From: a virus
Virus record (IMG/VR): IMGVR_UViG_3300042197_003251
Coordinates: 17,018-81,017 of that record
Strand: one strand, 5' to 3'
DNA length: 64,000 bases
Shown: positions 1 to 64,000 of the stretch, piece after piece
How positions within the stretch are numbered: position 1 is the stretch's first letter
Layout of the letters: each line of letters opens with the position of its first letter
Notes under the pieces: generated by a model
What the model was told of the DNA's origin: nothing
What the model saw: only the letters and a program-made list of their open reading frames with translations
Databases searched by the model: none
Translations under genes and position numbers: made by a program

Positions 1-16
1 ATAGTACTTAATCCAC
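1..16 (-). CDS. possible start of a leftward gene, cut by the window edge
   Basis: An ATG on the minus strand at 16-14 opens a frame that runs off the left edge after five codons. It lies about 26 nt downstream of a good Bacteroidetes-type promoter (42-72, minus), and this is the only reason to suspect a gene here. The product cannot be judged. Confidence 0.3.
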
Positions 17-41
17 ATTCCGCCACTTAACTATATATCCA

Positions 42-72
42 CAAATATAATTGTTTTTGTCTAACTTTCAAA
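42..72 (-). promoter_or_regulatory. Bacteroidetes-type promoter (leftward)
   Basis: On the minus strand TTTG is followed by 19 nt and then TATATTTG. This matches the known Bacteroidetes -33/-7 consensus TTTG-N19/20-TAnnTTTG. It points off the left edge and is divergent from the holin gene. Confidence 0.65.
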
Positions 73-73
73 A

Positions 74-81
74 TATTTATA
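74..81 (+). promoter_or_regulatory. TATTTATA box upstream of the holin gene
   Basis: TATTTATA lies 27 nt before the holin ATG. It is one of about 20 copies of this motif found just upstream of start codons in this window; a late-promoter role is inferred. Confidence 0.4.
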
Positions 82-108
82 TAAAAATAAAAACTAATTT
101 TTTTAAAA

Positions 109-279
109 ATGGTACAAAAAGAACAAGTATTAGGTTTAATTAGACACGCACTTACATTTATCGGTGGAGTCGTTGTTGCTAAAGGTTTAGCGACTGATAG
201 TCAAATGATGGATATCGTTGGTATGACTATGACTCTTGTAGGTGCAGTATGGTCTGTTATGTCTAACAAAACTGCTTAA
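109..279 (+). CDS. small holin-like membrane protein (Pam3-gp28-like)
   Basis: This 56-residue protein begins MVQKEQVLGLIRHALTF and has two hydrophobic stretches (about residues 10-26 and 36-51) with a short loop between them. The LGLIRHALTFxGGxxVAKG pattern matches the Pam3-gp28 family of putative phage holins as I know it. Such proteins collect in the inner membrane and make the lesion that lets muralytic enzymes reach peptidoglycan. It stands alone, with its own TATTTATA box upstream and a strong hairpin terminator (305-338) downstream. The lysozyme-like and amidase-like genes lie elsewhere, so the lysis genes are not one cassette. Confidence 0.7.
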   Translation: MVQKEQVLGLIRHALTFIGGVVVAKGLATDSQMMDIVGMTMTLVGAVWSVMSNKTA

Positions 280-304
280 TTTAAAATTTACATTTTTTTA
301 AAAT

Positions 305-338
305 GTGGGGTGCCCGTATTGACACCCCACTTTTGTTT
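305..338 (+). terminator. rho-independent terminator after the holin gene
   Basis: An 8-bp perfect stem (GTGGGGTG with CACCCCAC, 305-312 and 323-330) is followed by TTTTGTTT. It lies between two convergent genes and may also stop leftward transcription from the DUF932 gene. Confidence 0.8.
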
Positions 339-339
339 A

Positions 340-1089
340 TCAGATATATGTTTCAGCGAGTTCCCACAATTTTGTATTAATCATTGTGTCCATAGTAAGA
401 GATGTGATTGGTCTAACTGTACGAACGTTTGAGCCATTTCCTCTTACAAACCCACCGCGAATTAGTTTCTCCTGTATAACATTAAATGTATTCCAAAGTG
501 TATCATCTTTATCACCATCACGAAGTGGGCTGATGATTGTTTCAAGTTGGAGTGTTGATACGTCTTCAACATTTTTCCAACGAATTCCAATTGCTTTGTT
601 TGCGAAGTCAATTTTCTTTTCGGTGTCCATTTTAACATCCATCATTTTAACAACCGACCTTTCAATAACTGGTGCCATTTTGATGAAGTTTTCTGTAATT
701 TGGTTAACCTCGTCCATCTGAATATTCATATGTCGTTGGTTTAGGTTACCAAAATCTTGCATTGGAACCACAAGTCCGTTTGAACATACAAGTCGGAATA
801 AACCAGCTCCGACTTGGAGTTTTGTTCTTCCATCATGTGAGTTAGTTATAATCGCTTCAACAAGTGAATCACCTACTTTTGGTAATTCGGAGTTACGGAG
901 TCTCACCGAATGTTTCGCGTATTTGCTAATTCCAACTTGTTTTGCTCCTGATACTTCCCAACCTGCGTTCATAAATTGGTTTACGACATCAATTGTTGGG
1001 ACAACTGAATATCGGTCTGATAGTTTTGCAGCTTTTTCTGTGTTAAACACCGAAGGTGTTAGTGATTGTAGTTCTGATAGTGTAATCAT
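340..1089 (-). CDS. DUF932 family protein
   Basis: A 249-residue protein with the DUF932 core: a central segment reading TNSHDGRTKLQVGAGLFRLVCSNGLVV (residues about 82-108, key features SHDG, GLFRLVCSNG) followed by a helical second half. DUF932 proteins are common on plasmids and phages; their biochemical role is not established. The gene is alone on its strand behind a clear host-type promoter (1116-1146), which suggests early expression by host RNA polymerase. Confidence 0.75.
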   Translation of the reverse strand: MITLSELQSLTPSVFNTEKAAKLSDRYSVVPTIDVVNQFMNAGWEVSGAKQVGISKYAKHSVRLRNSELPKVGDSLVEAIITNSHDGRTKLQVGAGLFRLVCSNGLVVPMQDFGNLNQRHMNIQMDEVNQITENFIKMAPVIERSVVKMMDVKMDTEKKIDFANKAIGIRWKNVEDVSTLQLETIISPLRDGDKDDTLWNTFNVIQEKLIRGGFVRGNGSNVRTVRPITSLTMDTMINTKLWELAETYI

Positions 1090-1115
1090 AATTTTATTGG
1101 TTTTAATTGTGAGTA

Positions 1116-1146
1116 CAAATATACAACCAATAATTGATTCTCCAAA
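1116..1146 (-). promoter_or_regulatory. Bacteroidetes-type promoter for the DUF932 gene
   Basis: TTTG, 19 nt, then TATATTTG on the minus strand, 26 nt before the ATG at 1089. Confidence 0.75.
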
Positions 1147-1162
1147 CTTTTTTTAAAAAAAA

Positions 1163-1894
1163 TTACTTTTCTATTCTTGGGGGTTTAATTTTTTTTGTTT
1201 TTAAAACTTTTAATACCAAATCTCCTGTTCCCCATGTTTTCAGGTCAGAACTACATCCCGCAATTTTTTCAGCCCCAACGTCATTTCTTAAACCATTAAT
1301 AATACAAGGATATCTTTTATTTAAAAGTGTTTTAATTGTCGCCTCAATTCCAATATCTTTTGATGAATAATTTTTAACTCCAACTTTATTGTAGTCAGAT
1401 ATTCTTGGGTCATCTTTCATGCCTTGTGTGGTGTTAAATGGGTTGTTTTTTGCCTTAGCTCCTTCTGCCTGTCTCCAAGCATAAAGAAATTTAAAATTTT
1501 CATCCGTGTATGGAGCATCAATTCCGTCAAGTATTTTTTTGTAAAAATCTTTGTCTGCAACTCCCTCTACATCAAATTTTGTTTCAACTTCTTTTTCTGA
1601 ACTTTTTTCTCCCCTTGAAGTTTTTTCTTTTTTATAACCGACTTCTTTTTCTAATTCATCTCTTTCACTGGAAGTTAATTTTTTTAATTTATCTAACACA
1701 CCTTCTTTATCATCCGAATCATCCGAACCTGTTATTTTGTTTATCATATCAATTGCCTTTCCACCTTTATCTTTTATAAAATTATAAAGGTCAACAAACC
1801 AAAGCCCTTCATTAAGATTTTTATCTTCATTAATTTGATATAAATTTCTTATTTGTTTTTTTTCTTCTTCTGATATGATAATTCTTTTGCCCAT
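1163..1894 (-). CDS. lysozyme-like domain protein with N-terminal leader
   Basis: A 243-residue protein. Residues 1-29 are a leader with ISE, INE and LNE sites (positions 7-9, 21-23, 27-29), followed by a charged linker of Lys, Asp, Glu and Ser to about residue 120. The C-terminal third has the pattern AWRQAEG..NNPFNTT...GVKNY..GIEATIKTLLN, seen in phage muralytic domains of the lysozyme or glucosaminidase type; the Glu of RQAEG would be the catalytic candidate. It probably cuts peptidoglycan, either packaged in the virion for entry (suggested by the leader) or at lysis. A TATTTATA box lies 11 nt before the ATG and dnaK's terminator separates it from dnaK. Confidence 0.6.
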   Translation of the reverse strand: MGKRIIISEEEKKQIRNLYQINEDKNLNEGLWFVDLYNFIKDKGGKAIDMINKITGSDDSDDKEGVLDKLKKLTSSERDELEKEVGYKKEKTSRGEKSSEKEVETKFDVEGVADKDFYKKILDGIDAPYTDENFKFLYAWRQAEGAKAKNNPFNTTQGMKDDPRISDYNKVGVKNYSSKDIGIEATIKTLLNKRYPCIINGLRNDVGAEKIAGCSSDLKTWGTGDLVLKVLKTKKIKPPRIEK

Positions 1895-1905
1895 AATTTT
1901 TTATT

Positions 1906-1913
1906 TATAAATA
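1906..1913 (-). promoter_or_regulatory. TATTTATA box
   Basis: Copy of the recurring motif 11 nt before the ATG at 1894, directly after the dnaK terminator, as expected for a start of transcription. Confidence 0.45.
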
Positions 1914-1926
1914 TTATGAAAAATAA

Positions 1927-1950
1927 AAAACCCACCATTTGGTGGGTTTT
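1927..1950 (-). terminator. rho-independent terminator after dnaK
   Basis: AAAACCCACC pairs with GGTGGGTTTT around a 4-nt loop. On the minus strand the stem ends in a T-run, 18 nt after the dnaK stop. Confidence 0.8.
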
Positions 1951-1968
1951 AACTATTTTTAATTTATG

Positions 1969-3849
1969 TTATTTTGCCGAAACTTCCTCAAAATCCACAT
2001 CCTGGACTTCAGAGTTTGCATCACCTGTCATATTTGAAGCCATATCTTGAGCTTGTTGATACATCTTCATTGAAATATCTTGGAAGGTCTTATTTGTTTT
2101 TTCAACACATTCTTTGATTTTTTCAATGTTCTTGTCGGCGTTTGCCTTTTTAAGTTCATCAAGACTTTCATTAATTTGGGTTTTTTCTTCTTCTGAAATT
2201 TTATCTTCCAAATCTTTTAATGATTTTTCAACTTGGAATACAGTTGCGTCCCCAGTGTTAATTGTTTCAGCTTCTTCTTTTGCCAATTTATCTGATTCAG
2301 CATTTGCTTCAGCCTCTTGTTTCATCTTTTCAATCTCTTCTTTTGATAGTCCTGAAGATGATTCAATTCGGATATTTTGTTTTTTGTTTGTTCCCTTATC
2401 AAGAGCTGATACATTTATAATACCATTTGCATCAATATCAAACGATACTTCAATTTGCGGAACACCTCTCATTGATGGTGGAATTCCATCAAGGTGGAAC
2501 CTTCCGATTGTTCTATTGTCTTTCGCCATTGACCTTTCTCCCTGAAGAACGTGAATTTCAACTGATGGTTGATTATCAACTGCGGTTGAAAATACTTGGG
2601 AAGCTTTGGTTGGAATTGTTGTGTTTGCATTTATAAGTTTTGTAAACACTCCGCCCATCGTTTCAATTCCAAGTGATAATGGTGTTACGTCAAGAAGAAG
2701 AACATCTGTTACATCACCAGCAAGAACCCCTCCTTGAATTGCCGCTCCAAGAGCAACAACTTCATCAGGATTAACTCCTTTTGATGGTTCTTTTCCGAAG
2801 AATTTCTTAACCGCATCTTGAATTGCCGGAATACGAGTTGAACCTCCAACCAAAATAATCTCATCAATATCGCTGATTTTTAGATTTGCATTTGCCAATG
2901 CTTTTTTACAAGGTTCAATAGTTCTTTGAACTAATGGGTCAACAAGTTGCTCAAATTTAGCCTTTGTTAATGTTCTAACCAAGTGTTTTGGAACACCATC
3001 AACTGGCATAATGTAAGGAAGATTAATTTCTGTTGATTGTGAAGATGATAATTCAATCTTTGCTTTTTCTGCCCCTTCACGAAGACGCTGAAGAGCCATT
3101 GAATCTTGTGTTAAATCAATACCATTTTCATCTTTAAATTCTGAAACAAGCCAATCAATAATTGACTGGTCAAAGTCATCACCACCAAGATGTGTATCAC
3201 CATCGGTTGATAATACCTCAAACACACCATCACCTAAATCCAAAATGGATACATCGTGAGTTCCACCACCACAGTCAAATACAACAATTTTTGAATCTTT
3301 TCCTTTCTTGTCAAGTCCATACGCAAGTGCTGCTGCTGTTGGTTCATTAATGATACGTTTTACTGTAAGTCCCGCAATTTCACCAGCTTCTTTTGTTGCC
3401 TGTCTTTGGGCATCGTTAAAGTAGGCCGGTACTGTAATAACCGCCTCTGTAACTTCTTGTCCCAAATAATCTTCTGCGGTTTGTTTCATCTTTTGAAGAA
3501 CAATTGCCGAAATTTCTTGGGGGCTATACTTTTTGTCATCAATTTGAACTCTTGGTGTATTACCCTCACCTTTAACTACTTTATAAGGAACTCGTTTTGC
3601 TTCCTTTTTTGTTTCATCATAAGATGACCCCATAAAACGTTTAATTGAATTAACAGTTTTATCAGGATTTGTGACCGCTTGTCTTTTTGCTGGGTCACCA
3701 ATCTTTCTTTCACCACCTTTTGTAAATCCTACGATTGAAGGGGTGGTTCTTTTTCCTTCACTGTTCGCAATAACTTTAGGTTCTCCGTTTTCCATAACGG
3801 CTACACATGAATTTGTAGTTCCTAAATCTACACCAATAATTTTTCCCAT
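1969..3849 (-). CDS. dnaK: molecular chaperone DnaK (Hsp70)
   Basis: A full-length 626-residue Hsp70. The ATPase domain starts [19 protein letters not shown] and contains the phosphate-2 signature [15 protein letters not shown] and the adenosine motif [13 protein letters not shown]. The substrate domain follows with [20 protein letters not shown], then an acidic C-terminal lid tail ending in [10 protein letters not shown]. It would fold proteins in the cytoplasm with a DnaJ partner; a dnaJ gene lies at 30755-31681, but no grpE was seen. The wording ([27 protein letters not shown]) resembles Bacteroidetes DnaK, so capture from a host is likely. It is a single-gene unit with its own terminator. 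DnaK in a phage is uncommon but known in some large phages. Confidence 0.97.
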
Positions 3850-3936
3850 AATTTTTTTTATTTAATAATAAAGTTTATTTTAATGGAATCAAGTTCCAAA
3901 AAAATATTTCTTAAAAAATATGCCAAACTTACTAAC

Positions 3937-3951
3937 CTGACAGATTGTCAG
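3937..3951. repeat. perfect inverted repeat upstream of dnaK
   Basis: CTGACA-GAT-TGTCAG lies about 90 nt upstream of the dnaK ATG. It is followed by a T-run only on the plus strand, where no gene would need termination. It could be an operator for dnaK or a stray terminator. It does not resemble the CIRCE heat-shock operator. Confidence 0.45.
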
Positions 3952-4024
3952 TGTTTTTTTTATTTTTATGACAATAATTAAACTTAACGCTTTAATAATC
4001 GCCTACTGAAGATTAATGTCAGGA

Positions 4025-4318
4025 TTAATTTAAAATAATCATAAAATTAGTAACGGTTAGTACCATAAATATTAAAGGGTACCAATCACTTCTTTCAATT
4101 TGTTTTTTAGGTTTTAGACTTATTTCACCTTTTTTATTTGTAATAGTTTTATAATTAGTCATAGGAAAAACATTGTAATTCACATTAACTTCATCAAAAC
4201 TAACAACCGCGGCTTTTAACTTTTTTACTCTATTTGACATTTCTAAGTTAGATGCATGTATAACTGAATCTTTTGTAATTTTTACAGTAGTACTATCAAT
4301 CCAATTACTTTGATTCAA
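4025..4318 (-). CDS. unknown protein with C-terminal membrane segment
   Basis: A 97-residue protein I do not recognise. Residues 1-75 are soluble and rich in Lys, Ser and Val; the last 20 residues (YPLIFMVLTVTNFMIILN) form one hydrophobic segment, so it may be a tail-anchored membrane protein. Its start overlaps a degenerate homing endonuclease on the other strand, so the N-terminus may have been lost or reshaped by that insertion. No promoter was identified. Confidence 0.5.
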   Translation of the reverse strand: MNQSNWIDSTTVKITKDSVIHASNLEMSNRVKKLKAAVVSFDEVNVNYNVFPMTNYKTITNKKGEISLKPKKQIERSDWYPLIFMVLTVTNFMIILN

Positions 4319-4765
4319 TTCATTATTTCAGGTTCTTATGAACAAGATTGGTCTTCACTTATTAATATTTGTAAAAAACTGAAAATAAATTACAAAATAG
4401 ATAGATTCATTACAAATAAAAACCACAAGTATTCTAGATTCTTAATACATAGGAATGAAGATGTTCTGAATTTTGGAAACTTCATATACTCAGGAAAAAA
4501 TTTAGGTCTATCAAGAAAGTTTGGAAAATTTTTTGAGATTAAGCAATATATAATGGAGAAAAAAACAAACCTTTTTCAATGCTTTGACAAAAATAATATA
4601 TTAATAAAGAATTTTGATTCTTTGAAATCCGCGTCTGACTGGATTAATAGAGGTAAGTATGTTGGCAGCTCAATTAATGACTGTATAATTGACCGCCAAC
4701 CTACCGCATATGGTTATATGTGGAAAAAAATTAAAACTGAATTACCTCCCATTCACCAGTTTTGA
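4268..4765 (+). pseudogene. remnant of a LAGLIDADG homing endonuclease with NUMOD1-like tail
   Basis: The frame opens after a stop at 4265-4267 and has no ATG near its beginning (only a TTG at 4310). It encodes what looks like the C-terminal half of a LAGLIDADG nuclease: FIISGSYEQDW..LINICKKLKI, then KYSRFLIHRNEDVLNFGNFIY. The tail is NUMOD1-like, with pattern NFDSLKSASDWINRG...SSINDCI..RQPTAYGYMW. The N-terminal half and first catalytic motif are missing. It lies between two minus-strand genes and overlaps both, as expected for the scar of an old homing event. It is probably not functional. Confidence 0.65.
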
Positions 4766-5426
4766 AGTCAAAATCAATAGTTATTGGTTTCTGCATGTAT
4801 TGATATTGTTCATCAAGCACTGAGGCGTTTATAAATAATGTTCCATTATCAAAAACAATATTACGCCCACTATGGATATGACCACAAACGTGAATTTTAG
4901 GTTTGATTGTTTTAATACGATTGGTTAAAAGTTGACAACCAAGATTTTCATATGAACCAACAACTCTATCGTTATAACCAAATGCCGGTCCGTGTGTTAC
5001 CAAAATATCAACATCATCAGGTACCATATTCCATTTTTCACTTAACTCATTTCCGTTTCTTGGAAGATTAAATGCCCAACTATGAAATTCTGGTTGCCAA
5101 GGACTACCATAAACTTTTATAAGTTCATCCAAATTTGGTGCAAAAGATAGATAATCGTCCTGAAGATAATTAATCCACTTATAAGAGTTTAAAATTTCTT
5201 CTGTTTCTAAAACTCTATCTTGAAATCCAAAATCGTGATTTCCAGCAATGAAAACTACTGTAGTATAGTTGTTCAAACCATTAAGCCACTTACAAAAGTT
5301 TTTAATTTCGTGTCTATGACCCATTGAAGATATATCACCGGCGTGAATGAGCAAATCTCCACCAGGTAAATCTTTAGTAATCTGATTGTGCTTATTGTGT
5401 GTATCTGATATGAATGTTATTCTCAT
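4731..5426 (-). CDS. calcineurin-like metallophosphoesterase
   Basis: A 231-residue protein with all metal-binding motifs of the metallophosphoesterase fold in order: FISDTHNKH (near residue 5), IHAGDISSMGHRHE, FIAGNHDFG, ILVTHGPAFG and VCGHIHSGR. It probably hydrolyses a phosphodiester or phosphomonoester; the substrate cannot be told from sequence. It has its own host-type promoter (5431-5462) inside the end of the upstream gene. Its 3' end overlaps the homing endonuclease remnant by 35 nt on the opposite strand. Confidence 0.9.
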   Translation of the reverse strand: MRITFISDTHNKHNQITKDLPGGDLLIHAGDISSMGHRHEIKNFCKWLNGLNNYTTVVFIAGNHDFGFQDRVLETEEILNSYKWINYLQDDYLSFAPNLDELIKVYGSPWQPEFHSWAFNLPRNGNELSEKWNMVPDDVDILVTHGPAFGYNDRVVGSYENLGCQLLTNRIKTIKPKIHVCGHIHSGRNIVFDNGTLFINASVLDEQYQYMQKPITIDFDFKTGEWEVIQF

Positions 5427-5430
5427 ACCA

Positions 5431-5462
5431 CAAATATAAGAAATTAAATTAAATTAACCAAA
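5431..5462 (-). promoter_or_regulatory. Bacteroidetes-type promoter for the phosphoesterase gene
   Basis: TTTG, 20 nt, TATATTTG on the minus strand, 4 nt before the ATG at 5426. The spacing implies a very short leader or a leaderless mRNA. It overlaps the last codons of the gene ending at 5444. Confidence 0.6.
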
Positions 5463-6307
5463 TCTTTAAATTGTTGTTTGTTGTCTTTAATCCATTTTAA
5501 CATATCTGGACGAATTTTGTTTGAGTATGGTCCAAATATTTTTGAAATTTCATTTTCTTCTTGATTAATTGTTAAAAATTGGTCATATTCTTTTTGTGAA
5601 ATTCTTGGAACCACAATATCAAATGTGTTTCCCTGTGTTCTAACCGCCGAACTTTTAATTCTAATTTGATGGCCTCCCTTTTGTTTTGGTGCCGAGCAAT
5701 TTGAAGCTCTTGAAAAAACTTCAACAAATTGTTCTTTTGTAAAATAATGACTTCTTATTCTGTCAGGAAGTTTTGTTGAAACACAAACAACATCGGCAAT
5801 TATATTTTGTAGTATTAGTTTTTTAATGTCAACAATTTCTGGGTCTTCAATTAAAAATAAATTTGTTTCATTGTAGTCTGACATTACCTTATTTACAATT
5901 TGATTTACGTTTTCTCCCATCTTTGATAAAACTGTTTTGTATCCACCAATAACTGGACTTTCTCCATCATCTTCAATATACTTTTGTTCAACCGTACCAA
6001 TATCAACTCTGTAGTCCCAACTTCCTGATTTATCCTTGTTCAATTCTCCATTATAAATTCCACACATAAGTCCTTCAAAAGAATGCCCTCTAATTTCTTT
6101 ATATTTAACAATCCTGTTAATATAATCTTTCATTCTCATCTTATTAACCGTATCCAACTGGTTTAGGTCAGCAGTTTTTCCAAATTCAAATGACATTCCA
6201 TGTACCATCATAATTCTTTTAATAACTTCAGTTGCCTCTTGTTTAACAATAGGAATTGGGTTATATAAATAAAATTTGTTCTTATCTTCTTTAATTACTT
6301 TTTTCAT
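5444..6307 (-). CDS. unknown protein with L/I-x-E-type leader
   Basis: A 287-residue protein I do not recognise. It begins MKKVIKEDKN, whose IKE at residues 5-7 would fit a T4-type prohead protease site. The body is mixed alpha/beta with many Lys and Glu. A pattern NTFDIVVPRISQKEYDQF lies near residue 230. It follows the 103-residue gene 6304-6615 with a 4-nt ATGA-type overlap, so the two are translated as a pair. Confidence 0.6.
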   Translation of the reverse strand: MKKVIKEDKNKFYLYNPIPIVKQEATEVIKRIMMVHGMSFEFGKTADLNQLDTVNKMRMKDYINRIVKYKEIRGHSFEGLMCGIYNGELNKDKSGSWDYRVDIGTVEQKYIEDDGESPVIGGYKTVLSKMGENVNQIVNKVMSDYNETNLFLIEDPEIVDIKKLILQNIIADVVCVSTKLPDRIRSHYFTKEQFVEVFSRASNCSAPKQKGGHQIRIKSSAVRTQGNTFDIVVPRISQKEYDQFLTINQEENEISKIFGPYSNKIRPDMLKWIKDNKQQFKDLVNLI

Positions 6308-6615
6308 TTTCCAATAACTAATTCATTATAATTAAGCGTGTCCATTCCTTTCATGTCATCTGTTATTTCGTCATACATATAAGCTTTAACAACACTTGTA
6401 ATTGATTGTTCGGCTTGAGCAATTTTGCTTTCCATCCAATCATCAAGTTCCTCATCTTCGGGCATTTCTTCCCACATTTTATATGCAAGAGTTGCAATAA
6501 TGAATAATTGTTGTTTTGCCATATAATTTCCATCCTTCCCCTCCTTAACTTCACCTTTGGTGATTGTTTCTTGGAGTTTCTTTAATTGGGATTCACTTAA
6601 TATAAATTTTGCCAT
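6304..6615 (-). CDS. small unknown protein with leader-like N-terminus
   Basis: A 103-residue acidic, mostly helical protein beginning MAKFILSESQLKKLQETI; LSE (6-8) and LQE (14-16) resemble the leader sites of other proteins here. No family was recognised. A TATTTATA box lies 13 nt upstream of the ATG, and the gene overlaps the next one by 4 nt. Confidence 0.6.
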   Translation of the reverse strand: MAKFILSESQLKKLQETITKGEVKEGKDGNYMAKQQLFIIATLAYKMWEEMPEDEELDDWMESKIAQAEQSITSVVKAYMYDEITDDMKGMDTLNYNELVIGK

Positions 6616-6628
6616 TTTTCTTTTTTTA

Positions 6629-6636
6629 TATAAATA
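6629..6636 (-). promoter_or_regulatory. TATTTATA box
   Basis: Copy of the recurring motif 13 nt before the ATG at 6615. Confidence 0.4.
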
Positions 6637-6649
6637 GATTGTTATAACA

Positions 6650-6672
6650 AAAAAACAGGACCCGAAGGTCCT
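6650..6672 (-). terminator. rho-independent terminator with UUCG loop
   Basis: On the minus strand AGGACC-TTCG-GGTCCT is followed by GTTTTTTT, a textbook stem with a C(UUCG)G tetraloop. A second hairpin (TCCTCC with GGAGGA, 6685-6704) lies just before it. Together they end the transcript of the gene at 6733-6990. Confidence 0.85.
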
Positions 6673-6732
6673 ATTTTTAAGCCCATCCTCCGAAATTTGG
6701 AGGAGTCCACCACTTTGTTAAACAAAGATTAT

Positions 6733-6990
6733 TTAAGCCTTTAATTTTGCCAATACTTGTTCAGTATGAGTTACTTTGGTTGGGGTTGTGAATATTAAAC
6801 ACTCTTTAAGTATTTTGGAAGGAATTTGAATAAGAGTATCAGTCACATTAAAGTGATGAAACCCTTTATCTGAATCAATTGACGCTTGAACCATTCCCAA
6901 AAATAATTTGGTCTGTGTAGCATCAGAAAAAGTTTCAGTCATTATCGTTCCAAATTCTGGATGTATTATGTTCAGAGTTGTAATTTTCAT
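6733..6990 (-). CDS. small unknown protein
   Basis: An 85-residue protein starting MKITTLNIIHPEFGTIM. It looks like a small alpha/beta domain; no family was recognised. It is its own transcription unit, with a host-type promoter 4 nt upstream (6995-7026) and a UUCG terminator downstream (6650-6672). Confidence 0.6.
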   Translation of the reverse strand: MKITTLNIIHPEFGTIMTETFSDATQTKLFLGMVQASIDSDKGFHHFNVTDTLIQIPSKILKECLIFTTPTKVTHTEQVLAKLKA

Positions 6991-6994
6991 ACCA

Positions 6995-7026
6995 CAAATA
7001 TACGGCTAAATTATTGTTGAACCAAA
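6995..7026 (-). promoter_or_regulatory. Bacteroidetes-type promoter
   Basis: TTTG, 20 nt, TATATTTG, then a few nt to the ATG at 6990. The sequence GCCGTATATTTG is shared exactly with the promoter at 7633-7664. Confidence 0.7.
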
Positions 7027-7290
7027 TTATTTTTCAACTTTGACTATAAAATCAGTCTTGCTTTTTGAAAAATCTTCTTCTTTGATTTCATTCCAGGTTA
7101 ATTCATTCAAAAAACTTTGAAAATCCTTATCCTTTATTTTTTTTAGGTATTTGAGTAAGTCCTCTTCCGTCGCATTAGGATTTACCTCAAGAAATTGTTT
7201 GATTAAAGGGAACTTTTCCAAATCTACTATTTGGAGTTCTCTTACCCCTTTGTAGTAGTGCGATTCTACTACGCCAATTTTAATTTCCAT
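7027..7290 (-). CDS. small unknown protein
   Basis: An 87-residue charged protein; no family was recognised. The middle (NPNATEEDLLKYLKKIKDKD) is probably helical. Its stop lies at the -33 element of the next promoter. A TATTTATA box lies 17 nt before its ATG. Confidence 0.55.
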   Translation of the reverse strand: MEIKIGVVESHYYKGVRELQIVDLEKFPLIKQFLEVNPNATEEDLLKYLKKIKDKDFQSFLNELTWNEIKEEDFSKSKTDFIVKVEK

Positions 7291-7307
7291 ATCAATAGAT
7301 TGTTATC

Positions 7308-7315
7308 TATAAATA
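7308..7315 (-). promoter_or_regulatory. TATTTATA box
   Basis: Copy of the recurring motif 17 nt before the ATG at 7290. Confidence 0.4.
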
Positions 7316-7334
7316 TTTTTAAAATCGTTAATGT

Positions 7335-7628
7335 CTAATCTTGGTAAGTAAAATCTATATTAACTGATAGGGGTAAATTCGCAATATCCTCATTACAAGT
7401 AAATCTGCCAGTATCACCGACTATAAAAATAATTTTCATAAGGTCATTATCTTGTAAGTCTGAATCCGTTTTAATGAAAACATTTGTCTTAAATATTCGT
7501 CTATCTTCATCGTCAGACCATAGATAAACACCTTTATCATATTCAATATCAAGAACTTCAGTTTTTTCAAACTGCTTCTTAACTTGTGAATTAATTATTT
7601 TGATATAATTTTTACTTATTTTATTCAT
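7335..7628 (-). CDS. small unknown protein
   Basis: A 97-residue protein starting MNKISKNYIKIINSQVKKQ. The open frame extends six codons further upstream, but those codons are the -7 promoter element (TATATTTG at 7633-7640), so the start at 7628 is preferred. The second half is rich in beta-strand residues and ends in LPLSVNIDFTYQD. No family was recognised. Confidence 0.6.
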   Translation of the reverse strand: MNKISKNYIKIINSQVKKQFEKTEVLDIEYDKGVYLWSDDEDRRIFKTNVFIKTDSDLQDNDLMKIIFIVGDTGRFTCNEDIANLPLSVNIDFTYQD

Positions 7629-7632
7629 AGAG

Positions 7633-7664
7633 CAAATATACGGCAAAAAAAATGGTGAGCCAAA
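7633..7664 (-). promoter_or_regulatory. Bacteroidetes-type promoter
   Basis: TTTG, 20 nt, TATATTTG on the minus strand. The -33 element lies inside the hairpin that ends the upstream tRNA transcript, so terminator and promoter overlap. Confidence 0.7.
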
Positions 7665-7672
7665 AGCTCACC
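7646..7672 (-). terminator. rho-independent terminator of the tRNA transcript
   Basis: On the minus strand GGTGAGC-TTTTG-GCTCACC is followed by ATTTTTTTTG. It closes the transcript that starts at the tRNA promoter (7889-7919). Confidence 0.8.
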
Positions 7673-7679
7673 TTATTTT

Positions 7680-7782
7680 TATAGTCCATAGTGTTCACAT
7701 TTACCACTACGGAAGATTACGACCAGTCAAGTTGTGATTCTTACTTTATGTTGCCCGCAACAGGTGCAATCTACTTCTATAG
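7680..7782 (-). other. structured 3' extension of the tRNA transcript
   Basis: About 100 nt between the tRNA and its terminator with no gene. On the minus strand there is a GTTGC-GG-GCAAC hairpin and an 8-bp stem, CCGTAGTG with CACTATGG, that needs a G-U pair and so favours the minus strand. It could be a small RNA cut from the tRNA precursor or a degenerate second tRNA; no complete cloverleaf was found. Confidence 0.35.
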
Positions 7783-7855
7783 TTGCAACTGAAGGATTCG
7801 AACCTCCGACCTTCAGGTTATGAGCCTGACGAGCTGGCCTCTGCTCTAAGTTGCG
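7783..7855 (-). tRNA. tRNA-Met(CAU), probably initiator tRNA-fMet
   Basis: A complete 73-nt cloverleaf on the minus strand: acceptor CGCAACT/AGTTGCA, D-stem GAGC/GCTC, anticodon arm TCAGG-CTCATAA-CCTGA, variable AGGTC, and T-arm GGAGG-TTCGAAT-CCTTC. Two hallmarks of bacterial initiator tRNA are visible: the first acceptor pair is a C1 x A72 mismatch, and D-stem pair 11-24 is A-U (purine-pyrimidine). The initiator's three G-C pairs at the base of the anticodon stem are present at two of three positions (29-41 is A-U). CCA is not encoded. It has its own promoter (7889-7919) and terminator (7646-7672). Confidence 0.88.
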
Positions 7856-7888
7856 ATGTAATAGTTAAACATTAAATATCTAACAATA

Positions 7889-7919
7889 CAAATATACTAA
7901 TAATTTTCACATTTGTCAA
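7889..7919 (-). promoter_or_regulatory. Bacteroidetes-type promoter for the tRNA
   Basis: TTG, 20 nt, TATATTTG on the minus strand, 33 nt upstream of the tRNA 5' end. Confidence 0.7.
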
Positions 7920-7967
7920 TTTTTTTTAAAAATCGGTATTTTACTTTTTTTACGGATATTTATTAAT

Positions 7968-8123
7968 ATGAGACCAAGATTAGACGAAACAAAAAAAAGA
8001 GTTAAAGTATCAATAACTCTTAGTCAAAAAATTAATAATAAATTAGAAGGAGACATAATTAACAAATCAAAATTAATTGAAAAATTATTATCGGATTACT
8101 ATGGTAAAAAAGATTTGCAGTAA
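7968..8123 (+). CDS. small ribbon-helix-helix DNA-binding protein paired with an HNH nuclease
   Basis: A 51-residue protein with a basic N-terminus, one beta strand (KVSITLS) and two helices, ending KLIEKLLSDYYGKK. This is the layout of MetJ/Arc-type ribbon-helix-helix proteins, which bind DNA as dimers. Its last 23 nt overlap the start of the HNH gene in the +1 frame. Two more genes of this type (29463-29615 and 46194-46355) also sit directly before a homing endonuclease. It may repress the cassette or act as a separate DNA-binding subunit of the nuclease. Confidence 0.7.
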   Translation: MRPRLDETKKRVKVSITLSQKINNKLEGDIINKSKLIEKLLSDYYGKKDLQ

Positions 8124-8784
8124 ATGTAGTATCGAAAAAAATACTAATGAGTTTCAAAAAAACAAATACTCCAAAGATGGATTCAGAAGTGAGTGCTCTG
8201 AGTGCTCCAAAAAAATAAAGAAACTAAAATCTAAAGAACTTATTAGAGAAGAATCAAAAAGATACAGAGAAAAAAATAGAGAAAAATTAAAGGAAAATTT
8301 CAAAATTTATTATATAAATAATAAGAAAAAAGAAAACGAACGAAGTAAAAAATATAGAGAAAAATTAAAAAACAACAAAGAAAATGCGTTACCAGTAAAA
8401 AAAGAACCGTCAGTTCCTTGGAGGGTGAAAAACAAAAATTTGTTCAATAATAAAAAAAAAGAAAAATATCAAAAAGATATCATCTTTAGGTTATCAACAA
8501 ATCTTAGAAATAGGTTGAATAATTTTCTTAAAACAAAAGGTTATAATAAAAATAGTAAAACTTTTGAAATTATAGGTTGTTCCCCTCAACAACTATTAGA
8601 ACATTTAGAAAACCAGTTTGTACCAGGTATGAGTTGGTCAAATAGAAATGAATGGCATATTGACCATATTATCCCCTTATCTTCAGCTAAAGATGAATCT
8701 GAAATATATAAATTATCTCATTACACAAATTTACAACCGCTATGGAAGGTGGATAATCTAAAAAAGGGTTGTAAGTTAATTTAA
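8101..8784 (+). CDS. HNH homing endonuclease
   Basis: A 227-residue protein. Residues 1-35 form a zinc-ribbon-like module (CSKCS...CSECS), followed by a very Lys-rich coiled segment to about residue 120. The C-terminal HNH core reads NEWHIDHIIPLSSAK, with metal-binding HIDH, and then HYTNLQPLWKVDNLKKG. A start at 8101 is chosen because the RHH gene ends 23 nt downstream and the first Cys pair follows directly. It is closely similar in layout to the HNH protein at 45593-46213. Such enzymes cut an intronless or insertion-free allele and promote copying of their own gene. Confidence 0.85.
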   Translation: MVKKICSKCSIEKNTNEFQKNKYSKDGFRSECSECSKKIKKLKSKELIREESKRYREKNREKLKENFKIYYINNKKKENERSKKYREKLKNNKENALPVKKEPSVPWRVKNKNLFNNKKKEKYQKDIIFRLSTNLRNRLNNFLKTKGYNKNSKTFEIIGCSPQQLLEHLENQFVPGMSWSNRNEWHIDHIIPLSSAKDESEIYKLSHYTNLQPLWKVDNLKKGCKLI

Positions 8785-8789
8785 CGAAG

Positions 8790-9675
8790 CCTGAGATTAC
8801 AGCTTTTATTGAGTACCTTTAGAGTCATTATTTTTTCTACTCTTATCCACAAGATTTTGTCTTGTATTACTCATCGCCAATTGGTTAGGCCAATCAATCC
8901 TTGACGATACAACTACTCTCTTACTACTCAGCTCTCTTTGAGAATGCCTTCCCAATTAATCCTTGCGAGATTAGAGGTTTTTCGTAAAAATACAGTTCAA
9001 CTTGGGGTCTCACTATGCTCAGAACATCTCTAAGCTATGTGGGCGACTTCCGTTGTACCGTGATGGACACTTTTCCTTTAATTATTTGTAATAATTTAAG
9101 TTTTGTGTCGTGGATGTGTCAGAGTAGTGGTCCACCGTAAGCTCCGTCTCCTTTTGGGCGACAGAATACTAAACTACTCCGTGAAATATCCCTATTTCCA
9201 TACTCTCAGATTACTTCATAAAGTGACCTTGGTAGGTCATCCTTAGGGGTAGTAGCGACACCACTCGTTCTCTACCTTACCTTTCGGTTTTAAGTACCCT
9301 TTGGTATTGGGACCCGCAATTGTGTAGTTGGAGCTACATTTCTTGCTTGGTTCCTATGGGTTATTCTTGTTGGTGTTCCCACCTCAACCTGACAATCCAC
9401 TTTGCCAAGTCACCTGACCACTTTCCCTACAGTGTTACCCTCGGTACTAAAGGTCTTGCGATATCCCACTTGTGTACTTGAGTTCAAATCCCCTTTCGGG
9501 TTTTTAAACCGCAACCTCCTCAACACGGGGGAAGTCACTTTATCCTACTTTCGTAGTTTATTTAAAGACCATACACGGCCCATTATCGTTTATCAGTTAT
9601 CATTATCCCGAAGGACTACTTTCACTGAATGGATAATCTAACTTTCAAAGAACTTTTCGGACATTTCCGATTTCG
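8790..9675 (-). ncRNA. giant structured non-coding RNA (candidate GOLLD/ROOL-class)
   Basis: About 885 nt with no convincing reading frame, less AT-rich than its surroundings and full of hairpins. The minus strand is favoured: it alone gives CCC-GAAA-GGG (9490-9502), ACC-GAAA-GGT (9279-9288), TCC-TTCG-GGA (9606-9615) and GCTTAGA-GATGT-TCTGAGC (9017-9035), where the last needs a U-G pair. Further stems are ACAAGA-CAAAA-TCTTGT (8849-8865) and ATTGG-CCTAA-CCAAT near 8880. Three promoters lie upstream at 9681-9912. Length, phage setting and a nearby tRNA resemble the GOLLD and ROOL RNA classes, but I could not check their covariance models; a new class is possible. Both ends are approximate. Confidence 0.7.
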
Positions 9676-9680
9676 TTTTA

Positions 9681-9712
9681 CAAATTTAAGTCAAATTTTT
9701 CGTTCTGTCAAA
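9681..9712 (-). promoter_or_regulatory. Bacteroidetes-type promoter, proximal to the giant RNA
   Basis: TTTG, 20 nt, TAAATTTG, then GTAAAACG. It would start RNA near 9675 and is the best candidate for the 5' end of the structured RNA. Confidence 0.7.
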
Positions 9713-9780
9713 TTTTTCTTAAACTTTTTTTGAGATTTTGGATTTTTCATCGTTTATGAACCTTCATCTCAAATGTTTTA

Positions 9781-9812
9781 CAAATTTACTATCTTTTCTT
9801 TCGTATGTCAAG
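9781..9812 (-). promoter_or_regulatory. Bacteroidetes-type promoter, middle of three
   Basis: TTG, 20 nt, TAAATTTG followed by GTAAAAC on the minus strand, pointing at the giant RNA. Confidence 0.65.
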
Positions 9813-9882
9813 TACTTTTGTAATTTTTTTTTAGATTTAACTTCCGAGTATCTTTCATTACCTTTAGGTGTCAAATCTTTTA

Positions 9883-9912
9883 CAAATGTAAGTATAAATA
9901 TTGTCAGAACAA
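9883..9912 (-). promoter_or_regulatory. Bacteroidetes-type promoter, distal of three
   Basis: TTG, 19 nt, TACATTTG followed by GTAAAAG on the minus strand, just downstream of the NUDIX gene stop. Confidence 0.6.
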
Positions 9913-9918
9913 GCAAAA

Positions 9919-10311
9919 TCAAAAAATTATTTTCAAAATAAATTTTTTTAAACTTTCAATCATATTAAGGTCTTCTATTTCTTTTCTTGTATAATAATTA
10001 CATTCTGTATGTTCATAACCATCCATTGCTTTATTTAAGTCAGGTTGGATTTTTGAATCTGTTTCAAATAAAAATATATGCATTATTTTTTTAACTCTAC
10101 CCTTTTTTAAATTTTTAATTCTTCCCAAATATTTTATCTTGTCCGTTATTTCCAAGTTTGTTTCTTCATAAAACTCTCTATATGCACATTCAAGTGGAGT
10201 TTCACCTTCTTCCATATGACCCATAGGAATTGCCCAAGAACCATCATCCGACCTTTGACAAATTAACAATTTGTTACCACTTTTTACGGCAATTCCCGCA
10301 GTTTCTTTCAT
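9919..10311 (-). CDS. NUDIX hydrolase
   Basis: A 130-residue protein from the start at MKETAGIAVKSGNK. An upstream extension to 10389 is possible but would run through the divergent promoter region and into the next gene. The NUDIX box is GHMEEGETPLECAYREFYEE (residues about 35-54), matching G-x5-E-x7-RE-x2-EE, with Asn in place of the usual last Gly. NUDIX enzymes hydrolyse nucleoside diphosphates linked to another group, for example oxidised nucleotides or mRNA caps; the substrate is not evident. It is divergent from the DUF192 gene. Confidence 0.88.
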   Translation of the reverse strand: MKETAGIAVKSGNKLLICQRSDDGSWAIPMGHMEEGETPLECAYREFYEETNLEITDKIKYLGRIKNLKKGRVKKIMHIFLFETDSKIQPDLNKAMDGYEHTECNYYTRKEIEDLNMIESLKKFILKIIF

Positions 10312-10322
10312 TTTTTTTCGTA

Positions 10323-10334
10323 TATTTATAAATA
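10323..10334. promoter_or_regulatory. palindromic TATTTATAAATA box between divergent genes
   Basis: TATTTATAAATA reads the same on both strands and so offers a box to both the NUDIX gene (15 nt to its ATG) and the DUF192 gene (box adjacent to its ATG at 10334). Confidence 0.4.
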
Positions 10335-10684
10335 TGTTTGTAAAAATAAATAACGACATTAATTTAAAAGTAAAAACTTGCATCTCCAAAAATGAAATAT
10401 CAAAAGGGATGATGAATAAAAGATTTAGGGATTTTGATGGAATGTTATTCTTTATGGGTCCTGATAGTCATTGTTTCTATATGAAAAATTGTATTATACC
10501 CCTTGATATTATTTTTATTGATTCAGATTTAACAATATTAAAAATTTTTGATAATTGTCCTCCATGTATGGAAGATGAATGTGAACATTATTGCGCCGAC
10601 GGCAAATATGTTTTGGAAGTCCCTGGTGGTTTTTGTGAAAAAAACAATATAACCGAAGGTGATATGTGTTCCATAGAATTTTAA
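10334..10684 (+). CDS. DUF192 family protein
   Basis: A 116-residue protein with the DUF192 pattern: KGMMNKRFRDFDGMLFFM, then CFYMKNCIIPLDIIFID and a C-terminal KYVLEVPGGFCEKNNI. The family is found in bacteria and phages; its function is not established. An insert CPPCMEDECEHYC with five cysteines and a histidine (residues about 76-88) is unusual and could bind metal. The start at 10334 is chosen over an upstream ATG because the latter would run through the box shared with the NUDIX gene. Confidence 0.8.
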   Translation: MFVKINNDINLKVKTCISKNEISKGMMNKRFRDFDGMLFFMGPDSHCFYMKNCIIPLDIIFIDSDLTILKIFDNCPPCMEDECEHYCADGKYVLEVPGGFCEKNNITEGDMCSIEF

Positions 10685-10708
10685 AATAAACTTTAAAAAT
10701 TAAATATT

Positions 10709-11281
10709 ATGAAAAAAACTTATTTTTTCTTATCTCTATTACTATTACCTGTCGCTTGGTTAATTTTGAATAGTTTTTCAAATAAAACAAAAACAATTAA
10801 TGAAGAACTTTATGAAATTGGGTCTAATGAAAATGCTCTGCCTTGTGAAAGAATGTATTATCTAATTGAAACTTATTCAGATAGTTTTTGTGTTCCAAGA
10901 TATATCGCATATAATGTGGCATATACTGAAACAAAATATAGAGGTCCCCTTGATACATTATATAACCCTTATCTTAAATCAAAAGCTGGAGCGATTGGGG
11001 CAATGCAAATTATGCCACAATATGCATCATACTTTGCCGGAAGAAATATCACCAAAAATGAATTGATGCATAACCTTGAAACAAATGTTTGGTTGTCCAT
11101 GAAAATACTTGCAATGCATTATGAAAAATATAATAGCTGGTCTCTTGCTTGCGGAACATATAATACAGGTAAACCTAAATTAAACAAGTATGCAAAGTTT
11201 TGTGGAAGTAATATTGAATTTGTTAATAAGTGGGTTAACCTTGATTCTTTGATGACTCAATCTTTTCTTGCAGAATTTTAA
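10709..11281 (+). CDS. lytic transglycosylase-like protein (SLT fold)
   Basis: A 190-residue protein with an N-terminal signal peptide or anchor (KKTYFFLSLLLLPVAWLILNS). The core has IAYNVAYTETKYRG, whose ETK holds the likely catalytic Glu, then AGAIGAMQIMPQYASYF and ACGTYNTGKPK. These are the three signature blocks of the SLT domain, which cleaves between MurNAc and GlcNAc. It would act outside the inner membrane, at lysis or on superinfection. It overlaps the convergent DHH gene by 47 nt. Confidence 0.85.
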   Translation: MKKTYFFLSLLLLPVAWLILNSFSNKTKTINEELYEIGSNENALPCERMYYLIETYSDSFCVPRYIAYNVAYTETKYRGPLDTLYNPYLKSKAGAIGAMQIMPQYASYFAGRNITKNELMHNLETNVWLSMKILAMHYEKYNSWSLACGTYNTGKPKLNKYAKFCGSNIEFVNKWVNLDSLMTQSFLAEF

Positions 11282-12647
11282 CAAATTCATTTTGCAACAT
11301 CTTTAAAAACTTGATGTATGCGGCATCTTCTTTTTCGGGGTCATATTTGTATTTTCCTTGTGGTGGTCTTTTTGCTCTTCCAAAGAAATTAAGACCAGAT
11401 ATATTGGTTATACACTTATGACCTCCACTATTTGCTTGAATAATGTCCCAAGCCGGTACTGAAATTTTATCAAGAGCTTCCCATTCATTTTCATCCAATT
11501 TTTCAGATGGTTTTTCCATTAAGTTTTTAATCTCAAGAAGATATTTTGTCCCATTTTCCATATCCAAAAATTTTTCTCCATAAATGGCGGCAAAATCTTT
11601 AAATGTGAACCCGACTGAATCTTCACCTATGCTTCCTTCTGAAACCCATTTTATTGTTGATAATGGAACTTTTCTATCTTTTAATTGACCTTCCCATTTT
11701 GATAATACTTCTTGAGCAATATCACCAAGATTAACTCCCTTTAATTCCCTTTCTTTTTTAAATGGATTACACGATGCTTGTAGAAGCCCTAATGGCCATG
11801 CAATAACAAGAAAATCTGCTTCAGGGTTGTTTCTAAATGGTGTATATCTATCATAAGAACCTGGTTTTATCATACTACCTCCACCATATTGAACTATAAT
11901 ATTGTCCTGAACGCTGGGGTATGATTTCATTCTTTCAACATAATCTTCTTTGTTTTTTTCAAGTGATTGTAAATTAGCATAACCTTTTTCTTCCATTATT
12001 TCCTTAATCTTTAAAAATAAATTAAGGAGTGAAGGTTTTGACTCCATAACAAGTCTCTCAAGAAACTGAGGTTTGTTTTTAAATGCCAGTAATAATTTAT
12101 TGGTAACTAAACCAAGCATCATTCTATTTTTTCTTGCCGATATGTCTTTGTCAAACTTATAAACATAATTCATCACAATCTCAGGTGTAATTTCATTTTT
12201 GGCAAAATCGGCGCTGTCAACCATTGAAATTGTTGCAACGTCTTCTGGCGTAAAAATTTCACTAGGTGAAACTATTTGGGATATGGTTTCAACGTTTGAC
12301 CTAGCTTGTCTGAAACTAGTAGTTTGGGTTTCTTCAGCGCCTGCCTGTCTATCGTGGTGGTCCAAGTGAATTTGAAACATTGGTTTTCCGTGAGCAAAAT
12401 CACATAAACAATAAAGAATTTTTTCGTTGGGGTCTGATTTTTTAAGTGACCATTCTTTATCCCCGTATTGTATAACTTGAGCTCCTATTACTTTAAATCC
12501 ATATTTTTCAAAGTAACTTTTCATTCCCAACCCACTGACCACTCCATCCAAATCTTGGTGAAACACAATCATTACCTTATCAAACTCTTCTCGTAGTTTA
12601 TTAATATTTTTAAGTCCTGATTCTTTAATTAGCATTTTCAATTTCAT
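11235..12647 (-). CDS. DHH/DHHA1 family phosphoesterase
   Basis: A 470-residue protein. The DHH domain shows FHQDLDGVVS (motif I) and IHLDHHDRQAGA (DHH motif, residues about 93-104). Near the C-terminus SGGHKCITNISGLNFFG is a DHHA1-like substrate-binding block. Relatives include RecJ and oligoribonuclease-type NrnA, so a role in degrading short nucleic acids is plausible. The N-terminus MKLKMLIKESGL carries an I-K-E site at residues 7-9, like the other leader proteins here. The upstream HNH gene overlaps its start by 23 nt. Confidence 0.85.
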   Translation of the reverse strand: MKLKMLIKESGLKNINKLREEFDKVMIVFHQDLDGVVSGLGMKSYFEKYGFKVIGAQVIQYGDKEWSLKKSDPNEKILYCLCDFAHGKPMFQIHLDHHDRQAGAEETQTTSFRQARSNVETISQIVSPSEIFTPEDVATISMVDSADFAKNEITPEIVMNYVYKFDKDISARKNRMMLGLVTNKLLLAFKNKPQFLERLVMESKPSLLNLFLKIKEIMEEKGYANLQSLEKNKEDYVERMKSYPSVQDNIIVQYGGGSMIKPGSYDRYTPFRNNPEADFLVIAWPLGLLQASCNPFKKERELKGVNLGDIAQEVLSKWEGQLKDRKVPLSTIKWVSEGSIGEDSVGFTFKDFAAIYGEKFLDMENGTKYLLEIKNLMEKPSEKLDENEWEALDKISVPAWDIIQANSGGHKCITNISGLNFFGRAKRPPQGKYKYDPEKEDAAYIKFLKMLQNEFVKILQEKIESSKNQG

Positions 12648-13389
12648 TAATTTTTAAAGAGCATTTTATTCCTTTCTTTAGATTTTCTTTTGCCGGAATT
12701 ACTTCCAAATTTTTAACCCCACCAATTAATTCAGGAGATATGTTATTTTTAAACCCTTCATAAATTGAGAATTTGTGGTCCAAATGGAAATTTTTACCTC
12801 TTCTATATCTATTTGGATTTATCTCATTTCTGTTTTTTATATAGTTTTTTTCGGAATAATACCAAACAAGAAAATAATACCGTTCCCACCCTTCCTTATT
12901 CTTAATAGAATTTTCTAATTTATTATTCTCGTAACATACTCTACATCTTTTACCTTTATTCCAATTGTTCCAAGTTGTGGTCAAATTGTGGTTTTTATTG
13001 CAAATAATATTCATTTTAAACTGCGATTTATTATTTGCAGAATTATATTCATCTTCCGTTGTTAGTAATTTATATCCAGAATCAACTATAGACTTTTCAA
13101 AAAAATTAAAAGGAATAAAATTATTTTTTACTTTATATTCAGAATATCGGCTCCTACAAGACCTACACATTTGTTTATCTAATGTATTAAGATATGTGTT
13201 ATGATTAAAAAAAACTTTTGATTTTGTAGTTTCTAGTTTACAAGAATTACATTCATCACAGTAATATCTGACCGTCCATCCTGTTTTTTTTTCTGAAACC
13301 ATTTTTTCAATAGAAACTAGTTCATAGTTTGAGGTCGTTTTAACCCCATTAATCATAGTAAATTTAGGTTTCCAAATAGAGTGAATCAT
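12625..13389 (-). CDS. HNH homing endonuclease
   Basis: A 254-residue protein with several Cys pairs (CDECNSC, CRSC, CRVC) that probably hold zinc and repeat through residues 45-140. The C-terminal HNH-like core is FHLDHKFSIYEGF, followed by GGVKNLEVIPAKENLKKG, a pattern common in phage HNH nucleases. Its 3' end overlaps the DHH gene start by 23 nt, so translation of the two may be coupled. Unlike three other homing genes here, it has no RHH partner; the gene just upstream is Dps-like. Confidence 0.8.
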   Translation of the reverse strand: MIHSIWKPKFTMINGVKTTSNYELVSIEKMVSEKKTGWTVRYYCDECNSCKLETTKSKVFFNHNTYLNTLDKQMCRSCRSRYSEYKVKNNFIPFNFFEKSIVDSGYKLLTTEDEYNSANNKSQFKMNIICNKNHNLTTTWNNWNKGKRCRVCYENNKLENSIKNKEGWERYYFLVWYYSEKNYIKNRNEINPNRYRRGKNFHLDHKFSIYEGFKNNISPELIGGVKNLEVIPAKENLKKGIKCSLKINEIENAN

Positions 13390-13390
13390 T

Positions 13391-13762
13391 CTATTCTAGT
13401 GTCAAAAGATATTTCAATTTATTAAATCCATGCAACATCTCATCTCTTAAATTTAATAAATCTGAATCTTCCTGTTGGTCAAAAATTTCTGTAAACGAAA
13501 TTAAAAATAGACAAACACCATCCACAAAATTTTGAACTGATATTTCAGATATGTCTTGTCCCTGTATTGTATATCCCCCTTGATAAGATGGTCTACCGTG
13601 TTTACCCATACAAGCTTCTACAAAATCATCAATAAGTTCATCTAAGTCTCCATATAGATTTCCATAAGCTTGGTGTTTAGCGTATGATTTGGTTTGCCAG
13701 TGTAAGAATTTTAATTGTATTTGCAATTCTACGAGTCTTTTAATAATTTCTGAGTGATTCAT
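13391..13762 (-). CDS. Dps/ferritin-like phage protein (DUF5856-like)
   Basis: A 123-residue, all-helical protein. Helix A holds FLHWQTKSYAKHQAYGNLY and then DLDELIDDFVEACMG, which resembles the LHWxT...H...Y...D..VE pattern of Dps-like proteins and of the phage family DUF5856. Ferritin-fold proteins bind iron at conserved His/Asp/Glu; residues for this are present (HW, H, D, E). Whether it oxidises iron or only keeps the fold is unclear. The HNH gene begins 1 nt after its stop. Confidence 0.7.
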   Translation of the reverse strand: MNHSEIIKRLVELQIQLKFLHWQTKSYAKHQAYGNLYGDLDELIDDFVEACMGKHGRPSYQGGYTIQGQDISEISVQNFVDGVCLFLISFTEIFDQQEDSDLLNLRDEMLHGFNKLKYLLTLE

Positions 13763-13789
13763 ACTTTTTTTTAATAAATATTAAATATT

Positions 13790-13820
13790 TTTGTTTGAGT
13801 GATTTTTTTTTGTATATTTG
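13790..13820 (+). promoter_or_regulatory. Bacteroidetes-type promoter for the CAP gene
   Basis: TTTG, 19 nt, TATATTTG on the plus strand, 18 nt before the ATG at 13839. It shows that the start is 13839 rather than an upstream in-frame codon inside the -7 box. Confidence 0.75.
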
Positions 13821-13838
13821 TACTCTAAATTAAAAAAA

Positions 13839-14384
13839 ATGAAAAAACTCACTTTCTTCTTTGTTTTTTTGTCCACACTTTGTTTTTCTCAAACAACTAA
13901 ACCTGTAAAAACTTTTCCAGTTGTTGAGAAGGCGGTTTTTGAATCAATTAATAAATATAGAGAAGAGAAAGGTCTTAAAAAAGTTATTTGGTGTGAAAAA
14001 GCCTATCAAGCTGCCTACCATCACTCTTATTATCTTTCAGATATGAAGAAGATTCCCAAAATTATACATGAGGAAACAGTTGATGTAGAAAATTTTGAGG
14101 AATTAGTTTATTTAGGTGATAGATTGAGAAAATATATTTCACATGGTGGTTCTCCATATGGAGTAGAAAATATCATTACAAATAATTTTAACGATTGGTG
14201 GTTTCAAAGAAAGGATATAGACCCTATTGAGACTTATATTAGATGTATCTTCGGTAATTGGAAAAATTCTCCTGGCCATAATGAAAGTATGCTAGACAAA
14301 AGAGTAACCCACGGGGCAATTGCCATTGTTCGGGAATTAGATGGTTCTTATTGTAGGGTTGTTATGGTTTTTTATAAATATTAA
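13839..14384 (+). CDS. secreted CAP/SCP-domain protein
   Basis: A 181-residue protein with a clear signal peptide (KKLTFFFVFLSTLCFSQ, cut near residue 18). The body has the CAP layout: INKYREEKGLKKVIWCEKAY, AAYHHSYYLSDM, a central H and E (ISHGG...GVENI), and WKNSPGHNESMLDKRVTHGAIAI, which matches the CAP signature W..S.GH...ML. CAP proteins in bacteria are secreted; roles vary and no activity can be assigned. It is a single-gene unit with its own host-type promoter and terminator, so it is probably made early and exported by the infected cell. Confidence 0.88.
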   Translation: MKKLTFFFVFLSTLCFSQTTKPVKTFPVVEKAVFESINKYREEKGLKKVIWCEKAYQAAYHHSYYLSDMKKIPKIIHEETVDVENFEELVYLGDRLRKYISHGGSPYGVENIITNNFNDWWFQRKDIDPIETYIRCIFGNWKNSPGHNESMLDKRVTHGAIAIVRELDGSYCRVVMVFYKY

Positions 14385-14411
14385 AAGGGGATAAACCCCC
14401 TTTTTTTTTAT
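14383..14411. terminator. bidirectional terminator between convergent genes
   Basis: AAAAGGGG-ATAAA-CCCCC is followed by a T9 run on the plus strand and by TTTTA on the minus strand. It serves the CAP gene and overlaps the end of the OmpA-like gene. Confidence 0.8.
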
Positions 14412-15535
14412 TGTTGTGCGTAGGTAGTTCCCCAATTTGTAATAATTTGTTGGTACATATCTTCACCAACCTCTTTTCCAGGTATGCTCCAATCAGTTCC
14501 TTCTCTACCTTCTCTATATCTGTAAGAATAATTTGGCCATTTATCATAAAAAGCCTGACAATTTTCTTTATCTTTTCCTGAAGTTTCATACTGAAAACAT
14601 TTCATTGCGCCACCTGCAAATTCTCCAGTTCCAAGTTCAGCTTGACTTCCAGTCCAAACAATTCCTCTTTTGGTATCCGATGGAGGTATAGGAATCCATC
14701 TTGTGGTTCCTTTAACAACATTATCACCATTATTAGAATAATACAAAGCCTTCCAACCATTATTTGGGCACATATATACACCGTTCGTTTGAGTGTAAAA
14801 TCCACTAACACAAAACTCAACAAATCCTATATTAGGGAGATTACCTATCGGTAATACTCTATATGGTTGGAATGATATATCTCTTCTTGTCTCAATATTT
14901 ACATCACCTTTTGCACTTATTCTTATTTTTACAAATTGATAAGGTTGATATTGGGGTTCGGTGCTTTTATTTGTACCAGGAATATATTCAGGTCCTTGAT
15001 GAGCCCCTGTTATATCTTCAGAGTATTTTACTTGAGATTGTAATTCAGGGTCCAAAATGGTATCTAAATATGTTTTTATCACATTATTTCCTGTGTTTGC
15101 TCTTTTTTTAGCCAATTCAGTATTAAAAGTTTTTCTTTCTTCATCTGTTTTTCCAGGACCTGATTTAGAACTCCCTGCAATTACTGTTACTGAAATCTCA
15201 GCACCCAAAAAATCCGTACCATCAAACCAATTTTTAATTTTAGTTTCATCTTCTTCTGAAAGTTTGACGTATTTATCTTCGAATTTACCAGGGTCAAACT
15301 CAACATTAAGATTTACTAATAAATCTGGTTTTTTTACTTTTTTTACTGATAATATTTTACCATCCTCAGTCATTGATTCTCCAGGTTGGAGTTTTGGTGG
15401 CTCGTGTTTTTCCAATAAAACTTTTCGGATTTTATTTTCTAAAGTCTCAAAATAATTATTTTCATTTCTAACACTTTCATGAAGTGTTAATATTTGACTT
15501 TTTTCTGATTCTGAAATATATGTTCTGTTATTCAT
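14408..15535 (-). CDS. OmpA-like domain protein with packaging-type leader
   Basis: A 375-residue protein beginning with YISESEKSQILTLHES; the LHE at 18-20 is a candidate cleavage site. Residues about 80-180 have an OmpA-C-like pattern: NLNVEFDPGKFEDKYVKLSE, ISVTVIAGSSKSGPG, and NTELAKKRANTGNNVIKTYL. This fold binds peptidoglycan non-covalently. The C-terminal half (residues 225-375) is rich in Trp, Tyr, Gly and Cys and was not recognised. The next gene upstream encodes a second OmpA-like protein, 9 nt away. I infer virion proteins that engage the cell wall during entry. Confidence 0.65.
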   Translation of the reverse strand: MNNRTYISESEKSQILTLHESVRNENNYFETLENKIRKVLLEKHEPPKLQPGESMTEDGKILSVKKVKKPDLLVNLNVEFDPGKFEDKYVKLSEEDETKIKNWFDGTDFLGAEISVTVIAGSSKSGPGKTDEERKTFNTELAKKRANTGNNVIKTYLDTILDPELQSQVKYSEDITGAHQGPEYIPGTNKSTEPQYQPYQFVKIRISAKGDVNIETRRDISFQPYRVLPIGNLPNIGFVEFCVSGFYTQTNGVYMCPNNGWKALYYSNNGDNVVKGTTRWIPIPPSDTKRGIVWTGSQAELGTGEFAGGAMKCFQYETSGKDKENCQAFYDKWPNYSYRYREGREGTDWSIPGKEVGEDMYQQIITNWGTTYAQQ

Positions 15536-15544
15536 AACTTTTTA

Positions 15545-16090
15545 TTATTTTGGTAATTGAAAATTAACTTTAACCCACTGGTCCTGTAAATACTTTGGGT
15601 CATCTGGATTTCCTTCGTATGGTATTTTTCCCTCCTCATATCTACCAGAAAATCCAGTAAAATTACTATCATCAATTAAATTATTTCTTTCGAGTTCCGA
15701 TTTTATATAATCTCTAATGTTACTCAATCTTTTTTTTGCATAACCCCATCTATCAACACCTTTAGCCGCAGGAATTAATGATTCAGAAGCAACAGTACCG
15801 AAACCCATAATTTTTTTATTTTTACTTTTTAAGTAATTTATAATACCCTTTACAAATTCATCAAACTCATTTTTGTTAGTTATTGAATTCACATCGGTTT
15901 TACCCTTTTCAAAAAAAAATTGGTTTTTCAAATTAGGTAAAACTTCGTGGTGCGTTTTTGTGAATTGTTGACTCATACTCACTTCAGCTTCTGGTTCAGT
16001 TCCCTCAACCTCGAAAAGATAATTTCTTTTAGTTGCATTTATATGCATTTTAAGTATTCTTTCTCTTTCCTCATTCAAGATTTTGAGCAT
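15545..16090 (-). CDS. short OmpA-like domain protein with packaging-type leader
   Basis: A 181-residue protein. The leader (MLKILNEERERILKMH...YLFE) offers LNE at 5-7 and LFE at 25-27. The domain starts NQFFFEKGKTDVNS and continues IMGFGTVASESLIPAAKG with RWGYAKKRLSNIRDYI, the order of strand, loop and arginine helix seen in OmpA-C domains. It is first in a two-gene unit with the larger OmpA-like gene, behind a TATTTATA box 15 nt before the ATG. Confidence 0.65.
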   Translation of the reverse strand: MLKILNEERERILKMHINATKRNYLFEVEGTEPEAEVSMSQQFTKTHHEVLPNLKNQFFFEKGKTDVNSITNKNEFDEFVKGIINYLKSKNKKIMGFGTVASESLIPAAKGVDRWGYAKKRLSNIRDYIKSELERNNLIDDSNFTGFSGRYEEGKIPYEGNPDDPKYLQDQWVKVNFQLPK

Positions 16091-16105
16091 AATCTAATTT
16101 TATAA

Positions 16106-16113
16106 TATAAATA
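16106..16113 (-). promoter_or_regulatory. TATTTATA box
   Basis: Copy of the recurring motif 15 nt before the ATG at 16090, just after the methyltransferase terminator. Confidence 0.45.
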
Positions 16114-16123
16114 CTTTATATAA

Positions 16124-16147
16124 TAAAAAAGGAGGTCATTGACCCCC
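16124..16147 (-). terminator. rho-independent terminator at the end of the methyltransferase gene
   Basis: On the minus strand GGGGGTC-AAT-GACCTCC (one G-U pair) is followed by TTTTTTATT. The stop codon of the methyltransferase lies inside the stem. Confidence 0.75.
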
Positions 16148-17005
16148 ATTTTCAAATACTATTTCTTGTTGTTTCTTTTTATCCACAAAGGCTTGTATTC
16201 TTTCCCTAGCAATTTCTGTGTAGTTTGGACTGAGTTCAATTCCAATCCATCTTCTTTCTAATATCTCGGCAGCAACACAACTTGTTCCACTTCCATTGAA
16301 TGGGTCAAGAATAACGTCATTTTTATAACTCAATATCTTAATCGCCTTTGTTGGAATATCCATACTAAAAGTTGCCTTGGTTAGTGGTCTACTATCATTA
16401 AGATATTTCCACTGCCCAAATACCAGTTCCATAAATTCTTTCTTGTCTTCTTCCTGATAAACTACTTTGGTTTTAAATGTTCCATCCTCCTGTTCTACTT
16501 GTGTTGGAACTCCTTTCCATTGCGGTTCACCTTTAACTTTTTTGATGTGGTGTTTTTTGTATGCAAGAATTACACATTCCTTTGGGTTATAAATATAAGG
16601 GCTAGACGGACTCATCCACGAACCCCAAGCCGTTGTCTTACTTCTATGGGGACTATCTTCTTCCAAATCCACAATACCAAAGAATTTGAAACCAATTTGT
16701 TTCATTACCTGATAAACTTCGGAAACCAAAAATATTCTTCCACCTTTTTCTTGTCTATTAATCTCGTAAGGAATGTTTAATGCGATACGACCATCATCTT
16801 TTAAAACTCTAAAGGCTTGAGTCATCCAATTACGAGTGAAGTCCAAGTATTGGTCTATCTCCATATCATCATCATGAACATCGTATTTAATATTAACTCC
16901 ATAAGGTGGTGATGTGACAATCAAATCAATAAATGAATTGGGCATTTCCTTCATTACCTCAATGCAGTTACCATTGAGTATTTTACCTACGTAATTTTCA
17001 ATCAT
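16136..17005 (-). CDS. DNA methyltransferase (beta-class, TSPPY)
   Basis: A 289-residue amino-methyltransferase. Motif IV comes first, DLIVTSPPYGVNIKYD (near residue 30), and the SAM-binding motif I comes late, ILDPFNGSGTSCVAAEI (near 240), the beta-class order. SPPY is typical of N4-cytosine or N6-adenine enzymes; the target cannot be told. No cognate restriction gene was seen, so it probably protects phage DNA. It overlaps the DUF3310 gene by 4 nt. Confidence 0.92.
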   Translation of the reverse strand: MIENYVGKILNGNCIEVMKEMPNSFIDLIVTSPPYGVNIKYDVHDDDMEIDQYLDFTRNWMTQAFRVLKDDGRIALNIPYEINRQEKGGRIFLVSEVYQVMKQIGFKFFGIVDLEEDSPHRSKTTAWGSWMSPSSPYIYNPKECVILAYKKHHIKKVKGEPQWKGVPTQVEQEDGTFKTKVVYQEEDKKEFMELVFGQWKYLNDSRPLTKATFSMDIPTKAIKILSYKNDVILDPFNGSGTSCVAAEILERRWIGIELSPNYTEIARERIQAFVDKKKQQEIVFENGGQ

Positions 17006-17232
17006 TTTTTTTCTAAATTTTGTATTTTTCTATCAAGGTACCATGCCGCTTTTTTTAAATCCTGTAATTCTTTATCGGCATCTTTCTTACCCGCTCTTGC
17101 AACATACTTAACCACATTGAATAAGTATGCGTCTTTATCTAATGACCAAGCCTCGCATACCTTAACGACCTCGTAAACATTCTCCTCTCCGCCATAATGG
17201 TCAGGATGATTTACCATTTCTTTATTTTGCAT
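17002..17232 (-). CDS. DUF3310 protein
   Basis: A 76-residue protein with the DUF3310 pattern VNHPDHYGG...YEVVKVCEAW, then NVVKYVARAGKKD and LKKAAWYLDRKIQ. The family is widespread in phages and sometimes labelled nucleotide-kinase-like, though activity is not well shown. It is the first gene of a pair with the methyltransferase. Confidence 0.88.
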   Translation of the reverse strand: MQNKEMVNHPDHYGGEENVYEVVKVCEAWSLDKDAYLFNVVKYVARAGKKDADKELQDLKKAAWYLDRKIQNLEKK

Positions 17233-17299
17233 AATTTTAAAATTTTAAAAGTAAGTGATGTGCTTTTGGACTCATTTACACCATAATTAACTTTGGCTT

Positions 17300-17479
17300 T
17301 CACTTACTTTTTTGTACGTAATACCCACTTTCTTTTTCAACAATTAGTTCATCTTCAATCATTTCATTTAAGATTTCTTTGGTTTGAAACAGAGTTAATT
17401 TTGTTATGTTCTCTGAAATAAAAGAAATGTGAAGAGGACTTCTTAATTTAGCTAATAGGGTTTGTTTTAAGGAATTCAT
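17300..17479 (-). CDS. small winged-helix-like protein
   Basis: A 59-residue protein beginning MNSLKQTLLAKLRSPLHISF. The order helix, helix (LFQTKEILNEMIEDELI) and a final hairpin (VEKESGYYV) looks like a minimal winged helix, so DNA binding is possible. It overlaps the previous small gene by 32 nt. Confidence 0.5.
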   Translation of the reverse strand: MNSLKQTLLAKLRSPLHISFISENITKLTLFQTKEILNEMIEDELIVEKESGYYVQKSK

Positions 17480-17615
17480 CTTTTAAAGTTTCAAATTCTT
17501 TTTCTACTTCTTCGTCTGAAAAATTTATTGATTCAGCTCTCAAATATAATTCAATTATCGCGGGATGTGATTTTAATTCCTCAATAACTGCTTTATTTAC
17601 CAATTTTTTATTCAT
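17448..17615 (-). CDS. small acidic helical protein
   Basis: A 55-residue protein beginning MNKKLVNKAVIEELKSHP. It is probably two helices with an acidic second half. Its ATG overlaps the stop of the gene at 17608 (ATGAATAA), and it overlaps the next small gene at its end; this tight packing is the main support. Confidence 0.5.
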   Translation of the reverse strand: MNKKLVNKAVIEELKSHPAIIELYLRAESINFSDEEVEKEFETLKDEFLKTNPIS

Positions 17616-18378
17616 TATTTTGTTTTTTTAAATTTTCAATTGTTTTTCTTTGTATTAAATAACTCAATACTTTTCTTTTTGATGCGGGTATTAACGAAGC
17701 TTCAAAAGGAAAATCATAAGTTGCCGTTATAAGAAAAACTGGTAATTTTTTTCTTCCATCGTGAAGTTCTATCAATGTATTAATATCGTCCAAATTTTCG
17801 GGAATGTCAAGTTTTGTCAAATTCATTTTTGTGTCAATTGTCAACCTGTCCCTTTTTTCAATATCATATATCCATAAATGATTTTCTTTTCCTTTTTTCA
17901 TATGGATAAAACCTGAATTAAGATTGAAATTCTTTTCGTTCTTGGTAATTTGAACTGATATTGAATCGTAAATAATTGTATAGACTGATTTTACGATGTT
18001 GAAATAATTTAATATTTTTTGTCCAGCAAATTTAACTATCTCATTAAATTCATCAAACTCTTTTTCTGATTTTATCTCTAAAGGTTTATATTTTAATTCT
18101 GATATCAAAATTTCATCATCAATATTTTGAAATACTTTGGTAAAGTATAAAGATTTAAATTCATTTGATATTGATTGAAGATTTGCCAAATGAAGTGAAA
18201 TTTCTGTGTATATTGGGTAAATTTCAAACTTCTCTATCTTTTTGTCGGCGTATTGAAGAAAATCATAAAGAAGGTATTGTTTATGCTCAAAATCAATTGG
18301 TTCGGATAAAATCCAATTTGTTTCAAGTTTAAACATTGGTTTTTCTTTCTTTTTTCTATTTTTTTCAGTTGTCACCAT
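17608..18378 (-). CDS. unknown protein
   Basis: A 256-residue protein that I do not recognise. A basic N-terminus (KNRKKKEKP) precedes a mixed alpha/beta body rich in Ile, Lys and Glu, with the block TIDTKMNLTKLDIPENLDD near residue 180 and IPASKRKVLSYLIQRKTI near the end. It starts on the last base of the upstream gene's stop, so the two are co-transcribed and probably coupled. Confidence 0.6.
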   Translation of the reverse strand: MVTTEKNRKKKEKPMFKLETNWILSEPIDFEHKQYLLYDFLQYADKKIEKFEIYPIYTEISLHLANLQSISNEFKSLYFTKVFQNIDDEILISELKYKPLEIKSEKEFDEFNEIVKFAGQKILNYFNIVKSVYTIIYDSISVQITKNEKNFNLNSGFIHMKKGKENHLWIYDIEKRDRLTIDTKMNLTKLDIPENLDDINTLIELHDGRKKLPVFLITATYDFPFEASLIPASKRKVLSYLIQRKTIENLKKQNNE

Positions 18379-19709
18379 TAATTGTGTCTAAATATATAAT
18401 AATCTTCTCCATTAAATTCAATAGTGTCATAATCACTATTGTAACTTGACATTTGACCATAATCTTCGTTTCTCATAAGATAATTGGTTAGTTCATCTTT
18501 GTCAACATATTTTTTTATATCATACCCCATATTACTTAAAAATTCATCGTAATTGTCAACATAGTAATCTACAGTTTCTTCAACTTTTTCATCAATCGCA
18601 TCTTCACTATAATCTCCATCAGGTGAGTCTTTAATTTCATCAATTTCAACTTCTATTTCTGAAATTCTATCTGTTGTTTCATCATATTCTTCATCTTCTG
18701 GATTCATTCCTTCCAATTTTTCTTCAAGTTGTGATTTTTCTGTTTCAAGATTATTTATTTCTTCTTCTTGGGCTCCACTTAATTCTTTATCTTCATCACT
18801 TAAATAAGCTTCAGGATTGTCCCTAACATCATTTTCATAAACGTCTTCAATATCACTTCTTAATTCATCCATATCTATACAATCTTCAATAACGTGTCTA
18901 TTAAATGCTTCTAAACCAACATCGTCAATATATTGTCTCCAATAGTCCTTAAAAGCGACATCAACTTCATTTGAATTGGCAATAAAATATTCTTCACCTT
19001 CTGAATCTGTAATCATTGATTTAAAAGCGGCAAGACCATACATTTCACCATCAGGAATTAAATCATAAACATCCCCATAATCTTTATCGTTTAATTCATC
19101 TATTTGACTTTCAATTTGATTTATTTGTCTTTCTATTTCATCGTATTCATCTCCAACACTATCAAGTTGTTCTTGTCTAATTTCAAGTTCAGATTTTCTA
19201 TTTTCAAGTTCATCAATTCTTTCTTGTAAATCTTTGGGTCTTAATTCAACTCCGTCTCTATTTTTTAAGTATTCAAAAAGAGCATGAGCCTTTGCATTAT
19301 AACCATCAGATAAATCATCCCAATCACCATCCTCTCTTCTTGATTGTGCAAGTGCTTTTATTTGCGCCTCTTCTTTAGCTTTCTTAATTCTCCATCTTTT
19401 TGAGTTATAATCAGAAACATATCCAGTTGTTTCAATTCCTTCCAAAGAAGCAATTTCTGTCCCTGAAATATCAAGCCTTCCAGTAACTTTAACTATTGGT
19501 CCTAAATTTTGAATTTTTGGGTATAATGATAAGTCAAGAGGTCCGTTAACAACTAATTTTTTTCCCCTGAATTTTGGTATTCTTGAAAGTCCATTTAAAT
19601 TACCTGACATTAATTTTAAGAATTCTAACACTTCATCTTGAGTAATGAATGCATAATCTTCTTCGGATTGTTCTTTTAATATTTTTGATACCAAATTAAT
19701 TAAGTTCAT
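18378..19709 (-). CDS. acidic coiled-coil protein with LRR-like start and leader
   Basis: A 443-residue protein. The leader MNLINLVSKILKEQ has LKE at 11-13. Residues 45-100 look like short leucine-rich turns (LVVNGPLDLSLYPKIQNLG, VKVTGRLDISGTEIASL). Two long coiled coils follow (about 160-200 and 295-345). The rest is very acidic, with DVYENDVRDN. A segment EEYFIANSN...FKDYWRQ...DVYENDV weakly resembles one in the gene at 20178-21599 (NDYYLQLDE...FETSWRN...DVYDDLV). I infer an internal or virion protein; no family was recognised. Confidence 0.6.
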   Translation of the reverse strand: MNLINLVSKILKEQSEEDYAFITQDEVLEFLKLMSGNLNGLSRIPKFRGKKLVVNGPLDLSLYPKIQNLGPIVKVTGRLDISGTEIASLEGIETTGYVSDYNSKRWRIKKAKEEAQIKALAQSRREDGDWDDLSDGYNAKAHALFEYLKNRDGVELRPKDLQERIDELENRKSELEIRQEQLDSVGDEYDEIERQINQIESQIDELNDKDYGDVYDLIPDGEMYGLAAFKSMITDSEGEEYFIANSNEVDVAFKDYWRQYIDDVGLEAFNRHVIEDCIDMDELRSDIEDVYENDVRDNPEAYLSDEDKELSGAQEEEINNLETEKSQLEEKLEGMNPEDEEYDETTDRISEIEVEIDEIKDSPDGDYSEDAIDEKVEETVDYYVDNYDEFLSNMGYDIKKYVDKDELTNYLMRNEDYGQMSSYNSDYDTIEFNGEDYYIFRHN

Positions 19710-19723
19710 GAAACACTTTTACT

Positions 19724-19731
19724 TATAAATA
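19724..19731 (-). promoter_or_regulatory. TATTTATA box
   Basis: Copy of the recurring motif 14 nt before the ATG at 19709. Confidence 0.45.
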
Positions 19732-19775
19732 TGCAAAAATAAGATATACTATTTCCTTTTGAAACTTTAATTAAA

Positions 19776-19794
19776 ATATTTATCAGTAATAAAC
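19776..19794 (+). promoter_or_regulatory. extended TATTTAT box of the first microprotein unit
   Basis: ATATTTATCAGTAATAAAC matches 17 of 19 bases of the sequence at 20022-20040. Both lie 18-20 nt before the ATG of a Gly/Cys microprotein, which supports a promoter role. Confidence 0.5.
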
Positions 19795-19814
19795 TAAACT
19801 AAAAATTAAACAAA

Positions 19815-19964
19815 ATGGCAGGATGTGGGTGCAAGAACAACCAAAAAACTGAGCCTGTTAACGTTCAGACAAGTGAGGCTCAAAAATCACAGCAAAATGA
19901 ATCAGTTCAAAAAGCTGTTCAGCAGACTATTGAGAAATATTATAAACAAAAAACAAAAGGTTAA
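19815..19964 (+). CDS. GCGC-motif microprotein
   Basis: A 49-residue protein beginning MAGCGCKNNQKTEP and continuing as a Gln/Lys/Ser-rich helical tail (QKAVQQTIEKYYKQKTKG). The two cysteines in GCGC could bind metal or take a modification. The gene is a complete unit with an upstream box at 19776-19794 and its own terminator (19995-20021). The next unit encodes a 15-residue peptide with the same GCGC motif. Confidence 0.6.
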   Translation: MAGCGCKNNQKTEPVNVQTSEAQKSQQNESVQKAVQQTIEKYYKQKTKG

Positions 19965-19994
19965 AACTTTTGTTATATTTCCGACTAGTCAATT

Positions 19995-20021
19995 AAAAGG
20001 GGGATTATTTCCCCTTTTTTT
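19995..20021 (+). terminator. terminator of the first microprotein unit
   Basis: AAAAGGGG, loop GATTATTT, CCCCTTTTTTT. It is almost identical to the hairpin at 20138-20164. Confidence 0.85.
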
Positions 20022-20040
20022 ATATTTATAGGTAATAAAC
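20022..20040 (+). promoter_or_regulatory. extended TATTTATA box of the second microprotein unit
   Basis: ATATTTATAGGTAATAAAC, 18 nt before the ATG at 20059 and directly after a terminator, as expected of a promoter. Confidence 0.5.
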
Positions 20041-20058
20041 CATTTAAAAAATAGTACT

Positions 20059-20106
20059 ATGAAAAACGGTGGTGGTAATGGCGGTGGTTGTGGATGCGGT
20101 AAGTAA
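20059..20106 (+). CDS. 15-residue Gly/Cys peptide
   Basis: The frame reads MKNGGGNGGGCGCGK and then a stop. It lies between its own upstream box and a strong terminator, and shares GCGC with the 49-residue protein in the unit before it. This layout makes a real peptide more likely than chance, but translation is unproven; the unit could also make a small RNA. Confidence 0.45.
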   Translation: MKNGGGNGGGCGCGK

Positions 20107-20137
20107 TCCTAACTACAAAAAAATTAATCTAGATTGT

Positions 20138-20164
20138 AAAGGGGGGAATATTTCCCCCTTTTTT
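20138..20164 (+). terminator. terminator of the second microprotein unit
   Basis: AAAGGGGGG, loop AATATTT, CCCCCTTTTTT. Confidence 0.85.
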
Positions 20165-20166
20165 AG

Positions 20167-20174
20167 TATTTATA
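20167..20174 (+). promoter_or_regulatory. TATTTATA box
   Basis: It lies between a terminator and the ATG at 20178, only 3 nt before it. If it is a -7 element the mRNA would be leaderless. Confidence 0.35.
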
Positions 20175-20177
20175 TAT

Positions 20178-21599
20178 ATGGATTTGCAGACAGGTGACTA
20201 CATAATTGTAAGAGATTGGGACAAAAACAATTTTTTTCGTAATAAGTATTATAAAGATTTAGAAAATAAACCAACAAGAGTTTGGGATTGGGGTGACGGA
20301 AGAATTTTTATTGCTCATCCTCATTTAGATTTAGTAGAATTACACGATGATGTAGTTTATGATAAAATTATAAACACCGATGATTTACCCGACCACAAGG
20401 GATATAAAAATAAAGTAAAGGAATTTAGCAAACTCACAACGGGTCAAGATATTAAAAGTGAAAAACCTTTATTGAAATTTTTGAAAAAAAAATCTTTAAA
20501 AGAAGAACAAGAAAAAACTTTATCTAAAAATGATGAAAAAATTATTAACTTAATTGGTTCAATAGAAAATGGTGAATTTGAAGTTGGGTATTTAGATAAA
20601 ATGTTTGGAAGTTTAGATAATTTTATTAATCTATTGAAAAAAAGAAATCTTTTAGAATATATTAATCCATATGATTCAGCATATGAAGAAATTCAAAATA
20701 AATTATTTTACGAAATTTACTTTAATGATAATAATTTTGTATGGGAATTAGTTGATAAATTTATGTCTGACGCGATTAAAATTGGAAATGACTATTACCT
20801 ACAATTAGATGAAGATGATTTATCTGATTTTTTTGAAACTTCTTGGAGGAACGATGTAAGTAAAGAATCAATAAAACAAATTTTAAGTGGTGAATACAAT
20901 TTTGATTTTTGGGATTTAGATGCAAATGAATACGAAGATGTATATGACGATTTGGTCCCTGAAAATAAAAAAATTGTGGATAATGTAATAGTTTCTGAAT
21001 TGAAAAACATAAAAAAACTTGATGTTACTTCAAAAACTCCAAGTTTAATTGATAAAATTGCTTTAGAGCAGGGAAATGAAGGTGAAATTCAGTTAAATGA
21101 TGATGTAATTTCCAGATTAATGGATGATGATGAATGTATTGAATACTTAATAATGGAAGAATTTCCTGATGATATAAAGTCAAATTTATATAGTCTATAT
21201 AGTAGTTGTTATAGTGGCACATTATATGATGAGTGGTATGATGATTTGATGAACGAGCTTGAAGGTTACATTATTGACTCTAGAAATGCTGAAGATTTTT
21301 CTTATGAAAAAGAAACTTGGGATAAAGAAGGTAAAAGAATTAAAAAAACTTTTTATGCTAGAAGGTATAAAGCAACAAATTGTATTTATGACATAATATC
21401 TGGTTGGCTTTATGATAATAAAGATAAAAATGGATATTCCCAAAATTCTTTAGACTACTTTGGTAGTATTGCTCAAGTATTAAAAGATTCCACAGAATAT
21501 GGCTCAAAGGATAAATTAAGAGTCCCGAATTTGAGCGATTATCCGGACCATACAAAAGTAGATAATTGTATGAATGAAAATGTTGGTGATTATTTTTGA
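20178..21599 (+). CDS. large acidic unknown protein
   Basis: A 473-residue protein that I do not recognise. The N-terminal 70 residues (GDYIIVRDWDKNNFFRNKYY, WDWGDGRIFIAHPHLD) look like a small beta domain. The rest is acidic and helical with several DDL/DEL patches. One segment (NDYYLQLDE, ETSWRN, EYEDVYDDLVPEN) weakly resembles the leader protein at 18378-19709. It may be another virion-associated protein, but it lacks an L/I-x-E leader. Confidence 0.55.
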   Translation: MDLQTGDYIIVRDWDKNNFFRNKYYKDLENKPTRVWDWGDGRIFIAHPHLDLVELHDDVVYDKIINTDDLPDHKGYKNKVKEFSKLTTGQDIKSEKPLLKFLKKKSLKEEQEKTLSKNDEKIINLIGSIENGEFEVGYLDKMFGSLDNFINLLKKRNLLEYINPYDSAYEEIQNKLFYEIYFNDNNFVWELVDKFMSDAIKIGNDYYLQLDEDDLSDFFETSWRNDVSKESIKQILSGEYNFDFWDLDANEYEDVYDDLVPENKKIVDNVIVSELKNIKKLDVTSKTPSLIDKIALEQGNEGEIQLNDDVISRLMDDDECIEYLIMEEFPDDIKSNLYSLYSSCYSGTLYDEWYDDLMNELEGYIIDSRNAEDFSYEKETWDKEGKRIKKTFYARRYKATNCIYDIISGWLYDNKDKNGYSQNSLDYFGSIAQVLKDSTEYGSKDKLRVPNLSDYPDHTKVDNCMNENVGDYF

Positions 21600-21640
21600 A
21601 ATTAGTTTATAAATAAAAATTTAATTACTAAATTTGTTAT

Positions 21641-22348
21641 ATGAAAAGATATAAACTCAATACAAGGCAAGGTATGTGTAACTTTTTTGCCGAATATGTT
21701 TCTAATGAAATTAGTGAAAATGGAAAATATGATACTGTAATTTCAGTTTCAGATTGTGAATCATTACTTTTGATAAAAGGATATACAAGTAAAGAAGAAG
21801 CAAGAGATGTTAAAGAAATAGTAAATAAATTTATATCAAATTATTCGGTTGAATTTGATTTTGTTGACTTAACAAAAATTAGTACCATTGACATGGTTAC
21901 CTTTAATGAATCAAAAAAGTTTAAAAATAAAAAGTTAGATTTTAGATTTGATAGAGATGTTAGTCATCCCAAGTATAATCTTAATATGGTTAATTTACCG
22001 ATTATAACATCCGAGTTTCCTTATGGATTTTCTAAAAACTATTTAAAAAACTTATACTTTTATTTGGAGCATATTCTTTATAACGCTCAATCGCATTTTA
22101 TATACAATTTTATTGAGTTGTCGGTTGAAGAAGATGGTGATGGAAATGTTGAAATAACAAATATTATAACTGACTCTGTGTATAACCCTCAGAAATTAAA
22201 GTCAATTATTTATGACAATTTCCAAATGAACGTTAAAGAAATTTCACGAACACTTGAAAATCATAACATAGTTCATGACTTGCTATATTCACTCAATAAC
22301 TCGCCTTGGTTGTTTAAAAAAGAAAATTCGGAATTTTTGGTTGTTTAA
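21641..22348 (+). CDS. unknown protein
   Basis: A 235-residue protein that I do not recognise. It starts MKRYKLNTRQGMCNFFAEYV and is mixed alpha/beta, with a KGYTSKEEARDVKEIVNKFI helix and the block PIITSEFPYGFSKNYLKNLY near the middle. It ends 4 nt into the convergent gene. Confidence 0.55.
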   Translation: MKRYKLNTRQGMCNFFAEYVSNEISENGKYDTVISVSDCESLLLIKGYTSKEEARDVKEIVNKFISNYSVEFDFVDLTKISTIDMVTFNESKKFKNKKLDFRFDRDVSHPKYNLNMVNLPIITSEFPYGFSKNYLKNLYFYLEHILYNAQSHFIYNFIELSVEEDGDGNVEITNIITDSVYNPQKLKSIIYDNFQMNVKEISRTLENHNIVHDLLYSLNNSPWLFKKENSEFLVV

Positions 22349-22872
22349 ACTCTTTTTGAGTGTCCAACCACCTGGTAGAAATCTTTTTTCCCGTCGCAAT
22401 AGTCTTCCATAAACTTTAGAAGATTTTTAAACATAAACGCTCCAGACGTTCTTTTTTCGCAACGAATAAAAAGTTCAATAAATGCGGATAATGTTTCAAC
22501 AGAATAACCTCCATCGTTATTCATTTCTTCATATTCCGTAAGATGTTTTTTGTTGTAAATAAGTTTATAAGAATTTCTTTCCTCCTGTGTTTCAAAAGGA
22601 AATATTGTGTCGTAAATTTCAATCCATTCTTTAATGTATTTGCCGACAAGTATTGGTTGTTTTTGTGATTTTAAAAGTAAATCAACAATCCAATGAGTAT
22701 GTGATGGAGCCCTTAATCTTTTATTTTTTTCCTTATACTTTAAAATGAAATCCAAATCCGGTCTTTCACCTCGTCCACCCTGATAAATGGCAACAACGAC
22801 CCCATCTTCCATTAACCAATGATTGACGGGTTCGTGTCTTGTGCCTTTCTTATTGAAGATTAATTCCTTCAA
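22345..22872 (-). CDS. unknown protein
   Basis: A 175-residue protein, basic and Trp/Tyr-containing, with PVNHWLMEDGVVVAIYQGGR near the start and RAPSHTHWIVDLLLKSQKQP in the middle. No family was recognised. It is last in a three-gene run after thioredoxin and glutaredoxin, with a 4-nt overlap. Confidence 0.55.
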   Translation of the reverse strand: MKELIFNKKGTRHEPVNHWLMEDGVVVAIYQGGRGERPDLDFILKYKEKNKRLRAPSHTHWIVDLLLKSQKQPILVGKYIKEWIEIYDTIFPFETQEERNSYKLIYNKKHLTEYEEMNNDGGYSVETLSAFIELFIRCEKRTSGAFMFKNLLKFMEDYCDGKKDFYQVVGHSKRV

Positions 22873-23138
22873 ATTTTTTGTTTGATGATGTTCAACGCTT
22901 CGTCTAGTGTTTTGTAATCCATTTCAGCTGCAAATAATTCTGAGTTTTCTGTATTCTCATCATCAATTATCATAAAACTTGGAACAAAATCATTTTTTGC
23001 ATTTTTAAACATTTCATATTCTTCAGGATGTTGGTGAATATCCCTATCATGAAATTCTATTTTGTTTTCATTCAACATTCCTTTAAAGTGTTGGCAATGT
23101 CCGCAACCTTGCATTGTAAAAAGAACAATCTGTTTCAT
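22869..23138 (-). CDS. glutaredoxin-like protein (CGHC)
   Basis: An 89-residue thioredoxin-fold protein with the active site TMQGCGHCQHFKGM (CGHC near residue 12) and the cis-Pro block DFVPSFMI. The size fits glutaredoxin or NrdH. It would pass electrons to ribonucleotide reductase or other phage enzymes in the cytoplasm; no reductase gene is in this window. Its ATG shares a base with the thioredoxin stop. Confidence 0.88.
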   Translation of the reverse strand: MKQIVLFTMQGCGHCQHFKGMLNENKIEFHDRDIHQHPEEYEMFKNAKNDFVPSFMIIDDENTENSELFAAEMDYKTLDEALNIIKQKI

Positions 23139-23437
23139 TATACATTCTCCATTATAAGTTTATTAATATCTTGAGCCATTTTAACTCCTACAGTTGTACT
23201 AACAACTGAACCCTCTTTAAACATTTTCATAGTAGGGACAGACCTAACATTATGTTCTTTTGAAAAATAAATGTCTTCTTCAGCGTTCACCCTATATATA
23301 GGGGTAGTTGTTGTGACTTTTTTTAGTTCTTCTTTTAACATCTTACATGGACCGCACCAGTCCGTGCTAAAACTAACCAACATTGTTTCTTTGTTTGCAA
23401 TTTTTTCTCTTAATTCTTTAATTGATATTTCTTTCAT
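23138..23437 (-). CDS. thioredoxin
   Basis: A 99-residue thioredoxin with the canonical active site STDWCGPCKMLKEEL and the cis-Pro block VRSVPTMKMF. It is shorter than host thioredoxin at the N-terminus but complete in its core. The GIY-YIG gene ends 3 nt before its ATG, so the homing gene lies in its 5' region. Confidence 0.93.
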   Translation of the reverse strand: MKEISIKELREKIANKETMLVSFSTDWCGPCKMLKEELKKVTTTTPIYRVNAEEDIYFSKEHNVRSVPTMKMFKEGSVVSTTVGVKMAQDINKLIMENV

Positions 23438-23440
23438 TTT

Positions 23441-24100
23441 TTATATTTTTTTCCATCTAATATTTGTCCTAATTTCTTGGAAAAGTCCTTTTCTTATTTC
23501 AGGATAAATTTCAGATAATTGTTTATTTGTTAAACCTTCAGATATCTTATCTTTTATATCTTTTATTATTTCTATTTTTATTTTTGATTTTGCCTGTGTT
23601 TTTTTTCTTATATTTTCTTCTCTTTGAACCCTTTCTTCCGCAGTAAGATTTTCCCAACCTTTTTTTACTGACAACTTTCTTTTATTTTTTTCTTCTTCAG
23701 CTCTATCCCCATATAAAACCTCATATGTTTTATTTTTATGAGAATTACCGTTTTTTGTATTTTCAGAAATTTTTTTTCTTGTCGTTTCAGAATGTTTATA
23801 ACCTAAACATCCTTCACCACCAGTTGTCGTATTTAAACCATTTTCAAAAGTACCTAAATTTTTAATATAAAATTGCTCCATTTGATAAATTTTATCTATA
23901 TCACACTCCTCAATTAATTCTATCCTAAAATTTTCTAATCCATACTTTCTAATAGAGTTACAAAATTTTGTATTTGAGTCAGTATTTAAACATCTATAAA
24001 AGTGCTCATTCAGTCTTTTAGTTAACGAATAAATTGTACATCCCACATATTGCTTACCATTAACCTCATTTATTACTTTATATATTTTTCCCGAGTCCAT
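23441..24100 (-). CDS. GIY-YIG homing endonuclease
   Basis: A 219-residue protein. The N-terminal GIY-YIG domain reads GKIYKVINEVNGKQYVGCT (GIY and YIG replaced by KIY and YVG), then LTKRLNEHF with the catalytic Arg, and a Glu in YQMEQFYIKNLG. A NUMOD3-like motif GYKHSETTRKKIS follows near residue 100, and the C-terminus (EGLTNKQLSEIYPEI) looks like a helix-turn-helix. This matches Seg-type freestanding homing nucleases of T4. There is no RHH partner. It sits directly before thioredoxin. Confidence 0.9.
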   Translation of the reverse strand: MDSGKIYKVINEVNGKQYVGCTIYSLTKRLNEHFYRCLNTDSNTKFCNSIRKYGLENFRIELIEECDIDKIYQMEQFYIKNLGTFENGLNTTTGGEGCLGYKHSETTRKKISENTKNGNSHKNKTYEVLYGDRAEEEKNKRKLSVKKGWENLTAEERVQREENIRKKTQAKSKIKIEIIKDIKDKISEGLTNKQLSEIYPEIRKGLFQEIRTNIRWKKI

Positions 24101-24120
24101 GCTAATTGGTGTTATTTACT

Positions 24121-24128
24121 TATAAATA
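24121..24128 (-). promoter_or_regulatory. TATTTATA box
   Basis: Copy of the recurring motif 20 nt before the ATG of the GIY-YIG gene. Confidence 0.4.
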
Positions 24129-24140
24129 TCACCAAGTTGC

Positions 24141-24473
24141 CTATTTTTTAAAACTTGTTAATAATAAATTTATTTGTTGTCTATCTTTATAATCATAATA
24201 AATCCTCATTTTATAAGCATCCTGTCCATCAAGATTAACAATTGTACTTAAAGTTAAGTAAATATAATATAATCCCTGCACTTTACAAATATATTCAAAA
24301 ATAGTTTCTTTTCTATCGTTTATGATAGAATTTTGAAGTATAACAACTACATTCTTTTTTTCTGTAAGAATTTCAGGTGTAAATCCGTGAGTATCATTGT
24401 ATTCAATAATACTCATATTTGGATTGTTATTTAATATTATATTTTCTTTATCAAATGACATCATAATAGTCAA
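24141..24473 (-). CDS. small unknown protein
   Basis: A 110-residue protein. Its start overlaps the PcfJ-like gene by 23 nt; ATGs at 24473, 24464 or 24461 are all possible. The body alternates strands and helices (KKNVVVILQNSIINDRK, CKVQGLYYIYLTLSTIV). No family was recognised. Confidence 0.5.
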   Translation of the reverse strand: MTIMMSFDKENIILNNNPNMSIIEYNDTHGFTPEILTEKKNVVVILQNSIINDRKETIFEYICKVQGLYYIYLTLSTIVNLDGQDAYKMRIYYDYKDRQQINLLLTSFKK

Positions 24474-26109
24474 ATTCTTCTTTTAATGCTACCATAGCTG
24501 TTATGCTTCCGCTTAAATCCCAAGTTAAATTAATTGGTCTTTTTGATTTGAAATTAATATAATAAAGATTTGGTAATTGGAAATCCGTAACATATGATAA
24601 TTTATTTTCAACAACTGAAATGGCCTCATTCCATTTTTCAGATGGTTTATAATTGAACCTTGCTCTTGTTTGGGCGTTTTTCCAAGTTACTTTTCCGTTT
24701 TCAAACTTTTTAGGGATAAATTGCATTGTAAGTCTTTCGTTATTTTCATCTCTTAATGAAATAATTATTGACCCTATGTTTCCATTATAAGTTTTAACAC
24801 AATTTGATTGATGAGCACTTTCCTCAATATATTGCGCGTTTGTTTGAAGTAAAACTGGTGAATACCTTAGTCCATCAACAATAAATGGTTGTTGAATGTA
24901 ATTCAAAAAACTTTCATTATACTCTCTTTCATAATATCCTTTAGTGTAAAAACTATACTTATCGGCAAAGATGGAATGTTCGGTGCCAAAGGTTTCTGAA
25001 TCAACAGAGTTCCATCTAACATTTTCATATTTACTTATTTCTTTATAAAATTTTATATGGTCGTTAAATGCATGGAGGCCAAAGTCATGTTTATAAAATG
25101 ATAATAGTGTTTGGTATATATTCATTTTTTCTTTTTTGGTGACCTTGTTTATGAATTCGGTAACTTCACTTACTCCTTCATAAAAATGAAGAAAATTTGG
25201 ACTTTCTATTAAAAATGTAAGTTCAGTTTCAGGTCTCTGTGTTAGAAAATCAATACCAAATAAATTAATAAGATTTTTAATTTCATTAAAATCAAGTTTG
25301 TTAACCTTATGTAATACCTTTCTAAACTTATCTCCTTTAATATCATAATATTGCATATAAGTTTCAACAAGTTTGTTTCCATTTTTCTTAAACAATCTTG
25401 CCGGAGGTTTTTTTCCTGCGTGTTTATATGTCATAAAATTGTTTGGTGCTTTTATCTGTTTGTCTTTAAGATATTTTGAATACAAATCAGAAGTTATATC
25501 ATAATAATTGTCTCTTTTGTCTATTCCCAATTTTAAATAAAACTTTGAATAAAGTTCATTTATTTGGTCAATCAGAGGATTTGGTTCCTTACTATTAAAT
25601 TCTTCGTTTGGTTGTCGTAATAATACAATCATTGAACTATAGGCGGCATTCATATGATTATAAAAATGGTTACAATTAATTTTTTTTGACTTTTTTCTTT
25701 TGTCGTAATTTGAAATTCGTCCAGAATAAAAGTTTTTAGTTTTCTTGTTATAGGTAACAAAACTTATATCACTTTTTCTTTTAAACCATGTACATCCAAC
25801 TCGTCTACTTTTTGAAGTTTGAAAAAATTTTAATGAAATTTTATTTTCATCTTCTTCTAAACAAAGTGTACCTCTTGAAATGTCTACACTACATAAGGGA
25901 TTACCAAAATCTTTTAGTGTTTTATCCTCATCTAAATATCTAAGTTTGAATACCCATTCATTATTTTTTGAAAGTTTAATACCTGTATAGTTAATTCCAA
26001 GTATTTCGTCTTCAAAAGAAAGGTTTTCGGGTTTTTCTGGTAGAGGACAATGGTCAAGATATTCTGTAACCCATATTTTTTCAATTACAATTTTATCAAT
26101 CGTTTCCAT
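24451..26109 (-). CDS. PcfJ-like protein
   Basis: A 552-residue protein. The C-terminal third carries the PcfJ-type pattern: YIEESAHQSNCVKTYNGN (a conserved Cys-Val after a helical run), IISLRDENNERLTMQFIP and a final conserved block. PcfJ-like proteins occur on plasmids and phages; their role is unknown. The N-terminal half (residues 1-170) is basic and not recognised. The LRR protein at 26463 has a similar segment order (RWCTSAP..GPLYVILPN..YQFHFPDSQF), which suggests a shared domain. Confidence 0.65.
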   Translation of the reverse strand: METIDKIVIEKIWVTEYLDHCPLPEKPENLSFEDEILGINYTGIKLSKNNEWVFKLRYLDEDKTLKDFGNPLCSVDISRGTLCLEEDENKISLKFFQTSKSRRVGCTWFKRKSDISFVTYNKKTKNFYSGRISNYDKRKKSKKINCNHFYNHMNAAYSSMIVLLRQPNEEFNSKEPNPLIDQINELYSKFYLKLGIDKRDNYYDITSDLYSKYLKDKQIKAPNNFMTYKHAGKKPPARLFKKNGNKLVETYMQYYDIKGDKFRKVLHKVNKLDFNEIKNLINLFGIDFLTQRPETELTFLIESPNFLHFYEGVSEVTEFINKVTKKEKMNIYQTLLSFYKHDFGLHAFNDHIKFYKEISKYENVRWNSVDSETFGTEHSIFADKYSFYTKGYYEREYNESFLNYIQQPFIVDGLRYSPVLLQTNAQYIEESAHQSNCVKTYNGNIGSIIISLRDENNERLTMQFIPKKFENGKVTWKNAQTRARFNYKPSEKWNEAISVVENKLSYVTDFQLPNLYYINFKSKRPINLTWDLSGSITAMVALKEEFDYYDVI

Positions 26110-26135
26110 ATTTGAATAATAATAAAAAAATTTGA

Positions 26136-26432
26136 TTAGTTCAAATTTAAATCACCCCATTTTGTTTTGTGTATTGGAACCAATACTTCTTTTAGAGTTT
26201 GTCTTTTTGACTCTCCATGAAATTTAACAAGAATATCTAAAATTTGTTGTTGAGTAAGGACAATATCTTCTCCATTGTCAAAATTCTTATAGACTGCAAT
26301 TCTCAACTGCATATAAAATTTTTCTTTATCTAATTCGCCTATAAGGTTTTTTAAGTCCTTTGGATTTTTGTCAAAGAACCCAATCAAACCTGAAATATAA
26401 ATTTCACAATCCACATTGTTTTTCATTTTCAA
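26136..26432 (-). CDS. small unknown protein
   Basis: A 98-residue, mostly helical protein: GLIGFFDKNPKDLKNLIGEL near the start and VLTQQQILDILVKFHGE near the end. The family is unknown. It lies between the LRR and PcfJ-like genes in the same direction. Confidence 0.55.
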   Translation of the reverse strand: MKMKNNVDCEIYISGLIGFFDKNPKDLKNLIGELDKEKFYMQLRIAVYKNFDNGEDIVLTQQQILDILVKFHGESKRQTLKEVLVPIHKTKWGDLNLN

Positions 26433-26462
26433 ATATTTTTTGGACTGCTAATATAGTGAATA

Positions 26463-27821
26463 TTACTCTTCTTTCCTAAAATAAAGTCCATTTCCAATAT
26501 CGTCAAACTTCTCAACAATCCCATTTGGTAATTTAAGATTTGAGTCACAGTTTTGTATATTAATAAATGTAAGTTCTCTCATTTGACTAATTGAATCAGG
26601 TAAATTCTTTAATTCTTTATTATTAGGTAATGACAAGAAATTAAGTGAAGAACATTTTGAAACTTCGTCTGATAATGACTTAACAATATTGTCAAGCATC
26701 AATGTTTCCAAACTTTGGAATCTTGCGATTGACGGTGGAATGTCAATAGCCGCAGATGATTTTTTATTTTCAATAATTAAACTAGTAATATCATCAGGTA
26801 GATTATCAAATATTTCAGTTGCACCATAAAGAGCAATGAACTTACCTGCCGCGCTATCAGGAATTTGAATTGTAACTTTTCTTTCTCCACTTGAAACAAG
26901 TCCTTTCGCAAACTCAGGCTTAAAGTAATCTTTCAATTCTTTAAGTTTACCATTCAACATATCTACAAGATTTACTTGGTGGTCATGTCTATCCATAAAT
27001 TGTGAATCAGGGAAGTGGAATTGGTATCTTTCAACTGGAAGACCTGATACTTTACCCAAGTCAGAAGATTCATTTGGAAGGATTACATAAAGTGGTCCTT
27101 TACCCAAATATCTTTTCCACCAATCAGCTCCAGGTGCAGATGTACACCATCTTGATTCACCTTTTTCTGATTCGTGTGAACCACCATAGAAACAAGCCGC
27201 ATCTTTTTGAAGTTGCGATGTTCCTTCAATTTTAACTACGGTCCAGTTTTGTCCACGAAAAACTACATCAGCACCAGGGTGTTCATAACTTTTTTTAGCC
27301 TCTTCTTTTTCAGCCTTAGATGCTTTTTGTTTTTCCAAACTTAAATCTTTAACAAGTTCAAAAACATCATCTTTTGATAATTTTGCAATATCCCTTTTTT
27401 CTTGTGGGAATGTTCCTTTAAATCTTTCAAATTTTTTGAGGTCATCTGTTACTTTATACAAATCTTCCAAAAACAAATTCTGATACGCCTTTACAGCCTG
27501 ACTATAAGCCCTTTGGTCTTCAGGATTTGCCTGAATATTTGATGGCTTCATAAAGTTTTTAATAAGCCAGTTAGTGTATTTACCAACTTTAACATTTTCC
27601 ATGTCTTCAACTGAAGCCGTATCAATGTTAACTTCTGTACCTCTTGGAACTACAGTTGTAGGGTCAGCAAAGATTAATGCCTTTAATACCTCAAAAGGAA
27701 TTTTCTTTGGGTCGGGTTTTGATTTCCCTTCAGGTGATGACTTTTGTACCAAAGTATCATATAATACTTTAAACCTTGAATTCTCAATAATTAACGATTT
27801 TAAAATATTTGTAAATTTCAT
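26463..27821 (-). CDS. leucine-rich-repeat protein with leader and WCT domain
   Basis: A 452-residue protein. The leader MKFTNILKSLIIENS gives IIE at 11-13. A helical region follows to about residue 170. A central domain (about 185-300) has the pattern VVFRGQNWTVVKIEGT, RWCTSAPGADWWKRYLGKG, LYVILPN and FHFPDSQFMD. Residues about 340-435 are leucine-rich repeats (LETLMLDNIVKSL, LNFLSLPNNKELKNLPDSI, LTFINIQNC). The central domain shares its order with the PcfJ-like protein. A box at 27837-27844 lies 15 nt upstream. I infer a packaged protein that acts on a host target; this is speculative. Confidence 0.65.
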   Translation of the reverse strand: MKFTNILKSLIIENSRFKVLYDTLVQKSSPEGKSKPDPKKIPFEVLKALIFADPTTVVPRGTEVNIDTASVEDMENVKVGKYTNWLIKNFMKPSNIQANPEDQRAYSQAVKAYQNLFLEDLYKVTDDLKKFERFKGTFPQEKRDIAKLSKDDVFELVKDLSLEKQKASKAEKEEAKKSYEHPGADVVFRGQNWTVVKIEGTSQLQKDAACFYGGSHESEKGESRWCTSAPGADWWKRYLGKGPLYVILPNESSDLGKVSGLPVERYQFHFPDSQFMDRHDHQVNLVDMLNGKLKELKDYFKPEFAKGLVSSGERKVTIQIPDSAAGKFIALYGATEIFDNLPDDITSLIIENKKSSAAIDIPPSIARFQSLETLMLDNIVKSLSDEVSKCSSLNFLSLPNNKELKNLPDSISQMRELTFINIQNCDSNLKLPNGIVEKFDDIGNGLYFRKEE

Positions 27822-27836
27822 AGATAATTTTTTATA

Positions 27837-27844
27837 TATAAATA
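27837..27844 (-). promoter_or_regulatory. TATTTATA box
   Basis: Copy of the recurring motif 15 nt before the ATG of the LRR gene; it overlaps the end of the methyltransferase gene by only a few bases. Confidence 0.45.
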
Positions 27845-27846
27845 TA

Positions 27847-28698
27847 TCAATAATTCATAATTAACAATTCCTCTCCCATATTTTGAGCCTTTCCTTTTTT
27901 TGCCGCCGCAGCTTTAGCAAATTCTTTCTTTTCCCATCTATATTGGTCTTGGGGAAACCACTCGTGCAAAAGTAAAAAATCATAGTAAGATAATGAAAAT
28001 TTTCCTTGAATAGTTTTCAACACATTTGCTAAACGTTCATGGTCATTTCTGTCAAAATCATGATTTGAATAATAATCACCTTCTCCGACTACGAAATATG
28101 GTGGGTCATTGTAAAAATACGTAGTTGGTGAATCGTATTTTTTTATTACGTCCTCAAAATCCATATTTTCAACAAAAGTGATTTTTTCAAACATTTTGTG
28201 CCATTCAGGATTTTTGAGTTTATTTTTGAATGAAGTAAATTTAGAATGATATTTTCCTTTTAAATCAATGAATTTGGATTTTGCCGGATTAGCTCCTGAA
28301 AAAACTTGGGTTAATACGTACACATATTTTGCAGCAACTTCATAATTTGGCTCATCTCCAATATTTAAATCTTCAGAATAAAGTTCTTTTTGAAAATTAT
28401 TAAAATTTTCTTTACATATTGGGTTAGTTGGTTGGGTATCTTTTTGTTGAACAATTATTTTTTCACATTCTTCAAGTAGTCTTTGGTGATTACTGATACA
28501 TCTATATAGATTATAATTTAAAGGATTAAAATCGTTGTAAACTACTGTTTTTAAATTTGGGAAATCTGCCAAATTCATACCAAAAAAAATCCAAAATTGC
28601 CCACTAAAGCTCTCAACATAAGTTTCAATATCTTTTGGTATTAATGGGATAATCCACGACTGCATTCTTTTTTTACCACCAATATAACTAATACACAT
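27847..28698 (-). CDS. D12-class (Dam-like) DNA adenine methyltransferase
   Basis: A 283-residue protein. The N-terminus SYIGGKKRMQSWIIPLIP is the SAM-binding region of D12 enzymes (usual form GGK), followed by YVESFSGQ (FxG motif) and VYNDFN. The catalytic motif is FYNDPPYFVVGEGDYYS (DPPY, near residue 195). It methylates N6 of adenine, probably to protect phage DNA. It is complete, although a homing endonuclease gene ends 1 nt before its ATG. Confidence 0.9.
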   Translation of the reverse strand: MCISYIGGKKRMQSWIIPLIPKDIETYVESFSGQFWIFFGMNLADFPNLKTVVYNDFNPLNYNLYRCISNHQRLLEECEKIIVQQKDTQPTNPICKENFNNFQKELYSEDLNIGDEPNYEVAAKYVYVLTQVFSGANPAKSKFIDLKGKYHSKFTSFKNKLKNPEWHKMFEKITFVENMDFEDVIKKYDSPTTYFYNDPPYFVVGEGDYYSNHDFDRNDHERLANVLKTIQGKFSLSYYDFLLLHEWFPQDQYRWEKKEFAKAAAAKKGKAQNMGEELLIMNY

Positions 28699-28699
28699 A

Positions 28700-29479
28700 T
28701 TATTTAAATTTTTCTTTTTTTCTTATTAAGAAGTTATCTTCAGATGAATTATACAAAATATTTTTAATTATCTCAATGTCTGAGGCGGAATTAATCTGAA
28801 TTACGTAAATATTATTTTTTTTACTGATTTTTGGTTTTTTAATAACCCCATTATCATTAAAATACCCCAAAATCCAAGTTAAAACTTCTTTAGTACCTAA
28901 TAAAGTAAATTTTAATCTTCCGTTGTATTTTCCGATACTTCCATCACCATCAAAATAACCTCTAATAAAATGGCTAATGAACTCATTTTCTAACTTTGGT
29001 GGCAATAATATTAAACTTTTATTTGTCACACACCCTAAATTAATTAAATCGTCCGCCATTTTTGAACTATTAATTTCTAATTTATAACTTAAAAAATTGT
29101 CTTTAATACTTTTTCTAAGTTTATAATTTGAATTAAGGTCTTTGATAAATTTTTCTATTAGATATTCGTCTCCATTTTTTAAAGATATTCCAACAACACC
29201 ACCTTGTTTATGTTTACCATTACATTGTTTTCTTTTTCTGACATATCCATCCGCATATAATAAACCTAACCAATACGCCTTTTCATTACTATCAATCTTT
29301 TCAAAATAATCTTCATTACAATCATATTTACGTATTCTAGATTTGATATTTTGTTTAATTAAAATATTTCCAATACTCCAAGGGCTAACACTATACTTTT
29401 CAGATAAAAATTTGTAACTGTTACCTAACAAATATTCATTGCAAATGTTAATACAATCAATTTCACTTAATCTTTTCAT
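28700..29479 (-). CDS. LAGLIDADG homing endonuclease with N-terminal helix-turn-helix
   Basis: A 259-residue protein with both LAGLIDADG helices: AYWLGLLYADGYV (near residue 72) and HFIRGYFDGDGSIGKYNG (near 172). Each supplies one active-site Asp. The first 50 residues (NICNEYLLGNSYKFLSEKYS, VSPWSIGNIL) look like a helix-turn-helix that would read the target site. It overlaps an upstream RHH gene by 17 nt in the +1 frame and ends 1 nt before the Dam-like gene. Confidence 0.93.
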   Translation of the reverse strand: MKRLSEIDCINICNEYLLGNSYKFLSEKYSVSPWSIGNILIKQNIKSRIRKYDCNEDYFEKIDSNEKAYWLGLLYADGYVRKRKQCNGKHKQGGVVGISLKNGDEYLIEKFIKDLNSNYKLRKSIKDNFLSYKLEINSSKMADDLINLGCVTNKSLILLPPKLENEFISHFIRGYFDGDGSIGKYNGRLKFTLLGTKEVLTWILGYFNDNGVIKKPKISKKNNIYVIQINSASDIEIIKNILYNSSEDNFLIRKKEKFK

Positions 29480-29615
29480 AATACTCCTTTACCAAATTCT
29501 GTATGAATTTGGATACGCTAATTTTTTCTAATCTCATTTTATCAAAAAGATACTTGTCAATACTAATCCCATATTTGACTTTTTTATCTTTTTCTTCTTT
29601 TTTTGGTCTTCCCAT
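29463..29615 (-). CDS. small ribbon-helix-helix protein paired with a LAGLIDADG nuclease
   Basis: A 50-residue protein beginning MGRPKKEEKDKKVKYGISID. It has a basic N-terminus, one strand (KYGISID) and two helices, with the second reading SKFIQNLVKEYYEKIK. It is the same layout as the proteins at 7968 and 46194. Its last 17 nt overlap the nuclease start. The TATTTATA box lies 4 nt before its ATG. Confidence 0.7.
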   Translation of the reverse strand: MGRPKKEEKDKKVKYGISIDKYLFDKMRLEKISVSKFIQNLVKEYYEKIK

Positions 29616-29619
29616 ATTA

Positions 29620-29627
29620 TATAAATA
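29620..29627 (-). promoter_or_regulatory. TATTTATA box
   Basis: It lies 4 nt before the RHH ATG. The bases ATATTTATATAATATGGG are identical to those in front of the RHH gene at 46355. Confidence 0.4.
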
Positions 29628-29711
29628 TCATGAAAATTAGTAAAAGTGCGTTATTAAATAAAAAAATAATTTTCTGTTGAAAAGTTAATTACGTTTTATT
29701 ATTAATTACAT

Positions 29712-29954
29712 ATGGAAAATAACGATTTAAAAAACAATATTAGTAAAGTTTTAAATGCTAATGTTATTGAAGATAGTAAAACTTGCAAAAGTTGCGGTAA
29801 AGGTAATTCAACTGAAGAAAAAAAATGTAGAAGTTGTAATCAAGTTAAAAAGAAATTGACGCCATATATTTTAATTTCAGTTGGTGTTTTTATGTTTATG
29901 GTTTACGGAATTTATAAAGCTGCGGTTGAAATAATTTCATCATTTACCCAATAA
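29712..29954 (+). CDS. zinc-ribbon protein with one membrane segment
   Basis: An 80-residue protein. Two Cys pairs, TCKSCGKGN and KCRSCNQVK (residues about 24-45), form a rubredoxin-like zinc ribbon. Residues about 51-70 (YILISVGVFMFMVYGIYKAA) form one transmembrane helix. A soluble zinc knob tethered to the membrane is unusual; its role is unknown. It overlaps the convergent gene by 15 nt. Confidence 0.6.
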   Translation: MENNDLKNNISKVLNANVIEDSKTCKSCGKGNSTEEKKCRSCNQVKKKLTPYILISVGVFMFMVYGIYKAAVEIISSFTQ

Positions 29955-30407
29955 CCTTTTAAGTAGCTCTTGTTTTGTAATTACGTTTGAATTTTTTACG
30001 GAATTAACTTTTTTGTTTTCAGTAACAACTTTGGTTGGTTTTGATTCTTCTTTTTGTTCTACGACCTGAACTCTCATTTTAGGTTTTTCTTCCTCTTGTT
30101 CAGCAATTTGTACACTTACCTTCTTATTTGTAACTACTGAAAAGTCTGAAGACCACGGCTCAAAATATACATCATCAGCGATTACTTCAAGTCTCATGTT
30201 TCCAATTTTTCCTTCTTGTAGGAAATTTTTTGTTTTGGGTATGGTTACTTCACATTCACCATTGCTCTGAATTGAACCTTTAAACATAAAGGACATTTCA
30301 TCCGATTCAATTACTAATCTTACTTGTGATTTTGCTAAAGAAGTTCCTTCTACTTCAATATTGCAATTAAACTTGTTTGGTTTGTCAGTATATAATTTAT
30401 AAGCCAT
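29940..30407 (-). CDS. unknown virion-type protein
   Basis: A 155-residue protein. The first 95 residues look like a beta sandwich (FNCNIEVEGTSLAKSQVRLV, CEVTIPKTKNFLQEGKIG, MRLEVIADDVYFEPW). The tail is Glu/Lys/Val-rich and ends in ITKQELLKRLLGK. No family was recognised. It is preceded by a TATTTATA box inside the upstream gene's end, so I infer late expression. Confidence 0.55.
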   Translation of the reverse strand: MAYKLYTDKPNKFNCNIEVEGTSLAKSQVRLVIESDEMSFMFKGSIQSNGECEVTIPKTKNFLQEGKIGNMRLEVIADDVYFEPWSSDFSVVTNKKVSVQIAEQEEEKPKMRVQVVEQKEESKPTKVVTENKKVNSVKNSNVITKQELLKRLLGK

Positions 30408-30408
30408 A

Positions 30409-30735
30409 TCACTTTATAAATATATTGACTTTTACATTTTTCTGTTCTTTAAGTGACAATTCTATATCTTTTAATTTAATTTTTACTTTGGTGTTTTTGT
30501 TCTTGTTAACTCTTTTTTCAAATTCAATTTCATCAACATTAAGTCTAAGAAAAAGTTTTATTAAAATCTCTTTTTCATCGTCAGGAAGAGCATCTAATCT
30601 TTCCCTTATTTTATAAGAAGAAATGGCGCCACCACCTTTTAATAATTTTTCAATTATACACCCCTCAGCCCAAGTAAATGGTGCATCTAACCAAGCGTAT
30701 GGAGCATCATCCCACGCATAACATATTGTTGCCAT
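30409..30735 (-). CDS. small unknown protein with Trp-rich start
   Basis: A 108-residue protein. The start repeats CYAWDDAPYAWLDAPFTW, an aromatic-acidic motif three times over. A helical segment (RERLDALPDDEKEILIKLFL) and a Lys-rich end follow. It ends 1 nt before the next gene. The TATTTATA box lies 4 nt before the ATG. Confidence 0.5.
   Translation of the reverse strand: MATICYAWDDAPYAWLDAPFTWAEGCIIEKLLKGGGAISSYKIRERLDALPDDEKEILIKLFLRLNVDEIEFEKRVNKNKNTKVKIKLKDIELSLKEQKNVKVNIFIK
30415..30422 (-). promoter_or_regulatory. TATTTATA box
   Basis: It lies 7 nt before the ATG at 30407, inside the last codons of the upstream gene. Confidence 0.35.
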
Positions 30736-30739
30736 TAGT

Positions 30740-30747
30740 TATAAATA
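30740..30747 (-). promoter_or_regulatory. TATTTATA box
   Basis: It lies 4 nt before the ATG at 30735. Confidence 0.35.
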
Positions 30748-30754
30748 TGAAAAA

Positions 30755-31681
30755 CTACAATCTGGTGTGTTTAACATATAATCTGACATACAAGTCCCCA
30801 TTCTCATTTGGGTAACCTTTTCCTTTAACTTTAAGTGGAACGCTTGTGTCCACAGTTTGTGGCATCTTAATTTTTAGTTCTCCGTGTGGATGCGGAATTT
30901 TAATCTCATCCAAATTCAAATCATTTATTGATAAGAAATTATTAAAAACCAAATCACCGGCGACTTTTTCAAAACCATCTTGTTGATTAACATTAATTTT
31001 GAAAATCATATCTCCAAACATTCCATTTGCAAAATCTCCCATAGATTGCGCTCTAACCAATTGTCCATCAGAAACTCCAACTGGTAAATTCATGCTTATT
31101 GTTTGATGTTCATCAATTCTTCCATCACCTCCGCAATGATTGCAAGTTGATTTAAAATGAAACCCTCTTCCACCACATGCCCCACAAGCTGTTTGAATTA
31201 TGTTTTGCATAAAATGATTTCCAACTCTTTGCATAATCCGGCCAGAACCTCCACAGTTTGAGCAGGTTTGTCTTTCCCCTCCTTGCCCACCACAAGGGTC
31301 ACAATTTATTTTTCTTGTAAAATTAACATCAATTTTCTTTCCCAAAAATGAATCAACCGCTCCAACCTGAATGTCCATAACTCTGTCTGGTGCTCTTCTT
31401 TGTTGTTGTCCCCCAAAGATATTTGAAAATATGTCAAACGGATTTCCGCCCCCACCCATATCAAAACCAAACTGACTAAAAGGATTGTTGTTTCTATTAT
31501 CATATTCATTTTTTTTCTGTTCGTCTGACAGAGTTGAATAAGCTTCATTAATTTTTTTAAATACGTTTTCGTCCCCACCTTTATCAGGATGAAATTCTTT
31601 TGATTTATTTCTAAACGCTTTTTTTATTTCATCTTGTGTTGCGGTTTCCTGAACCCCAAGAATATCATAATATGTTTCCAA
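30755..31681 (-). CDS. dnaJ: co-chaperone DnaJ (Hsp40)
   Basis: A 308-residue DnaJ. The J domain is complete (YYDILGVQETATQDEIKKAF, with HPD in EFHPDKGG near residue 32). A Gly/Phe-rich linker with FDMGGGGNPFDIF follows. The zinc domain has the CxxCxGxG type repeats CDPCGGQG, CSNCGGSG, CGACGGRG and CNHCGGDG, all four present. The C-terminal substrate domain is shorter than in host DnaJ. It would stimulate the DnaK encoded at 1969-3849, about 27 kb away; together they form a phage chaperone pair without a visible GrpE. Confidence 0.95.
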   Translation of the reverse strand: METYYDILGVQETATQDEIKKAFRNKSKEFHPDKGGDENVFKKINEAYSTLSDEQKKNEYDNRNNNPFSQFGFDMGGGGNPFDIFSNIFGGQQQRRAPDRVMDIQVGAVDSFLGKKIDVNFTRKINCDPCGGQGGERQTCSNCGGSGRIMQRVGNHFMQNIIQTACGACGGRGFHFKSTCNHCGGDGRIDEHQTISMNLPVGVSDGQLVRAQSMGDFANGMFGDMIFKINVNQQDGFEKVAGDLVFNNFLSINDLNLDEIKIPHPHGELKIKMPQTVDTSVPLKVKGKGYPNENGDLYVRLYVKHTRL

Positions 31682-31719
31682 AACTATATTTTTTTAAATT
31701 TTATTATATTATATATACG

Positions 31720-32361
31720 ATGAATAACTTTAACTTTCAAGTCATCCTTTTTAAAAATAATAAAAAAAAGAAAATTCTCAAATCTTTTATTACAGAAAAA
31801 AGGGCAAATGAATTTTATAACAAAAAAATTGATGAGTCATCTAAAGTGATTTTTCCAGTTGAAATGGAAAATGGTAAAAAATGTAAATTTAAAATCGCTT
31901 TAGTTTCAAGTGAACCCAATTTTGACAACATTTATTATTTGGATGAACTCGGAAGAAATGTGTCAATTAATCCAAAAATATCTGATTCACTATACATTAA
32001 AAAAATTAATACATATAATAAAGAAGAAAAAATTTTTGATGTCCTAAAAAAAGAAAAACTAACAACAAACCAATTCTTTAAAAACTATATTAAGAAGGGT
32101 GAAAATTATTTGTTATCAAAACTTAATAACAAACTTATTCTACAGAACGATGAAAATTTTGTTTTGTTTTCATTAAAAACGGATGATGATTGTGGCAGAT
32201 TTTTAAATTGTATTGAATATTCTTCTATACCAAAAACTTTTATGATAGTAAGGGATGTTTCATCACCTCAACGAAAATACATTTACGAATTACTTAAAAA
32301 CGCCGGATTTGATATTGGGTTTTTATACAGGAGTTCTACGACTCATCCAAAAGAAAAATAA
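31720..32361 (+). CDS. unknown protein
   Basis: A 213-residue protein beginning MNNFNFQVILFKNNKKKKIL. It is Lys-rich and mixed alpha/beta. The C-terminal block FLNCIEYSSIPKTFMIVRDV followed by KYIYELLKNAGFDIGFLYR looks like a compact domain. No family was recognised. The start at 31720 is chosen because upstream codons lie in the divergent region with dnaJ. Confidence 0.5.
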   Translation: MNNFNFQVILFKNNKKKKILKSFITEKRANEFYNKKIDESSKVIFPVEMENGKKCKFKIALVSSEPNFDNIYYLDELGRNVSINPKISDSLYIKKINTYNKEEKIFDVLKKEKLTTNQFFKNYIKKGENYLLSKLNNKLILQNDENFVLFSLKTDDDCGRFLNCIEYSSIPKTFMIVRDVSSPQRKYIYELLKNAGFDIGFLYRSSTTHPKEK

Positions 32362-32560
32362 AGTCCATACCTGAAATATCAACTTTAAACTCTTTTACAT
32401 CAGCGTCTGGAACATCTTCAAATTCCAAAAGCACTCTTCTAAAATCATTATATTTTAATTCAAGTACGAGCGTAGCTTTTGCGGTTAATTGAGTTTGTAT
32501 CTCGTCCGTTAGGGTTGCAAGTTTCTTTAGAAATTGAGGGCTCTTTTTATTCTCTGCCAT
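32336..32560 (-). CDS. small unknown protein
   Basis: A 74-residue acidic protein (KKLATLTDEIQTQLTAKATL, then FKVDISGMDFIFLLDES). No family was recognised. It overlaps a convergent gene at its end and the small gene 32527-32706 at its start, so it belongs to a tightly packed minus-strand run. Confidence 0.5.
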   Translation of the reverse strand: MAENKKSPQFLKKLATLTDEIQTQLTAKATLVLELKYNDFRRVLLEFEDVPDADVKEFKVDISGMDFIFLLDES

Positions 32561-32706
32561 AAACTTAATTTTTTTTCTTTTGGGATTATGTCGTCCTTTG
32601 TTTTTCCGACCAAATTAGAAATTAACTCTTTTTTATATTTTTCAATCTCTGCTTGGTCACTATTCTTGGACTTCTCCAAGTATTTCAACATTCTCTGATG
32701 TTCCAT
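32527..32706 (-). CDS. small basic helical protein
   Basis: A 59-residue frame beginning MEHQRMLKYLEKSKNSD and ending KLSLWQRIKRALNF. The amphipathic last helix looks like many small phage proteins. It overlaps both neighbours on the same strand (47 nt and 34 nt). Support is the continuous packing and sensible composition. Confidence 0.5.
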   Translation of the reverse strand: MEHQRMLKYLEKSKNSDQAEIEKYKKELISNLVGKTKDDIIPKEKKLSLWQRIKRALNF

Positions 32707-33103
32707 TTGGTTTTAAAATGCTTTTCTTTGTTTGTTTTAAGTCAAAAGATAAATTTTTTAACTGGTCTAATGATTGATTGTTAAATATATTTTTAAGTTC
32801 ATCAATTTTTGATTGGAGCAGGTTTTCTTTCATTTCTCTTTCCAAATTATAATTGATAATCCCAATAATGTTATCATGTGTTTTTTTAAGTGCTTCTGAA
32901 TTCATTTCACTAACGAAAGAAAAAACATTTTTGGTTCCATCTTCGTTAATTCCCTGAGTTACAAATTTGTCTTCTATTACAAATTTTTTGAGGATTTTCC
33001 AAGAATTTGGAAACTCAATATCAAATATCAAATAATCTTCCAACTTTCTTATTTGCTGAAGATATTCAAGTATATTACCTATTTCAAGATTTAAACTTTT
33101 CAT
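32660..33103 (-). CDS. unknown helical protein
   Basis: A 147-residue protein, mostly helical and probably coiled coil in the middle (EREMKENLLQSKIDELKNIF). It starts MKSLNLEIGNILEYLQQIRK. No family was recognised. Its ATG overlaps the stop of the two-segment membrane protein by 4 nt. Confidence 0.55.
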   Translation of the reverse strand: MKSLNLEIGNILEYLQQIRKLEDYLIFDIEFPNSWKILKKFVIEDKFVTQGINEDGTKNVFSFVSEMNSEALKKTHDNIIGIINYNLEREMKENLLQSKIDELKNIFNNQSLDQLKNLSFDLKQTKKSILKPNGTSENVEILGEVQE

Positions 33104-33282
33104 GATTGGATTAAATATGTGATTATATAAGATAAACTTAAACCTAAAAATAAAAGCCCTGTTTTACCTAAATCAAAAAGTTCCGGCTTAACGAGGGCTT
33201 TTATAAATTTAAAAATTACATTGACAACATATAAAATGCTGAATATAAAGAAAAAGACAAATATTGTTTCTAAATTAAACAT
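33100..33282 (-). CDS. small protein with two membrane segments
   Basis: A 60-residue protein. Residues 7-26 (IFVFFFIFSILYVVNVIFKF) and 41-58 (GLLFLGLSLSYIITYLI) are hydrophobic, with a charged loop (KALVKPELFDLGKT). Size and layout fit a small inner-membrane protein; a holin-like role is possible but not shown. Confidence 0.55.
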   Translation of the reverse strand: MFNLETIFVFFFIFSILYVVNVIFKFIKALVKPELFDLGKTGLLFLGLSLSYIITYLIQS

Positions 33283-33451
33283 TATCTTTTCTTTCTTTCA
33301 GAACTTCACCTCTAAAAGACTGCAATAGAGCTTTCAATTCCTGAGCGGTTTTGCGAGCTCTTGTACCAGCACTCTTATTTCCGTTATAAAATTTACCAGC
33401 ATCAAGGGCTAGAGTTTCTGTCAATGATTTGATTTTTTCAACTGTTTCCAT
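33275..33451 (-). CDS. histone H1-like (Hc1 family) DNA-binding protein
   Basis: A 58-residue protein with the pattern KFYNGNKSAGTRARKTAQEL followed by LLQSFRGEVLKERK. This matches the short histone-H1-like proteins of Bacteroidetes (Hc1 family, typical form KFY..GN.AAGTR.RK..QE.K). It should bind DNA without much sequence preference. In a phage it could compact viral DNA or alter the host nucleoid. It overlaps the start of the small membrane protein by 8 nt. Confidence 0.75.
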   Translation of the reverse strand: METVEKIKSLTETLALDAGKFYNGNKSAGTRARKTAQELKALLQSFRGEVLKERKDNV

Positions 33452-33501
33452 TTATCAAATATTAAAAAATGTTTATTACAATATCAATATTAATACTTTT
33501 T

Positions 33502-33981
33502 TTAACTATGTAAATTATTATTCTCCAAATTTTTATCTAACGTATAATAAATGTTTTGTAATAAATCAAGGTCTGACATTGTATGCGTTGCATCCAAATT
33601 AAATATTTCTTGAAAAAACTTATTTAAGGAATATTTTACTTCAGTAATTTTTTGGTTGTAAAAAGTTTCAGCGATAAAGTTTTTTAGGAAATCGTAATGT
33701 ATTCCACTTTTTTTAAAAAATATTTTTTCTTTTCCAAAATTATCAATGACTTTATCCCAACACCAATTGAAGTGATTTTGATTATCACTTTCGTCTAATC
33801 TAATATTTGTTGTCTTATCTATATCATTACCCAAATAAGTTTCATACATTATTAAAATAAGTGAATTAACAAAATCTGAAAAAAGTTCAAATTTTTGATA
33901 ACAAATATTGTTCTTATCAATCCAAAGTTGAAAATCTTCTTTATCTACTGGTTTAGATATATACGCAAAAAAATCCTCCAT
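33502..33981 (-). CDS. unknown protein
   Basis: A 159-residue acidic helical protein with a Trp/Asn-rich block, NQNHFNWCWDKVIDNFGK, in the middle. No family was recognised. It lies between the Hc1-like gene and the large leader protein at 34025. Confidence 0.5.
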   Translation of the reverse strand: MEDFFAYISKPVDKEDFQLWIDKNNICYQKFELFSDFVNSLILIMYETYLGNDIDKTTNIRLDESDNQNHFNWCWDKVIDNFGKEKIFFKKSGIHYDFLKNFIAETFYNQKITEVKYSLNKFFQEIFNLDATHTMSDLDLLQNIYYTLDKNLENNNLHS

Positions 33982-34024
33982 ACATTATATATGGAGAATA
34001 TAGTTCATTTATTTTTTTTGTAAA

Positions 34025-35410
34025 TTATTGAGTCTTTTTGTTATAACCCATCATATTTTTCATTTTCATCATTTCTTCAGATAAAATTTGTTTTTCTTCT
34101 GTAGATTCACCAAGTTTTTTGAACATGTTATCAAGTTTACCTGATTTAGTATTTTCACCAGCAATATCAACTGGTTGTTTTACTCTGTTGTAACTTTTTC
34201 TTTTTTCTTGATTATATAAACCTAATTTTCTTCTTTTGTTAAGTTTTTTCCCTAACCCTGTATCTTCAGCGTTTGCATACTTTGGTGAATTTCCTGTCAT
34301 TTCAGAACCCTCAATTGTTTTTTCTAACCAATCTTCATTGTATCCAACTTCATCTGGGTCCAAATCTAACATTCCACCACCATAAGCAAAAGTATCAATA
34401 TACTCCTCAACAGCGTCTGATGGGATATAACTCTTTTTATCCATTTTAGCAAGTTGTCCATTACCTTTTGGAAAATGTTTTGGGTTTTCTTCAAAACTTC
34501 CTTTTGAACCTGCCTTAACGTAATCCCTCATTTTCTTAAAAGACTCTTGGTTTGCTTTTTTATTAATATCGTCATCTTTTTTATGAACTCTATCATATTC
34601 AACCATACCTTTTGACCTACCACCTGATGACTTTAAATTTGTTTTCTTTTCCTCAATAATGATTTCTTCAATCATACTAACAAGTTCGTTTTCGGATAAG
34701 GTAAGTTCTTCTCCACCAAAATTAATTGTATATTTATATGATTCATTTTTCACATCAAATTCTTTATTACCAACTTTAAATGTGCCTTTACCTTCCTCTT
34801 TCGCCCTTGCAAGTGCTCCAGTAAAAGCGTTTCCTTCTTCCATTTCATCGCCCTCAATTGATTCTTTAGTTTCTTTTTTATTACTCCTTAACACCTCAAA
34901 GTCTTTTGCATCTATTTTATTTGTAGGCTTTGCCTGTTTTGCAATATATTTTTGTCCTTTAGAGTATTCTTCATCTTCATCATCGTCTTCATCGTCCTCT
35001 TCGCCCTCATAGTCATATTTTTTCTTTAAACTTGCAGGAAATTTTTCACCAGGATGTTTTTTAGTGTAAGCCCTTTTTAATGCCTTTCTAAATTTTTCAC
35101 CTTCTTTCATTTCACCACAATCCCCTTCCATACATTCTTTTTCTTGTACATAATCAAACTCACCTGACATAACATCAGTTTCTTCTTCAAGTTCAATATC
35201 TGATAATGAATCATCAGTATCCATATTTAACTTTTTATCTAATAATTTTTTAAATCTTCTATAGTCTGGCATATCTTCCTGTTCATAATCATAATCTTCA
35301 GGACCAAAATCCTCATCCATTTCACCATTTATTTTTTTTGTAAGTTCTTCCGCCTTCTCATTTAAAGACTCCATTAGAACTTTTTTTACGATGTTATCTA
35401 TTTCTCTCAT
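34025..35410 (-). CDS. large acidic/basic low-complexity protein with leader
   Basis: A 461-residue protein. The leader MREIDNIVKKVLMESLNE has LME at 12-14. The next 180 residues are very acidic, with EDDEDDDEDEE near residue 138. Later parts alternate Lys-rich and Gly-rich stretches (DLDPDEVGYNEDWLEKTIEG; RRKLGLYNQEKRKSYN). This composition is typical of internal or scaffold-like head proteins of T4-type phages, but no family was recognised. A TATTTATA box lies 15 nt before the ATG. Confidence 0.6.
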   Translation of the reverse strand: MREIDNIVKKVLMESLNEKAEELTKKINGEMDEDFGPEDYDYEQEDMPDYRRFKKLLDKKLNMDTDDSLSDIELEEETDVMSGEFDYVQEKECMEGDCGEMKEGEKFRKALKRAYTKKHPGEKFPASLKKKYDYEGEEDDEDDDEDEEYSKGQKYIAKQAKPTNKIDAKDFEVLRSNKKETKESIEGDEMEEGNAFTGALARAKEEGKGTFKVGNKEFDVKNESYKYTINFGGEELTLSENELVSMIEEIIIEEKKTNLKSSGGRSKGMVEYDRVHKKDDDINKKANQESFKKMRDYVKAGSKGSFEENPKHFPKGNGQLAKMDKKSYIPSDAVEEYIDTFAYGGGMLDLDPDEVGYNEDWLEKTIEGSEMTGNSPKYANAEDTGLGKKLNKRRKLGLYNQEKRKSYNRVKQPVDIAGENTKSGKLDNMFKKLGESTEEKQILSEEMMKMKNMMGYNKKTQ

Positions 35411-35425
35411 TTGAATATTTTTTTA

Positions 35426-35433
35426 TATAAATA
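35426..35433 (-). promoter_or_regulatory. TATTTATA box
   Basis: Copy of the recurring motif 15 nt before the ATG at 35410, right at the end of the upstream gene. Confidence 0.45.
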
Positions 35434-35434
35434 C

Positions 35435-36283
35435 TTATTTTTTTGTGTTTTTTCTTACATCCTCAATAATAATTTTCATAATCAACTTTTCACTAATTCC
35501 GTATTGTTCTGCCAATTTTTTTGCTTTTTTCTTAACAATTGGACTTCTACTCAATTTAAGAGCGTTAATGTCCCCCTGATTGCAATAAGGGAATGTTTTA
35601 CACTTCTTTTTAACCTGAACAAATGCTCCACCAGGTATTTGTGTTTTTGACCTACCTCTCCAATCTTTTGGACTCATAGATTTTGCTCCAAATGCCGGTC
35701 CTGAATATTGTCCAGAAGAAGATGAACTTGTCGCTTCCTTTGTTTCTTTTTTTTCAACTTTTTCTAATTTATCATAATAAAATGGATTTTCTTTTAAATG
35801 GTCTAAAGCGATTTGTTTTGCTTTTGATATTCCCATATCGTGTTCCATTTCAACTTTTGTTCCTTTTTTAAATTGCGTTTGAATTATTTCAAGCATTTTT
35901 TCAATCTTTTCCTTTTGACTTTTACCTTCAGCGTCTTTGGAGTGTAATCTTGCAAGGTCTTTTAATTTTGCAATTTCTGTTCTTTCTGCTTCAGTTAAAT
36001 TTTCTTTTAATTTCTTTTTTCTTCCTTGACAATGGGCTCTCTGACTAAAACCTTTTGGGTTTTTACAATCAATACTTCTTTTGTATTTTTCAGACCATTT
36101 TTCTTTCATTTCTCCTGAAATTGGCGGTTCAAATGCGCCTGCTCCTCCACTACCAGTCGCTTCTTTATTTTCACTTTTTTTAATCATATTTTTAATATCT
36201 CGTAAATCTTCTTGACTTTTTGAGTCAGTATTACTTGAAAATGCTTTATCAAGTGCTTTCATAGTATTTTTTTTTATATCCAT
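35435..36283 (-). CDS. basic virion-type protein with DUF5661-like segment
   Basis: A 282-residue, Lys-rich protein. Residues about 66-86 carry SIDCKNPKGFSQRAHCQGRK, a pattern I know from other large phage proteins. A DUF5661-like block VEMEHDMGISKAKQIALDHL lies near residue 150, followed by ENPFYYDKL. The C-terminal third has KKKCKTFPYCNQGDI and a final helix, EKLIMKIIIEDVRKN. Its function is unknown; a DNA- or head-associated role is inferred from charge and neighbours. Confidence 0.6.
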   Translation of the reverse strand: MDIKKNTMKALDKAFSSNTDSKSQEDLRDIKNMIKKSENKEATGSGGAGAFEPPISGEMKEKWSEKYKRSIDCKNPKGFSQRAHCQGRKKKLKENLTEAERTEIAKLKDLARLHSKDAEGKSQKEKIEKMLEIIQTQFKKGTKVEMEHDMGISKAKQIALDHLKENPFYYDKLEKVEKKETKEATSSSSSGQYSGPAFGAKSMSPKDWRGRSKTQIPGGAFVQVKKKCKTFPYCNQGDINALKLSRSPIVKKKAKKLAEQYGISEKLIMKIIIEDVRKNTKK

Positions 36284-36284
36284 T

Positions 36285-36533
36285 TTATCTTACGTTTTTA
36301 ATTCTTGGTTCCCAATAACCTCTTTGAGTCCACATAAATTGATAAAATTCAGAAAACATTTTTGCAACCAAATCTTTTACTTCAGTTCCAACTTTTCCTC
36401 TTTTGATTTCCTTATTAATTAAATCAACCATATGTTCTTCAAATTGTTTTAAAGTATTAGAAGCAAGAAAATCTTTTATTTCTTTTCTAGCAATTGTTTC
36501 TATTTCTTTTTTTTCAGAAGCTGTAAGTGCCAT
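36285..36533 (-). CDS. small helical phage protein
   Basis: An 82-residue protein. One long helix region (TASEKKEIETIARKEIKDFL) precedes a second with FSEFYQFMWTQRGYW and ends in PRIKNVR. It resembles small proteins common next to head or scaffold genes in T4-like phages, but no family name can be given. It overlaps the upstream stop by 1 nt. Confidence 0.55.
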   Translation of the reverse strand: MALTASEKKEIETIARKEIKDFLASNTLKQFEEHMVDLINKEIKRGKVGTEVKDLVAKMFSEFYQFMWTQRGYWEPRIKNVR

Positions 36534-37132
36534 TACTTATTAACTTTTTGTGATGTCTTTTTTCTACCAGCAATTACTTTAGCCCATTTTGATTTGAACT
36601 TTTCGTAATATGTCTGTAGTTTATTAATCATATCAAGGTAATTTTCGTCAACTTTCATCATTTGACCCGATATATAAAGTCCATTACTCTCACCAATTGT
36701 GAAGTAAAACTCAACATCAAAATCAACTACAAGACCTGACCAGTCTGCGTTATTACTATATAAATTAAGCTGTCCAAAATTTGCCATATCTGACACTTCA
36801 TTAACGAACTCGTCCATAGTTTCTTGAAACGCAATTTTATCATCAGTTGTTAGTTCAGTTTCTTTTTTTGAGTCTCCGTGAATAACAAGAATTCCACCTG
36901 AAATTCTATAACCTTCACTAAAATCATTTGGTTTTCCTTCACTATCCTCAATATCTTGTTCTGTTGATTTAGGGACATTATATCTTTGAATGTCTCTTGG
37001 ACTATCTTCGTCTTCTGTAATCAAATATCCTTTTTTAATTTGACTAATATGTTCGGATATAATAGGATTACTACCATCTTTTAAATCGTTGATGGCTTTA
37101 AGTTGTTTTTTAATTAACTCAATTTGGTTCAT
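36533..37132 (-). CDS. unknown protein with possible leader
   Basis: A 199-residue protein. The N-terminal 40 residues are helical and contain ISE (25-27) and ITE (38-40), followed by DEDSP; this is a longer version of the leader seen elsewhere. The body is beta-rich (YRISGGILVIHGD, LVVDFDVEFYFTIGESN) and the end is Lys-rich. No family was recognised. It overlaps the amidase-like gene by 14 nt. Confidence 0.55.
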   Translation of the reverse strand: MNQIELIKKQLKAINDLKDGSNPIISEHISQIKKGYLITEDEDSPRDIQRYNVPKSTEQDIEDSEGKPNDFSEGYRISGGILVIHGDSKKETELTTDDKIAFQETMDEFVNEVSDMANFGQLNLYSNNADWSGLVVDFDVEFYFTIGESNGLYISGQMMKVDENYLDMINKLQTYYEKFKSKWAKVIAGRKKTSQKVNK

Positions 37133-37721
37133 CTTCTATCAGTTTTTTAAACTCGTCAAAATTAAATGACGGGTTTGGGTCAGTATATTTATTATCATAG
37201 TTGCTACGGCACACTATACCATTAAATATCTTGATACCATCAACTTTTGTGTTGTGACCGATAAAAGTTTTGTTAATTGAGAATTTTTTTAATAATTTTT
37301 TTGAAATTTCAACGAGTGAATTAAATTGATTGTCTGTATAGTTGTCCCAATATAGTTTATCTCTCCATTTTTTTTCGTATGGTTTACCTTCAAAAAAAGA
37401 ACCAATCCAATTTACAAAATGAGTTTCAATAGGAATTTTTTTTAACCATCCTAAATTTTCAACAACTATTATTATTGAATTTTTATTTACCTCAACATCG
37501 TGAAAAAAATTTGAATATGAATCATCAGGAAGAATACTAATTACGTCACCTTCTTTTGTTATAAGGTAATTTGGGATTTTTCTGTAATTACCATTAAATC
37601 TATATTTTAAACTTGCAAGATATTCGTTTTTTGGTCTTGAAGTGTTACAAAGGATTATCTGTTTTTTATTTTTGTTTTTTTCAAAGTTTTTAAACTCACC
37701 AAACTTTATAACATCAATCAC
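37119..37721 (-). CDS. N-acetylmuramoyl-L-alanine amidase-like protein
   Basis: A 200-residue protein with the Amidase_2/PGRP layout: a start ILCNTSRPKNEYLASL, then IPNYLITKEGDVISILPDDS, NSIIIVVENLGW, and FIGHNTKVDGI followed by DPNPSFNFDEFKKL. The first zinc His expected in the opening strand is replaced by Cys (CNTS), while a His is present in FFHD and in GHN. So it may bind zinc in an altered way or may bind peptidoglycan without cutting it. It lies after two membrane-protein genes, which suggests a lysis or entry group. Confidence 0.65.
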   Translation of the reverse strand: MIDVIKFGEFKNFEKNKNKKQIILCNTSRPKNEYLASLKYRFNGNYRKIPNYLITKEGDVISILPDDSYSNFFHDVEVNKNSIIIVVENLGWLKKIPIETHFVNWIGSFFEGKPYEKKWRDKLYWDNYTDNQFNSLVEISKKLLKKFSINKTFIGHNTKVDGIKIFNGIVCRSNYDNKYTDPNPSFNFDEFKKLIEDEPN

Positions 37722-38646
37722 TTTTTTTAAAATAGTTTAAAACTTTATATTTTTGGTCAGCGTCAACTGGTTCAGGTTTAATATCTTGAACCTCTGTTTC
37801 ATTTTCTGATATTTCTTCAGGGACTTCCTTTTCTTGCTCTGAAATTGTTTCCACAATATTTTCTTCAAGATTATTTTCAACTGGTGTTGTAGGTTCAGTT
37901 TTATTATGAATATTAAATTTTGGCTTACTCAATATTTCTTCAAACTTTTTAATATCTTCTTCAGTTGGTTCGTATCTTAAATTATCGTAATCAATATTTT
38001 CTTTTATTGGTCCCTGATATCCTATTTTACTTAAAAAATCATCAAACTTTTTAATATCTTCTTCAGTTGGTTTATACCTTATCTCGTCCTCTTCCTTTAT
38101 TTTATTTTTAATAAATTCTTCTTTTTGTAATTCATAATCTTCAACATTAACTTCATCTTCAGTAGTTTGTTTTAATTCAGCGTTTTGTTCAGAATATTTA
38201 ACAAGCATATGAGCAAAAGTTAATGATATGATTGGAAGTAGTCCACCAGTTAAAAAAGATAAAATTAATTTGTGTGATGCAATGTCGTCAACTTCAACTC
38301 CCATATTTTCAAAAAGACCTCCGACCATTGAAACCCAATCTTTAAAAATTTCAGAAGTTTCGTCAATATATGAAAAAGAAAAGAATACATTACCAATCAT
38401 TTGTATTAATGTGACAATTAAAAATGGTATATAGATAAATCTACCCATTCTGACTGATACTGCGGCAAGAGCGGACAAAGCCGCAATTTCAATACCGACT
38501 GATAAATAAAGAGCCCAACTCCAAGGGTTACTTATACCATAAAAACTTGTTACGTGTGATATAGAAACAAACGCAACAAGTAGTATGGGGATAACGAATG
38601 CAAAAACAATTATGTTTTTAAGATTTCTCTTAATCCAATTCCTCAT
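37714..38646 (-). CDS. multi-pass membrane protein with acidic repeat tail
   Basis: A 310-residue protein. About four membrane segments lie in residues 12-165 (IIVFAFVIPILLVAFVSI, ALYLSVGIEIAALSALAA, YIPFLIVTLIQMIGNVFF, LILSFLTGGLLPIISLTF). The cytoplasmic tail holds an internal repeat, YKPTEEDIKKFDDFLSK and YEPTEEDIKKFEEILSK, about 40 residues apart. The end is rich in Glu and Pro. No family was recognised. It overlaps its neighbours by 4 and 8 nt. Confidence 0.6.
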   Translation of the reverse strand: MRNWIKRNLKNIIVFAFVIPILLVAFVSISHVTSFYGISNPWSWALYLSVGIEIAALSALAAVSVRMGRFIYIPFLIVTLIQMIGNVFFSFSYIDETSEIFKDWVSMVGGLFENMGVEVDDIASHKLILSFLTGGLLPIISLTFAHMLVKYSEQNAELKQTTEDEVNVEDYELQKEEFIKNKIKEEDEIRYKPTEEDIKKFDDFLSKIGYQGPIKENIDYDNLRYEPTEEDIKKFEEILSKPKFNIHNKTEPTTPVENNLEENIVETISEQEKEVPEEISENETEVQDIKPEPVDADQKYKVLNYFKKSD

Positions 38647-38921
38647 CGTTTTACCTCATTCTTGTAATGATTTATTGGCATATTATTTTTGTCTGACAAT
38701 TCTTCAACTTCAAGTGTTTTCCATAAAGTTGTATTTTCAAGTAAATTAATCATTTCCTGTTCTGTAATGATTAAATTTGTAAGTGAATCCACTTTTTGAT
38801 TTAATGATTTATTTTCTTTCATTAAAGTTTTAACTTGTGTAGCGGTTCCGCAACTCTTTAGGAATACCAAGAAAACCATTACAAGTCCAGTAATCATTAG
38901 AATTTTTTGTATTTTTTCCAT
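38643..38921 (-). CDS. small membrane-anchored coiled-coil protein (spanin-like?)
   Basis: A 92-residue protein. One N-terminal membrane segment (ILMITGLVMVFLVFLKSCG) leads into a coiled coil (TLMKENKSLNQKVDSLTNLI). The Cys after the hydrophobic run gives a weak lipobox. Size, anchor and coil would suit an i-spanin or o-spanin, and an amidase-like gene lies nearby, but no second spanin was identified. Confidence 0.5.
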   Translation of the reverse strand: MEKIQKILMITGLVMVFLVFLKSCGTATQVKTLMKENKSLNQKVDSLTNLIITEQEMINLLENTTLWKTLEVEELSDKNNMPINHYKNEVKR

Positions 38922-38964
38922 AATCTTTTTTATTAAATATTAGATATATAAATTTATTTGTAAA

Positions 38965-39783
38965 TTAAAGATAGTCAAAAAGGGTTGATGACTCATTTCT
39001 TAACTTGCGAAGTCCTCTTTCTTTAATTTGCCTAACCCTTTCTTTTGTTAAGTTAAAATCCATCCCTATGTCTTCAAGTGTTCTCGGTGTTCCCGATAGT
39101 CCATAGTAATCCATAATAATGTTTTTTTCTCTATCATCTAAAACATTAAGTATTTCCATAAGACCTTCTTTAACTTGTTTATCACTATTAAAAACATGGT
39201 CGGGTCGGAGTGAGTCTTTATTCTCAATTAGGTCAATCAAGGTGTCCCCATCTTCATTAATATTTGTTTCAAGATTAATTACCGAAGGTAAGTTTAGGAA
39301 CCTGTCATCCATGTCTCCACCTGATTTTTCAACCCTTTTCTTTTCCTTATGTAGGTCTTGTACTACATTGACGGGAATTCTAATTGTTCTGGAATTTTCA
39401 TTCAAGGATTGAAGGATTGATTGTTTAATCCACCAAACTGCGTATGATATAAATCTCAAGTTTTTGGACCAATCAAAACTATTAATTGCCCTCATAAGTC
39501 CAATATTACCTTCGGCAATTAAATCAGACAAATCAACTCCCTGATTTTGATATTGTTTTGCGATTGTAATAACGAACCTTAAATTACCTTCAAGCAATTC
39601 TTTTTCAATCTCTTTCTTTTCATTAAGCGAAATGTTTCCTGATTGAATTAGTTTTGATAATTCTTTTTCCCTTTCAGGTGTCATTACCTTAATTCTCCTC
39701 AATTCTTTAAGGTAATATTGAATTTCGTCTTGGTTAATTGCGGACACCATTTTGTCCTGTGTTTCATCCTTTTGAGTACTCAT
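38965..39783 (-). CDS. RNA polymerase sigma factor, sigma-70 family
   Basis: A 272-residue sigma factor with regions 1.2 to 4: QDEIQYYLKELRRIKVMTPE, LRFVITIAKQYQNQGVDLSD, ISYAVWWIKQSILQSLNENS (region 2.3-2.4), an RIPVNVV region 3 and ALEDIG-type region 4 here reading RTLEDIGMDFNLTKERVRQI. It looks like a trimmed RpoD/RpoH-type factor. It would direct host RNA polymerase to a phage promoter class; the TATTTATA boxes in this window are the obvious candidates. Its start overlaps the upstream gene by 20 nt. Confidence 0.95.
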   Translation of the reverse strand: MSTQKDETQDKMVSAINQDEIQYYLKELRRIKVMTPEREKELSKLIQSGNISLNEKKEIEKELLEGNLRFVITIAKQYQNQGVDLSDLIAEGNIGLMRAINSFDWSKNLRFISYAVWWIKQSILQSLNENSRTIRIPVNVVQDLHKEKKRVEKSGGDMDDRFLNLPSVINLETNINEDGDTLIDLIENKDSLRPDHVFNSDKQVKEGLMEILNVLDDREKNIIMDYYGLSGTPRTLEDIGMDFNLTKERVRQIKERGLRKLRNESSTLFDYL

Positions 39784-40303
39784 TTAATAATTGTGTTTCT
39801 ATTTCTGTTAAGTTGTTAATTCCGACTTCATTTATTTTGTCAAGAATTTGGTCTAATGTTGGGGGTGTTAGTTTTTCCAACACTTCTTCAATATCCGCAA
39901 TTCTTTTTACAAAGTTTCTAATTTCTTCTTCGGTCATAGTACGATTTTCATTTTGTGGCTCCGATTCCAAATTATGTTCCATACCTTGTGTCTCTGACAA
40001 AATGTCATGCTCTTCATCGGGTCCCATAAGTTGGTTACAAATTTCTTCGTCTTGTATTCCGAAAATAACATCTTCTGTAAGCGGCGTTATAAAATACATC
40101 GCCGAAAATAGTGACAAATAACTATATAGATGTTCATCAATTTTGTCTGAACTATCCAACGATTCAAAATTGAATATTCCTCCCGTTGCTCCTAACCTAT
40201 ATCTAACTTCACTAGTTGATATTCTAGACACAATTTCACCAATCTTTTCAAGAACAAAATCATTTTCATCATAAGTCCCGAATACAAATAATAGATATTT
40301 CAT
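39764..40303 (-). CDS. unknown acidic protein
   Basis: A 179-residue protein. The first 70 residues form an alpha/beta start (MKYLLFVFGTYDENDF, YRLGATGGIFNFESLDSSD). The rest is acidic and helical (TEEEIRNFVKRIADIEEVLE). No family was recognised. It is the first gene behind the host-type promoter at 40317-40348 and is joined to the sigma factor gene by overlap, so both should be made early. Confidence 0.55.
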   Translation of the reverse strand: MKYLLFVFGTYDENDFVLEKIGEIVSRISTSEVRYRLGATGGIFNFESLDSSDKIDEHLYSYLSLFSAMYFITPLTEDVIFGIQDEEICNQLMGPDEEHDILSETQGMEHNLESEPQNENRTMTEEEIRNFVKRIADIEEVLEKLTPPTLDQILDKINEVGINNLTEIETQLLNEYSKG

Positions 40304-40316
40304 ATTTAATTTTTTA

Positions 40317-40348
40317 CAAAAGTATTACTGAAGTTTCAATTTACCAAA
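40317..40348 (-). promoter_or_regulatory. Bacteroidetes-type promoter for the sigma factor operon
   Basis: TTTG, 20 nt, TACTTTTG on the minus strand, 13 nt before the ATG at 40303. This puts the phage sigma factor under host control, as an early gene that could switch on later ones. Confidence 0.65.
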
Positions 40349-40352
40349 AAAA

Positions 40353-42725
40353 CTAATTAACAATTTTACTGATGTTGTCAATTTTCTTTACTTTAATTGT
40401 GTTGTCAGCCCACTGCGAAATTAGTGGATTGTGGGTAATAACCAAAATATTTTCAAAATATTCTTTAATCTTAATGAAGAACTCATAAACCATTTCAAGA
40501 TTGTCATTTGATATTTTTCCAAATACTTCATCAAATACGACTATATTAGGTTTGGGTAAAGAACAAACTTTTGATAAAACAGCCCTTAATGCTAATGATG
40601 CGATTGTTTTTTCATAACCTGAACCACTGGCCATTAATTTTTCAACTTGTGTATTATTATCAATCATCCAAAACTCAACTTCATTTTTTTCAGATATTCT
40701 GACTTCCAATCTGAAATAACAAGAGTCTTGTAAAAGTCTTTGTAATTCTGAATTGATAAGTGGCATCATATTTTTCATTATTCTTTTTGAAATACCATTC
40801 TTACCATATAGTTCCAAATAGATTTTATATTTTGACTCTTTAGCTTGCTCGTCTTTTATTTTATCAATAAGTTCAAGATTTTTAATTACCTTTTCATTAT
40901 TTTTAGATATTTCAAAATTCGCATTTGTTATTGTCCTTTCAGCATTTGATAATTCAGTTTTAAGTTCATTAATTCTGATGTCCGCCTTAACAATTAAACT
41001 ATCGGTGTTATTATTCTTTTGAACAATGTCTTGAACCTCATAATACCTTTTAAGTTTATCTTCAAGTAATATTTTTTTGCTTTCCAAACTTTCAATTGTT
41101 GCCTGATACTTTTCAAATACAAGTTTATTTTTTTCATATTCATCAAACTCTTTTTTAAGTTGAATAAATCCTTGCTCTTTGCCTGATAATTCTTGTATTA
41201 ACCCGTCAACCTTACCTTTCTGAGTAACAAAACCATCAAGTTCCGCAATTTTGGATTGGGTAATAGCTGCGTTCATAAGTTCAATTCCACAATATTCACA
41301 CTTTATTCCTCCGCTAACAGAACTTTTAAGTTTTTCAATTTCTTTAATTTTGCTCTCAACTTCAATCTTTGTTCTGAATTCTTTATTATATTCATCTTTG
41401 ATTTTGTCGTGTTGGTCTTCGTGATAATATTCTTTTGGTTCAACGATTTTAACATTGTCTCGGTCATTTGTGTTCTTATCAATTTCAAATTCATATTTTT
41501 TAATTTCATTTTTGGTGTTTTCTGGATTCAAAAGAGCAATTTCTTTGTCAACTGATACTTTAGATTTAAGAAGATTGTCTCTATATTCCTGTCCTTTTTT
41601 TAATCTTTCATTTGCTTCTTCAACTTTTTTTTCACCTTCCGATATTACATTTTTCAGATTTTCGTTGTTTTCTTTAACTTGTTCAATTTCTTGTTTCAAA
41701 CTTTCAGTATTATAAATGTTTGAAATCATAGATTTTGAAAATTCAGAATAAAGTTGTTTTCCCGTTTCTTCTTTTCTTTTAAGAAAATCTAACCCCAAAA
41801 ATCTAGAAATAACTTGTCCTCTTGCCGTTGGTTTTGATTCAAGTAAATCCTCAAGATTACTTCCAGTTGTCAGGATTGTCATTAAAAAGTCATCATACTC
41901 ACCAATTGATAGTTTGATAAAATTTTCAGTTTCTTTTCTTTGTTCTCCTGTAAATTTAACAAGTGAACCGTCAGGATATTTTTTAAAGAAGTCCAATTCA
42001 GTTTTGACATTCCATTCACCTGATTTTGCCTTTTTTCTTTCAAGTTCCCTTACAATTATGTAATCCTCACCATCAATAACAATTTGTCCTTCAACATATA
42101 CTTTATTGCTGTCAGAATACCTATTGAAAATTTCTTCAACCTTATTTGTCTTGGTTGTTGTATTAAAAAATAAAAACAATAAAAGGTCAACGGATAAAAT
42201 TGTCTTTCCTCCAAAATTTGGTGGGTCCGATTCAATTACGGTAATTCCTCCAAGTTTTGAAAACTCAATTTTTTGTTTTTCACCATATGATAAGAAATTT
42301 GAAAACTCAATTGTTTTAATATACCACTTTTTAAATGCTGGTATTTCTTCTTGTTCAGACAACATTTTATTTTCAACAGCATTGTCAATCTTAATAACTT
42401 CATCAAATAAGTCCGATTGTCCTTTTGATTCAAGAATACTTTTTAAAAGTTCATGTTGATAGTTTTTATCCATAATATTAATGGATACGTCAACATTGTC
42501 TTCTTTGTCTTCTTCAGATTTTTTAAGTTTGGTTACAACATTAACAGAGGTTGTGTTATATTTTTTCTGAAAATAATGTTTTACACTTTTAAGTTTTTCT
42601 TGTGTAAAATTTTCAGGATAGTCTTCCCACACAACTTGAATTGGCGGATTATCCAATGTTGTTAAATCCAAATCTTTAATCATTTTAATTTTTCTTAAAT
42701 CTAATGGTTTACTGAATAGGTCCAC
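40353..42725 (-). CDS. recombination nuclease ATPase subunit (gp46/SbcC/Rad50-like)
   Basis: A 790-residue SMC-type ATPase. The N-terminal ATPase half has ITVIESDPPNFGGKTIL (Walker A near residue 170). Long coiled coils flank a zinc-hook-like CEYCG (near 477). The C-terminal half has a signature LMASGSGYEKTIASLALRAV and Walker B NIVVFDEVFGKIS. With the gp47-like nuclease it would process DNA ends for recombination-dependent replication. Residues 1-130 precede the usual start of the family and look like an added domain. It overlaps the upstream small gene by 17 nt. Confidence 0.93.
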   Translation of the reverse strand: MDLFSKPLDLRKIKMIKDLDLTTLDNPPIQVVWEDYPENFTQEKLKSVKHYFQKKYNTTSVNVVTKLKKSEEDKEDNVDVSINIMDKNYQHELLKSILESKGQSDLFDEVIKIDNAVENKMLSEQEEIPAFKKWYIKTIEFSNFLSYGEKQKIEFSKLGGITVIESDPPNFGGKTILSVDLLLFLFFNTTTKTNKVEEIFNRYSDSNKVYVEGQIVIDGEDYIIVRELERKKAKSGEWNVKTELDFFKKYPDGSLVKFTGEQRKETENFIKLSIGEYDDFLMTILTTGSNLEDLLESKPTARGQVISRFLGLDFLKRKEETGKQLYSEFSKSMISNIYNTESLKQEIEQVKENNENLKNVISEGEKKVEEANERLKKGQEYRDNLLKSKVSVDKEIALLNPENTKNEIKKYEFEIDKNTNDRDNVKIVEPKEYYHEDQHDKIKDEYNKEFRTKIEVESKIKEIEKLKSSVSGGIKCEYCGIELMNAAITQSKIAELDGFVTQKGKVDGLIQELSGKEQGFIQLKKEFDEYEKNKLVFEKYQATIESLESKKILLEDKLKRYYEVQDIVQKNNNTDSLIVKADIRINELKTELSNAERTITNANFEISKNNEKVIKNLELIDKIKDEQAKESKYKIYLELYGKNGISKRIMKNMMPLINSELQRLLQDSCYFRLEVRISEKNEVEFWMIDNNTQVEKLMASGSGYEKTIASLALRAVLSKVCSLPKPNIVVFDEVFGKISNDNLEMVYEFFIKIKEYFENILVITHNPLISQWADNTIKVKKIDNISKIVN

Positions 42726-42891
42726 TTGTTTTTTCTGTCATCTTGTTCTCTGTCGAGGCACTCATTTCATCAAGATATTTCATCATCTCACTTTCAAATT
42801 TTTTCGCGTAAGATTTTCTTGCTGCTTCAATTTTTTGATTTCTCGCTTTCACTTTTTGTTTGTGATTTTTTCTGTTTCGTGATACTGGCAT
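42709..42891 (-). CDS. small basic protein
   Basis: A 60-residue protein, very basic at first (SRNRKNHKQKVKARNQKIEA), then helical and acidic. It could bind nucleic acid. It sits between the gp47 and gp46-type genes and overlaps gp46. Confidence 0.5.
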   Translation of the reverse strand: MPVSRNRKNHKQKVKARNQKIEAARKSYAKKFESEMMKYLDEMSASTENKMTEKTSGPIQ

Positions 42892-42903
42892 AATATATAA
42901 ATT

Positions 42904-43263
42904 TTAATTGTTACTAGAAGAAGGTCGGTTCTGTTCAAACCATTCAATTATTGCGTTGATTGCCCATACAGCTCCTGATGATAATATACCATCAAAAAAC
43001 CAACTAATCCATAGGGGTAATGTGAAAATTTCTAAAGTTGGCGAATAAATGAACGCTCCAAGAAAAAATCCTCCCCAAGTAGAAAAACACATAGGGCAGG
43101 TTAAAATTCCTGAAATAAATCCTCCGACTGATTGAAATGGAGCATAATCATTATTTCCCCAATCAATAAAAAATTGTCTGAATTTTTTAAATATGGAACC
43201 ATACACCATAATGTTCATAAGCCCATAGCTTAAAATGAACCACGCTAAAATTTTTGTAATCAT
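42904..43263 (-). CDS. small membrane protein with CPMCFSTWGGF motif
   Basis: A 119-residue protein. It has about three hydrophobic stretches, and the block SGILTCPMCFSTWGGFFLGA (residues 52-71) matches membrane proteins of the DUF1360 type. The paired Cys may bind metal. Its role is unknown. It overlaps the upstream gene by 4 nt. Confidence 0.6.
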   Translation of the reverse strand: MITKILAWFILSYGLMNIMVYGSIFKKFRQFFIDWGNNDYAPFQSVGGFISGILTCPMCFSTWGGFFLGAFIYSPTLEIFTLPLWISWFFDGILSSGAVWAINAIIEWFEQNRPSSSNN

Positions 43264-43712
43264 AATCTTTCTTTTAAATTTGAGTTTTTAAGGTAAAAAG
43301 CATAAGAAGTTTTTGTTAAATTCTCAAGCTCTAACGTTTTTGCTGTTAATTCTTTTATTCTTGTATTCTTATCTCCAAGTTGTCTATTTAATTCCATTAC
43401 AGTTTCTTGTAGTTTACCACATTCAATTTCTTTTTGATTTTCCAATTTTCCTTTGAGGACATAGATTTCATTTTGAAGTTCTTCAATCTTTGATGTGTCC
43501 TCAACTTTAACTTCCTTTTCAAATTCTCTGTCTATCACTTCTGGAAGTTCACCCTGATTTAACATCCCGTATTTCTCTATGAAAAATCCTTTACGAAAAC
43601 ATAACATCATAAACCCATTTATGTCGGTGATTTCATTTGCATCGCAGAATGATTGAATGTCAAACGAATCACTTTTATTAATTTCAATAATTAACGAATT
43701 TTTCTGCTCCAT
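43260..43712 (-). CDS. coiled-coil protein
   Basis: A 150-residue protein. The first 60 residues may be a small domain (SFCDANEITDINGFMMLCFR); the rest is coiled coil (IEELQNEIYVLKGKLENQKE). It overlaps the gp47-type gene by 29 nt. No family was recognised. Confidence 0.55.
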   Translation of the reverse strand: MEQKNSLIIEINKSDSFDIQSFCDANEITDINGFMMLCFRKGFFIEKYGMLNQGELPEVIDREFEKEVKVEDTSKIEELQNEIYVLKGKLENQKEIECGKLQETVMELNRQLGDKNTRIKELTAKTLELENLTKTSYAFYLKNSNLKERL

Positions 43713-44463
43713 TTTCTATGTCCTCGTATGAATTAATTCTAAATGATAAGAATGGTTTTGGATTGTGTAAATCTATTGTTTGGTATTCATTTTTTTCAAC
43801 ATCATAAATTCCATATCCGTGTTTTGTTACGGTTTCCCCATAGTTTTGACAAATTGTGGAACCAATCATATACGCTTTCTTTCCCCCAGGAATATCAAAT
43901 ATTTGTCTTTTGTGAATATCTCCACAAAATACTAAATCACAACCTTCAAATTTTGAACTTTCAAACCCATCTTCAAATTTAAATCCAAGATTTGTTGTGA
44001 GTCCCTGAACCGGTCCATGAAAAAGCCCAATCTTAACTCTATCTGATTTTTCAATATCAGGTGGGATGTTGTGGTCCATAAGTGAGTAAACACACCAATC
44101 AATATTTTCATCCTCATAAACCCCCCTGTTTTTATAATAAACCAAGTTGTTATTTTTAAGTGAGTCAACAACTGGTGTTAATGCGTCAAGTCTTTCCAAA
44201 TTACTTTCAAGGAAGTCATGATTACCTGGTATAAGAATTGTTTTTGCAATTTTGGAACATTCACTTAACACCCAAGCAATAAACTCAACAAGTTCAGGTG
44301 TCATTTGATTTTTTGAATGAACCAAATCTCCCGTAAATACTATTCGGTCAGGGGCAATTTTTTTCCATTGTTCAAAAGCATCTGTTAAAATACTTTTATA
44401 AAGTGTATGGTCTTTATACAACCTTATATGAAGGTCACTAAAATGAATAATTTTTTTTATCAT
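43684..44463 (-). CDS. recombination nuclease subunit (gp47/SbcD/Mre11-like)
   Basis: A 259-residue metallophosphoesterase with HFSDLHIRLYKD, RIVFTGDLVHSKNQ, LIPGNHDFLES, GLFHGPVQG and VFCGDIHKRQ in order. The spacing fits Mre11/SbcD rather than the smaller enzyme at 4731. It pairs with the gp46-type ATPase, from which it is separated by three small genes; in T4 they are near neighbours as well. Confidence 0.92.
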   Translation of the reverse strand: MIKKIIHFSDLHIRLYKDHTLYKSILTDAFEQWKKIAPDRIVFTGDLVHSKNQMTPELVEFIAWVLSECSKIAKTILIPGNHDFLESNLERLDALTPVVDSLKNNNLVYYKNRGVYEDENIDWCVYSLMDHNIPPDIEKSDRVKIGLFHGPVQGLTTNLGFKFEDGFESSKFEGCDLVFCGDIHKRQIFDIPGGKKAYMIGSTICQNYGETVTKHGYGIYDVEKNEYQTIDLHNPKPFLSFRINSYEDIENGAEKFVNY

Positions 44464-44699
44464 TATAGTTCTATTTTTGGAGCGTCTTCAAAAAATGGAT
44501 TTAAATCATCGTTTACATGTCCGCAATCTTTACATGCATAAGTTGGAAAAGGAACAATTGTATCTTGTTCTGAACCAGTTAAAAGTGCTGAAACTTTTTT
44601 TAACATTGTTACTTCGGTAAAAAGTTTACATCCACATTTTTCACAAGTAACAGGTGGAATTTTACTTAATTCAATTTTTGGTCTTATAATTTCGTTCAT
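44463..44699 (-). CDS. small zinc-ribbon protein
   Basis: A 78-residue protein with two Cys pairs, CEKCGCKLF and CKDCGHVND, spaced like a rubredoxin-type zinc ribbon, and short acidic tails. It resembles small phage zinc proteins near replication genes. Its ATG side is separate; its stop overlaps the gp47 ATG by 1 nt. Confidence 0.6.
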   Translation of the reverse strand: MNEIIRPKIELSKIPPVTCEKCGCKLFTEVTMLKKVSALLTGSEQDTIVPFPTYACKDCGHVNDDLNPFFEDAPKIEL

Positions 44700-44736
44700 A
44701 ATTTTTTATAAAATATAGTTTATTTTTCTTTAATAA

Positions 44737-45591
44737 TCAAATCAAATATTTTTTCATATCCATATCAAGAATGGTGTCAATGACTTTTTGAGGAACTCTA
44801 AATTCTTCAAATTCTGAATCTTCTTTTAATAGAGTTATAATACATCCATATAGTTTTAAATTCTCATACTTTGTCCCTTCAAGCATTTTAAGTAATAACT
44901 TTCCGTAAAAAGGAAGTTGGAGGTAATAGTGTCCGAGCGCCGTATCATCAATATCACCGAATGGTTGTTTCATTTTTTTGGTGAATTTGGTTGGCATAAA
45001 GTTTTTTGGTTTATTTGTTTTATAGTCAGTTATCAAAAGCCCAAATTCATTACCTTTTTTATTTATTACTAGCCAAATTTTATCAGGAGTACCGACATAA
45101 CCAAATAATTGACTACCCAATATCATTTCAGTATCTAAAAGAACTACATTTCTGTCTTTCATTAATTTAAGAAATTTTTTACCAGCATTAATCATGCTGT
45201 CCCCTTTTAATATTTGAGTAAAATCACAATTAAATTCAGGTTTTCTAACAATTTTATCAATTTTAAAAATTTTATGGGACTCTTTTTCTAAAATATAGTG
45301 AACTCTACTACCCATATTTGTTGAGTAATCTCCAGCGGCAGCCCATTCCTCAATAAGTTGTTTTTTAAGTACAGGGTCTCCCTTAGATTTTTTTTCCGCA
45401 GCTTCATCAGTTGGGAATTCAAGATAAAACTTTTTTAAAACTTTAGATACTGAAGGCCAGTCACTCCTTAAATTACCATGTATGTCTACCATAGTGTACT
45501 TATGTGTTTCTTCTTCAAAAGTTAATTGTAATTCTTTTTGTTTTTGGGAAATTATTTCCAATAATTCTTTTCTTACTTTATATAAATCCAT
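44737..45591 (-). CDS. RecB-like PD-(D/E)XK nuclease
   Basis: A 284-residue protein. The motifs are NMGSRVHYILEKES (a RecB-type GxxxH helix), VVLLDTEMILGSQLFGYVGTP with PDKIWL (the acidic D), and GLLITDYKTNKPKN (the DxK motif). Downstream GHYYLQLPFYGKLLLKML matches the QxxxY helix of RecB/Cas4 nucleases. It probably degrades or trims DNA in phage recombination. The HNH gene stops 1 nt before its ATG. Confidence 0.85.
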   Translation of the reverse strand: MDLYKVRKELLEIISQKQKELQLTFEEETHKYTMVDIHGNLRSDWPSVSKVLKKFYLEFPTDEAAEKKSKGDPVLKKQLIEEWAAAGDYSTNMGSRVHYILEKESHKIFKIDKIVRKPEFNCDFTQILKGDSMINAGKKFLKLMKDRNVVLLDTEMILGSQLFGYVGTPDKIWLVINKKGNEFGLLITDYKTNKPKNFMPTKFTKKMKQPFGDIDDTALGHYYLQLPFYGKLLLKMLEGTKYENLKLYGCIITLLKEDSEFEEFRVPQKVIDTILDMDMKKYLI

Positions 45592-45592
45592 T

Positions 45593-46213
45593 TTAAACTA
45601 TTTTATCACTTTTTTTATAATTTTCTTCGGCCCATAAAGGTTGTAAATTAGTATAGTGACACAAATTGTAAATCTCCTCCTCTGACTTTGCGGTTGATAG
45701 CGGTATTATGTGGTCAATGTGCCATCCATAAAATCCGTAATTATCCCAAGACATTCCATCTTTGAATTGTTTTTCAATATGTTCTTTAACAATTTCAGGT
45801 GTCGCTCCGACTATATCAAAAGTTTCATTATTTTTATTTATTTTTTTAGTTTTTAAAAATAATTTTAACCTATTTCTAATATTTGTTTTTAATTTGAAAA
45901 TTAAATCATTATTATATCGGTTTTTTTCTCTTTTTGAAATTTTACTTCTATTATTTTTTCGGTATTCTTTTTCTTTTTCAGAATATTTTTTGTGTTTTGC
46001 CTTGATACGTAATAGTTCTTTATCATGGTTTTTATAGTAATACTTTTTATAACCTTCTCTTTTTTTTTCTATATTTTTTAAATAATATTCTTTGTGATAT
46101 TTTCGTCTACACATTTTGCATTTAGACATAATACCAATTTTATTTCTACTATCTTTGTCAAACTCACATATATTTTTTTCTTCCCCACATTTTTTACAAA
46201 TTTTTGTTTCCAT
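45593..46213 (-). CDS. HNH homing endonuclease
   Basis: A 206-residue protein with the same layout as the one at 8101: a zinc-ribbon start KICKKCGEEKN...CKMCRRK, a Lys-rich middle and an HNH core FYGWHIDHIIPLSTAKS, then HYTNLQPLWAEENYKKSDK. The two are clearly paralogous. It overlaps the upstream RHH gene by 20 nt in the +1 frame and ends 1 nt before the RecB-like gene. Confidence 0.87.
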   Translation of the reverse strand: METKICKKCGEEKNICEFDKDSRNKIGIMSKCKMCRRKYHKEYYLKNIEKKREGYKKYYYKNHDKELLRIKAKHKKYSEKEKEYRKNNRSKISKREKNRYNNDLIFKLKTNIRNRLKLFLKTKKINKNNETFDIVGATPEIVKEHIEKQFKDGMSWDNYGFYGWHIDHIIPLSTAKSEEEIYNLCHYTNLQPLWAEENYKKSDKIV

Positions 46214-46355
46214 ATTGTTTGTAATTTTCTAATAATTCATTTACTAAAGAGGAAAGATTAATATGGTAATTCCTATAATACCTTAATAGTTCGGGTTTAA
46301 TTGCGATAGAAATACTTTGTTTTTTTTCTTCATTATTTTTTTTTACTTTTCCCAT
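46194..46355 (-). CDS. small ribbon-helix-helix protein paired with an HNH nuclease
   Basis: A 53-residue protein beginning MGKVKKNNEEKKQSISIAIK. It has a basic N-terminus, one strand (QSISIAI) and two helices, with the second SSLVNELLENYKQYG. Same layout and position as the genes at 7968 and 29463. Confidence 0.68.
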   Translation of the reverse strand: MGKVKKNNEEKKQSISIAIKPELLRYYRNYHINLSSLVNELLENYKQYGNKNL

Positions 46356-46359
46356 ATTA

Positions 46360-46367
46360 TATAAATA
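46360..46367 (-). promoter_or_regulatory. TATTTATA box
   Basis: It lies 4 nt before the RHH ATG, in a stretch identical to that upstream of 29615. Confidence 0.4.
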
Positions 46368-46410
46368 TATTAATTTTCATAAAAATTGTTAAAATTAACA
46401 ATTTTTAAAT

Positions 46411-46752
46411 TCATAAATTAGAAAAAAAATTTTTTAAATAAAAAAATAGAAAAATAATAAAAATTATTGAGCAGTATATTCCAACTAAAAAAGTGAATAT
46501 ATATAATTTCTTACCGGTGTTAACTCTCTTTACTTTAATCCTGTAGTTCGGACCTTTTAACTTCATCAGAGCACAATATCTATGGTTCCCATCAATAATT
46601 TCATTGTCTTTTGACACAAAAATATAATCTCCATCATATTTAAATCCCTCCCTTAAAATTACATTTGTCATTACATTTTTTCGTTTTGGGTATATGTATT
46701 GGGTGCAACATAAATCACCAACATTTACTTCATCAATAGTTTTTTTAAACAT
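46411..46752 (-). CDS. ParB-like protein with membrane tail
   Basis: A 113-residue protein. Residues 30-75 have the ParB/sulfiredoxin pattern ending in DNEIIDGNHRYCALMKLKG (key DGNHR). The last 30 residues (IFTFLVGIYCSIIFIIFLFF) form a membrane segment. ParB-fold proteins bind or cleave nucleotides; the membrane anchor is unusual. It starts 1 nt from the end of the primase gene. Confidence 0.65.
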   Translation of the reverse strand: MFKKTIDEVNVGDLCCTQYIYPKRKNVMTNVILREGFKYDGDYIFVSKDNEIIDGNHRYCALMKLKGPNYRIKVKRVNTGKKLYIFTFLVGIYCSIIFIIFLFFYLKNFFSNL

Positions 46753-46753
46753 G

Positions 46754-47650
46754 TTAATAATTCATTTTATAATAAAAATTGTTTATATCACCTTTTAAAT
46801 CACAAACATCTTTGTCTGTTGGTAATTTTAATATTTTGATTTTCCCTCCGAGTTTTCCCCCGTTAAGTTGATTATATATTCTTTTTGCATTATCCCACGC
46901 ATCCCCATCAAGACAAATAATAATGTCATTTTTTGATTTTTCATATAGTTCTGTAAATAATAATTCAGGAAGAACTTTTCCCAAAAGAGGTATTGAGTTT
47001 GGAAGAAAAAATGAATCAAATACTCCCTCACATAAAAAAATTGGTTCATTCCAATTTATTAAACTTTCATTAAAAATTATAAGTTCCTTTGGAGCTTGTG
47101 GGTTTTTATATTTGCTTTTTGTTTTAAACCAAGCCCGTGAAACAAAAAAATTAAGTTCCCCTTCTTTATCAAAAGATGGAACAATTATTCTTCCGTTATA
47201 TTCCCCTTCGCAAGCAAAACCTATTTTATATTTTTTTATAATCTCATCGTTTATTCCCCTACTTGCAAGATAATTTTTTGCTTGTTTATGTGGAACATGC
47301 AAAGGATTATAGTCGTCAAATGAAGTATATTCTTTTGGTAATTTTAAACTTACCCTTTCCCTTTTTTCTTTTTGGACTTCAACGGGTTTGAAAACATTAT
47401 ATATTTTTTTTTGTTTTTTGTTTCCAACAATATCAACAAGTTTTCCAAGAGCCCCTTGTGTTCCGTTTATCTCACAACAACTCCAGCATTTAAATACGTG
47501 TTGAAAAATATTAACCTCAAGATTTCCTTTGTTTCTTCCTTCGTCACAGACATAACAATTGAACGCAATTTGTCCTTTGCTCGGGTAGTATTGTTTTTCT
47601 TTTCCGAGCATGTCCCTAAACAAATCAACTAAAACTTCTTGTTCTTCCAT
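46754..47650 (-). CDS. DNA primase (DnaG/gp61-like)
   Basis: A 298-residue primase. The zinc domain is FNCYVCDEGRNKGNLEVN with HVFKCWSCCE (Cys4/His pattern, residues about 28-58). The Toprim domain shows FLCEGVFDSFFLPNSIPLLG (key EG) and IIICLDGDAWDNAKRIYNQL (key DGD). It makes RNA primers for lagging-strand synthesis with a phage helicase that is not in this window. It is the first gene behind the promoter at 47659-47690, divergent from the fibre genes. Confidence 0.92.
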   Translation of the reverse strand: MEEQEVLVDLFRDMLGKEKQYYPSKGQIAFNCYVCDEGRNKGNLEVNIFQHVFKCWSCCEINGTQGALGKLVDIVGNKKQKKIYNVFKPVEVQKEKRERVSLKLPKEYTSFDDYNPLHVPHKQAKNYLASRGINDEIIKKYKIGFACEGEYNGRIIVPSFDKEGELNFFVSRAWFKTKSKYKNPQAPKELIIFNESLINWNEPIFLCEGVFDSFFLPNSIPLLGKVLPELLFTELYEKSKNDIIICLDGDAWDNAKRIYNQLNGGKLGGKIKILKLPTDKDVCDLKGDINNFYYKMNY

Positions 47651-47658
47651 TAATCAGT

Positions 47659-47690
47659 AAAATATAGGGCAAAAAGTAAAACAAATCAAA
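47659..47690 (-). promoter_or_regulatory. probable Bacteroidetes-type promoter for the primase gene
   Basis: TTTG, 20 nt, TATATTTT on the minus strand (one mismatch to the consensus), 8 nt before the ATG at 47650. Confidence 0.5.
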
Positions 47691-47726
47691 CTTCACAAAC
47701 TTTTGTGTCTTTCTATATTTATGAAT

Positions 47727-47951
47727 ATGCCAACGAGTATCACAATTAATAATGTTACAGGTTCTTCACCATATGACGTTTATTTATCACCGATTGATGC
47801 AAATAATTTTTATTATATGACTCAAATTGAATCGGTTGATTTACCTTATACATTCATTGTGCCAAACTTACTTCAAAATTATAGTGAATATTGTTTGCAA
47901 ATTGAGGACGCTAGTGGTTGCATAATAACTAATTGTTTTACAATAACATAA
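47727..47951 (+). CDS. small partner protein of the first fibre pair
   Basis: A 74-residue protein beginning MPTSITINNVTGSSPYDVYL. It is clearly paralogous to the gene at 59093: both have the order SITINNVTGSSPYDVYLSPI / QIQINSISGTSPFDIYFCDI, and a late ...ANGC / ...ASGC. In both places it sits directly before a large fibre gene, so it may be an adaptor or chaperone for that fibre. A start at 47721 is also possible. The upstream bases CTATATTTATGAAT resemble the box motif. Confidence 0.6.
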   Translation: MPTSITINNVTGSSPYDVYLSPIDANNFYYMTQIESVDLPYTFIVPNLLQNYSEYCLQIEDASGCIITNCFTIT

Positions 47952-47952
47952 T

Positions 47953-50900
47953 TTGGCTTTAAATTTTTACATATTTTCTGCGTGTTGTAGTGGTACTTCA
48001 ACAACAAATTTTGAACTTCAAGTTCCTTCTGAATCATTTTCAGCATTTACAACAGGTAGTAGTTATTACATTTCAACTGACATATATGAAGGTTGTTCTG
48101 AATATATTTATAGTGCGGAAACTCCATCTGGTACAATTTCACAATATAATTTATTAGGTTTTACTGCGACTTCATATAGTTCTTGTACTGATTGTATAAC
48201 TTCAAATCCTTGTCCTGCTCAACCAGTTGTGACACCTTCTTTAACCTCGGCGCCGACCTCAACTCCTACTCCATCTATAACAACAACCCCAACTCTAACT
48301 AGGACTCCAACTGTAACTAAAACCCAAACTAGAACTCCAACAAAAACACCAACTCAAACTAGAACACAAACACCAACAAATACTCAAACTAACACTCCGA
48401 CAAAAACAATTACACCATCAAACACCGCAACTCAAACAAATACCCCATCAATACCACCAACTAATACCGTAACGCCATCAGTAACCGAAACCCCGACAAA
48501 TACCCCAACTAATTCTGTCACCCCAAGTATAACTCCGACAAATTCACTACAACCAACACCAATACCTACTTTTAATTATACATCATCAACTCCAACACCA
48601 ACAAGCACATTAACTCCAACTATTACACCAAGTCCGACAACTATAACATCATGCACGACTTATAGTTTTTATGTATTCACAAATTTTTCAGCAACAAGTC
48701 AATACGATGGAATATATTACAACTATGAATTAATTGATTCATCAACTTATGATGGAAAATCATTATTTTATTCACCATCAACAAATGCGGTAATATACTA
48801 TAATAGTGGTGATACAAGATGGTGTTTATCTGATTTACCAGGTGGGACATGCGTTTTATTTGGTTCAACCGAAAATTCATCATATTGTCCAGATTTGAAT
48901 AGTTCTTTTTTCTCTTCAAATCCACCAACTCCAAGCCCTTCAACTCAAATTTGTGATAGTTTTGATTTTAGCGCACTTTTTGATTGTACAATTAACCCTT
49001 CACCAACTCCGACTCCATCAGTTACTGTAACCCCATCAATAACCCCAACTTCAACCGTAACTCCAACAAATTATTGTTATGGAAAAGCAATTGATGTATC
49101 AGGGACTAGTTTCTTTTACACTTTAATAACACCAACACCATCTCCAACAACACCAAATAATAACAGAAATTGTGTAATCTCATCAACAACTGAATTTAAT
49201 ATTTTTGAAAAAAGTTTTGCAAGTTCGTATTCAAGACAACTTACAGATTGTTCAAATTCACTTACATATATAATATCAGAAGCCCTTCCGTTTGGGACAG
49301 GTGCAACATTCCAAGCAACAATTGACAATATTAGTGTCTGCGTAAATTATAGTTCAGATATCGCAGAAAACGCAATTAATATTCTTAATAGTATTGATAG
49401 TGGGGATTTATTTGAGTGTAGATTTTGTTCCCCAGTATTAAGTTTAACTCCGACTCAAACAAGTACAATTACTCCTACCATAACTCCAACAAAATCATTA
49501 ACCCCATCTAATACTTCTTGTCAACAATTTAATAAAGATTACCGATTTATTGTTGGGACTGGTTTATCAAGTAACTCATCAATATATCAAATACTTAAAT
49601 TATCTGCGGATAGTTACATTATCATTGGTGACTTTACATCTTATAATTCTTCATCGGCTAGAGGTATTGTTAAAATATCTTCAGTTACAGGTATAAAAGA
49701 TGATACATTTAATAGTGCCTCAGGATTTACCGCTGTTTCACCAACACTATTCGCTCCAAGCGAAGTAATAGAACAACCTAATGGTAAGTTAGTTTGTACA
49801 GGGTTCTTTAATGCGTATAGTGGAGTTCCTGTTAGTTATATTTGTAGATTAAATTCTAATGGAACACTTGATTCATCGGCATTTAACACTGGAACAAGTT
49901 TCAATAACTTTGTGTTTTCATTAGGCGAACAATCAGACGGAAAAATAATTGTTGGGGGTAACTTTACTGATTACGATGGAAATTCGGTTAATAGAATTTG
50001 TAGGCTTGATGTTGATGGTAACATTGATTTAACATTTAATTCAGGAGGGACTGGTTTTGATAATGTTGTATTTACAATAAATGTATTACCTGACGACTCA
50101 ATTATTGTTGGTGGTGATTTTACACTTTATAATGGAAATACATATAATAGATTAATTAAATTAAATTCAGATGGTTCAATTGATTGGACATTTGGAAGCA
50201 ATGTAGGTTTTGATAATCAAGTATTAACTACTTTTGTATCATCTGTTGGTGAAATATATATTTCCGGAATATTCACATCATTTGCGGGAAATCCTGTCCC
50301 AAATGGTTTGGTTAAATTGACTTCAGGTGGAAGTGTTGACAATCAATTTAATTTTAACTTTGGTACTCAAGGTTTATCTTCAGGATATCTAAAATCAATA
50401 ACTGAAGATTTAAATGGGGATATTTTATTATTCCCTCCATCAGGCTCTACTTTAAATGGTTGGGATTTTGGTGGTATAGTTAAAGTCTCATCAAGTGGTT
50501 TTGTAAATGGTCAAATTCAGGCTTATCCTGGATTTAATGGAACTATAACTAGTTCAATTGTTGATACTAATAATAAAATAGTTTGTGTTGGTGATTTTAG
50601 TTCATTTAATGGAATAACATCAAATGGAATTATTAGATTATTCCCATGTATAAATTCAAACGTAACTCCAACACCAACTCCAACACCATTAATTTGTCCT
50701 TACGTTATAAACACAATCATTGAAACATATCAACCCTTCTCAACTTTGGATGACGTTAATAATAGATTTACTTATGTATCATTTACAGATACCACAAATA
50801 TTTTTGTATATGACTCTAATTTAGTATTATCAAATGTTATTAACACATCTGATTATAATTCGTTTATGTTGTTCAATTATAATCATAATTTAATGTATTT

Positions 50901-52689
50901 TACTCAAACAAGTTTGGATACAATTTTAGGTTATGATTCAGTTAATCAGAATTTATTATACACTATTTCATTAACTCCAGGTAGTAATCCATCTTCATTA
51001 GCGTATGATAGTAGTTTAAATCAGATATTTAGTGTTAATACAGGAAATAATAGTATTTCAGTTATTGATTATGAGCTCGGATATTATACTGATGTTAGTA
51101 TAACTGGTTCTTGTGTTAATGGAAGAATTGCGGTTGATAATAATTCTACATCGTATGTTACTGACGCTAGTGGAGTATATACTGATGTTTATATAATTGA
51201 CGCATATTCAAACGTAACTTACTTGTCCGCAGGAACTGGAAACAATGTTGATGTTTTATACAACCCTATAGATAATTTAATATACGTGTTAGACGCGAAT
51301 GCAATACAACTAATAAGAATTAATTGTTCTACTTTAAGTGTTTTAGATACATACACTTTAAGTGCGTCTTCAGTAATATCTATGACTTACGATAACTTCC
51401 TTAATAAAATTTACATAAACTCTAATGATTCAACTGAACTTATTATATTCAATTGTTATATAAATGATGTAGTTACTACTGTAGGTAATATTAATATGGT
51501 TAGCGGTACAACTTCACAGATAAACTTTGAAAAATATAATGGATATATTTGGTATTTAAATTCATCAACGAAGGATATTAAACTACTATGTACTGACCAC
51601 ACCCCTATACCAACTCCAACAAATACCCCTACACCGACTTTAACTCCAACATCAACTAAAACACCTACACCAACTCTTACACAAACTCCAACTGTTACAC
51701 CAACTTTAACTAATACTCCAACACCTTCAACCACACCTATTCCTCCTTTAAACTTGATTAATACTTTTTCAACATCAATATCAACTTTTGATTCGGTAGC
51801 AAATTCAAATCAAATATTTGCATTTGGTCAAACTGGCTCAACCGCAACAACATTTGTTTATAGTGCGAGTTCACCATATTCGGCAATAACAAACTTTAGT
51901 GGAATTACTGGAAGCAGTTCGGTTACCGCTTCAATTACAAATACTCATATTTACAAAGCACCACACGGTAGTTCATTTATAGAAGTTATTGATATTTTAA
52001 CTTATACGTCAACAACATTAAATATTTCTGGTTTTTCAGGAAATAATGACAGCAATAAATCATCATATGATTCATCAACTGGAAAAGTTGCAATTTTACC
52101 ACTAGTTGGAAGTTCTATATTATTTATTGATGCAAATACTCAAAGTTTAAGTTCGGAAATTCCTTTATCTCCTTTGTCAGGATATAAAGGTGGTATTACC
52201 ACAGACAATAATGGTAACTTTTTTGTTGTAGGAATTGAAGGTAAACTTGTAATACTTAACTCAAGCGCTGAAACAGTTGTTAGTACAACTAATATAAGTG
52301 GAATAACGGAATATCAAACAGTAACATATGATTCAGTTAATGATAGACTATACATTTATTCTGCACCTAATAATGTGTATGTTTATAATTATTCATCAGG
52401 TACGGTTACTTATAATACATCAATTGATGTTTCGTCTTATAGTGCAAACAGTCAATCACAACAAGCATCAATTGTTTATAATCCTGACAATCAAATGGTT
52501 TATTTGGCAGTTGTAGATTTGTCGTATAATTTAATAATTGTTAAAATTAATACAAGTACAAATACTGTAGTTACTTCCAAAAATGATTATGGATTTACAT
52601 TAGGTTCGTCTGTTGTATTAAAATATAATTCAAATATTGGACTTATTCTTACAGTTGGAACTTCTTCGTTCTATTTGTTACAACCATAA
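47953..52689 (+). CDS. large fibre/adhesin with Thr-Pro linkers and beta-propellers
   Basis: A 1578-residue protein starting at TTG. This start is chosen because MALNFYIFSACC then matches MALGFQDCC of the paralogue at 55611. Residues 1-90 are a Cys-rich domain ending SCTDCITSNPCP. Residues 92-232 are a Thr-Pro linker. Residues about 526-900 hold delta-60-type (DUF5122) propeller repeats, for example GKIIVGGNFTDYDGN and DSIIVGGDFTLYNGN. About 916-1216 and 1266-1576 look like two more propellers, with another Thr-Pro linker between them. It is probably a tail fibre or head decoration that reads host surface glycans. One base separates it from its small partner gene. Confidence 0.75.
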   Translation: MALNFYIFSACCSGTSTTNFELQVPSESFSAFTTGSSYYISTDIYEGCSEYIYSAETPSGTISQYNLLGFTATSYSSCTDCITSNPCPAQPVVTPSLTSAPTSTPTPSITTTPTLTRTPTVTKTQTRTPTKTPTQTRTQTPTNTQTNTPTKTITPSNTATQTNTPSIPPTNTVTPSVTETPTNTPTNSVTPSITPTNSLQPTPIPTFNYTSSTPTPTSTLTPTITPSPTTITSCTTYSFYVFTNFSATSQYDGIYYNYELIDSSTYDGKSLFYSPSTNAVIYYNSGDTRWCLSDLPGGTCVLFGSTENSSYCPDLNSSFFSSNPPTPSPSTQICDSFDFSALFDCTINPSPTPTPSVTVTPSITPTSTVTPTNYCYGKAIDVSGTSFFYTLITPTPSPTTPNNNRNCVISSTTEFNIFEKSFASSYSRQLTDCSNSLTYIISEALPFGTGATFQATIDNISVCVNYSSDIAENAINILNSIDSGDLFECRFCSPVLSLTPTQTSTITPTITPTKSLTPSNTSCQQFNKDYRFIVGTGLSSNSSIYQILKLSADSYIIIGDFTSYNSSSARGIVKISSVTGIKDDTFNSASGFTAVSPTLFAPSEVIEQPNGKLVCTGFFNAYSGVPVSYICRLNSNGTLDSSAFNTGTSFNNFVFSLGEQSDGKIIVGGNFTDYDGNSVNRICRLDVDGNIDLTFNSGGTGFDNVVFTINVLPDDSIIVGGDFTLYNGNTYNRLIKLNSDGSIDWTFGSNVGFDNQVLTTFVSSVGEIYISGIFTSFAGNPVPNGLVKLTSGGSVDNQFNFNFGTQGLSSGYLKSITEDLNGDILLFPPSGSTLNGWDFGGIVKVSSSGFVNGQIQAYPGFNGTITSSIVDTNNKIVCVGDFSSFNGITSNGIIRLFPCINSNVTPTPTPTPLICPYVINTIIETYQPFSTLDDVNNRFTYVSFTDTTNIFVYDSNLVLSNVINTSDYNSFMLFNYNHNLMYFTQTSLDTILGYDSVNQNLLYTISLTPGSNPSSLAYDSSLNQIFSVNTGNNSISVIDYELGYYTDVSITGSCVNGRIAVDNNSTSYVTDASGVYTDVYIIDAYSNVTYLSAGTGNNVDVLYNPIDNLIYVLDANAIQLIRINCSTLSVLDTYTLSASSVISMTYDNFLNKIYINSNDSTELIIFNCYINDVVTTVGNINMVSGTTSQINFEKYNGYIWYLNSSTKDIKLLCTDHTPIPTPTNTPTPTLTPTSTKTPTPTLTQTPTVTPTLTNTPTPSTTPIPPLNLINTFSTSISTFDSVANSNQIFAFGQTGSTATTFVYSASSPYSAITNFSGITGSSSVTASITNTHIYKAPHGSSFIEVIDILTYTSTTLNISGFSGNNDSNKSSYDSSTGKVAILPLVGSSILFIDANTQSLSSEIPLSPLSGYKGGITTDNNGNFFVVGIEGKLVILNSSAETVVSTTNISGITEYQTVTYDSVNDRLYIYSAPNNVYVYNYSSGTVTYNTSIDVSSYSANSQSQQASIVYNPDNQMVYLAVVDLSYNLIIVKINTSTNTVVTSKNDYGFTLGSSVVLKYNSNIGLILTVGTSSFYLLQP
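48226..48650 (+). repeat. Thr-Pro coding repeat tract
   Basis: About 420 bp of ACT/ACA CCA-type codons coding for repeats such as TPTxTPT. Similar shorter tracts lie at about 49000-49075 and 51600-51745. They act as protein linkers; the DNA could also expand or contract by slippage. Confidence 0.7.
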
Positions 52690-52690
52690 C

Positions 52691-52717
52691 AAAAAACCCC
52701 AAAAAATTAATTTGGGG
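52691..52717 (-). terminator. rho-independent terminator after the resolvase gene
   Basis: On the minus strand CCCC, an AT loop and GGGG are followed by TTTTTTG. It lies just past the resolvase stop and also closes the gap to the fibre gene end. Confidence 0.7.
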
Positions 52718-52745
52718 TCAGATAAAAAACAAAAAAATTAACCGA

Positions 52746-53336
52746 TTATTTGCTATTAAGATAACTTAATACAACGGCATAAGAGTCGGACATATCAAAA
52801 TTTTCTTTCTTTAAAGTATTGTTTCTTGTATATAACCACTGAATTTGTGGTTCCCTTTTTGCAACAAGTTCCCAAACAATCTGTTTTTTATCACAATCTT
52901 TTGGGTAACCTCCAAACAAAACAAATTTACCTTTTTCATTCTTTTGCACAAGTTCAGGAAATGCTTTTTTTCTTGACTCATATGTTGACACATATTCAGG
53001 AACAATTCCAAGAACATCATAAACTTCTTTGCTAATTAAAGTATTATATCTTAATAGAGTTCCTATTGTATAAGCGTTATTTGAATTGAGCAATGGCTCT
53101 TCAATTATACATTTTATAATTCCAAGTCCTTTATATTCTTCAAGTTTTTTCCTGAAGGTTGTTGATTTTGTAAATAACTCTTCCATTTTATTATCAGGTA
53201 CAGGTTTTGGTCTCGGTGAAATGTGAGTTAGTTCAAGTAAGTCCCGTGAGGACATATCAAAAAGTGCCCAACCAATTGTTTTTGTTGACACATCAAGTCC
53301 CAAAATTTTGGGCGAATTTTTAATGCTTTTTGCCAT
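52746..53336 (-). CDS. RuvC-like Holliday junction resolvase
   Basis: A 196-residue RNase H-fold protein. It starts with KILGLDVSTKTIGWALFD (first Asp), has CIIEEPLLN (second acidic residue) and ends with FDMSDSYAVVLSYL (final acidic pair). The order fits phage RuvC-type resolvases. It would cut four-way junctions before packaging. It lies between the two fibre gene clusters. Confidence 0.83.
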   Translation of the reverse strand: MAKSIKNSPKILGLDVSTKTIGWALFDMSSRDLLELTHISPRPKPVPDNKMEELFTKSTTFRKKLEEYKGLGIIKCIIEEPLLNSNNAYTIGTLLRYNTLISKEVYDVLGIVPEYVSTYESRKKAFPELVQKNEKGKFVLFGGYPKDCDKKQIVWELVAKREPQIQWLYTRNNTLKKENFDMSDSYAVVLSYLNSK

Positions 53337-53375
53337 AAGTTAAAAGAATATTAATAAATAAGATTTTTTTGTAAA

Positions 53376-55574
53376 TTAAAAATCAAGTTTAACTACGGTT
53401 TGTTGGGTACCTTGTCTTATTTGGGGATATTGAAATTTGGAATACACAATCAAGTCCTTATCATCGTCATATAATCCAATTTCAGTCATATAAGTCGTTT
53501 GGCCTTCAGTCCAAGTCGGATTTGATGATTTAACAAACTGATTACCAGGCAAATTTATAAGATATCTCATTTCATAGATTGTTGCTTCAATATCTGTATT
53601 TATTGTTCCATAGAAAAAATATTCTTCTCCAAATTGAATTCTACCTGTACTATTTAATGTTGGAATTTGTAAATAAGTATTAATGTTGTATGTAGAAGCC
53701 GCATCATAAAGTGCTTTTGTTATTTTAAATGTATTAGACAAGAAATTTGATGGCACTATAAATCCGCTGGCATTTAATGTCAGTTGTGAGTTAAAATTAA
53801 TTATTTTCCAATTATTTGGTGTAGGTCTTGTTCCAACTGCTGTTTTTTGAGCGATTACATAAAACTTTTTTGCAACCCATCCTGTGGGAAAAGAACCACT
53901 TGTTCCCGCAACCATACAATTTAAATCACCCCCAAATGAAACTATTACATCCTGTTCGTCTGTTGTGCAACCAGAAACTGGTCCAATCTCTTTGGTGTAG
54001 TAATTACAATGCATTCCGTCCCAAACTCCATCACTATCAAAAAGATAAGTTACCCAAACACATTCTGTGTCATCAGCAAGTAACCCGTCTACAGTTAGAG
54101 TTTTTGTTGACGTTAATCTTGGTGCTGGTAAAGTGAAGTTTCGGTTTGAAACCATTGACATTGCGGCAATTATTTCTTCATCATCAAATACAATAATTTT
54201 ATCGTCAGGAAATACTTTTCCAACTCTGTTTGGTCTTCCTCCGTCATTTGCATTTGCGTTTGTATCATACAAATGATAATATCTTATTCCCGGATTATTC
54301 ATATCCGTATTTTTTGTTGACTGAATATAATAAGGTGTCAACAAATCAAGACCATCAAAATTTGGTGGGTCAATATAAAATTTCGCTCCACCACAACAAT
54401 TGCTATTTTTATGCCACATTAATGATGGAATGTTAACAACAAAATTTCTTGCTTGTCCTGTTCCACCTGGGTCAGTTGAGTCATATGCTTCAGTTGCAAA
54501 TTTTTCACCATAAAAATTAATAATTGTATTGTTTGTATAATGAACAATTGCAATTGCCTTTTGGTCTTCTGGTGCAACATTTATTTTATCACCAAAAGAA
54601 TTATAATAATATGTGCTTGATGTGTCAGTTTGTCCTGATGATGTTGAATAACCATAATATTCTTTTGTGCCCAAATAATTAACCGATGGGAAGGCTTCAA
54701 ATGTGTAGTTTGTTGATTGTGTTCCTGCGGGACTTTCCGACCAAGGAATATTCATATTCCATATCTTAACAATTCCATCTTCAGGCGTACAAATTGATTC
54801 AAAGTTTATTACACTTGATGCCCAATAATTTATTGGTGTTGGAAAATCATAATAACTAAAAGATGAAGGATAAAAAAACAATCTACCGTTTGCGGTCGGA
54901 CTAAATCCGTCTAATTTTGGTAAATATCTATCTACAGTTAGTGTTGTTCCGGTATAATTTTGTACTTTATAAGTTAGGATTGGTCTACAAGAATTCATAC
55001 ATGCACATAAAAAACTATCTGTAGCATTTTGCATAAAACTTGTAACATATGTATTTGCGGAAATAGTTCCGTTTGAATTATCAGTACAGGTTGTTGTGGT
55101 TGTCGCCAAAGTTGTTTTTGTAACACTATTTAATGTGCTTAAAGTAAAAACCCTTGACGAGTTATAAGTATAACCATTTGTTGGAATTGGAACCATATCT
55201 GCCGGAGTATAAATGGTACAACCTGTTGACGCTGAAAAAAATCCTGATGGTGCTGCCGTATTATAAACACTATCAATTGATGAAGCTTGAAATGGAATTC
55301 CATAAGTTACTCCACTTGAGCCTTGTAAATAATATGGGTATTTAACAGCATTTTTATTTGAAGCTGGAACTCCTGTATTATTTTGAGCGTTATACGAAGG
55401 TTCAATGACCATTGAGTTTGCAGCATCAAAGTTTGTAACTGCGGTATAGTTAACTTCACTATCACCAATTTGAAAATAACTTATGTTGAAATTTCCTTGC
55501 GAAATTTTTCTTCTTCCGACATCCGTTAATCTAGATATTATAAAACCTTGTGTATTTTTAATTACGTAACCCAT
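53376..55574 (-). CDS. large virion structural protein (tail/baseplate type)
   Basis: A 732-residue protein. The N-terminus (YVIKNTQGFIISRLTDVGRR, SYFQIGDSEVNYTAV) resembles structural proteins of T4-like phages from metagenomes. The rest is beta-rich with many Asn, Thr and Gly. A C-terminal block (PTWTEGQTTYMTEIGLYDD) looks like a baseplate attachment region. The function is inferred from context. A TATTTATA box lies 7 nt before the ATG. Confidence 0.6.
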   Translation of the reverse strand: MGYVIKNTQGFIISRLTDVGRRKISQGNFNISYFQIGDSEVNYTAVTNFDAANSMVIEPSYNAQNNTGVPASNKNAVKYPYYLQGSSGVTYGIPFQASSIDSVYNTAAPSGFFSASTGCTIYTPADMVPIPTNGYTYNSSRVFTLSTLNSVTKTTLATTTTTCTDNSNGTISANTYVTSFMQNATDSFLCACMNSCRPILTYKVQNYTGTTLTVDRYLPKLDGFSPTANGRLFFYPSSFSYYDFPTPINYWASSVINFESICTPEDGIVKIWNMNIPWSESPAGTQSTNYTFEAFPSVNYLGTKEYYGYSTSSGQTDTSSTYYYNSFGDKINVAPEDQKAIAIVHYTNNTIINFYGEKFATEAYDSTDPGGTGQARNFVVNIPSLMWHKNSNCCGGAKFYIDPPNFDGLDLLTPYYIQSTKNTDMNNPGIRYYHLYDTNANANDGGRPNRVGKVFPDDKIIVFDDEEIIAAMSMVSNRNFTLPAPRLTSTKTLTVDGLLADDTECVWVTYLFDSDGVWDGMHCNYYTKEIGPVSGCTTDEQDVIVSFGGDLNCMVAGTSGSFPTGWVAKKFYVIAQKTAVGTRPTPNNWKIINFNSQLTLNASGFIVPSNFLSNTFKITKALYDAASTYNINTYLQIPTLNSTGRIQFGEEYFFYGTINTDIEATIYEMRYLINLPGNQFVKSSNPTWTEGQTTYMTEIGLYDDDKDLIVYSKFQYPQIRQGTQQTVVKLDF

Positions 55575-55581
55575 TTTTATC

Positions 55582-55589
55582 TATAAATA
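55582..55589 (-). promoter_or_regulatory. TATTTATA box
   Basis: It lies 7 nt before the ATG of the structural protein gene. Confidence 0.4.
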
Positions 55590-55610
55590 GTTTGTTTGTT
55601 TTTTTTGTTT

Positions 55611-58600
55611 TTATCCTGTGGCTGTATTACAAGGAGTTGGTTGATATCCAATATTATTAATTATTCTTGTACTTTGGAATGTTTCAGGAGGATATAAAGT
55701 ATTTCCTATCATTTTTAAACTTGCGGTATATTCGTCTTGAGGTGTGGGTAAAATATCTGTTAAGTAGTTAGTTCCATTCTGAAAATAATATTGAATGTCT
55801 AATGGAGCATTTGGAGGTTCAGGACAATTAATTGAATTAACGGTATGTAGTTTTATTTCAATTTGGAAGGCTAATCCCCAAGTATTACAATTATCTAAAA
55901 CTGAAGATAGAACTGAATAATCAGAATAATTAACTCGTATTTTACCATCGGTAGCAATTGAATCAAAAGTTATAGGTGAGGTTTGGCTTCCAAAAGTAAA
56001 AGTCCTTTCAACCACTAATGTACCATTAAGGGATAAAAGATAAGGGTATGCATTCATAGACCAGTTAATTGTTGCAGTATTTGTTGCCGGATTATTACAA
56101 AAAGTAGAAGTGCCGTTTGTATTATAAGTTGTATCTTTAAGAAAATTTGGCGGATACGTATTTGATGGTGAATATTGGTCAATAACATATACCAAACTTT
56201 GGTCATATAAATCTATCCATTCTTGACAAGTAGTTCCATTATACAAATCTCTCGCTGGACAATTATCTAAGGTCGGAAGAGTTGTAAAATTAATAAAATT
56301 AGTATTAGTAGTTGCTGCATAACTGCTACCATAAGGTGGAGGGTAAGAATTTCTAAATCCGCTAGCAGAACATGTTTTCCCAACATTTACCGCAAATTGA
56401 GTGTAATACCCTGTAACATCGCCAAAATTGGGAATAAAATTATTCAAATTAGTATTAACAGGATTAATACTATTTTGAGGATACGTGTCCGGTTGGAAAT
56501 AATCCTGTCCATTGTAAGTCATTAACCAACTACTATTGTCAGATGCAGCATATGGCATCCAAGTTTTAATTGGTCTTTGTATATTATCAGGTCCTGAATC
56601 AGTAATTAAACTGGTAACCTTATCCCAATTATTCATTCCTAAATAATAACCATCCCCATAATTAAGCGCCACGTACCCATCCCCTTGAATTCCTGGCCCA
56701 AAAGCTCTTTGCGTTAATAATTTAACCTCTATATACCCAGTAAGAGTACCAAGTGCTGAAGGATATTCAACATAATATTCAATATCTATCGGATAATCCC
56801 AAACATGCCTATTTGTTAAACTCTTTTGATAATCACCCGAAGCCACTAAAATTTGTTTTTCATCTTCATTTATATGAGTATAAGCAACAACTTTAATTAC
56901 CGGAATTGCGGTTATTTCTTCAGAAAAATTAATTGGAAGTTGATTAGTAGTTTGGTCTGATATATAAATTATATATGACCCTCCAACTAAATTATTGATT
57001 GTAATTGTTGGCCCGTTAAATGTTTGAATTGGTGATTGAAAAGTACCATCAAGATAGATTGAAACTTCATATGGTGGTGTCCCTCCAGCAACTGAAAATG
57101 TTATTGAACCAGTTGGGGTGGTGCAAGTAGGTTGTGTTACCGTTCTTGAACCTGAAAAACTTAAAGGCGCTGGCCCGCAAGAAATATTATTTAAAGTTTG
57201 ACTTACTATTGTTGATGTTTGCCCATCTGAACTTTCAACATAAAATTCATAAGTACCAAAACCATTATTTCCTGCAACACTTGCGGAGTTTGATGGATTG
57301 GATGAGCCGTAAACAGTAATTGTTTGGGTATTACTAACACTTGAAACGACATTCCATTGTAACGCCGTACTTTGTTGTTTTCTCCAATAGAATACGTAAG
57401 GTCCTGTAGAATTTGAAGAAGTCAATGTAAATGTGACAACACCTTGTTGGTCTTCCCAATTAGGACAAATATTAGTTGAAGAAGTTGTAACTGTTAGGTT
57501 TAAACAACTATTAATAATTGTAAAAGTTCCAATTGAACTTTGAGCTCCTGAATTATCAACCGCATAAACTTGGTAACTACCAGCAGCGGTTGATGAAGAT
57601 TGAATTGTTATTGGAGAAGGAACCGGTCCTGAATATGAACCAGTAGTTCCTTTTCTATAGAAGAACGAATATCCTCCCGAACCTCCATTTGCCGTTAATT
57701 CTATTGTAGCGTCAGAGTTAGGATTATTTTGACAGATTGTGTTATCAATAGCGTTTATAAATAAATTAACAGGACAAGAATTTTGAGACAAAGATATATT
57801 TGAAGCGCTCAAGTTTGTTAAATATCCTACCCCTCTACTCCAAGTAAAATTTTGTGGAAGAGCGGTTAATGGAATAGTTCCTCCTGCAGTATATGATGAA
57901 GTCAAACTAAAGGAGGGATTAGAAGATGAACAACTTGATGGATTGGTCGCAAATTGAGGTGGTCCTGATGTTGTTCCAGCAACGGATGTCCATCCTACAT
58001 TATCCCCACCCCATCTTATTTGAAAACCGTTTGGATTTCCTATGATACTTGCAGAATAAGAACTTAATACATATACAGGTCTATTATTGTATTGTCCTGA
58101 TTGAACTAATGTTAAATAAAACGTATTTTGAGAACCTGTTTGATTACATAATGTCATACTCAAACAAAGAGACGATGGATAATTGACTACTTGTCCTGCA
58201 GGAACCACGCAAGTTATAGGTGTTTCATTTGGGTCAAAAGTTCCTTGAGCGGTTTCAACAAGTGTATAAGAATAACTTCCCGATGTTAAATTATTAATAG
58301 TTATTGAGCCGTCAGCGGCTAAAGTATAAATTGACGCGCCATTACTATTTAACAAAGTATATGGAGGTATTCCACCTGTAACATTTATTGTAATTGAACC
58401 ATCATCCTCAAATGATATTGACGGAGCAACTCCCGAACAGGTAACACTTGCTGGAGCTGGAGGTGCGTCCAAAGTACAAGTAATATCAACAAAAAAATTA
58501 CCTTGTGAATCGGTTACGGTTAATGAGTAATTTCCTTCAGCTAGATTTTGTCTGACAATATAAGTATTTGGTGAATTCCAAGGTATCACATCATATACGG

Positions 58601-59051
58601 TTGGGTTATCCGTCAAATGTGTTCCGGCCTCATATGCAACATATGGTGCCACTCCTCCAATTATGTATAACCCTAAAATACCATCAGCTGTTAACTCACT
58701 TGTTGGTGGGTCAACTTCGCATTCAACAACCATTGGAAAAATTGTTTTTATATAACAATCAGTTGATGTTGCAATTGTTCCCGCTCCAAATTGTGATAAA
58801 AATATTGATTGTTCACTTGGGCATGTATGACTGCTATTACAATTTGTACAATCTGTAAATTCAGTCATCATAACAAGAGTGTATGTTGGTATTGAATAAT
58901 TTAATTTTGGTATTTCAACATACTTGGCACAAAAACTTTCACCTTGTAAAGTTTCAATATAATAAGTTTCAAATTCCTGAACTGAGGCAGGAATGCCTGT
59001 CAAATAAAAGTAACTTGATGAATTACAACAATCTTGAAAACCTAATGCCAT
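55611..59051 (-). CDS. large fibre protein with SprB-like repeats
   Basis: A 1146-residue protein. Residues 1-80 are the same Cys-rich domain as in the gene at 47953 (MALGFQDCC ... FTDCTNCNSSHTCP). Repeats at about 118-192, 215-282 and 640-715 have the SprB form: GGVAPYV...NLAEGNYSLTVTDSQGN, GGIPPYTL...NLTSGSYSYTLV, GGTPPYEV...NLVGGSYIIYIS. SprB is the gliding adhesin of Flavobacteria. The last third is beta-rich and aromatic and was not recognised. I infer a virion surface protein that binds host adhesins or glycans. Its small partner gene (59093) lies upstream. Confidence 0.68.
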   Translation of the reverse strand: MALGFQDCCNSSSYFYLTGIPASVQEFETYYIETLQGESFCAKYVEIPKLNYSIPTYTLVMMTEFTDCTNCNSSHTCPSEQSIFLSQFGAGTIATSTDCYIKTIFPMVVECEVDPPTSELTADGILGLYIIGGVAPYVAYEAGTHLTDNPTVYDVIPWNSPNTYIVRQNLAEGNYSLTVTDSQGNFFVDITCTLDAPPAPASVTCSGVAPSISFEDDGSITINVTGGIPPYTLLNSNGASIYTLAADGSITINNLTSGSYSYTLVETAQGTFDPNETPITCVVPAGQVVNYPSSLCLSMTLCNQTGSQNTFYLTLVQSGQYNNRPVYVLSSYSASIIGNPNGFQIRWGGDNVGWTSVAGTTSGPPQFATNPSSCSSSNPSFSLTSSYTAGGTIPLTALPQNFTWSRGVGYLTNLSASNISLSQNSCPVNLFINAIDNTICQNNPNSDATIELTANGGSGGYSFFYRKGTTGSYSGPVPSPITIQSSSTAAGSYQVYAVDNSGAQSSIGTFTIINSCLNLTVTTSSTNICPNWEDQQGVVTFTLTSSNSTGPYVFYWRKQQSTALQWNVVSSVSNTQTITVYGSSNPSNSASVAGNNGFGTYEFYVESSDGQTSTIVSQTLNNISCGPAPLSFSGSRTVTQPTCTTPTGSITFSVAGGTPPYEVSIYLDGTFQSPIQTFNGPTITINNLVGGSYIIYISDQTTNQLPINFSEEITAIPVIKVVAYTHINEDEKQILVASGDYQKSLTNRHVWDYPIDIEYYVEYPSALGTLTGYIEVKLLTQRAFGPGIQGDGYVALNYGDGYYLGMNNWDKVTSLITDSGPDNIQRPIKTWMPYAASDNSSWLMTYNGQDYFQPDTYPQNSINPVNTNLNNFIPNFGDVTGYYTQFAVNVGKTCSASGFRNSYPPPYGSSYAATTNTNFINFTTLPTLDNCPARDLYNGTTCQEWIDLYDQSLVYVIDQYSPSNTYPPNFLKDTTYNTNGTSTFCNNPATNTATINWSMNAYPYLLSLNGTLVVERTFTFGSQTSPITFDSIATDGKIRVNYSDYSVLSSVLDNCNTWGLAFQIEIKLHTVNSINCPEPPNAPLDIQYYFQNGTNYLTDILPTPQDEYTASLKMIGNTLYPPETFQSTRIINNIGYQPTPCNTATG

Positions 59052-59055
59052 TACC

Positions 59056-59063
59056 TATAAATA
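59056..59063 (-). promoter_or_regulatory. TATTTATA box
   Basis: It lies 4 nt before the ATG at 59051. Confidence 0.35.
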
Positions 59064-59092
59064 ATACAATATTTGATTTTGTGAAGATTAAA

Positions 59093-59371
59093 TTATGGAG
59101 TTGGTGAGGGTGTTATTGTTGGTGTTATTGTTGGTGTCGGTGTGGGTGTTGGTAAAATATAATATCTAAAAGTTTCACATCCGTTTGCATCTATTATTTT
59201 AACTATTAATTGATTAACTCCAATTAAAATTTGTGGAATATTAATTGTTATTGGGTAAGTTGGACTTGTTTCGGTTTGCATAAAAACGCATTGATTGAGT
59301 CCAATATCACAAAAATATATGTCAAAAGGTGAGGTACCTGAAATTGAGTTTATTTGAATTTGGCATGCCAT
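59093..59371 (-). CDS. small partner protein of the second fibre pair, with Thr-Pro tail
   Basis: A 92-residue paralogue of the gene at 47727 (see IQINSISGTSPFDIYFCDI; IIDANGC near residue 64). Its last 20 residues are a Thr-Pro tail (TPTPTPTITPTITPSPTP). In the first pair the Thr-Pro linker lies in the large protein instead, so the linker seems to have moved between partners. Confidence 0.6.
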   Translation of the reverse strand: MACQIQINSISGTSPFDIYFCDIGLNQCVFMQTETSPTYPITINIPQILIGVNQLIVKIIDANGCETFRYYILPTPTPTPTITPTITPSPTP

Positions 59372-59383
59372 ATTGTATAAGTA

Positions 59384-60244
59384 TTACCAACAAACAATTA
59401 AAACTAACCCATCTCCTCCTTTTCCCCCAGCTCCTCCTGTTGTTCCCGCTCCTCCTCCACCGCCACCTGAACCAATTGCTCCGTCTCCACCTTTTCCTCC
59501 TACTCCCGTTCCATTTGAACCTCCTCCACCGCCACCTGATGTGGAAAAAGGTTGTGATATTAAAAATCCTCCTTCACCATCTCCACCACCGGCAGCTCCA
59601 CCATTAACTTGTGGGGTAACAGCAGTTGAGGTTATTGACCCTCCTGAAAACGCCGTATCGTTTGTTCCTACGCTGGCTCCACCGGCTCCTGAACTCAATA
59701 ATATGTTGCCGCTTGGTGAATAAGTTATTGTAACACCAACCGCCCCCGTTGAGGTTCCTCCGTTTCCTCCCGCTTGGTTTCCAACAAAACCAGTCACTCC
59801 CAATGCCGATGGTATTGTGTTAAATATTGAGTTGGCTGATGACCCAAGTCCCCCGGATACACCGTTTCCGGCATTTCCGCCAGATGCATATAAAATTCTG
59901 GCAACATTTGTCGCAGTACCCCTTGCTGACGTTATTATAGTATCCGCTCCGACAATACCATTCGTCCCTGACGAACCTCCAGTTCCTCCAAGTCCAACTG
60001 TTATTGTTAAATTATCACTTATGACTGCGGCGGGAATTAAAAGTCTTGATGTATTACCGCAAGCTCCCCCTCCACCTCCATTTCTATTTGTTCCTGAGGC
60101 TCCTGATGCTCCTCCTGCTCCTCCACCACCAGCTCCAATAGCGTGAATATAAACCATAGATATTCCTTTTGGTTTTTGCCAAACTCCTGACCTGTAAAAA
60201 AATTGGGTTCTGTAATCGTTATTTGTTAAATTATATAAATCCAT
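59384..60244 (-). CDS. glycine-rich fibre-tip-type protein, copy 1
   Basis: A 286-residue protein. The N-terminal block is NDYRTQFFYRSGVWQKPKGI; the rest is Gly-rich (for example AIGAGGGGAGGASGASG) and ends in GGKGGDGLVLIVCW. The first block and last motif are shared with copies 2 and 3. Gly-rich regions of this kind form polyglycine-II sandwiches in adhesins of T-even-like phages (gp38 type). I infer a receptor-binding tip. Confidence 0.7.
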   Translation of the reverse strand: MDLYNLTNNDYRTQFFYRSGVWQKPKGISMVYIHAIGAGGGGAGGASGASGTNRNGGGGGACGNTSRLLIPAAVISDNLTITVGLGGTGGSSGTNGIVGADTIITSARGTATNVARILYASGGNAGNGVSGGLGSSANSIFNTIPSALGVTGFVGNQAGGNGGTSTGAVGVTITYSPSGNILLSSGAGGASVGTNDTAFSGGSITSTAVTPQVNGGAAGGGDGEGGFLISQPFSTSGGGGGGSNGTGVGGKGGDGAIGSGGGGGGAGTTGGAGGKGGDGLVLIVCW

Positions 60245-60245
60245 A

Positions 60246-61085
60246 TTACCAGCATGTTATTATTACTAATCCATCACCACCCTTACCACCTGTACCATTA
60301 TTAGACGCTCCTCCGATTGGTGTATATCCTGCTCCTCCACCACCACATCCTTTCCCTCCATTTCCTCCTGTCGCCATAGGTCTAACTGAAACTCCTCCCG
60401 AGCCCGTTCCTCCATACGAATAAAAAGGTGAAAAATTTGTATATCCGTCATTACCTATTTGACCTACATTCCCCCCTGGCAAATCAGGTAATATTCCTTC
60501 AATACCAACTATTGTTCCTCCACTTGAACTTTGTGACCCTCCTCCAGTTGAAGCATACAATACTATCGTTGACGCACTTACAAATGTATTTGCCCCAGCG
60601 GAACCTGTGACCGCAACTCCTCCAGTAACTCCATTAGTACAAGACATTATCCCTAAAGGAGACCTCCTCATAGATAAACTAGCACAACTTCCTCCAGCAC
60701 CACCAACATTAGAATCAAAACCTCTAAACCCTCCATTACCCCCTGTGGCGTGAACTAAAAATTCATTTGTGGCTCTATTATATGTTCCTACAGTGGAAGA
60801 ACTTCCATTAGAGCCACTATTACCGGGAGTTCCTCCGGCACCTCCCTTTCCAATCGTTACTTCTAAATCGTCGGGAACAAACACCGCAGGAACAATCATT
60901 CTTGTTATTGCTCCACTACCACCTCCTGAACCTCCTCTGTCAGGACTACCTGCACTTCCTCCTCCACCTCCTCCACCGGCTCCAATACAAATTATTTCTA
61001 TCATGCATATTCCTTCGGGTTTTTTCCAAGACCCGTTTTCTGTGAATATTTGAGTTTTATAGGTATTATCAGGTAAATTAAACAT
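60246..61085 (-). CDS. glycine-rich fibre-tip-type protein, copy 2
   Basis: A 279-residue paralogue: NTYKTQIFTENGSWKKPEGI at the start, then IICIGAGGGGGGGSAGS and a final GGKGGDGLVIITCW. The Gly-rich middle differs from the other copies. It starts 1 nt from copy 3's stop, so all three are one transcript. Confidence 0.7.
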   Translation of the reverse strand: MFNLPDNTYKTQIFTENGSWKKPEGICMIEIICIGAGGGGGGGSAGSPDRGGSGGGSGAITRMIVPAVFVPDDLEVTIGKGGAGGTPGNSGSNGSSSTVGTYNRATNEFLVHATGGNGGFRGFDSNVGGAGGSCASLSMRRSPLGIMSCTNGVTGGVAVTGSAGANTFVSASTIVLYASTGGGSQSSSGGTIVGIEGILPDLPGGNVGQIGNDGYTNFSPFYSYGGTGSGGVSVRPMATGGNGGKGCGGGGAGYTPIGGASNNGTGGKGGDGLVIITCW

Positions 61086-61086
61086 A

Positions 61087-61992
61087 TTAAAAAGATATTA
61101 TTATTACTAATCCATCACCACCTCTTCCTCCATTTCCAGCAGTTCCAGGTGAAGTCCCTGTTCCTCCTCCACCTCCACCTGAACCTATTCTACCATTTCC
61201 TCCTGTTCCTCCGTTTCCTGAAAAAGCAACAGTACTTCCATTTCCCCCTCCACCGCTTCCTCCTTCAGATATAAATCCATCATAAAATATTCTAAAAATT
61301 CCCTCATTTCCGATATTACCGCCAAGAGCTCCTCCCTCAATCGTTGGGACAAAATTAGCAACCCCTGTAATCGCTCCTCCTGCACCTGCAGTATTAGATG
61401 TGTTACAACCTCCTCCTGATGCCCCTCCACTTGTTGTCGGTGAAGACGCACCTCCAAAACTAACCGCATTACCGACTCCAGTTGTTCCTCCGACGGTTCC
61501 ATTTTGACCCGCAGTTGTTGTTGATGTTCCTAAAATTGCTGATTTTTGATTAACCGCTGAAGATGTTGCCCCTCCAGTTCCAGCTGCCCCTGCAACACCT
61601 GCGGACGCACTTCCTCCACCTCCTCCGCCACCAGTTGACCTTGCAAATACAAAAGCACTACTACCATTTTTAATTGATTCAACGTATGAAATTCCTCCTG
61701 TACCTCCACTTGTTTGTGCGGCGCCTCCTTCACCTCCTAATCCAACTGTAACGTATAAAGTGTCAGGTATTACGTAAGCAGGCAAAATATTGTTAAAAAT
61801 TGCTCCGGCACCACCCCCACCACCTCCTCCTCCATTCTGTCCTGTGGTTCTTGTAAATCCTCCGCCTCCTCCACCTCCGGCTCCAAGGCATAGAATAAAA
61901 ACCATAGAAATACCAGGCGGTTTGGTCCATACGCCTGAGGTGTAAAAAACTTGAGTTCTGTAATCGTTATTTGCTAAATCAAATAAACTCAT
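61087..61992 (-). CDS. glycine-rich fibre-tip-type protein, copy 3
   Basis: A 301-residue paralogue beginning MSLFDLANNDYRTQVFYTSG, with VFILCLGAGGGGGGGFTRT and a final GGRGGDGLVIIISF. The start at 61992 is chosen because it lies 2 nt after the upstream stop and fits the length and start of copies 1 and 2; the frame itself is open to 62010. Confidence 0.7.
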   Translation of the reverse strand: MSLFDLANNDYRTQVFYTSGVWTKPPGISMVFILCLGAGGGGGGGFTRTTGQNGGGGGGGGAGAIFNNILPAYVIPDTLYVTVGLGGEGGAAQTSGGTGGISYVESIKNGSSAFVFARSTGGGGGGGSASAGVAGAAGTGGATSSAVNQKSAILGTSTTTAGQNGTVGGTTGVGNAVSFGGASSPTTSGGASGGGCNTSNTAGAGGAITGVANFVPTIEGGALGGNIGNEGIFRIFYDGFISEGGSGGGGNGSTVAFSGNGGTGGNGRIGSGGGGGGTGTSPGTAGNGGRGGDGLVIIISF

Positions 61993-61994
61993 AA

Positions 61995-62177
61995 TTAAGG
62001 TGTTGCCCAAGAAGGATATGGCGGGTTCGTATCACTTACACCATACCCATAATTATCAACAAGGTCTAAAGTATTGCCATCTAAATCTGTTAATCGTATA
62101 ACATATCCGTTTGATATTTCTTGGTAACCCTCTTCAACTGGAGAGCCATAATCAAATCTAATTTTATAGTAAATCAT
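61995..62177 (-). CDS. small protein of the fibre operon
   Basis: A 60-residue protein (IYYKIRFDYGSPVEEGYQEI; end SDTNPPYPSWATP). It is probably a small beta domain. No family was recognised. It lies between the glycine-rich genes and a structural gene with almost no spacing. Confidence 0.5.
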   Translation of the reverse strand: MIYYKIRFDYGSPVEEGYQEISNGYVIRLTDLDGNTLDLVDNYGYGVSDTNPPYPSWATP

Positions 62178-62605
62178 TAGTAGTCCCCTCCTATTACAGT
62201 TACTTTAAATCCCGCAGCAACAGCAGTGCCTAATGTGACATAAATAATGTATCCTGATGGTAATGCAAACCCTAAAGGTAATTCATAGTTAATTTGAGCC
62301 GCGACTTGTGATACTGTTGCTGTTGCTAATGTGATTTCATCCCAAAGAGTGTTGTTTGCCGCAGTTCCAGTTGATGAACCATTATTAATCCATATGCGTC
62401 CTACTGTCGCAACATTTGTTCCCAAATGTCTAAATCTTATTTTTTGAACATAACTTCCGTTAGTTCCTCCTGTAAAAACAGGATATATTGTACCTGATGT
62501 TAAATCAGTTGTTGTGTTCGCGGATTGAACAATCGCATTTGTTGCGGTTGCCCATTGGATGTCTCCTGCGACACTAAAAATTGGTGAAGTATTTGGTGTT
62601 GGCAT
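62177..62605 (-). CDS. small beta-rich structural protein
   Basis: A 142-residue protein rich in Thr, Ala, Gly and Ile with strands such as GRIWINNGSSTGTAANNTLW and a final GFKVTVIGGDY. It looks like a small virion decoration or fibre-associated protein. No family was recognised. Confidence 0.5.
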   Translation of the reverse strand: MPTPNTSPIFSVAGDIQWATATNAIVQSANTTTDLTSGTIYPVFTGGTNGSYVQKIRFRHLGTNVATVGRIWINNGSSTGTAANNTLWDEITLATATVSQVAAQINYELPLGFALPSGYIIYVTLGTAVAAGFKVTVIGGDY

Positions 62606-62624
62606 TTTTAATTATTTTTTTTTA

Positions 62625-64000
62625 TTATAAAAAGTTAAAATTATTTGCTGTAGTGTAAACAGTTCCGAGCCCTGTTCCACCACCTGTTGAATTTATTGTT
62701 ACATTTCCTGTTCCTCCTGTTGGTGAAATTGTTATGTTTGTTCCTGCAATTATTTGGGTAACTCCTCCACCTCCCCCTGTTCCCGCACTGAATACAAGTG
62801 TATTTGTTGCGGCCGAGGTTATTGTAATATTAATTCCGCTGAAATTTAAAAATGTTCCTGTATCAGCCGAAAACTGTGTATTATTATCTACTCTTACCGA
62901 TTGAAAACTACTTGGTAAGTTTTGATATGTTGCAGCTGAAAATGTATTGGCAGATATTCCTCCTTCAAAATTAACTTGGTTTGTAAATGTTGATGTTCCT
63001 GTGACCGACAATCCATCAATCACATTAAGTGGTGATAATACATTAACAGGTGAACATCCACTAATATTTGTCACGTAAAATGTTGTTACGCAATTTGCTG
63101 ATGAACTACCAGGTAAGTTTTGATATGTTGTTGCGGATATTGTTGTCGATGTTAATCCGCTAAAAAATGGAGTACTTGTGTTATACCAAACTGGAGTTGT
63201 GCCTGCACTATATTGTAATATGTCATATGCGGATGGATTGGTTATTCTTACATTATGTAATTCATTTAATTCCCAACCATTATTTATACTAACAAATACC
63301 TCTCCTTGAGTTGTACCTGTTCTAACAACATATCCAATTGCAACAATATGGTCGGGGGCTTGAGGTTGCGTTCCTGTAAATCCTCCAAGTGTTGTTGGTG
63401 AAAGGTAAAGATATGAACCTGGTGTTATACCTGTTAAATTAAAACCTCTAACATTACCAAATGTAGTTACAAATCCTTCATTACCAACATTAATTGTTTC
63501 AGCGACCACTCCAAGAGCTGTTGATGATGTTGTTTCCGCAGATGCGATTGCTCTTTGGATACTCGGCCTATTCCCCTGATTTCCAATAATTGCAACTACT
63601 TGTCCTTTTGTTAGGTTTACAGTATCACCATTATAACAGAAAACAACATTTTGTTGTCCTATCTGTAAATCTATATTTCCTCCTAAAAGGGTCGTTACTA
63701 GCCCACCCTCATCCGCAACATACCTTAATCTACTTACTGAACTTGCAGCAGTCCCTCCCGATAACAAATCAAAATCTATATAATCAATACTTGATAAAGT
63801 ATTCGCTGTAACTCCTGCGGTAAACACAGTGCCTCCAGTTACGGTTCCTCCACTTAATGGAAGATATTCTCCGCTAATTCCAGTAGTACCTGTAAAATTT
63901 ACCCCAAAGTTTGGATAAGTTCCATCAATTTGAATATTTGTACCCCCTGTTAATGTTACGGTTTGGTCAGGAGCGGTGTTAATTATTGTTGTTCCAAAAT
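62625..64000 (-). CDS. fibre protein with YLPLSGG motif, cut by the window edge
   Basis: The frame is open to the right edge; the GTG at 63827 is only an internal codon. Just upstream of it the translation reads ISGEYLPLSGGTVTGG, a phage fibre motif. Further on come TTTISATTYQNLPGS and a similar ANTFSAATYQNLPSS, an internal repeat, and a C-terminal GGGGGVTQIIAGTNITISPT. I infer a tail fibre or fibre-proximal protein. The N-terminus lies outside the window. Confidence 0.65.
   Translation of the reverse strand, partial: FGTTIINTAPDQTVTLTGGTNIQIDGTYPNFGVNFTGTTGISGEYLPLSGGTVTGGTVFTAGVTANTLSSIDYIDFDLLSGGTAASSVSRLRYVADEGGLVTTLLGGNIDLQIGQQNVVFCYNGDTVNLTKGQVVAIIGNQGNRPSIQRAIASAETTSSTALGVVAETINVGNEGFVTTFGNVRGFNLTGITPGSYLYLSPTTLGGFTGTQPQAPDHIVAIGYVVRTGTTQGEVFVSINNGWELNELHNVRITNPSAYDILQYSAGTTPVWYNTSTPFFSGLTSTTISATTYQNLPGSSSANCVTTFYVTNISGCSPVNVLSPLNVIDGLSVTGTSTFTNQVNFEGGISANTFSAATYQNLPSSFQSVRVDNNTQFSADTGTFLNFSGINITITSAATNTLVFSAGTGGGGGVTQIIAGTNITISPTGGTGNVTINSTGGGTGLGTVYTTANNFNFL

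Follow-up and report, generated by a model that had tools for sequence, protein, structure and literature searches.

An initiator-type tRNA gene and GOLLD RNA form a recurring unit in phage genomes

Few bacterial RNAs are as large and as elaborate as GOLLD, and we know of no established function for it. According to the available text of PMC12286853, GOLLD forms a 14-mer cage, a multimeric cage being reported for env-38, which is found downstream of a Met-tRNA; phage GOLLDs often lie near tRNAs and sometimes hold a tRNA inside their linker, and ribosomes bind GOLLD in pull-downs. That text neither calls the tRNA an initiator nor describes a slot between GOLLD and a terminator, whereas here the pairing was counted over at least 156 GOLLDs. 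The literature searched, which leaves most subscription journals outside and is partly represented by excerpts, yielded no statement linking GOLLD with initiator tRNA. Related work describes a mycobacterial tRNA cluster with GOLLD that also contains an HNH gene (PMC6582537), a large abundant RNA of phage ICP1, compared with GOLLD and without tRNAs (PMC7567579), and two tRNA-Met genes of Shigella phage Sf14, neither of them classed as fMet (PMC12482277). The identity elements of initiator tRNA are treated in PMC10486304 and PMC8576571, and the former adds that initiator tRNA helps to mature ribosomes.

We analysed a 64-kb window, bases 17018-81017 of an 81,017-base IMG/VR phage record. The sole tRNA that ARAGORN found in it is a tRNA-Met(CAU) on the minus strand (7782-7855). 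The Rfam tRNA model RF00005 matched from 7855 to 7783 with 63 bits (E 2.6e-11), and the match is therefore no chance event.

7783..7855, minus strand: initiator-type tRNA-Met(CAU), 73 nt, CCA not encoded (ARAGORN, Rfam and comparison with E. coli)

Read from the sequence, the acceptor end sets C1 (7855) against A72 (7784), with A73 at 7783; the next bases are CTA, hence CCA is not encoded. The D stem is G10-C25, A11-U24, G12-C23 and C13-G22, the anticodon stem is U27-A43, C28-G42, A29-U41, G30-C40 and G31-C39, and the anticodon (7822-7820) lies within the loop CUCAUAA. Initiator tRNAs are marked by the absence of a Watson-Crick pair at 1:72, by A11-U24 and by G30-C40 with G31-C39, all of which are found here, while the strict 3GC motif is broken at 29:41, where A29-U41 stands in place of G29-C41. 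G29-C41 is highly conserved among initiators, the third pair not being treated as defining, and elongator tRNAs have Y11-R24. The combination of a paired 1:72 with Y11-R24 that is typical of elongator Met and Ile2(CAU) is absent. Among the E. coli K-12 references, taken from NC_000913.3, C×A together with A11-U24 occurs only in metZ, while elongator Met and Ile2/ileX both have G-C and C11-G24; the window tRNA is 71.6% identical to metZ, 63.5% to elongator Met and 60.3% to Ile2/ileX. An earlier note had proposed a phage-encoded initiator tRNA on the strength of C1×A72, A11-U24, the CAU anticodon and two of the three initiator G-C pairs, the third being A-U. Every one of these features is present, and the initiator type is borne out by them and by the closest identity, to metZ; classification as elongator Met or CAU-Ile, which would have spoken against the proposal, does not apply by comparison with the E. 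coli references. With the E. coli metZWV tRNA-fMet the window tRNA shares C1×A72, A11-U24, G30-C40, G31-C39, the loop CUCAUAA and A73; unlike it, it is a phage gene of 71.6% identity with A29-U41 and unencoded CCA.

The minus strand, the GOLLD RNA upstream and the frequency of the A29-U41 variant did not figure in the earlier note. The surroundings of the tRNA are as follows.

7654..7672, minus strand: intrinsic terminator downstream of the tRNA, 8-bp stem then T run
7673..7782, minus strand: stretch between tRNA and terminator with the hairpin CCGUAGUG...CACUAUGG, common to locus L124 alone
7889..7919, minus strand: promoter-like site of the Bacteroidota type, TTG-N20-TATATTTG, lying 64 nt before the tRNA (consensus match)
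7968..8123, plus strand: small basic ORF in the same cassette as the endonuclease
8101..8784, plus strand: endonuclease VII/HNH-like ORF, an antisense insert between GOLLD and the tRNA (PHROG 1035, 2.5e-21)
8788..9181, minus strand: conserved 3' domain of GOLLD (RF02032 in Rfam, 300 bits)
9182..9676, minus strand: GOLLD 5' domain, with a putative 5' end and extent set by the promoter position
9681..9711, minus strand: GOLLD promoter-like site TTG-N20-TAAATTTG (consensus match)
9781..9811, minus strand: second GOLLD promoter-like site (consensus match)

GOLLD lies upstream of the tRNA on the same strand, 932 nt away, and matches RF02032 over model positions 1-416 of 416 with 300.2 bits against a gathering cutoff of 150. 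The promoter-like site before the tRNA recurs at equal distance in L124, and that before GOLLD has a similar position in nine of the nine scanned relatives with a downstream tRNA; the pattern matches 31 times over both window strands (0.24 per kb per strand), each a consensus match and no proof of a promoter. We take TTG-N20-TAnnTTTG sites to be of the Bacteroidota promoter type, and because of these sites and an SprB-repeat protein the host is probably a member of the Bacteroidota. Also present in the phage are homologues of Hsp70 and DnaJ, a factor resembling sigma-70, and genes for DNA methyltransferases and endonucleases. The Hsp70/DnaK gene lies at 1969-3849 of the window (8.5e-260), with the DnaJ homologue elsewhere in it, and a 1578-aa ORF at 47953-52689 (plus strand) is nearly without relatives in the phage collection, which gave two weak matches. 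Since two further tRNAs lie elsewhere in the record, outside the window, the tRNA studied here is not the phage's only one.

The cassette between GOLLD and the tRNA is also found in L124 and is absent from L063 and other relatives; no family match was obtained for its small basic ORF. Like known phage endonuclease VII/HNH genes (PHROG 1035), the larger ORF is an endonuclease-type insert in a phage RNA gene cluster; unlike them, it interrupts a GOLLD-tRNA unit and supplies the tRNA with a promoter-like site. A search with the stretch 7673-7782 matched only L124. A cysteine-rich frame leaving the tRNA was considered as a coding reading of this stretch and rejected: it has an in-frame stop, and because L124 has the stop in common, we treat the stretch as RNA. 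Conserved and with a strong hairpin, it may be one more small RNA.

Relatives show the arrangement without the cassette. In L063 the identical tRNA lies 17 nt 3' of GOLLD, no promoter-like site was found in the gap, and a terminator-like hairpin with a T run follows. L166, L170, L168, L183, L190, L194 and L246, some of which are copies of one phage, likewise have the identical tRNA 3' of GOLLD. In relatives the spacing is 16-17 nt, the gap lacks a promoter, and a terminator comes after the tRNA. The GOLLDs in front of this unchanged 73-nt tRNA are not themselves identical. The question whether related phages keep the 1:72 mismatch can thus be answered positively for close relatives, the identical tRNA occurring on several other contigs. 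The window and L124 are 87% identical over 1162 nt and have the cassette, the promoter-like site and the stretch after the tRNA in common, yet the tRNA of L124 is a degenerate relative of that of L123 while the window's is a clean initiator. Because regions this similar hold differing tRNAs, the tRNA in the slot appears to have been exchanged or renewed, and kept. So the window lineage acquired an endonuclease cassette between GOLLD and the tRNA, and its slot tRNA was exchanged or diverged, in either order. The cassette split the unit, a promoter-like site was added and the tRNA stayed unchanged, arguing that it was retained for its own sake.

Trees of the full-length RNA group the window GOLLD (8788-9676) with L123, L124 and the L063 clade; in the 3'-domain tree it stands with L123 and L124 among other GOLLDs. 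As the two trees place it differently, GOLLD is probably mosaic. Two further tRNAs of GOLLD loci deserve mention. The tRNA of L221, 17 nt behind GOLLD, keeps C1×A72 and A11-U24 and has lost G30-C40 and G31-C39 (TGACT/GGTCA), a natural separation of two initiator hallmarks. The GOLLD region of L347 contains a tRNA-like sequence with an initiator-like start (CGCGGGGTGGAGCAG) and a strange middle, which ARAGORN calls tRNA-Stop.

To count the pairing we combined three search patterns, a fourth narrow one and earlier loci, which gave at least 156 distinct 3' domains, 153 of the 156 listed having 120 nt or more of flank on the 3' side; GOLLDs ending more than 15 positions before the model end and copies identical in the last 200 nt were left out. 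A tRNA lies within 45 nt downstream in 23 of the 156 listed GOLLDs: CAU in 20, Leu in two and unclear in one. The degenerate tRNAs of L124 and L193, undetected by ARAGORN, were counted as misses, and the window's own tRNA, 932 nt off, was scored as 'other'. Within 700 nt upstream of the GOLLD 3' domain, seven of 15 tRNAs are CAU, and the remaining tRNAs of the same loci are Met in 28 of 324 cases, both among the matches listed. The set included contigs fetched through a tRNA pattern; the 20 downstream and seven upstream CAU cases were all fetched by a GOLLD pattern as well. The Fisher value for the pairing (1.5e-16) ignores descent and is no fair probability. Most listed GOLLDs have no tRNA nearby, and a further GOLLD pattern gave two loci, neither with a tRNA. 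The slot is not always CAU, since in Acinetobacter phage Herod, outside the set, a tRNA-Asp immediately follows GOLLD. In the 635-kb phage LR745206 an initiator-like tRNA (U×U, A11-U24) lies upstream of its GOLLD.

Among the matches listed, 14 of the 18 distinct GOLLD-linked CAU tRNAs lack a 1:72 pair (CA, CT, AA, TT, AC, GA), and the other four have Watson-Crick pairs there (UA in three, AU in one). Several of the 18 have U31·G39 or another weak stem; the three AC tRNAs come from a group that fits the cloverleaf poorly, and the poorly fitting L230/L344/L346 group has an acceptor score of 5 of 7. We used trees to examine whether CAU stands beside GOLLD simply by descent. On the full-length tree the downstream-Met label needs four changes and the upstream-Met label two; on the 3'-domain tree CAU in the 3' slot needs ten and CAU on either side 13. 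The counts are rough because GOLLD is probably mosaic. The upstream and downstream arrangements occupy separate parts of the GOLLD tree. Altogether, on the evidence of gene order, the initiator tRNA gene and GOLLD are a recurring unit.

Initiator-type tRNAs are common in phages. Matches to E. coli tRNA-fMet (E ≤ 1e-3) occur in 302 of 50,697 records of the phage collection, and in 257 records the match covers 80% or more of its length. A pattern scan of viral tRNAs returned at least 120 stretches, and 97 distinct initiator-class tRNAs were parsed from viral loci, a set that includes host genes at prophage edges. Among the matches listed, 1:72 is open in 75 of the 97, and in 55 of the 70 situated 500 nt or more from either end of the locus. 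The non-pairs of the 97 listed include CA (36), TT (9), AC (7), TC (6), AA (6) and GA (6), and pairs 2 to 7 are mismatched in just 2 to 7 of them. As 1:72 lay outside the search pattern, the simple reading is that an open end is kept by selection in viral initiators. A29-U41 occurs in 65 of the 97, most of which were found by a pattern permitting only A or G at 29, and also in the initiator-type tRNA of a cellular contig with a purA-like ORF aboard (L308).

We also examined fourteen phage records at their matches to E. coli tRNA-fMet or the window tRNA; picked for likeness to initiators, they are uninformative on how frequent elongators are. All fourteen have a CAU tRNA, 13 of them with A11-U24. 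Seven have an open 1:72 (Phendrix, RHph_TM3_3_3, LR756501, S-PM2, BeanWater, Lak-B1 and LoVEphage) and six a paired one (Aeromonas phage 31, Kaldavass, XbC2, DSS3P8, CcrPW and phiEa21-4); for Vibrio 6E35.1a the tRNA was parsed off register. Like the window tRNA, those of Gordonia phage Phendrix, Mycobacterium phage BeanWater, Prevotella phage Lak-B1 and Synechococcus phage S-PM2 are phage-borne with CAU and A11-U24; their 1:72 is U×C, A×C, U×U and C×U, respectively. The tRNA of Caulobacter phage CcrPW is annotated tRNA-fMet and has CAU and A11-U24, yet carries U1-A72. That of Lak-B1 is unannotated, while the others are labelled tRNA-Met or tRNA-fMet. The initiator-like tRNAs of Erwinia phage Kaldavass (L318) and Xanthomonas phage XbC2 (L319) combine U1-A72 with a U73 in place of A73, which is hard to reconcile with ordinary charging or formylation. 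In the 735-kb phage LR756501 (L323) three CAU calls are adjacent, two of them initiator-like (U×U and C×A) and the third odd. The expectation in the earlier note that viral tRNA-Met genes are usually elongators found no support: among 25 distinct CAU tRNAs on contigs retrieved through GOLLD or a neighbouring gene, 17 are initiator-class, seven Ile2 and one Met, a sample that may lean to initiators because GOLLD itself associates with them. Judged by its sequence features, the initiator-type tRNA is a known kind, common in phages and masked by the plain label tRNA-Met that databases mostly give such CAU genes.

A working initiator tRNA provided by the phage is, in our view, the most probable explanation. 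In relatives the tRNA sits between the GOLLD 3' end and the terminator, and a joint transcript is therefore probable; in the window phage, transcription of the tRNA would start at the Bacteroidota-type promoter that the cassette carries and run to the terminator. Host RNase P and 3' nucleases would trim it and the host would add CCA. MetRS would charge it through CAU and A73, the host formyltransferase would accept it, pair 1:72 being open, and IF2 and the P site would accept it through G30-C40 and G31-C39. As a result the initiator pool may be enlarged or replaced during infection; the earlier note suggested that the tRNA might favour overlapping or leaderless starts. The gene, its determinants, the promoter-like and terminator-like sites, its exact conservation and its place in relatives are observed, whereas expression, processing, charging, formylation, initiation and benefit are inferred. 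Counting against a working phage initiator are the host's own initiator tRNAs, the break of the 3GC motif at 29:41, the linked CAU tRNAs with a paired 1:72 or a weak stem, and the two further tRNAs of the record.

The best surviving alternative, though an unlikely one, is that the tRNA serves mainly as a processing signal for GOLLD, an RNase P cut making the GOLLD 3' end and the tRNA body mattering little. The CAU tRNAs lie 9-23 nt from GOLLD 3' ends, and other kinds are equally near (tRNA-Leu in L211 and L228, tRNA-Asp in Herod). Where no tRNA follows, GOLLD mostly leads at once into a T run or terminator; most GOLLDs with a CAU tRNA downstream do not, the tRNA preceding the terminator. For relatives it is natural to infer that GOLLD and tRNA would be co-transcribed, with RNase P forming the GOLLD 3' end. 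In the window the same co-processing cannot apply alike; the tRNA, 932 nt off and with its own promoter-like site, is still unchanged. Any tRNA would serve as such a signal, yet 20 of the 23 listed are CAU, and in the upstream arrangement tRNA and GOLLD have separate promoter-like sites.

We hold it slightly more doubtful that GOLLD and initiator tRNA are one machine acting on translation initiation, the tRNA or its 30S complex being cargo or target of the cage; this estimate overlaps with that for a working initiator. During infection the cage would keep initiator tRNA or ribosomes at the disposal of the phage. If true, this would explain why CAU initiators, and rarely others, occur on either side of GOLLD in separate lineages.

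Slightly less likely again is counter-defence, in which the tRNA would replace a host initiator destroyed by putative host toxins and would not support translation in general. Toxins that target the initiator are known: VapC reportedly cleaves it (Winther and Gerdes 2011) and AtaT is said to acetylate the charged form (Jurenas 2017). PMC10264068 argues that phage tRNAs counter tRNA-cutting defences, but also says that phages generally avoid encoding tRNA-fMet where VapC-LT2 threatens; moreover, the loop CUCAUAA is that of E. coli, so resistance by loop mutation is not visible here.

We regard a decaying copy or integration-site remnant without function as very improbable. Relatives in the same slot are degenerate (L123, L124, L230 and L193), but the window tRNA has a complete cloverleaf, is identical on several contigs and is flanked by promoter-like and terminator-like sites. 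A fresh copy of a host gene was rejected: across 84,980 genomes, the body pattern of the tRNA had its sole exact match on a planctomycete contig, evidence that is weak because the pattern is strict. Least credible is an elongator tRNA-Met or CAU-Ile2, suggested by the anticodon and the usual database label and ruled out by C1×A72, A11-U24 and the lower identity to both E. coli references.

What is noteworthy is the repeated place of the initiator tRNA beside GOLLD. Because the repeated partner has a well-understood job, it offers a direct lead on GOLLD function. Many phage genes labelled tRNA-Met are of the initiator type; this matters for the question why phages encode tRNAs, since an initiator tRNA does not compensate for rare codons.

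Follow-up and report, generated by a model that had tools for sequence, protein, structure and literature searches.

A GOLLD RNA of a likely Bacteroidota phage behind tandem promoters and a boxA-like leader, as in rRNA operons

The closest described relative of the RNA reported here is the env-38 GOLLD RNA. According to its structural description (Kretsch et al. 2025, PMC12286853), env-38 forms a cage of 14 chains, in which the 5' domain of the RNA is the cap domain and a disordered linker lies in the interior. The leading published idea on the GOLLD cage is that it encloses a cargo. The same paper describes an RNA cage for ROOL, which is also phage-borne and found near tRNAs. GOLLD RNAs are themselves often located near tRNAs, and a rise of expression in phage lysis counts as a trait of the family.

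Ribosomal RNA (rrn) operons with a boxB-boxA leader are the second point of comparison. There, promoters are followed by a hairpin, by boxA and then by a long structured untranslated RNA. BoxA elements also stand at CRISPR arrays. Further cases outside rRNA, suhB among them, have been described, and GYTCTTTAANA is the gamma-proteobacterial boxA consensus (Baniulyte et al. 2017, PMC5725501). No report linking GOLLD with boxA or antitermination was found in a search of a limited part of the literature, and priority is uncertain.

The window, that is, the whole stretch of DNA analysed here, is 64 kb long. It comes from an IMG/VR virus record of 81,017 bases, which places the RNA in a phage or prophage setting. 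A reading made from the sequence only had described a giant structured non-coding RNA on the minus strand and had likened it, by layout alone, to GOLLD and ROOL. The likeness to GOLLD was borne out by the Rfam scan which that reading had proposed. The match to RF02032 covers model positions 1-416 of 416 and scores 300.2 bits (E 2.5e-86), twice the gathering score of 150. The RF02032 model describes the 3' domain of GOLLD only; the 5' domain was delimited by homology. The features of the locus are listed in Table 1.

Table 1. Features of the GOLLD locus and its surroundings, in window coordinates
Feature	Position	Strand	Basis or remark
tRNA-Met (CAT)	7782..7855	-	ARAGORN; Rfam (7783-7855)
Endonuclease VII/HNH-like ORF	8077..8784	+	phrog_1035, E 5e-22; convergent, ends 4 nt from GOLLD 3' end
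GOLLD RNA, conserved 3' domain	8788..9181	-	Rfam RF02032, model 1-416
A/T-rich variable linker within GOLLD RNA	9072..9106 (approx.)	-	Alignments; poorly alignable
GOLLD RNA, 5' domain	9182..9580	-	Homology and covariation among 30 phage GOLLDs
Leader, transcribed according to the proposal	9581..9680	-	Alignment; poorly conserved save boxA and flanking hairpins
boxA-like element GTTCTTTGAAA	9643..9653	-	Sole copy in the 64-kb window
Leader hairpin TCGGA-AATG-TCCGA	9657..9670	-	boxB-like position, directly 5' of boxA
Proximal Bacteroidota-type promoter TTTG-N20-TAAATTTG	9681..9712	-	
Second tandem promoter	9781..9811	-	
Third tandem promoter	9883..9912	-	

The conserved RNA runs from about 9580 to 8788 on the minus strand and is about 793 nt long. 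The extent first proposed, 8790-9675, had the region right; its boundaries are now refined to this conserved part plus a leader of about 95 nt that starts near 9675. The models for ROOL, OLE and HEARO do not reach gathering score anywhere in the window and give no match up to E 1 at 7600-10000, and these families were rejected as the identity of the RNA. The tRNA noted nearby is tRNA-Met, located on the strand of GOLLD about 930 nt downstream of it. Besides GOLLD, it is the only RNA family that reaches the Rfam cut-off in the 64-kb window.

The minus strand of the stretch folds far better than dinucleotide shuffles (z -6.5, 0 of 20), and the plus strand barely better (z -1.95). Thirty divergent phage homologues, 49-75% identical to the window, were aligned, and L014, a much closer relative, was left out. 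The consensus fold comprises 227 pairs, with 93.6% of cells paired and 159 pairs changed on both sides. Shuffling gave 77.7% of cells paired and 105 such pairs. Sliding the partners gave 37-44% and 60-93 pairs, a control that somewhat overstates the contrast because the structure was derived from that same alignment. Even so, the surplus of two-sided changes is large. The L21a loop, assigned by position and sequence rather than by superposition, carries the dinucleotide GC in 15 homologues and CG in 14, with one unaligned. PMC12286853 reads this switch of a self-complementary dinucleotide as covariation that supports the inter-chain kissing loop B8. Helix 7, which would join the invariant GAGUA in the 5' domain to the terminal loop at the 3' end, is mostly invariant and is not claimed here; in the published structure (PMC12286853) this terminal loop (L27) pairs elsewhere.

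The GNRA loops recognised by the sequence-only reading sit in covarying stems. Its UUCG hairpin (about 9605-9616) falls within the variable leader and is lost in L014, which excludes it from the conserved RNA. The stretch 8790-9675 is without a gene of note on either strand, as had been stated, the only open reading frame being one of 79 codons' worth of protein (79 aa). None of the 30 homologues has an ORF conserved in position or frame, and a protein-coding region was rejected. The full-model Rfam match, the covarying fold and the L21a switch together identify the minus-strand RNA, at the level of sequence, as a member of the RF02032 GOLLD family, a known family that forms 14-mer RNA nanocages. 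The RNA itself thus belongs to a known family, and its proposed mode of expression is the new part.

The RNA shares with env-38 a 3' domain matched at full length, a two-domain architecture with a variable linker, phage origin, a nearby tRNA-Met and the GC/CG switch. The two are similar in size, at 793 nt for the conserved part here and 833 nt for env-38. In contrast to env-38, the tRNA-Met lies 3' of the RNA with an endonuclease gene between them, and the locus has tandem promoters and a boxA-like leader, neither of which is mentioned in the passages of PMC12286853 consulted. ROOL is unrelated in sequence and fold.

The endonuclease VII/HNH-like ORF is a mobile gene and not part of the RNA. 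A homologue with 85% identity occupies the same place in L014 (3394-4095), and a 42-43% identical endonuclease is found there in another GOLLD lineage (L094, 1316-1879; L097, 3692-4288). In the near relative L013 the endonuclease is absent and its place is taken by a tRNA-Met. The junction of GOLLD and tRNA seems to be a site of repeated insertion. Further homing-endonuclease-like genes occur in the window at 45593-46213, 28700-29479, 23441-24100 and 12625-13389, all on the minus strand; the first encodes a paralogue of the endonuclease beside GOLLD, with 45% identity. The phage also encodes a full-length DnaK (Hsp70, Pfam E 8.5e-260; 1969-3849, minus strand) and a DnaJ (30755-31681, minus strand).

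Pattern scans of IMG/VR yielded more than 100 further GOLLD candidate loci. The Rfam GOLLD cut-off was passed by all 27 loci of the first scan, by all 11 loci of a mixed set, gathered later from phage records and contigs, and by two uncultured phages of 635-642 kb. Both GOLLD domains align throughout in relatives of the window's clade. Exact-pattern scans of bacterial genome contigs found no relatives of this clade, a result that does not imply absence of GOLLD in bacteria. L084, a viral contig of 14.5 kb, has GOLLD pattern matches at 10329-10360 (plus strand) and 4161-4192 (minus strand), which are possibly two copies or an assembly artefact.

Bacteroidota promoters have the consensus TTG, about 20 nt, TAnnTTTG. 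Sequences of the form TTG-N19/20-TAnnTTTG occur at 9711, 9811 and 9912, in tandem and about 100 nt apart. The earlier statement that three promoters precede the RNA on the minus strand was correct, and these are probably the same three. Two or three promoters stand within 460 nt in 54 of 72 homologues, compared with 0.2 in shuffles. Because of the promoter type, the host is most likely a member of the Bacteroidota. The window also encodes a sigma-70-type factor with regions 1.2, 2 and 4 (38965-39783, minus strand), which could act on the tandem promoters.

Upstream of GOLLD the alignment is poor except for the block GTTCTTTGAA. The motif was counted in 114 loci whose 5' domain could be recognised; clustering at 80% RNA identity grouped them into 17 lineages. 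The exact motif GTTCTTTGA occurs no more than 150 nt upstream in 13 of the 17, where 0.04 would be expected from first-order Markov shuffles, and in none of them in a control segment of equal length farther upstream. The loose form TTCTT[TA][GA]A is found in 15 lineages (1.0 expected, 5 in the control segment). Two of the four lineages that lack the exact motif are without even the loose form; one of these, L003, begins just after a tRNA. A search that assumed no motif returned GTTCTTTG and TTCTTTGA as the joint commonest 8-mers in the leaders, and the choice of the motif thus did not depend on the eye alone. Permuted motifs are absent from the leaders. The block differs at one position from the gamma-proteobacterial consensus GYTCTTTAANA; the divergent GOLLD of L126 carries GTTCTTTAACA, which matches it perfectly. 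A hairpin lies 5' of boxA in 26 of 32 distinct leaders and is formed by 13 different complementary stems.

The promoter series, the predicted hairpin and the boxA-like element stand in the order known from rRNA operons. Furthermore, of 11 Bacteroidota rRNA operons on plasmids, 8 have GTTCTTTGA 123-222 nt before 16S: those of Persicobacter, Aureibacter, two Segatella, two Prevotella, Rufibacter and Hymenobacter. In several of these leaders the element is downstream of TAnCTTTG-like promoters. The exact motif was not found in the plasmid-borne rrn leaders of Flavobacterium and Chryseobacterium. The two kinds of leader differ in what lies downstream, which is a phage GOLLD in one and rRNA in the other, and the binding of Nus factors to the GOLLD leader would follow by analogy. 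An antitermination role of the boxA-like element can be inferred from the same analogy.

Viral loci totalling about 1.24 Mb contain 78 distinct promoter-boxA units. ARAGORN placed 7 before tRNA and 2 before tmRNA genes, and 56 are at GOLLD, a share inflated because the loci were fetched for holding GOLLD. Among the unclassified units, that of L023 precedes a tmRNA confirmed by Rfam, and further tmRNA genes are found in this group. The units other than those at GOLLD are also mostly at stable RNA genes, and their distribution indicates a preference for such genes. The promoter and GTTCTTTGA stand directly before a phage tmRNA, which starts a few bases after boxA, in L023 (7386-7773), L041 (about 855), L063 (about 6503), L095, L107 and L046; some of these tmRNA genes were recognised by their 5' sequence alone. 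The suhB-type and CRISPR elements share with these units a position outside rRNA. They differ in that boxA here precedes a giant phage RNA and, in the same phages, also tmRNA and tRNA arrays.

BoxA is not shared by all members of the GOLLD family. None was found near GOLLD in the Acinetobacter phages Herod, Ab15 and YMC13/03/R2096 or in the Streptococcus phages Javan565, 584 and 636, and boxA as a family-wide feature was rejected on these grounds. In those phages GOLLD lies inside tRNA arrays, or a tRNA starts 7-11 nt past its 3' end. In the roseophages DSS3_MAL1 and MD18, whose GOLLD is part of a tRNA-GOLLD-tmRNA cluster, GCTCTTTGACA lies about 110-130 nt ahead of the first tRNA in the cluster. 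The same GCTCTTTGACA is found in a Ruegeria rrn leader 303 nt before 16S, and no match of this type was found in a Sulfitobacter rrn leader or in the Ensifer and Sinorhizobium plasmid operons. These occurrences are no more than suggestive. In both roseophages (L149 and L150, respectively) a tRNA-Arg falls within the span of the GOLLD 3' model, and the tmRNA is also hit by the Rfam model for permuted tmRNA.

It is quite likely that the GOLLD RNA of this presumed Bacteroidota phage is made as rRNA is, from tandem promoters and a boxA leader, and then forms a 14-chain cage. RNA polymerase would start at the tandem host-type promoters, and boxA in the nascent leader would recruit NusB and NusE (ribosomal protein S10), as in rRNA biology. 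The modified polymerase would resist Rho along the 0.9-kb untranslated transcript and would support its folding, as with rRNA. The product would then fold and assemble into a cage of 14 chains holding the linkers inside, if it follows the env-38 structure.

BoxA could instead act by titration, drawing host Nus factors off rRNA transcription, and serve as a takeover device rather than as an aid to GOLLD synthesis. A multi-copy phage transcript with boxA would be expected to bind NusB and S10; nevertheless, the single boxA at the 5' end of the RNA, behind a promoter and a hairpin as in rrn operons, fits a role in cis, and titration is improbable. Less likely still is that the GTTCTTTGA block belongs to the GOLLD fold and pairs elsewhere in the RNA instead of signalling antitermination. 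The block is within the predicted transcript, and in the minimum-energy fold of the single sequence its partner is a far-off segment of the RNA. However, its spacing to the 5' domain ranges widely across homologues, from about 16 to 112 nt, neither L003 nor the GOLLDs of other hosts have the block, and tmRNA and tRNA genes are also preceded by it together with the same promoter. An equally slight chance attaches to GTTCTTTGA being a general promoter feature of these phages, a start-site or 5' UTR element with no special relation to untranslated RNA. A promoter does stand shortly upstream of the motif in 68 of 71 boxA leaders, as scored on the TAnnTTTG part. Nonetheless, the motif follows just one of the 25 promoter-like matches in the window, that proximal to GOLLD, and the promoter-boxA units of other loci are mostly before stable RNA genes. 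Least credible is mere common descent of closely related phages: many loci do come from related metagenomes, but lineages below 80% RNA identity keep the motif while the adjacent leader is scrambled, and the stems beside it change sequence yet stay paired.

Synthesis from an rRNA-type leader is accordingly preferred among these readings, and it probably extends beyond this locus. Bacteroidota phages would express GOLLD, tmRNA and tRNA arrays from rRNA-like units of tandem promoters and boxA, such that the RNA of the GOLLD cage is made by the machinery that the host reserves for ribosomes. Phages of other hosts would reach the same end with GOLLD inside tRNA arrays, in roseophages with the boxA-like GCTCTTTGACA ahead of the array.

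GOLLD is one of the largest natural assemblies made of RNA only. The conserved rRNA-type leader suggests that full-length GOLLD has to be made quickly, and probably in large quantity, for the phage, and it ties GOLLD to the tmRNA and tRNA module. The leader is also a defined handle, through boxA mutants and dependence on Nus factors and Rho, by which the level of GOLLD could be altered and its role in infection asked. BoxA would thereby be extended to stable RNAs of phages outside the proteobacteria.
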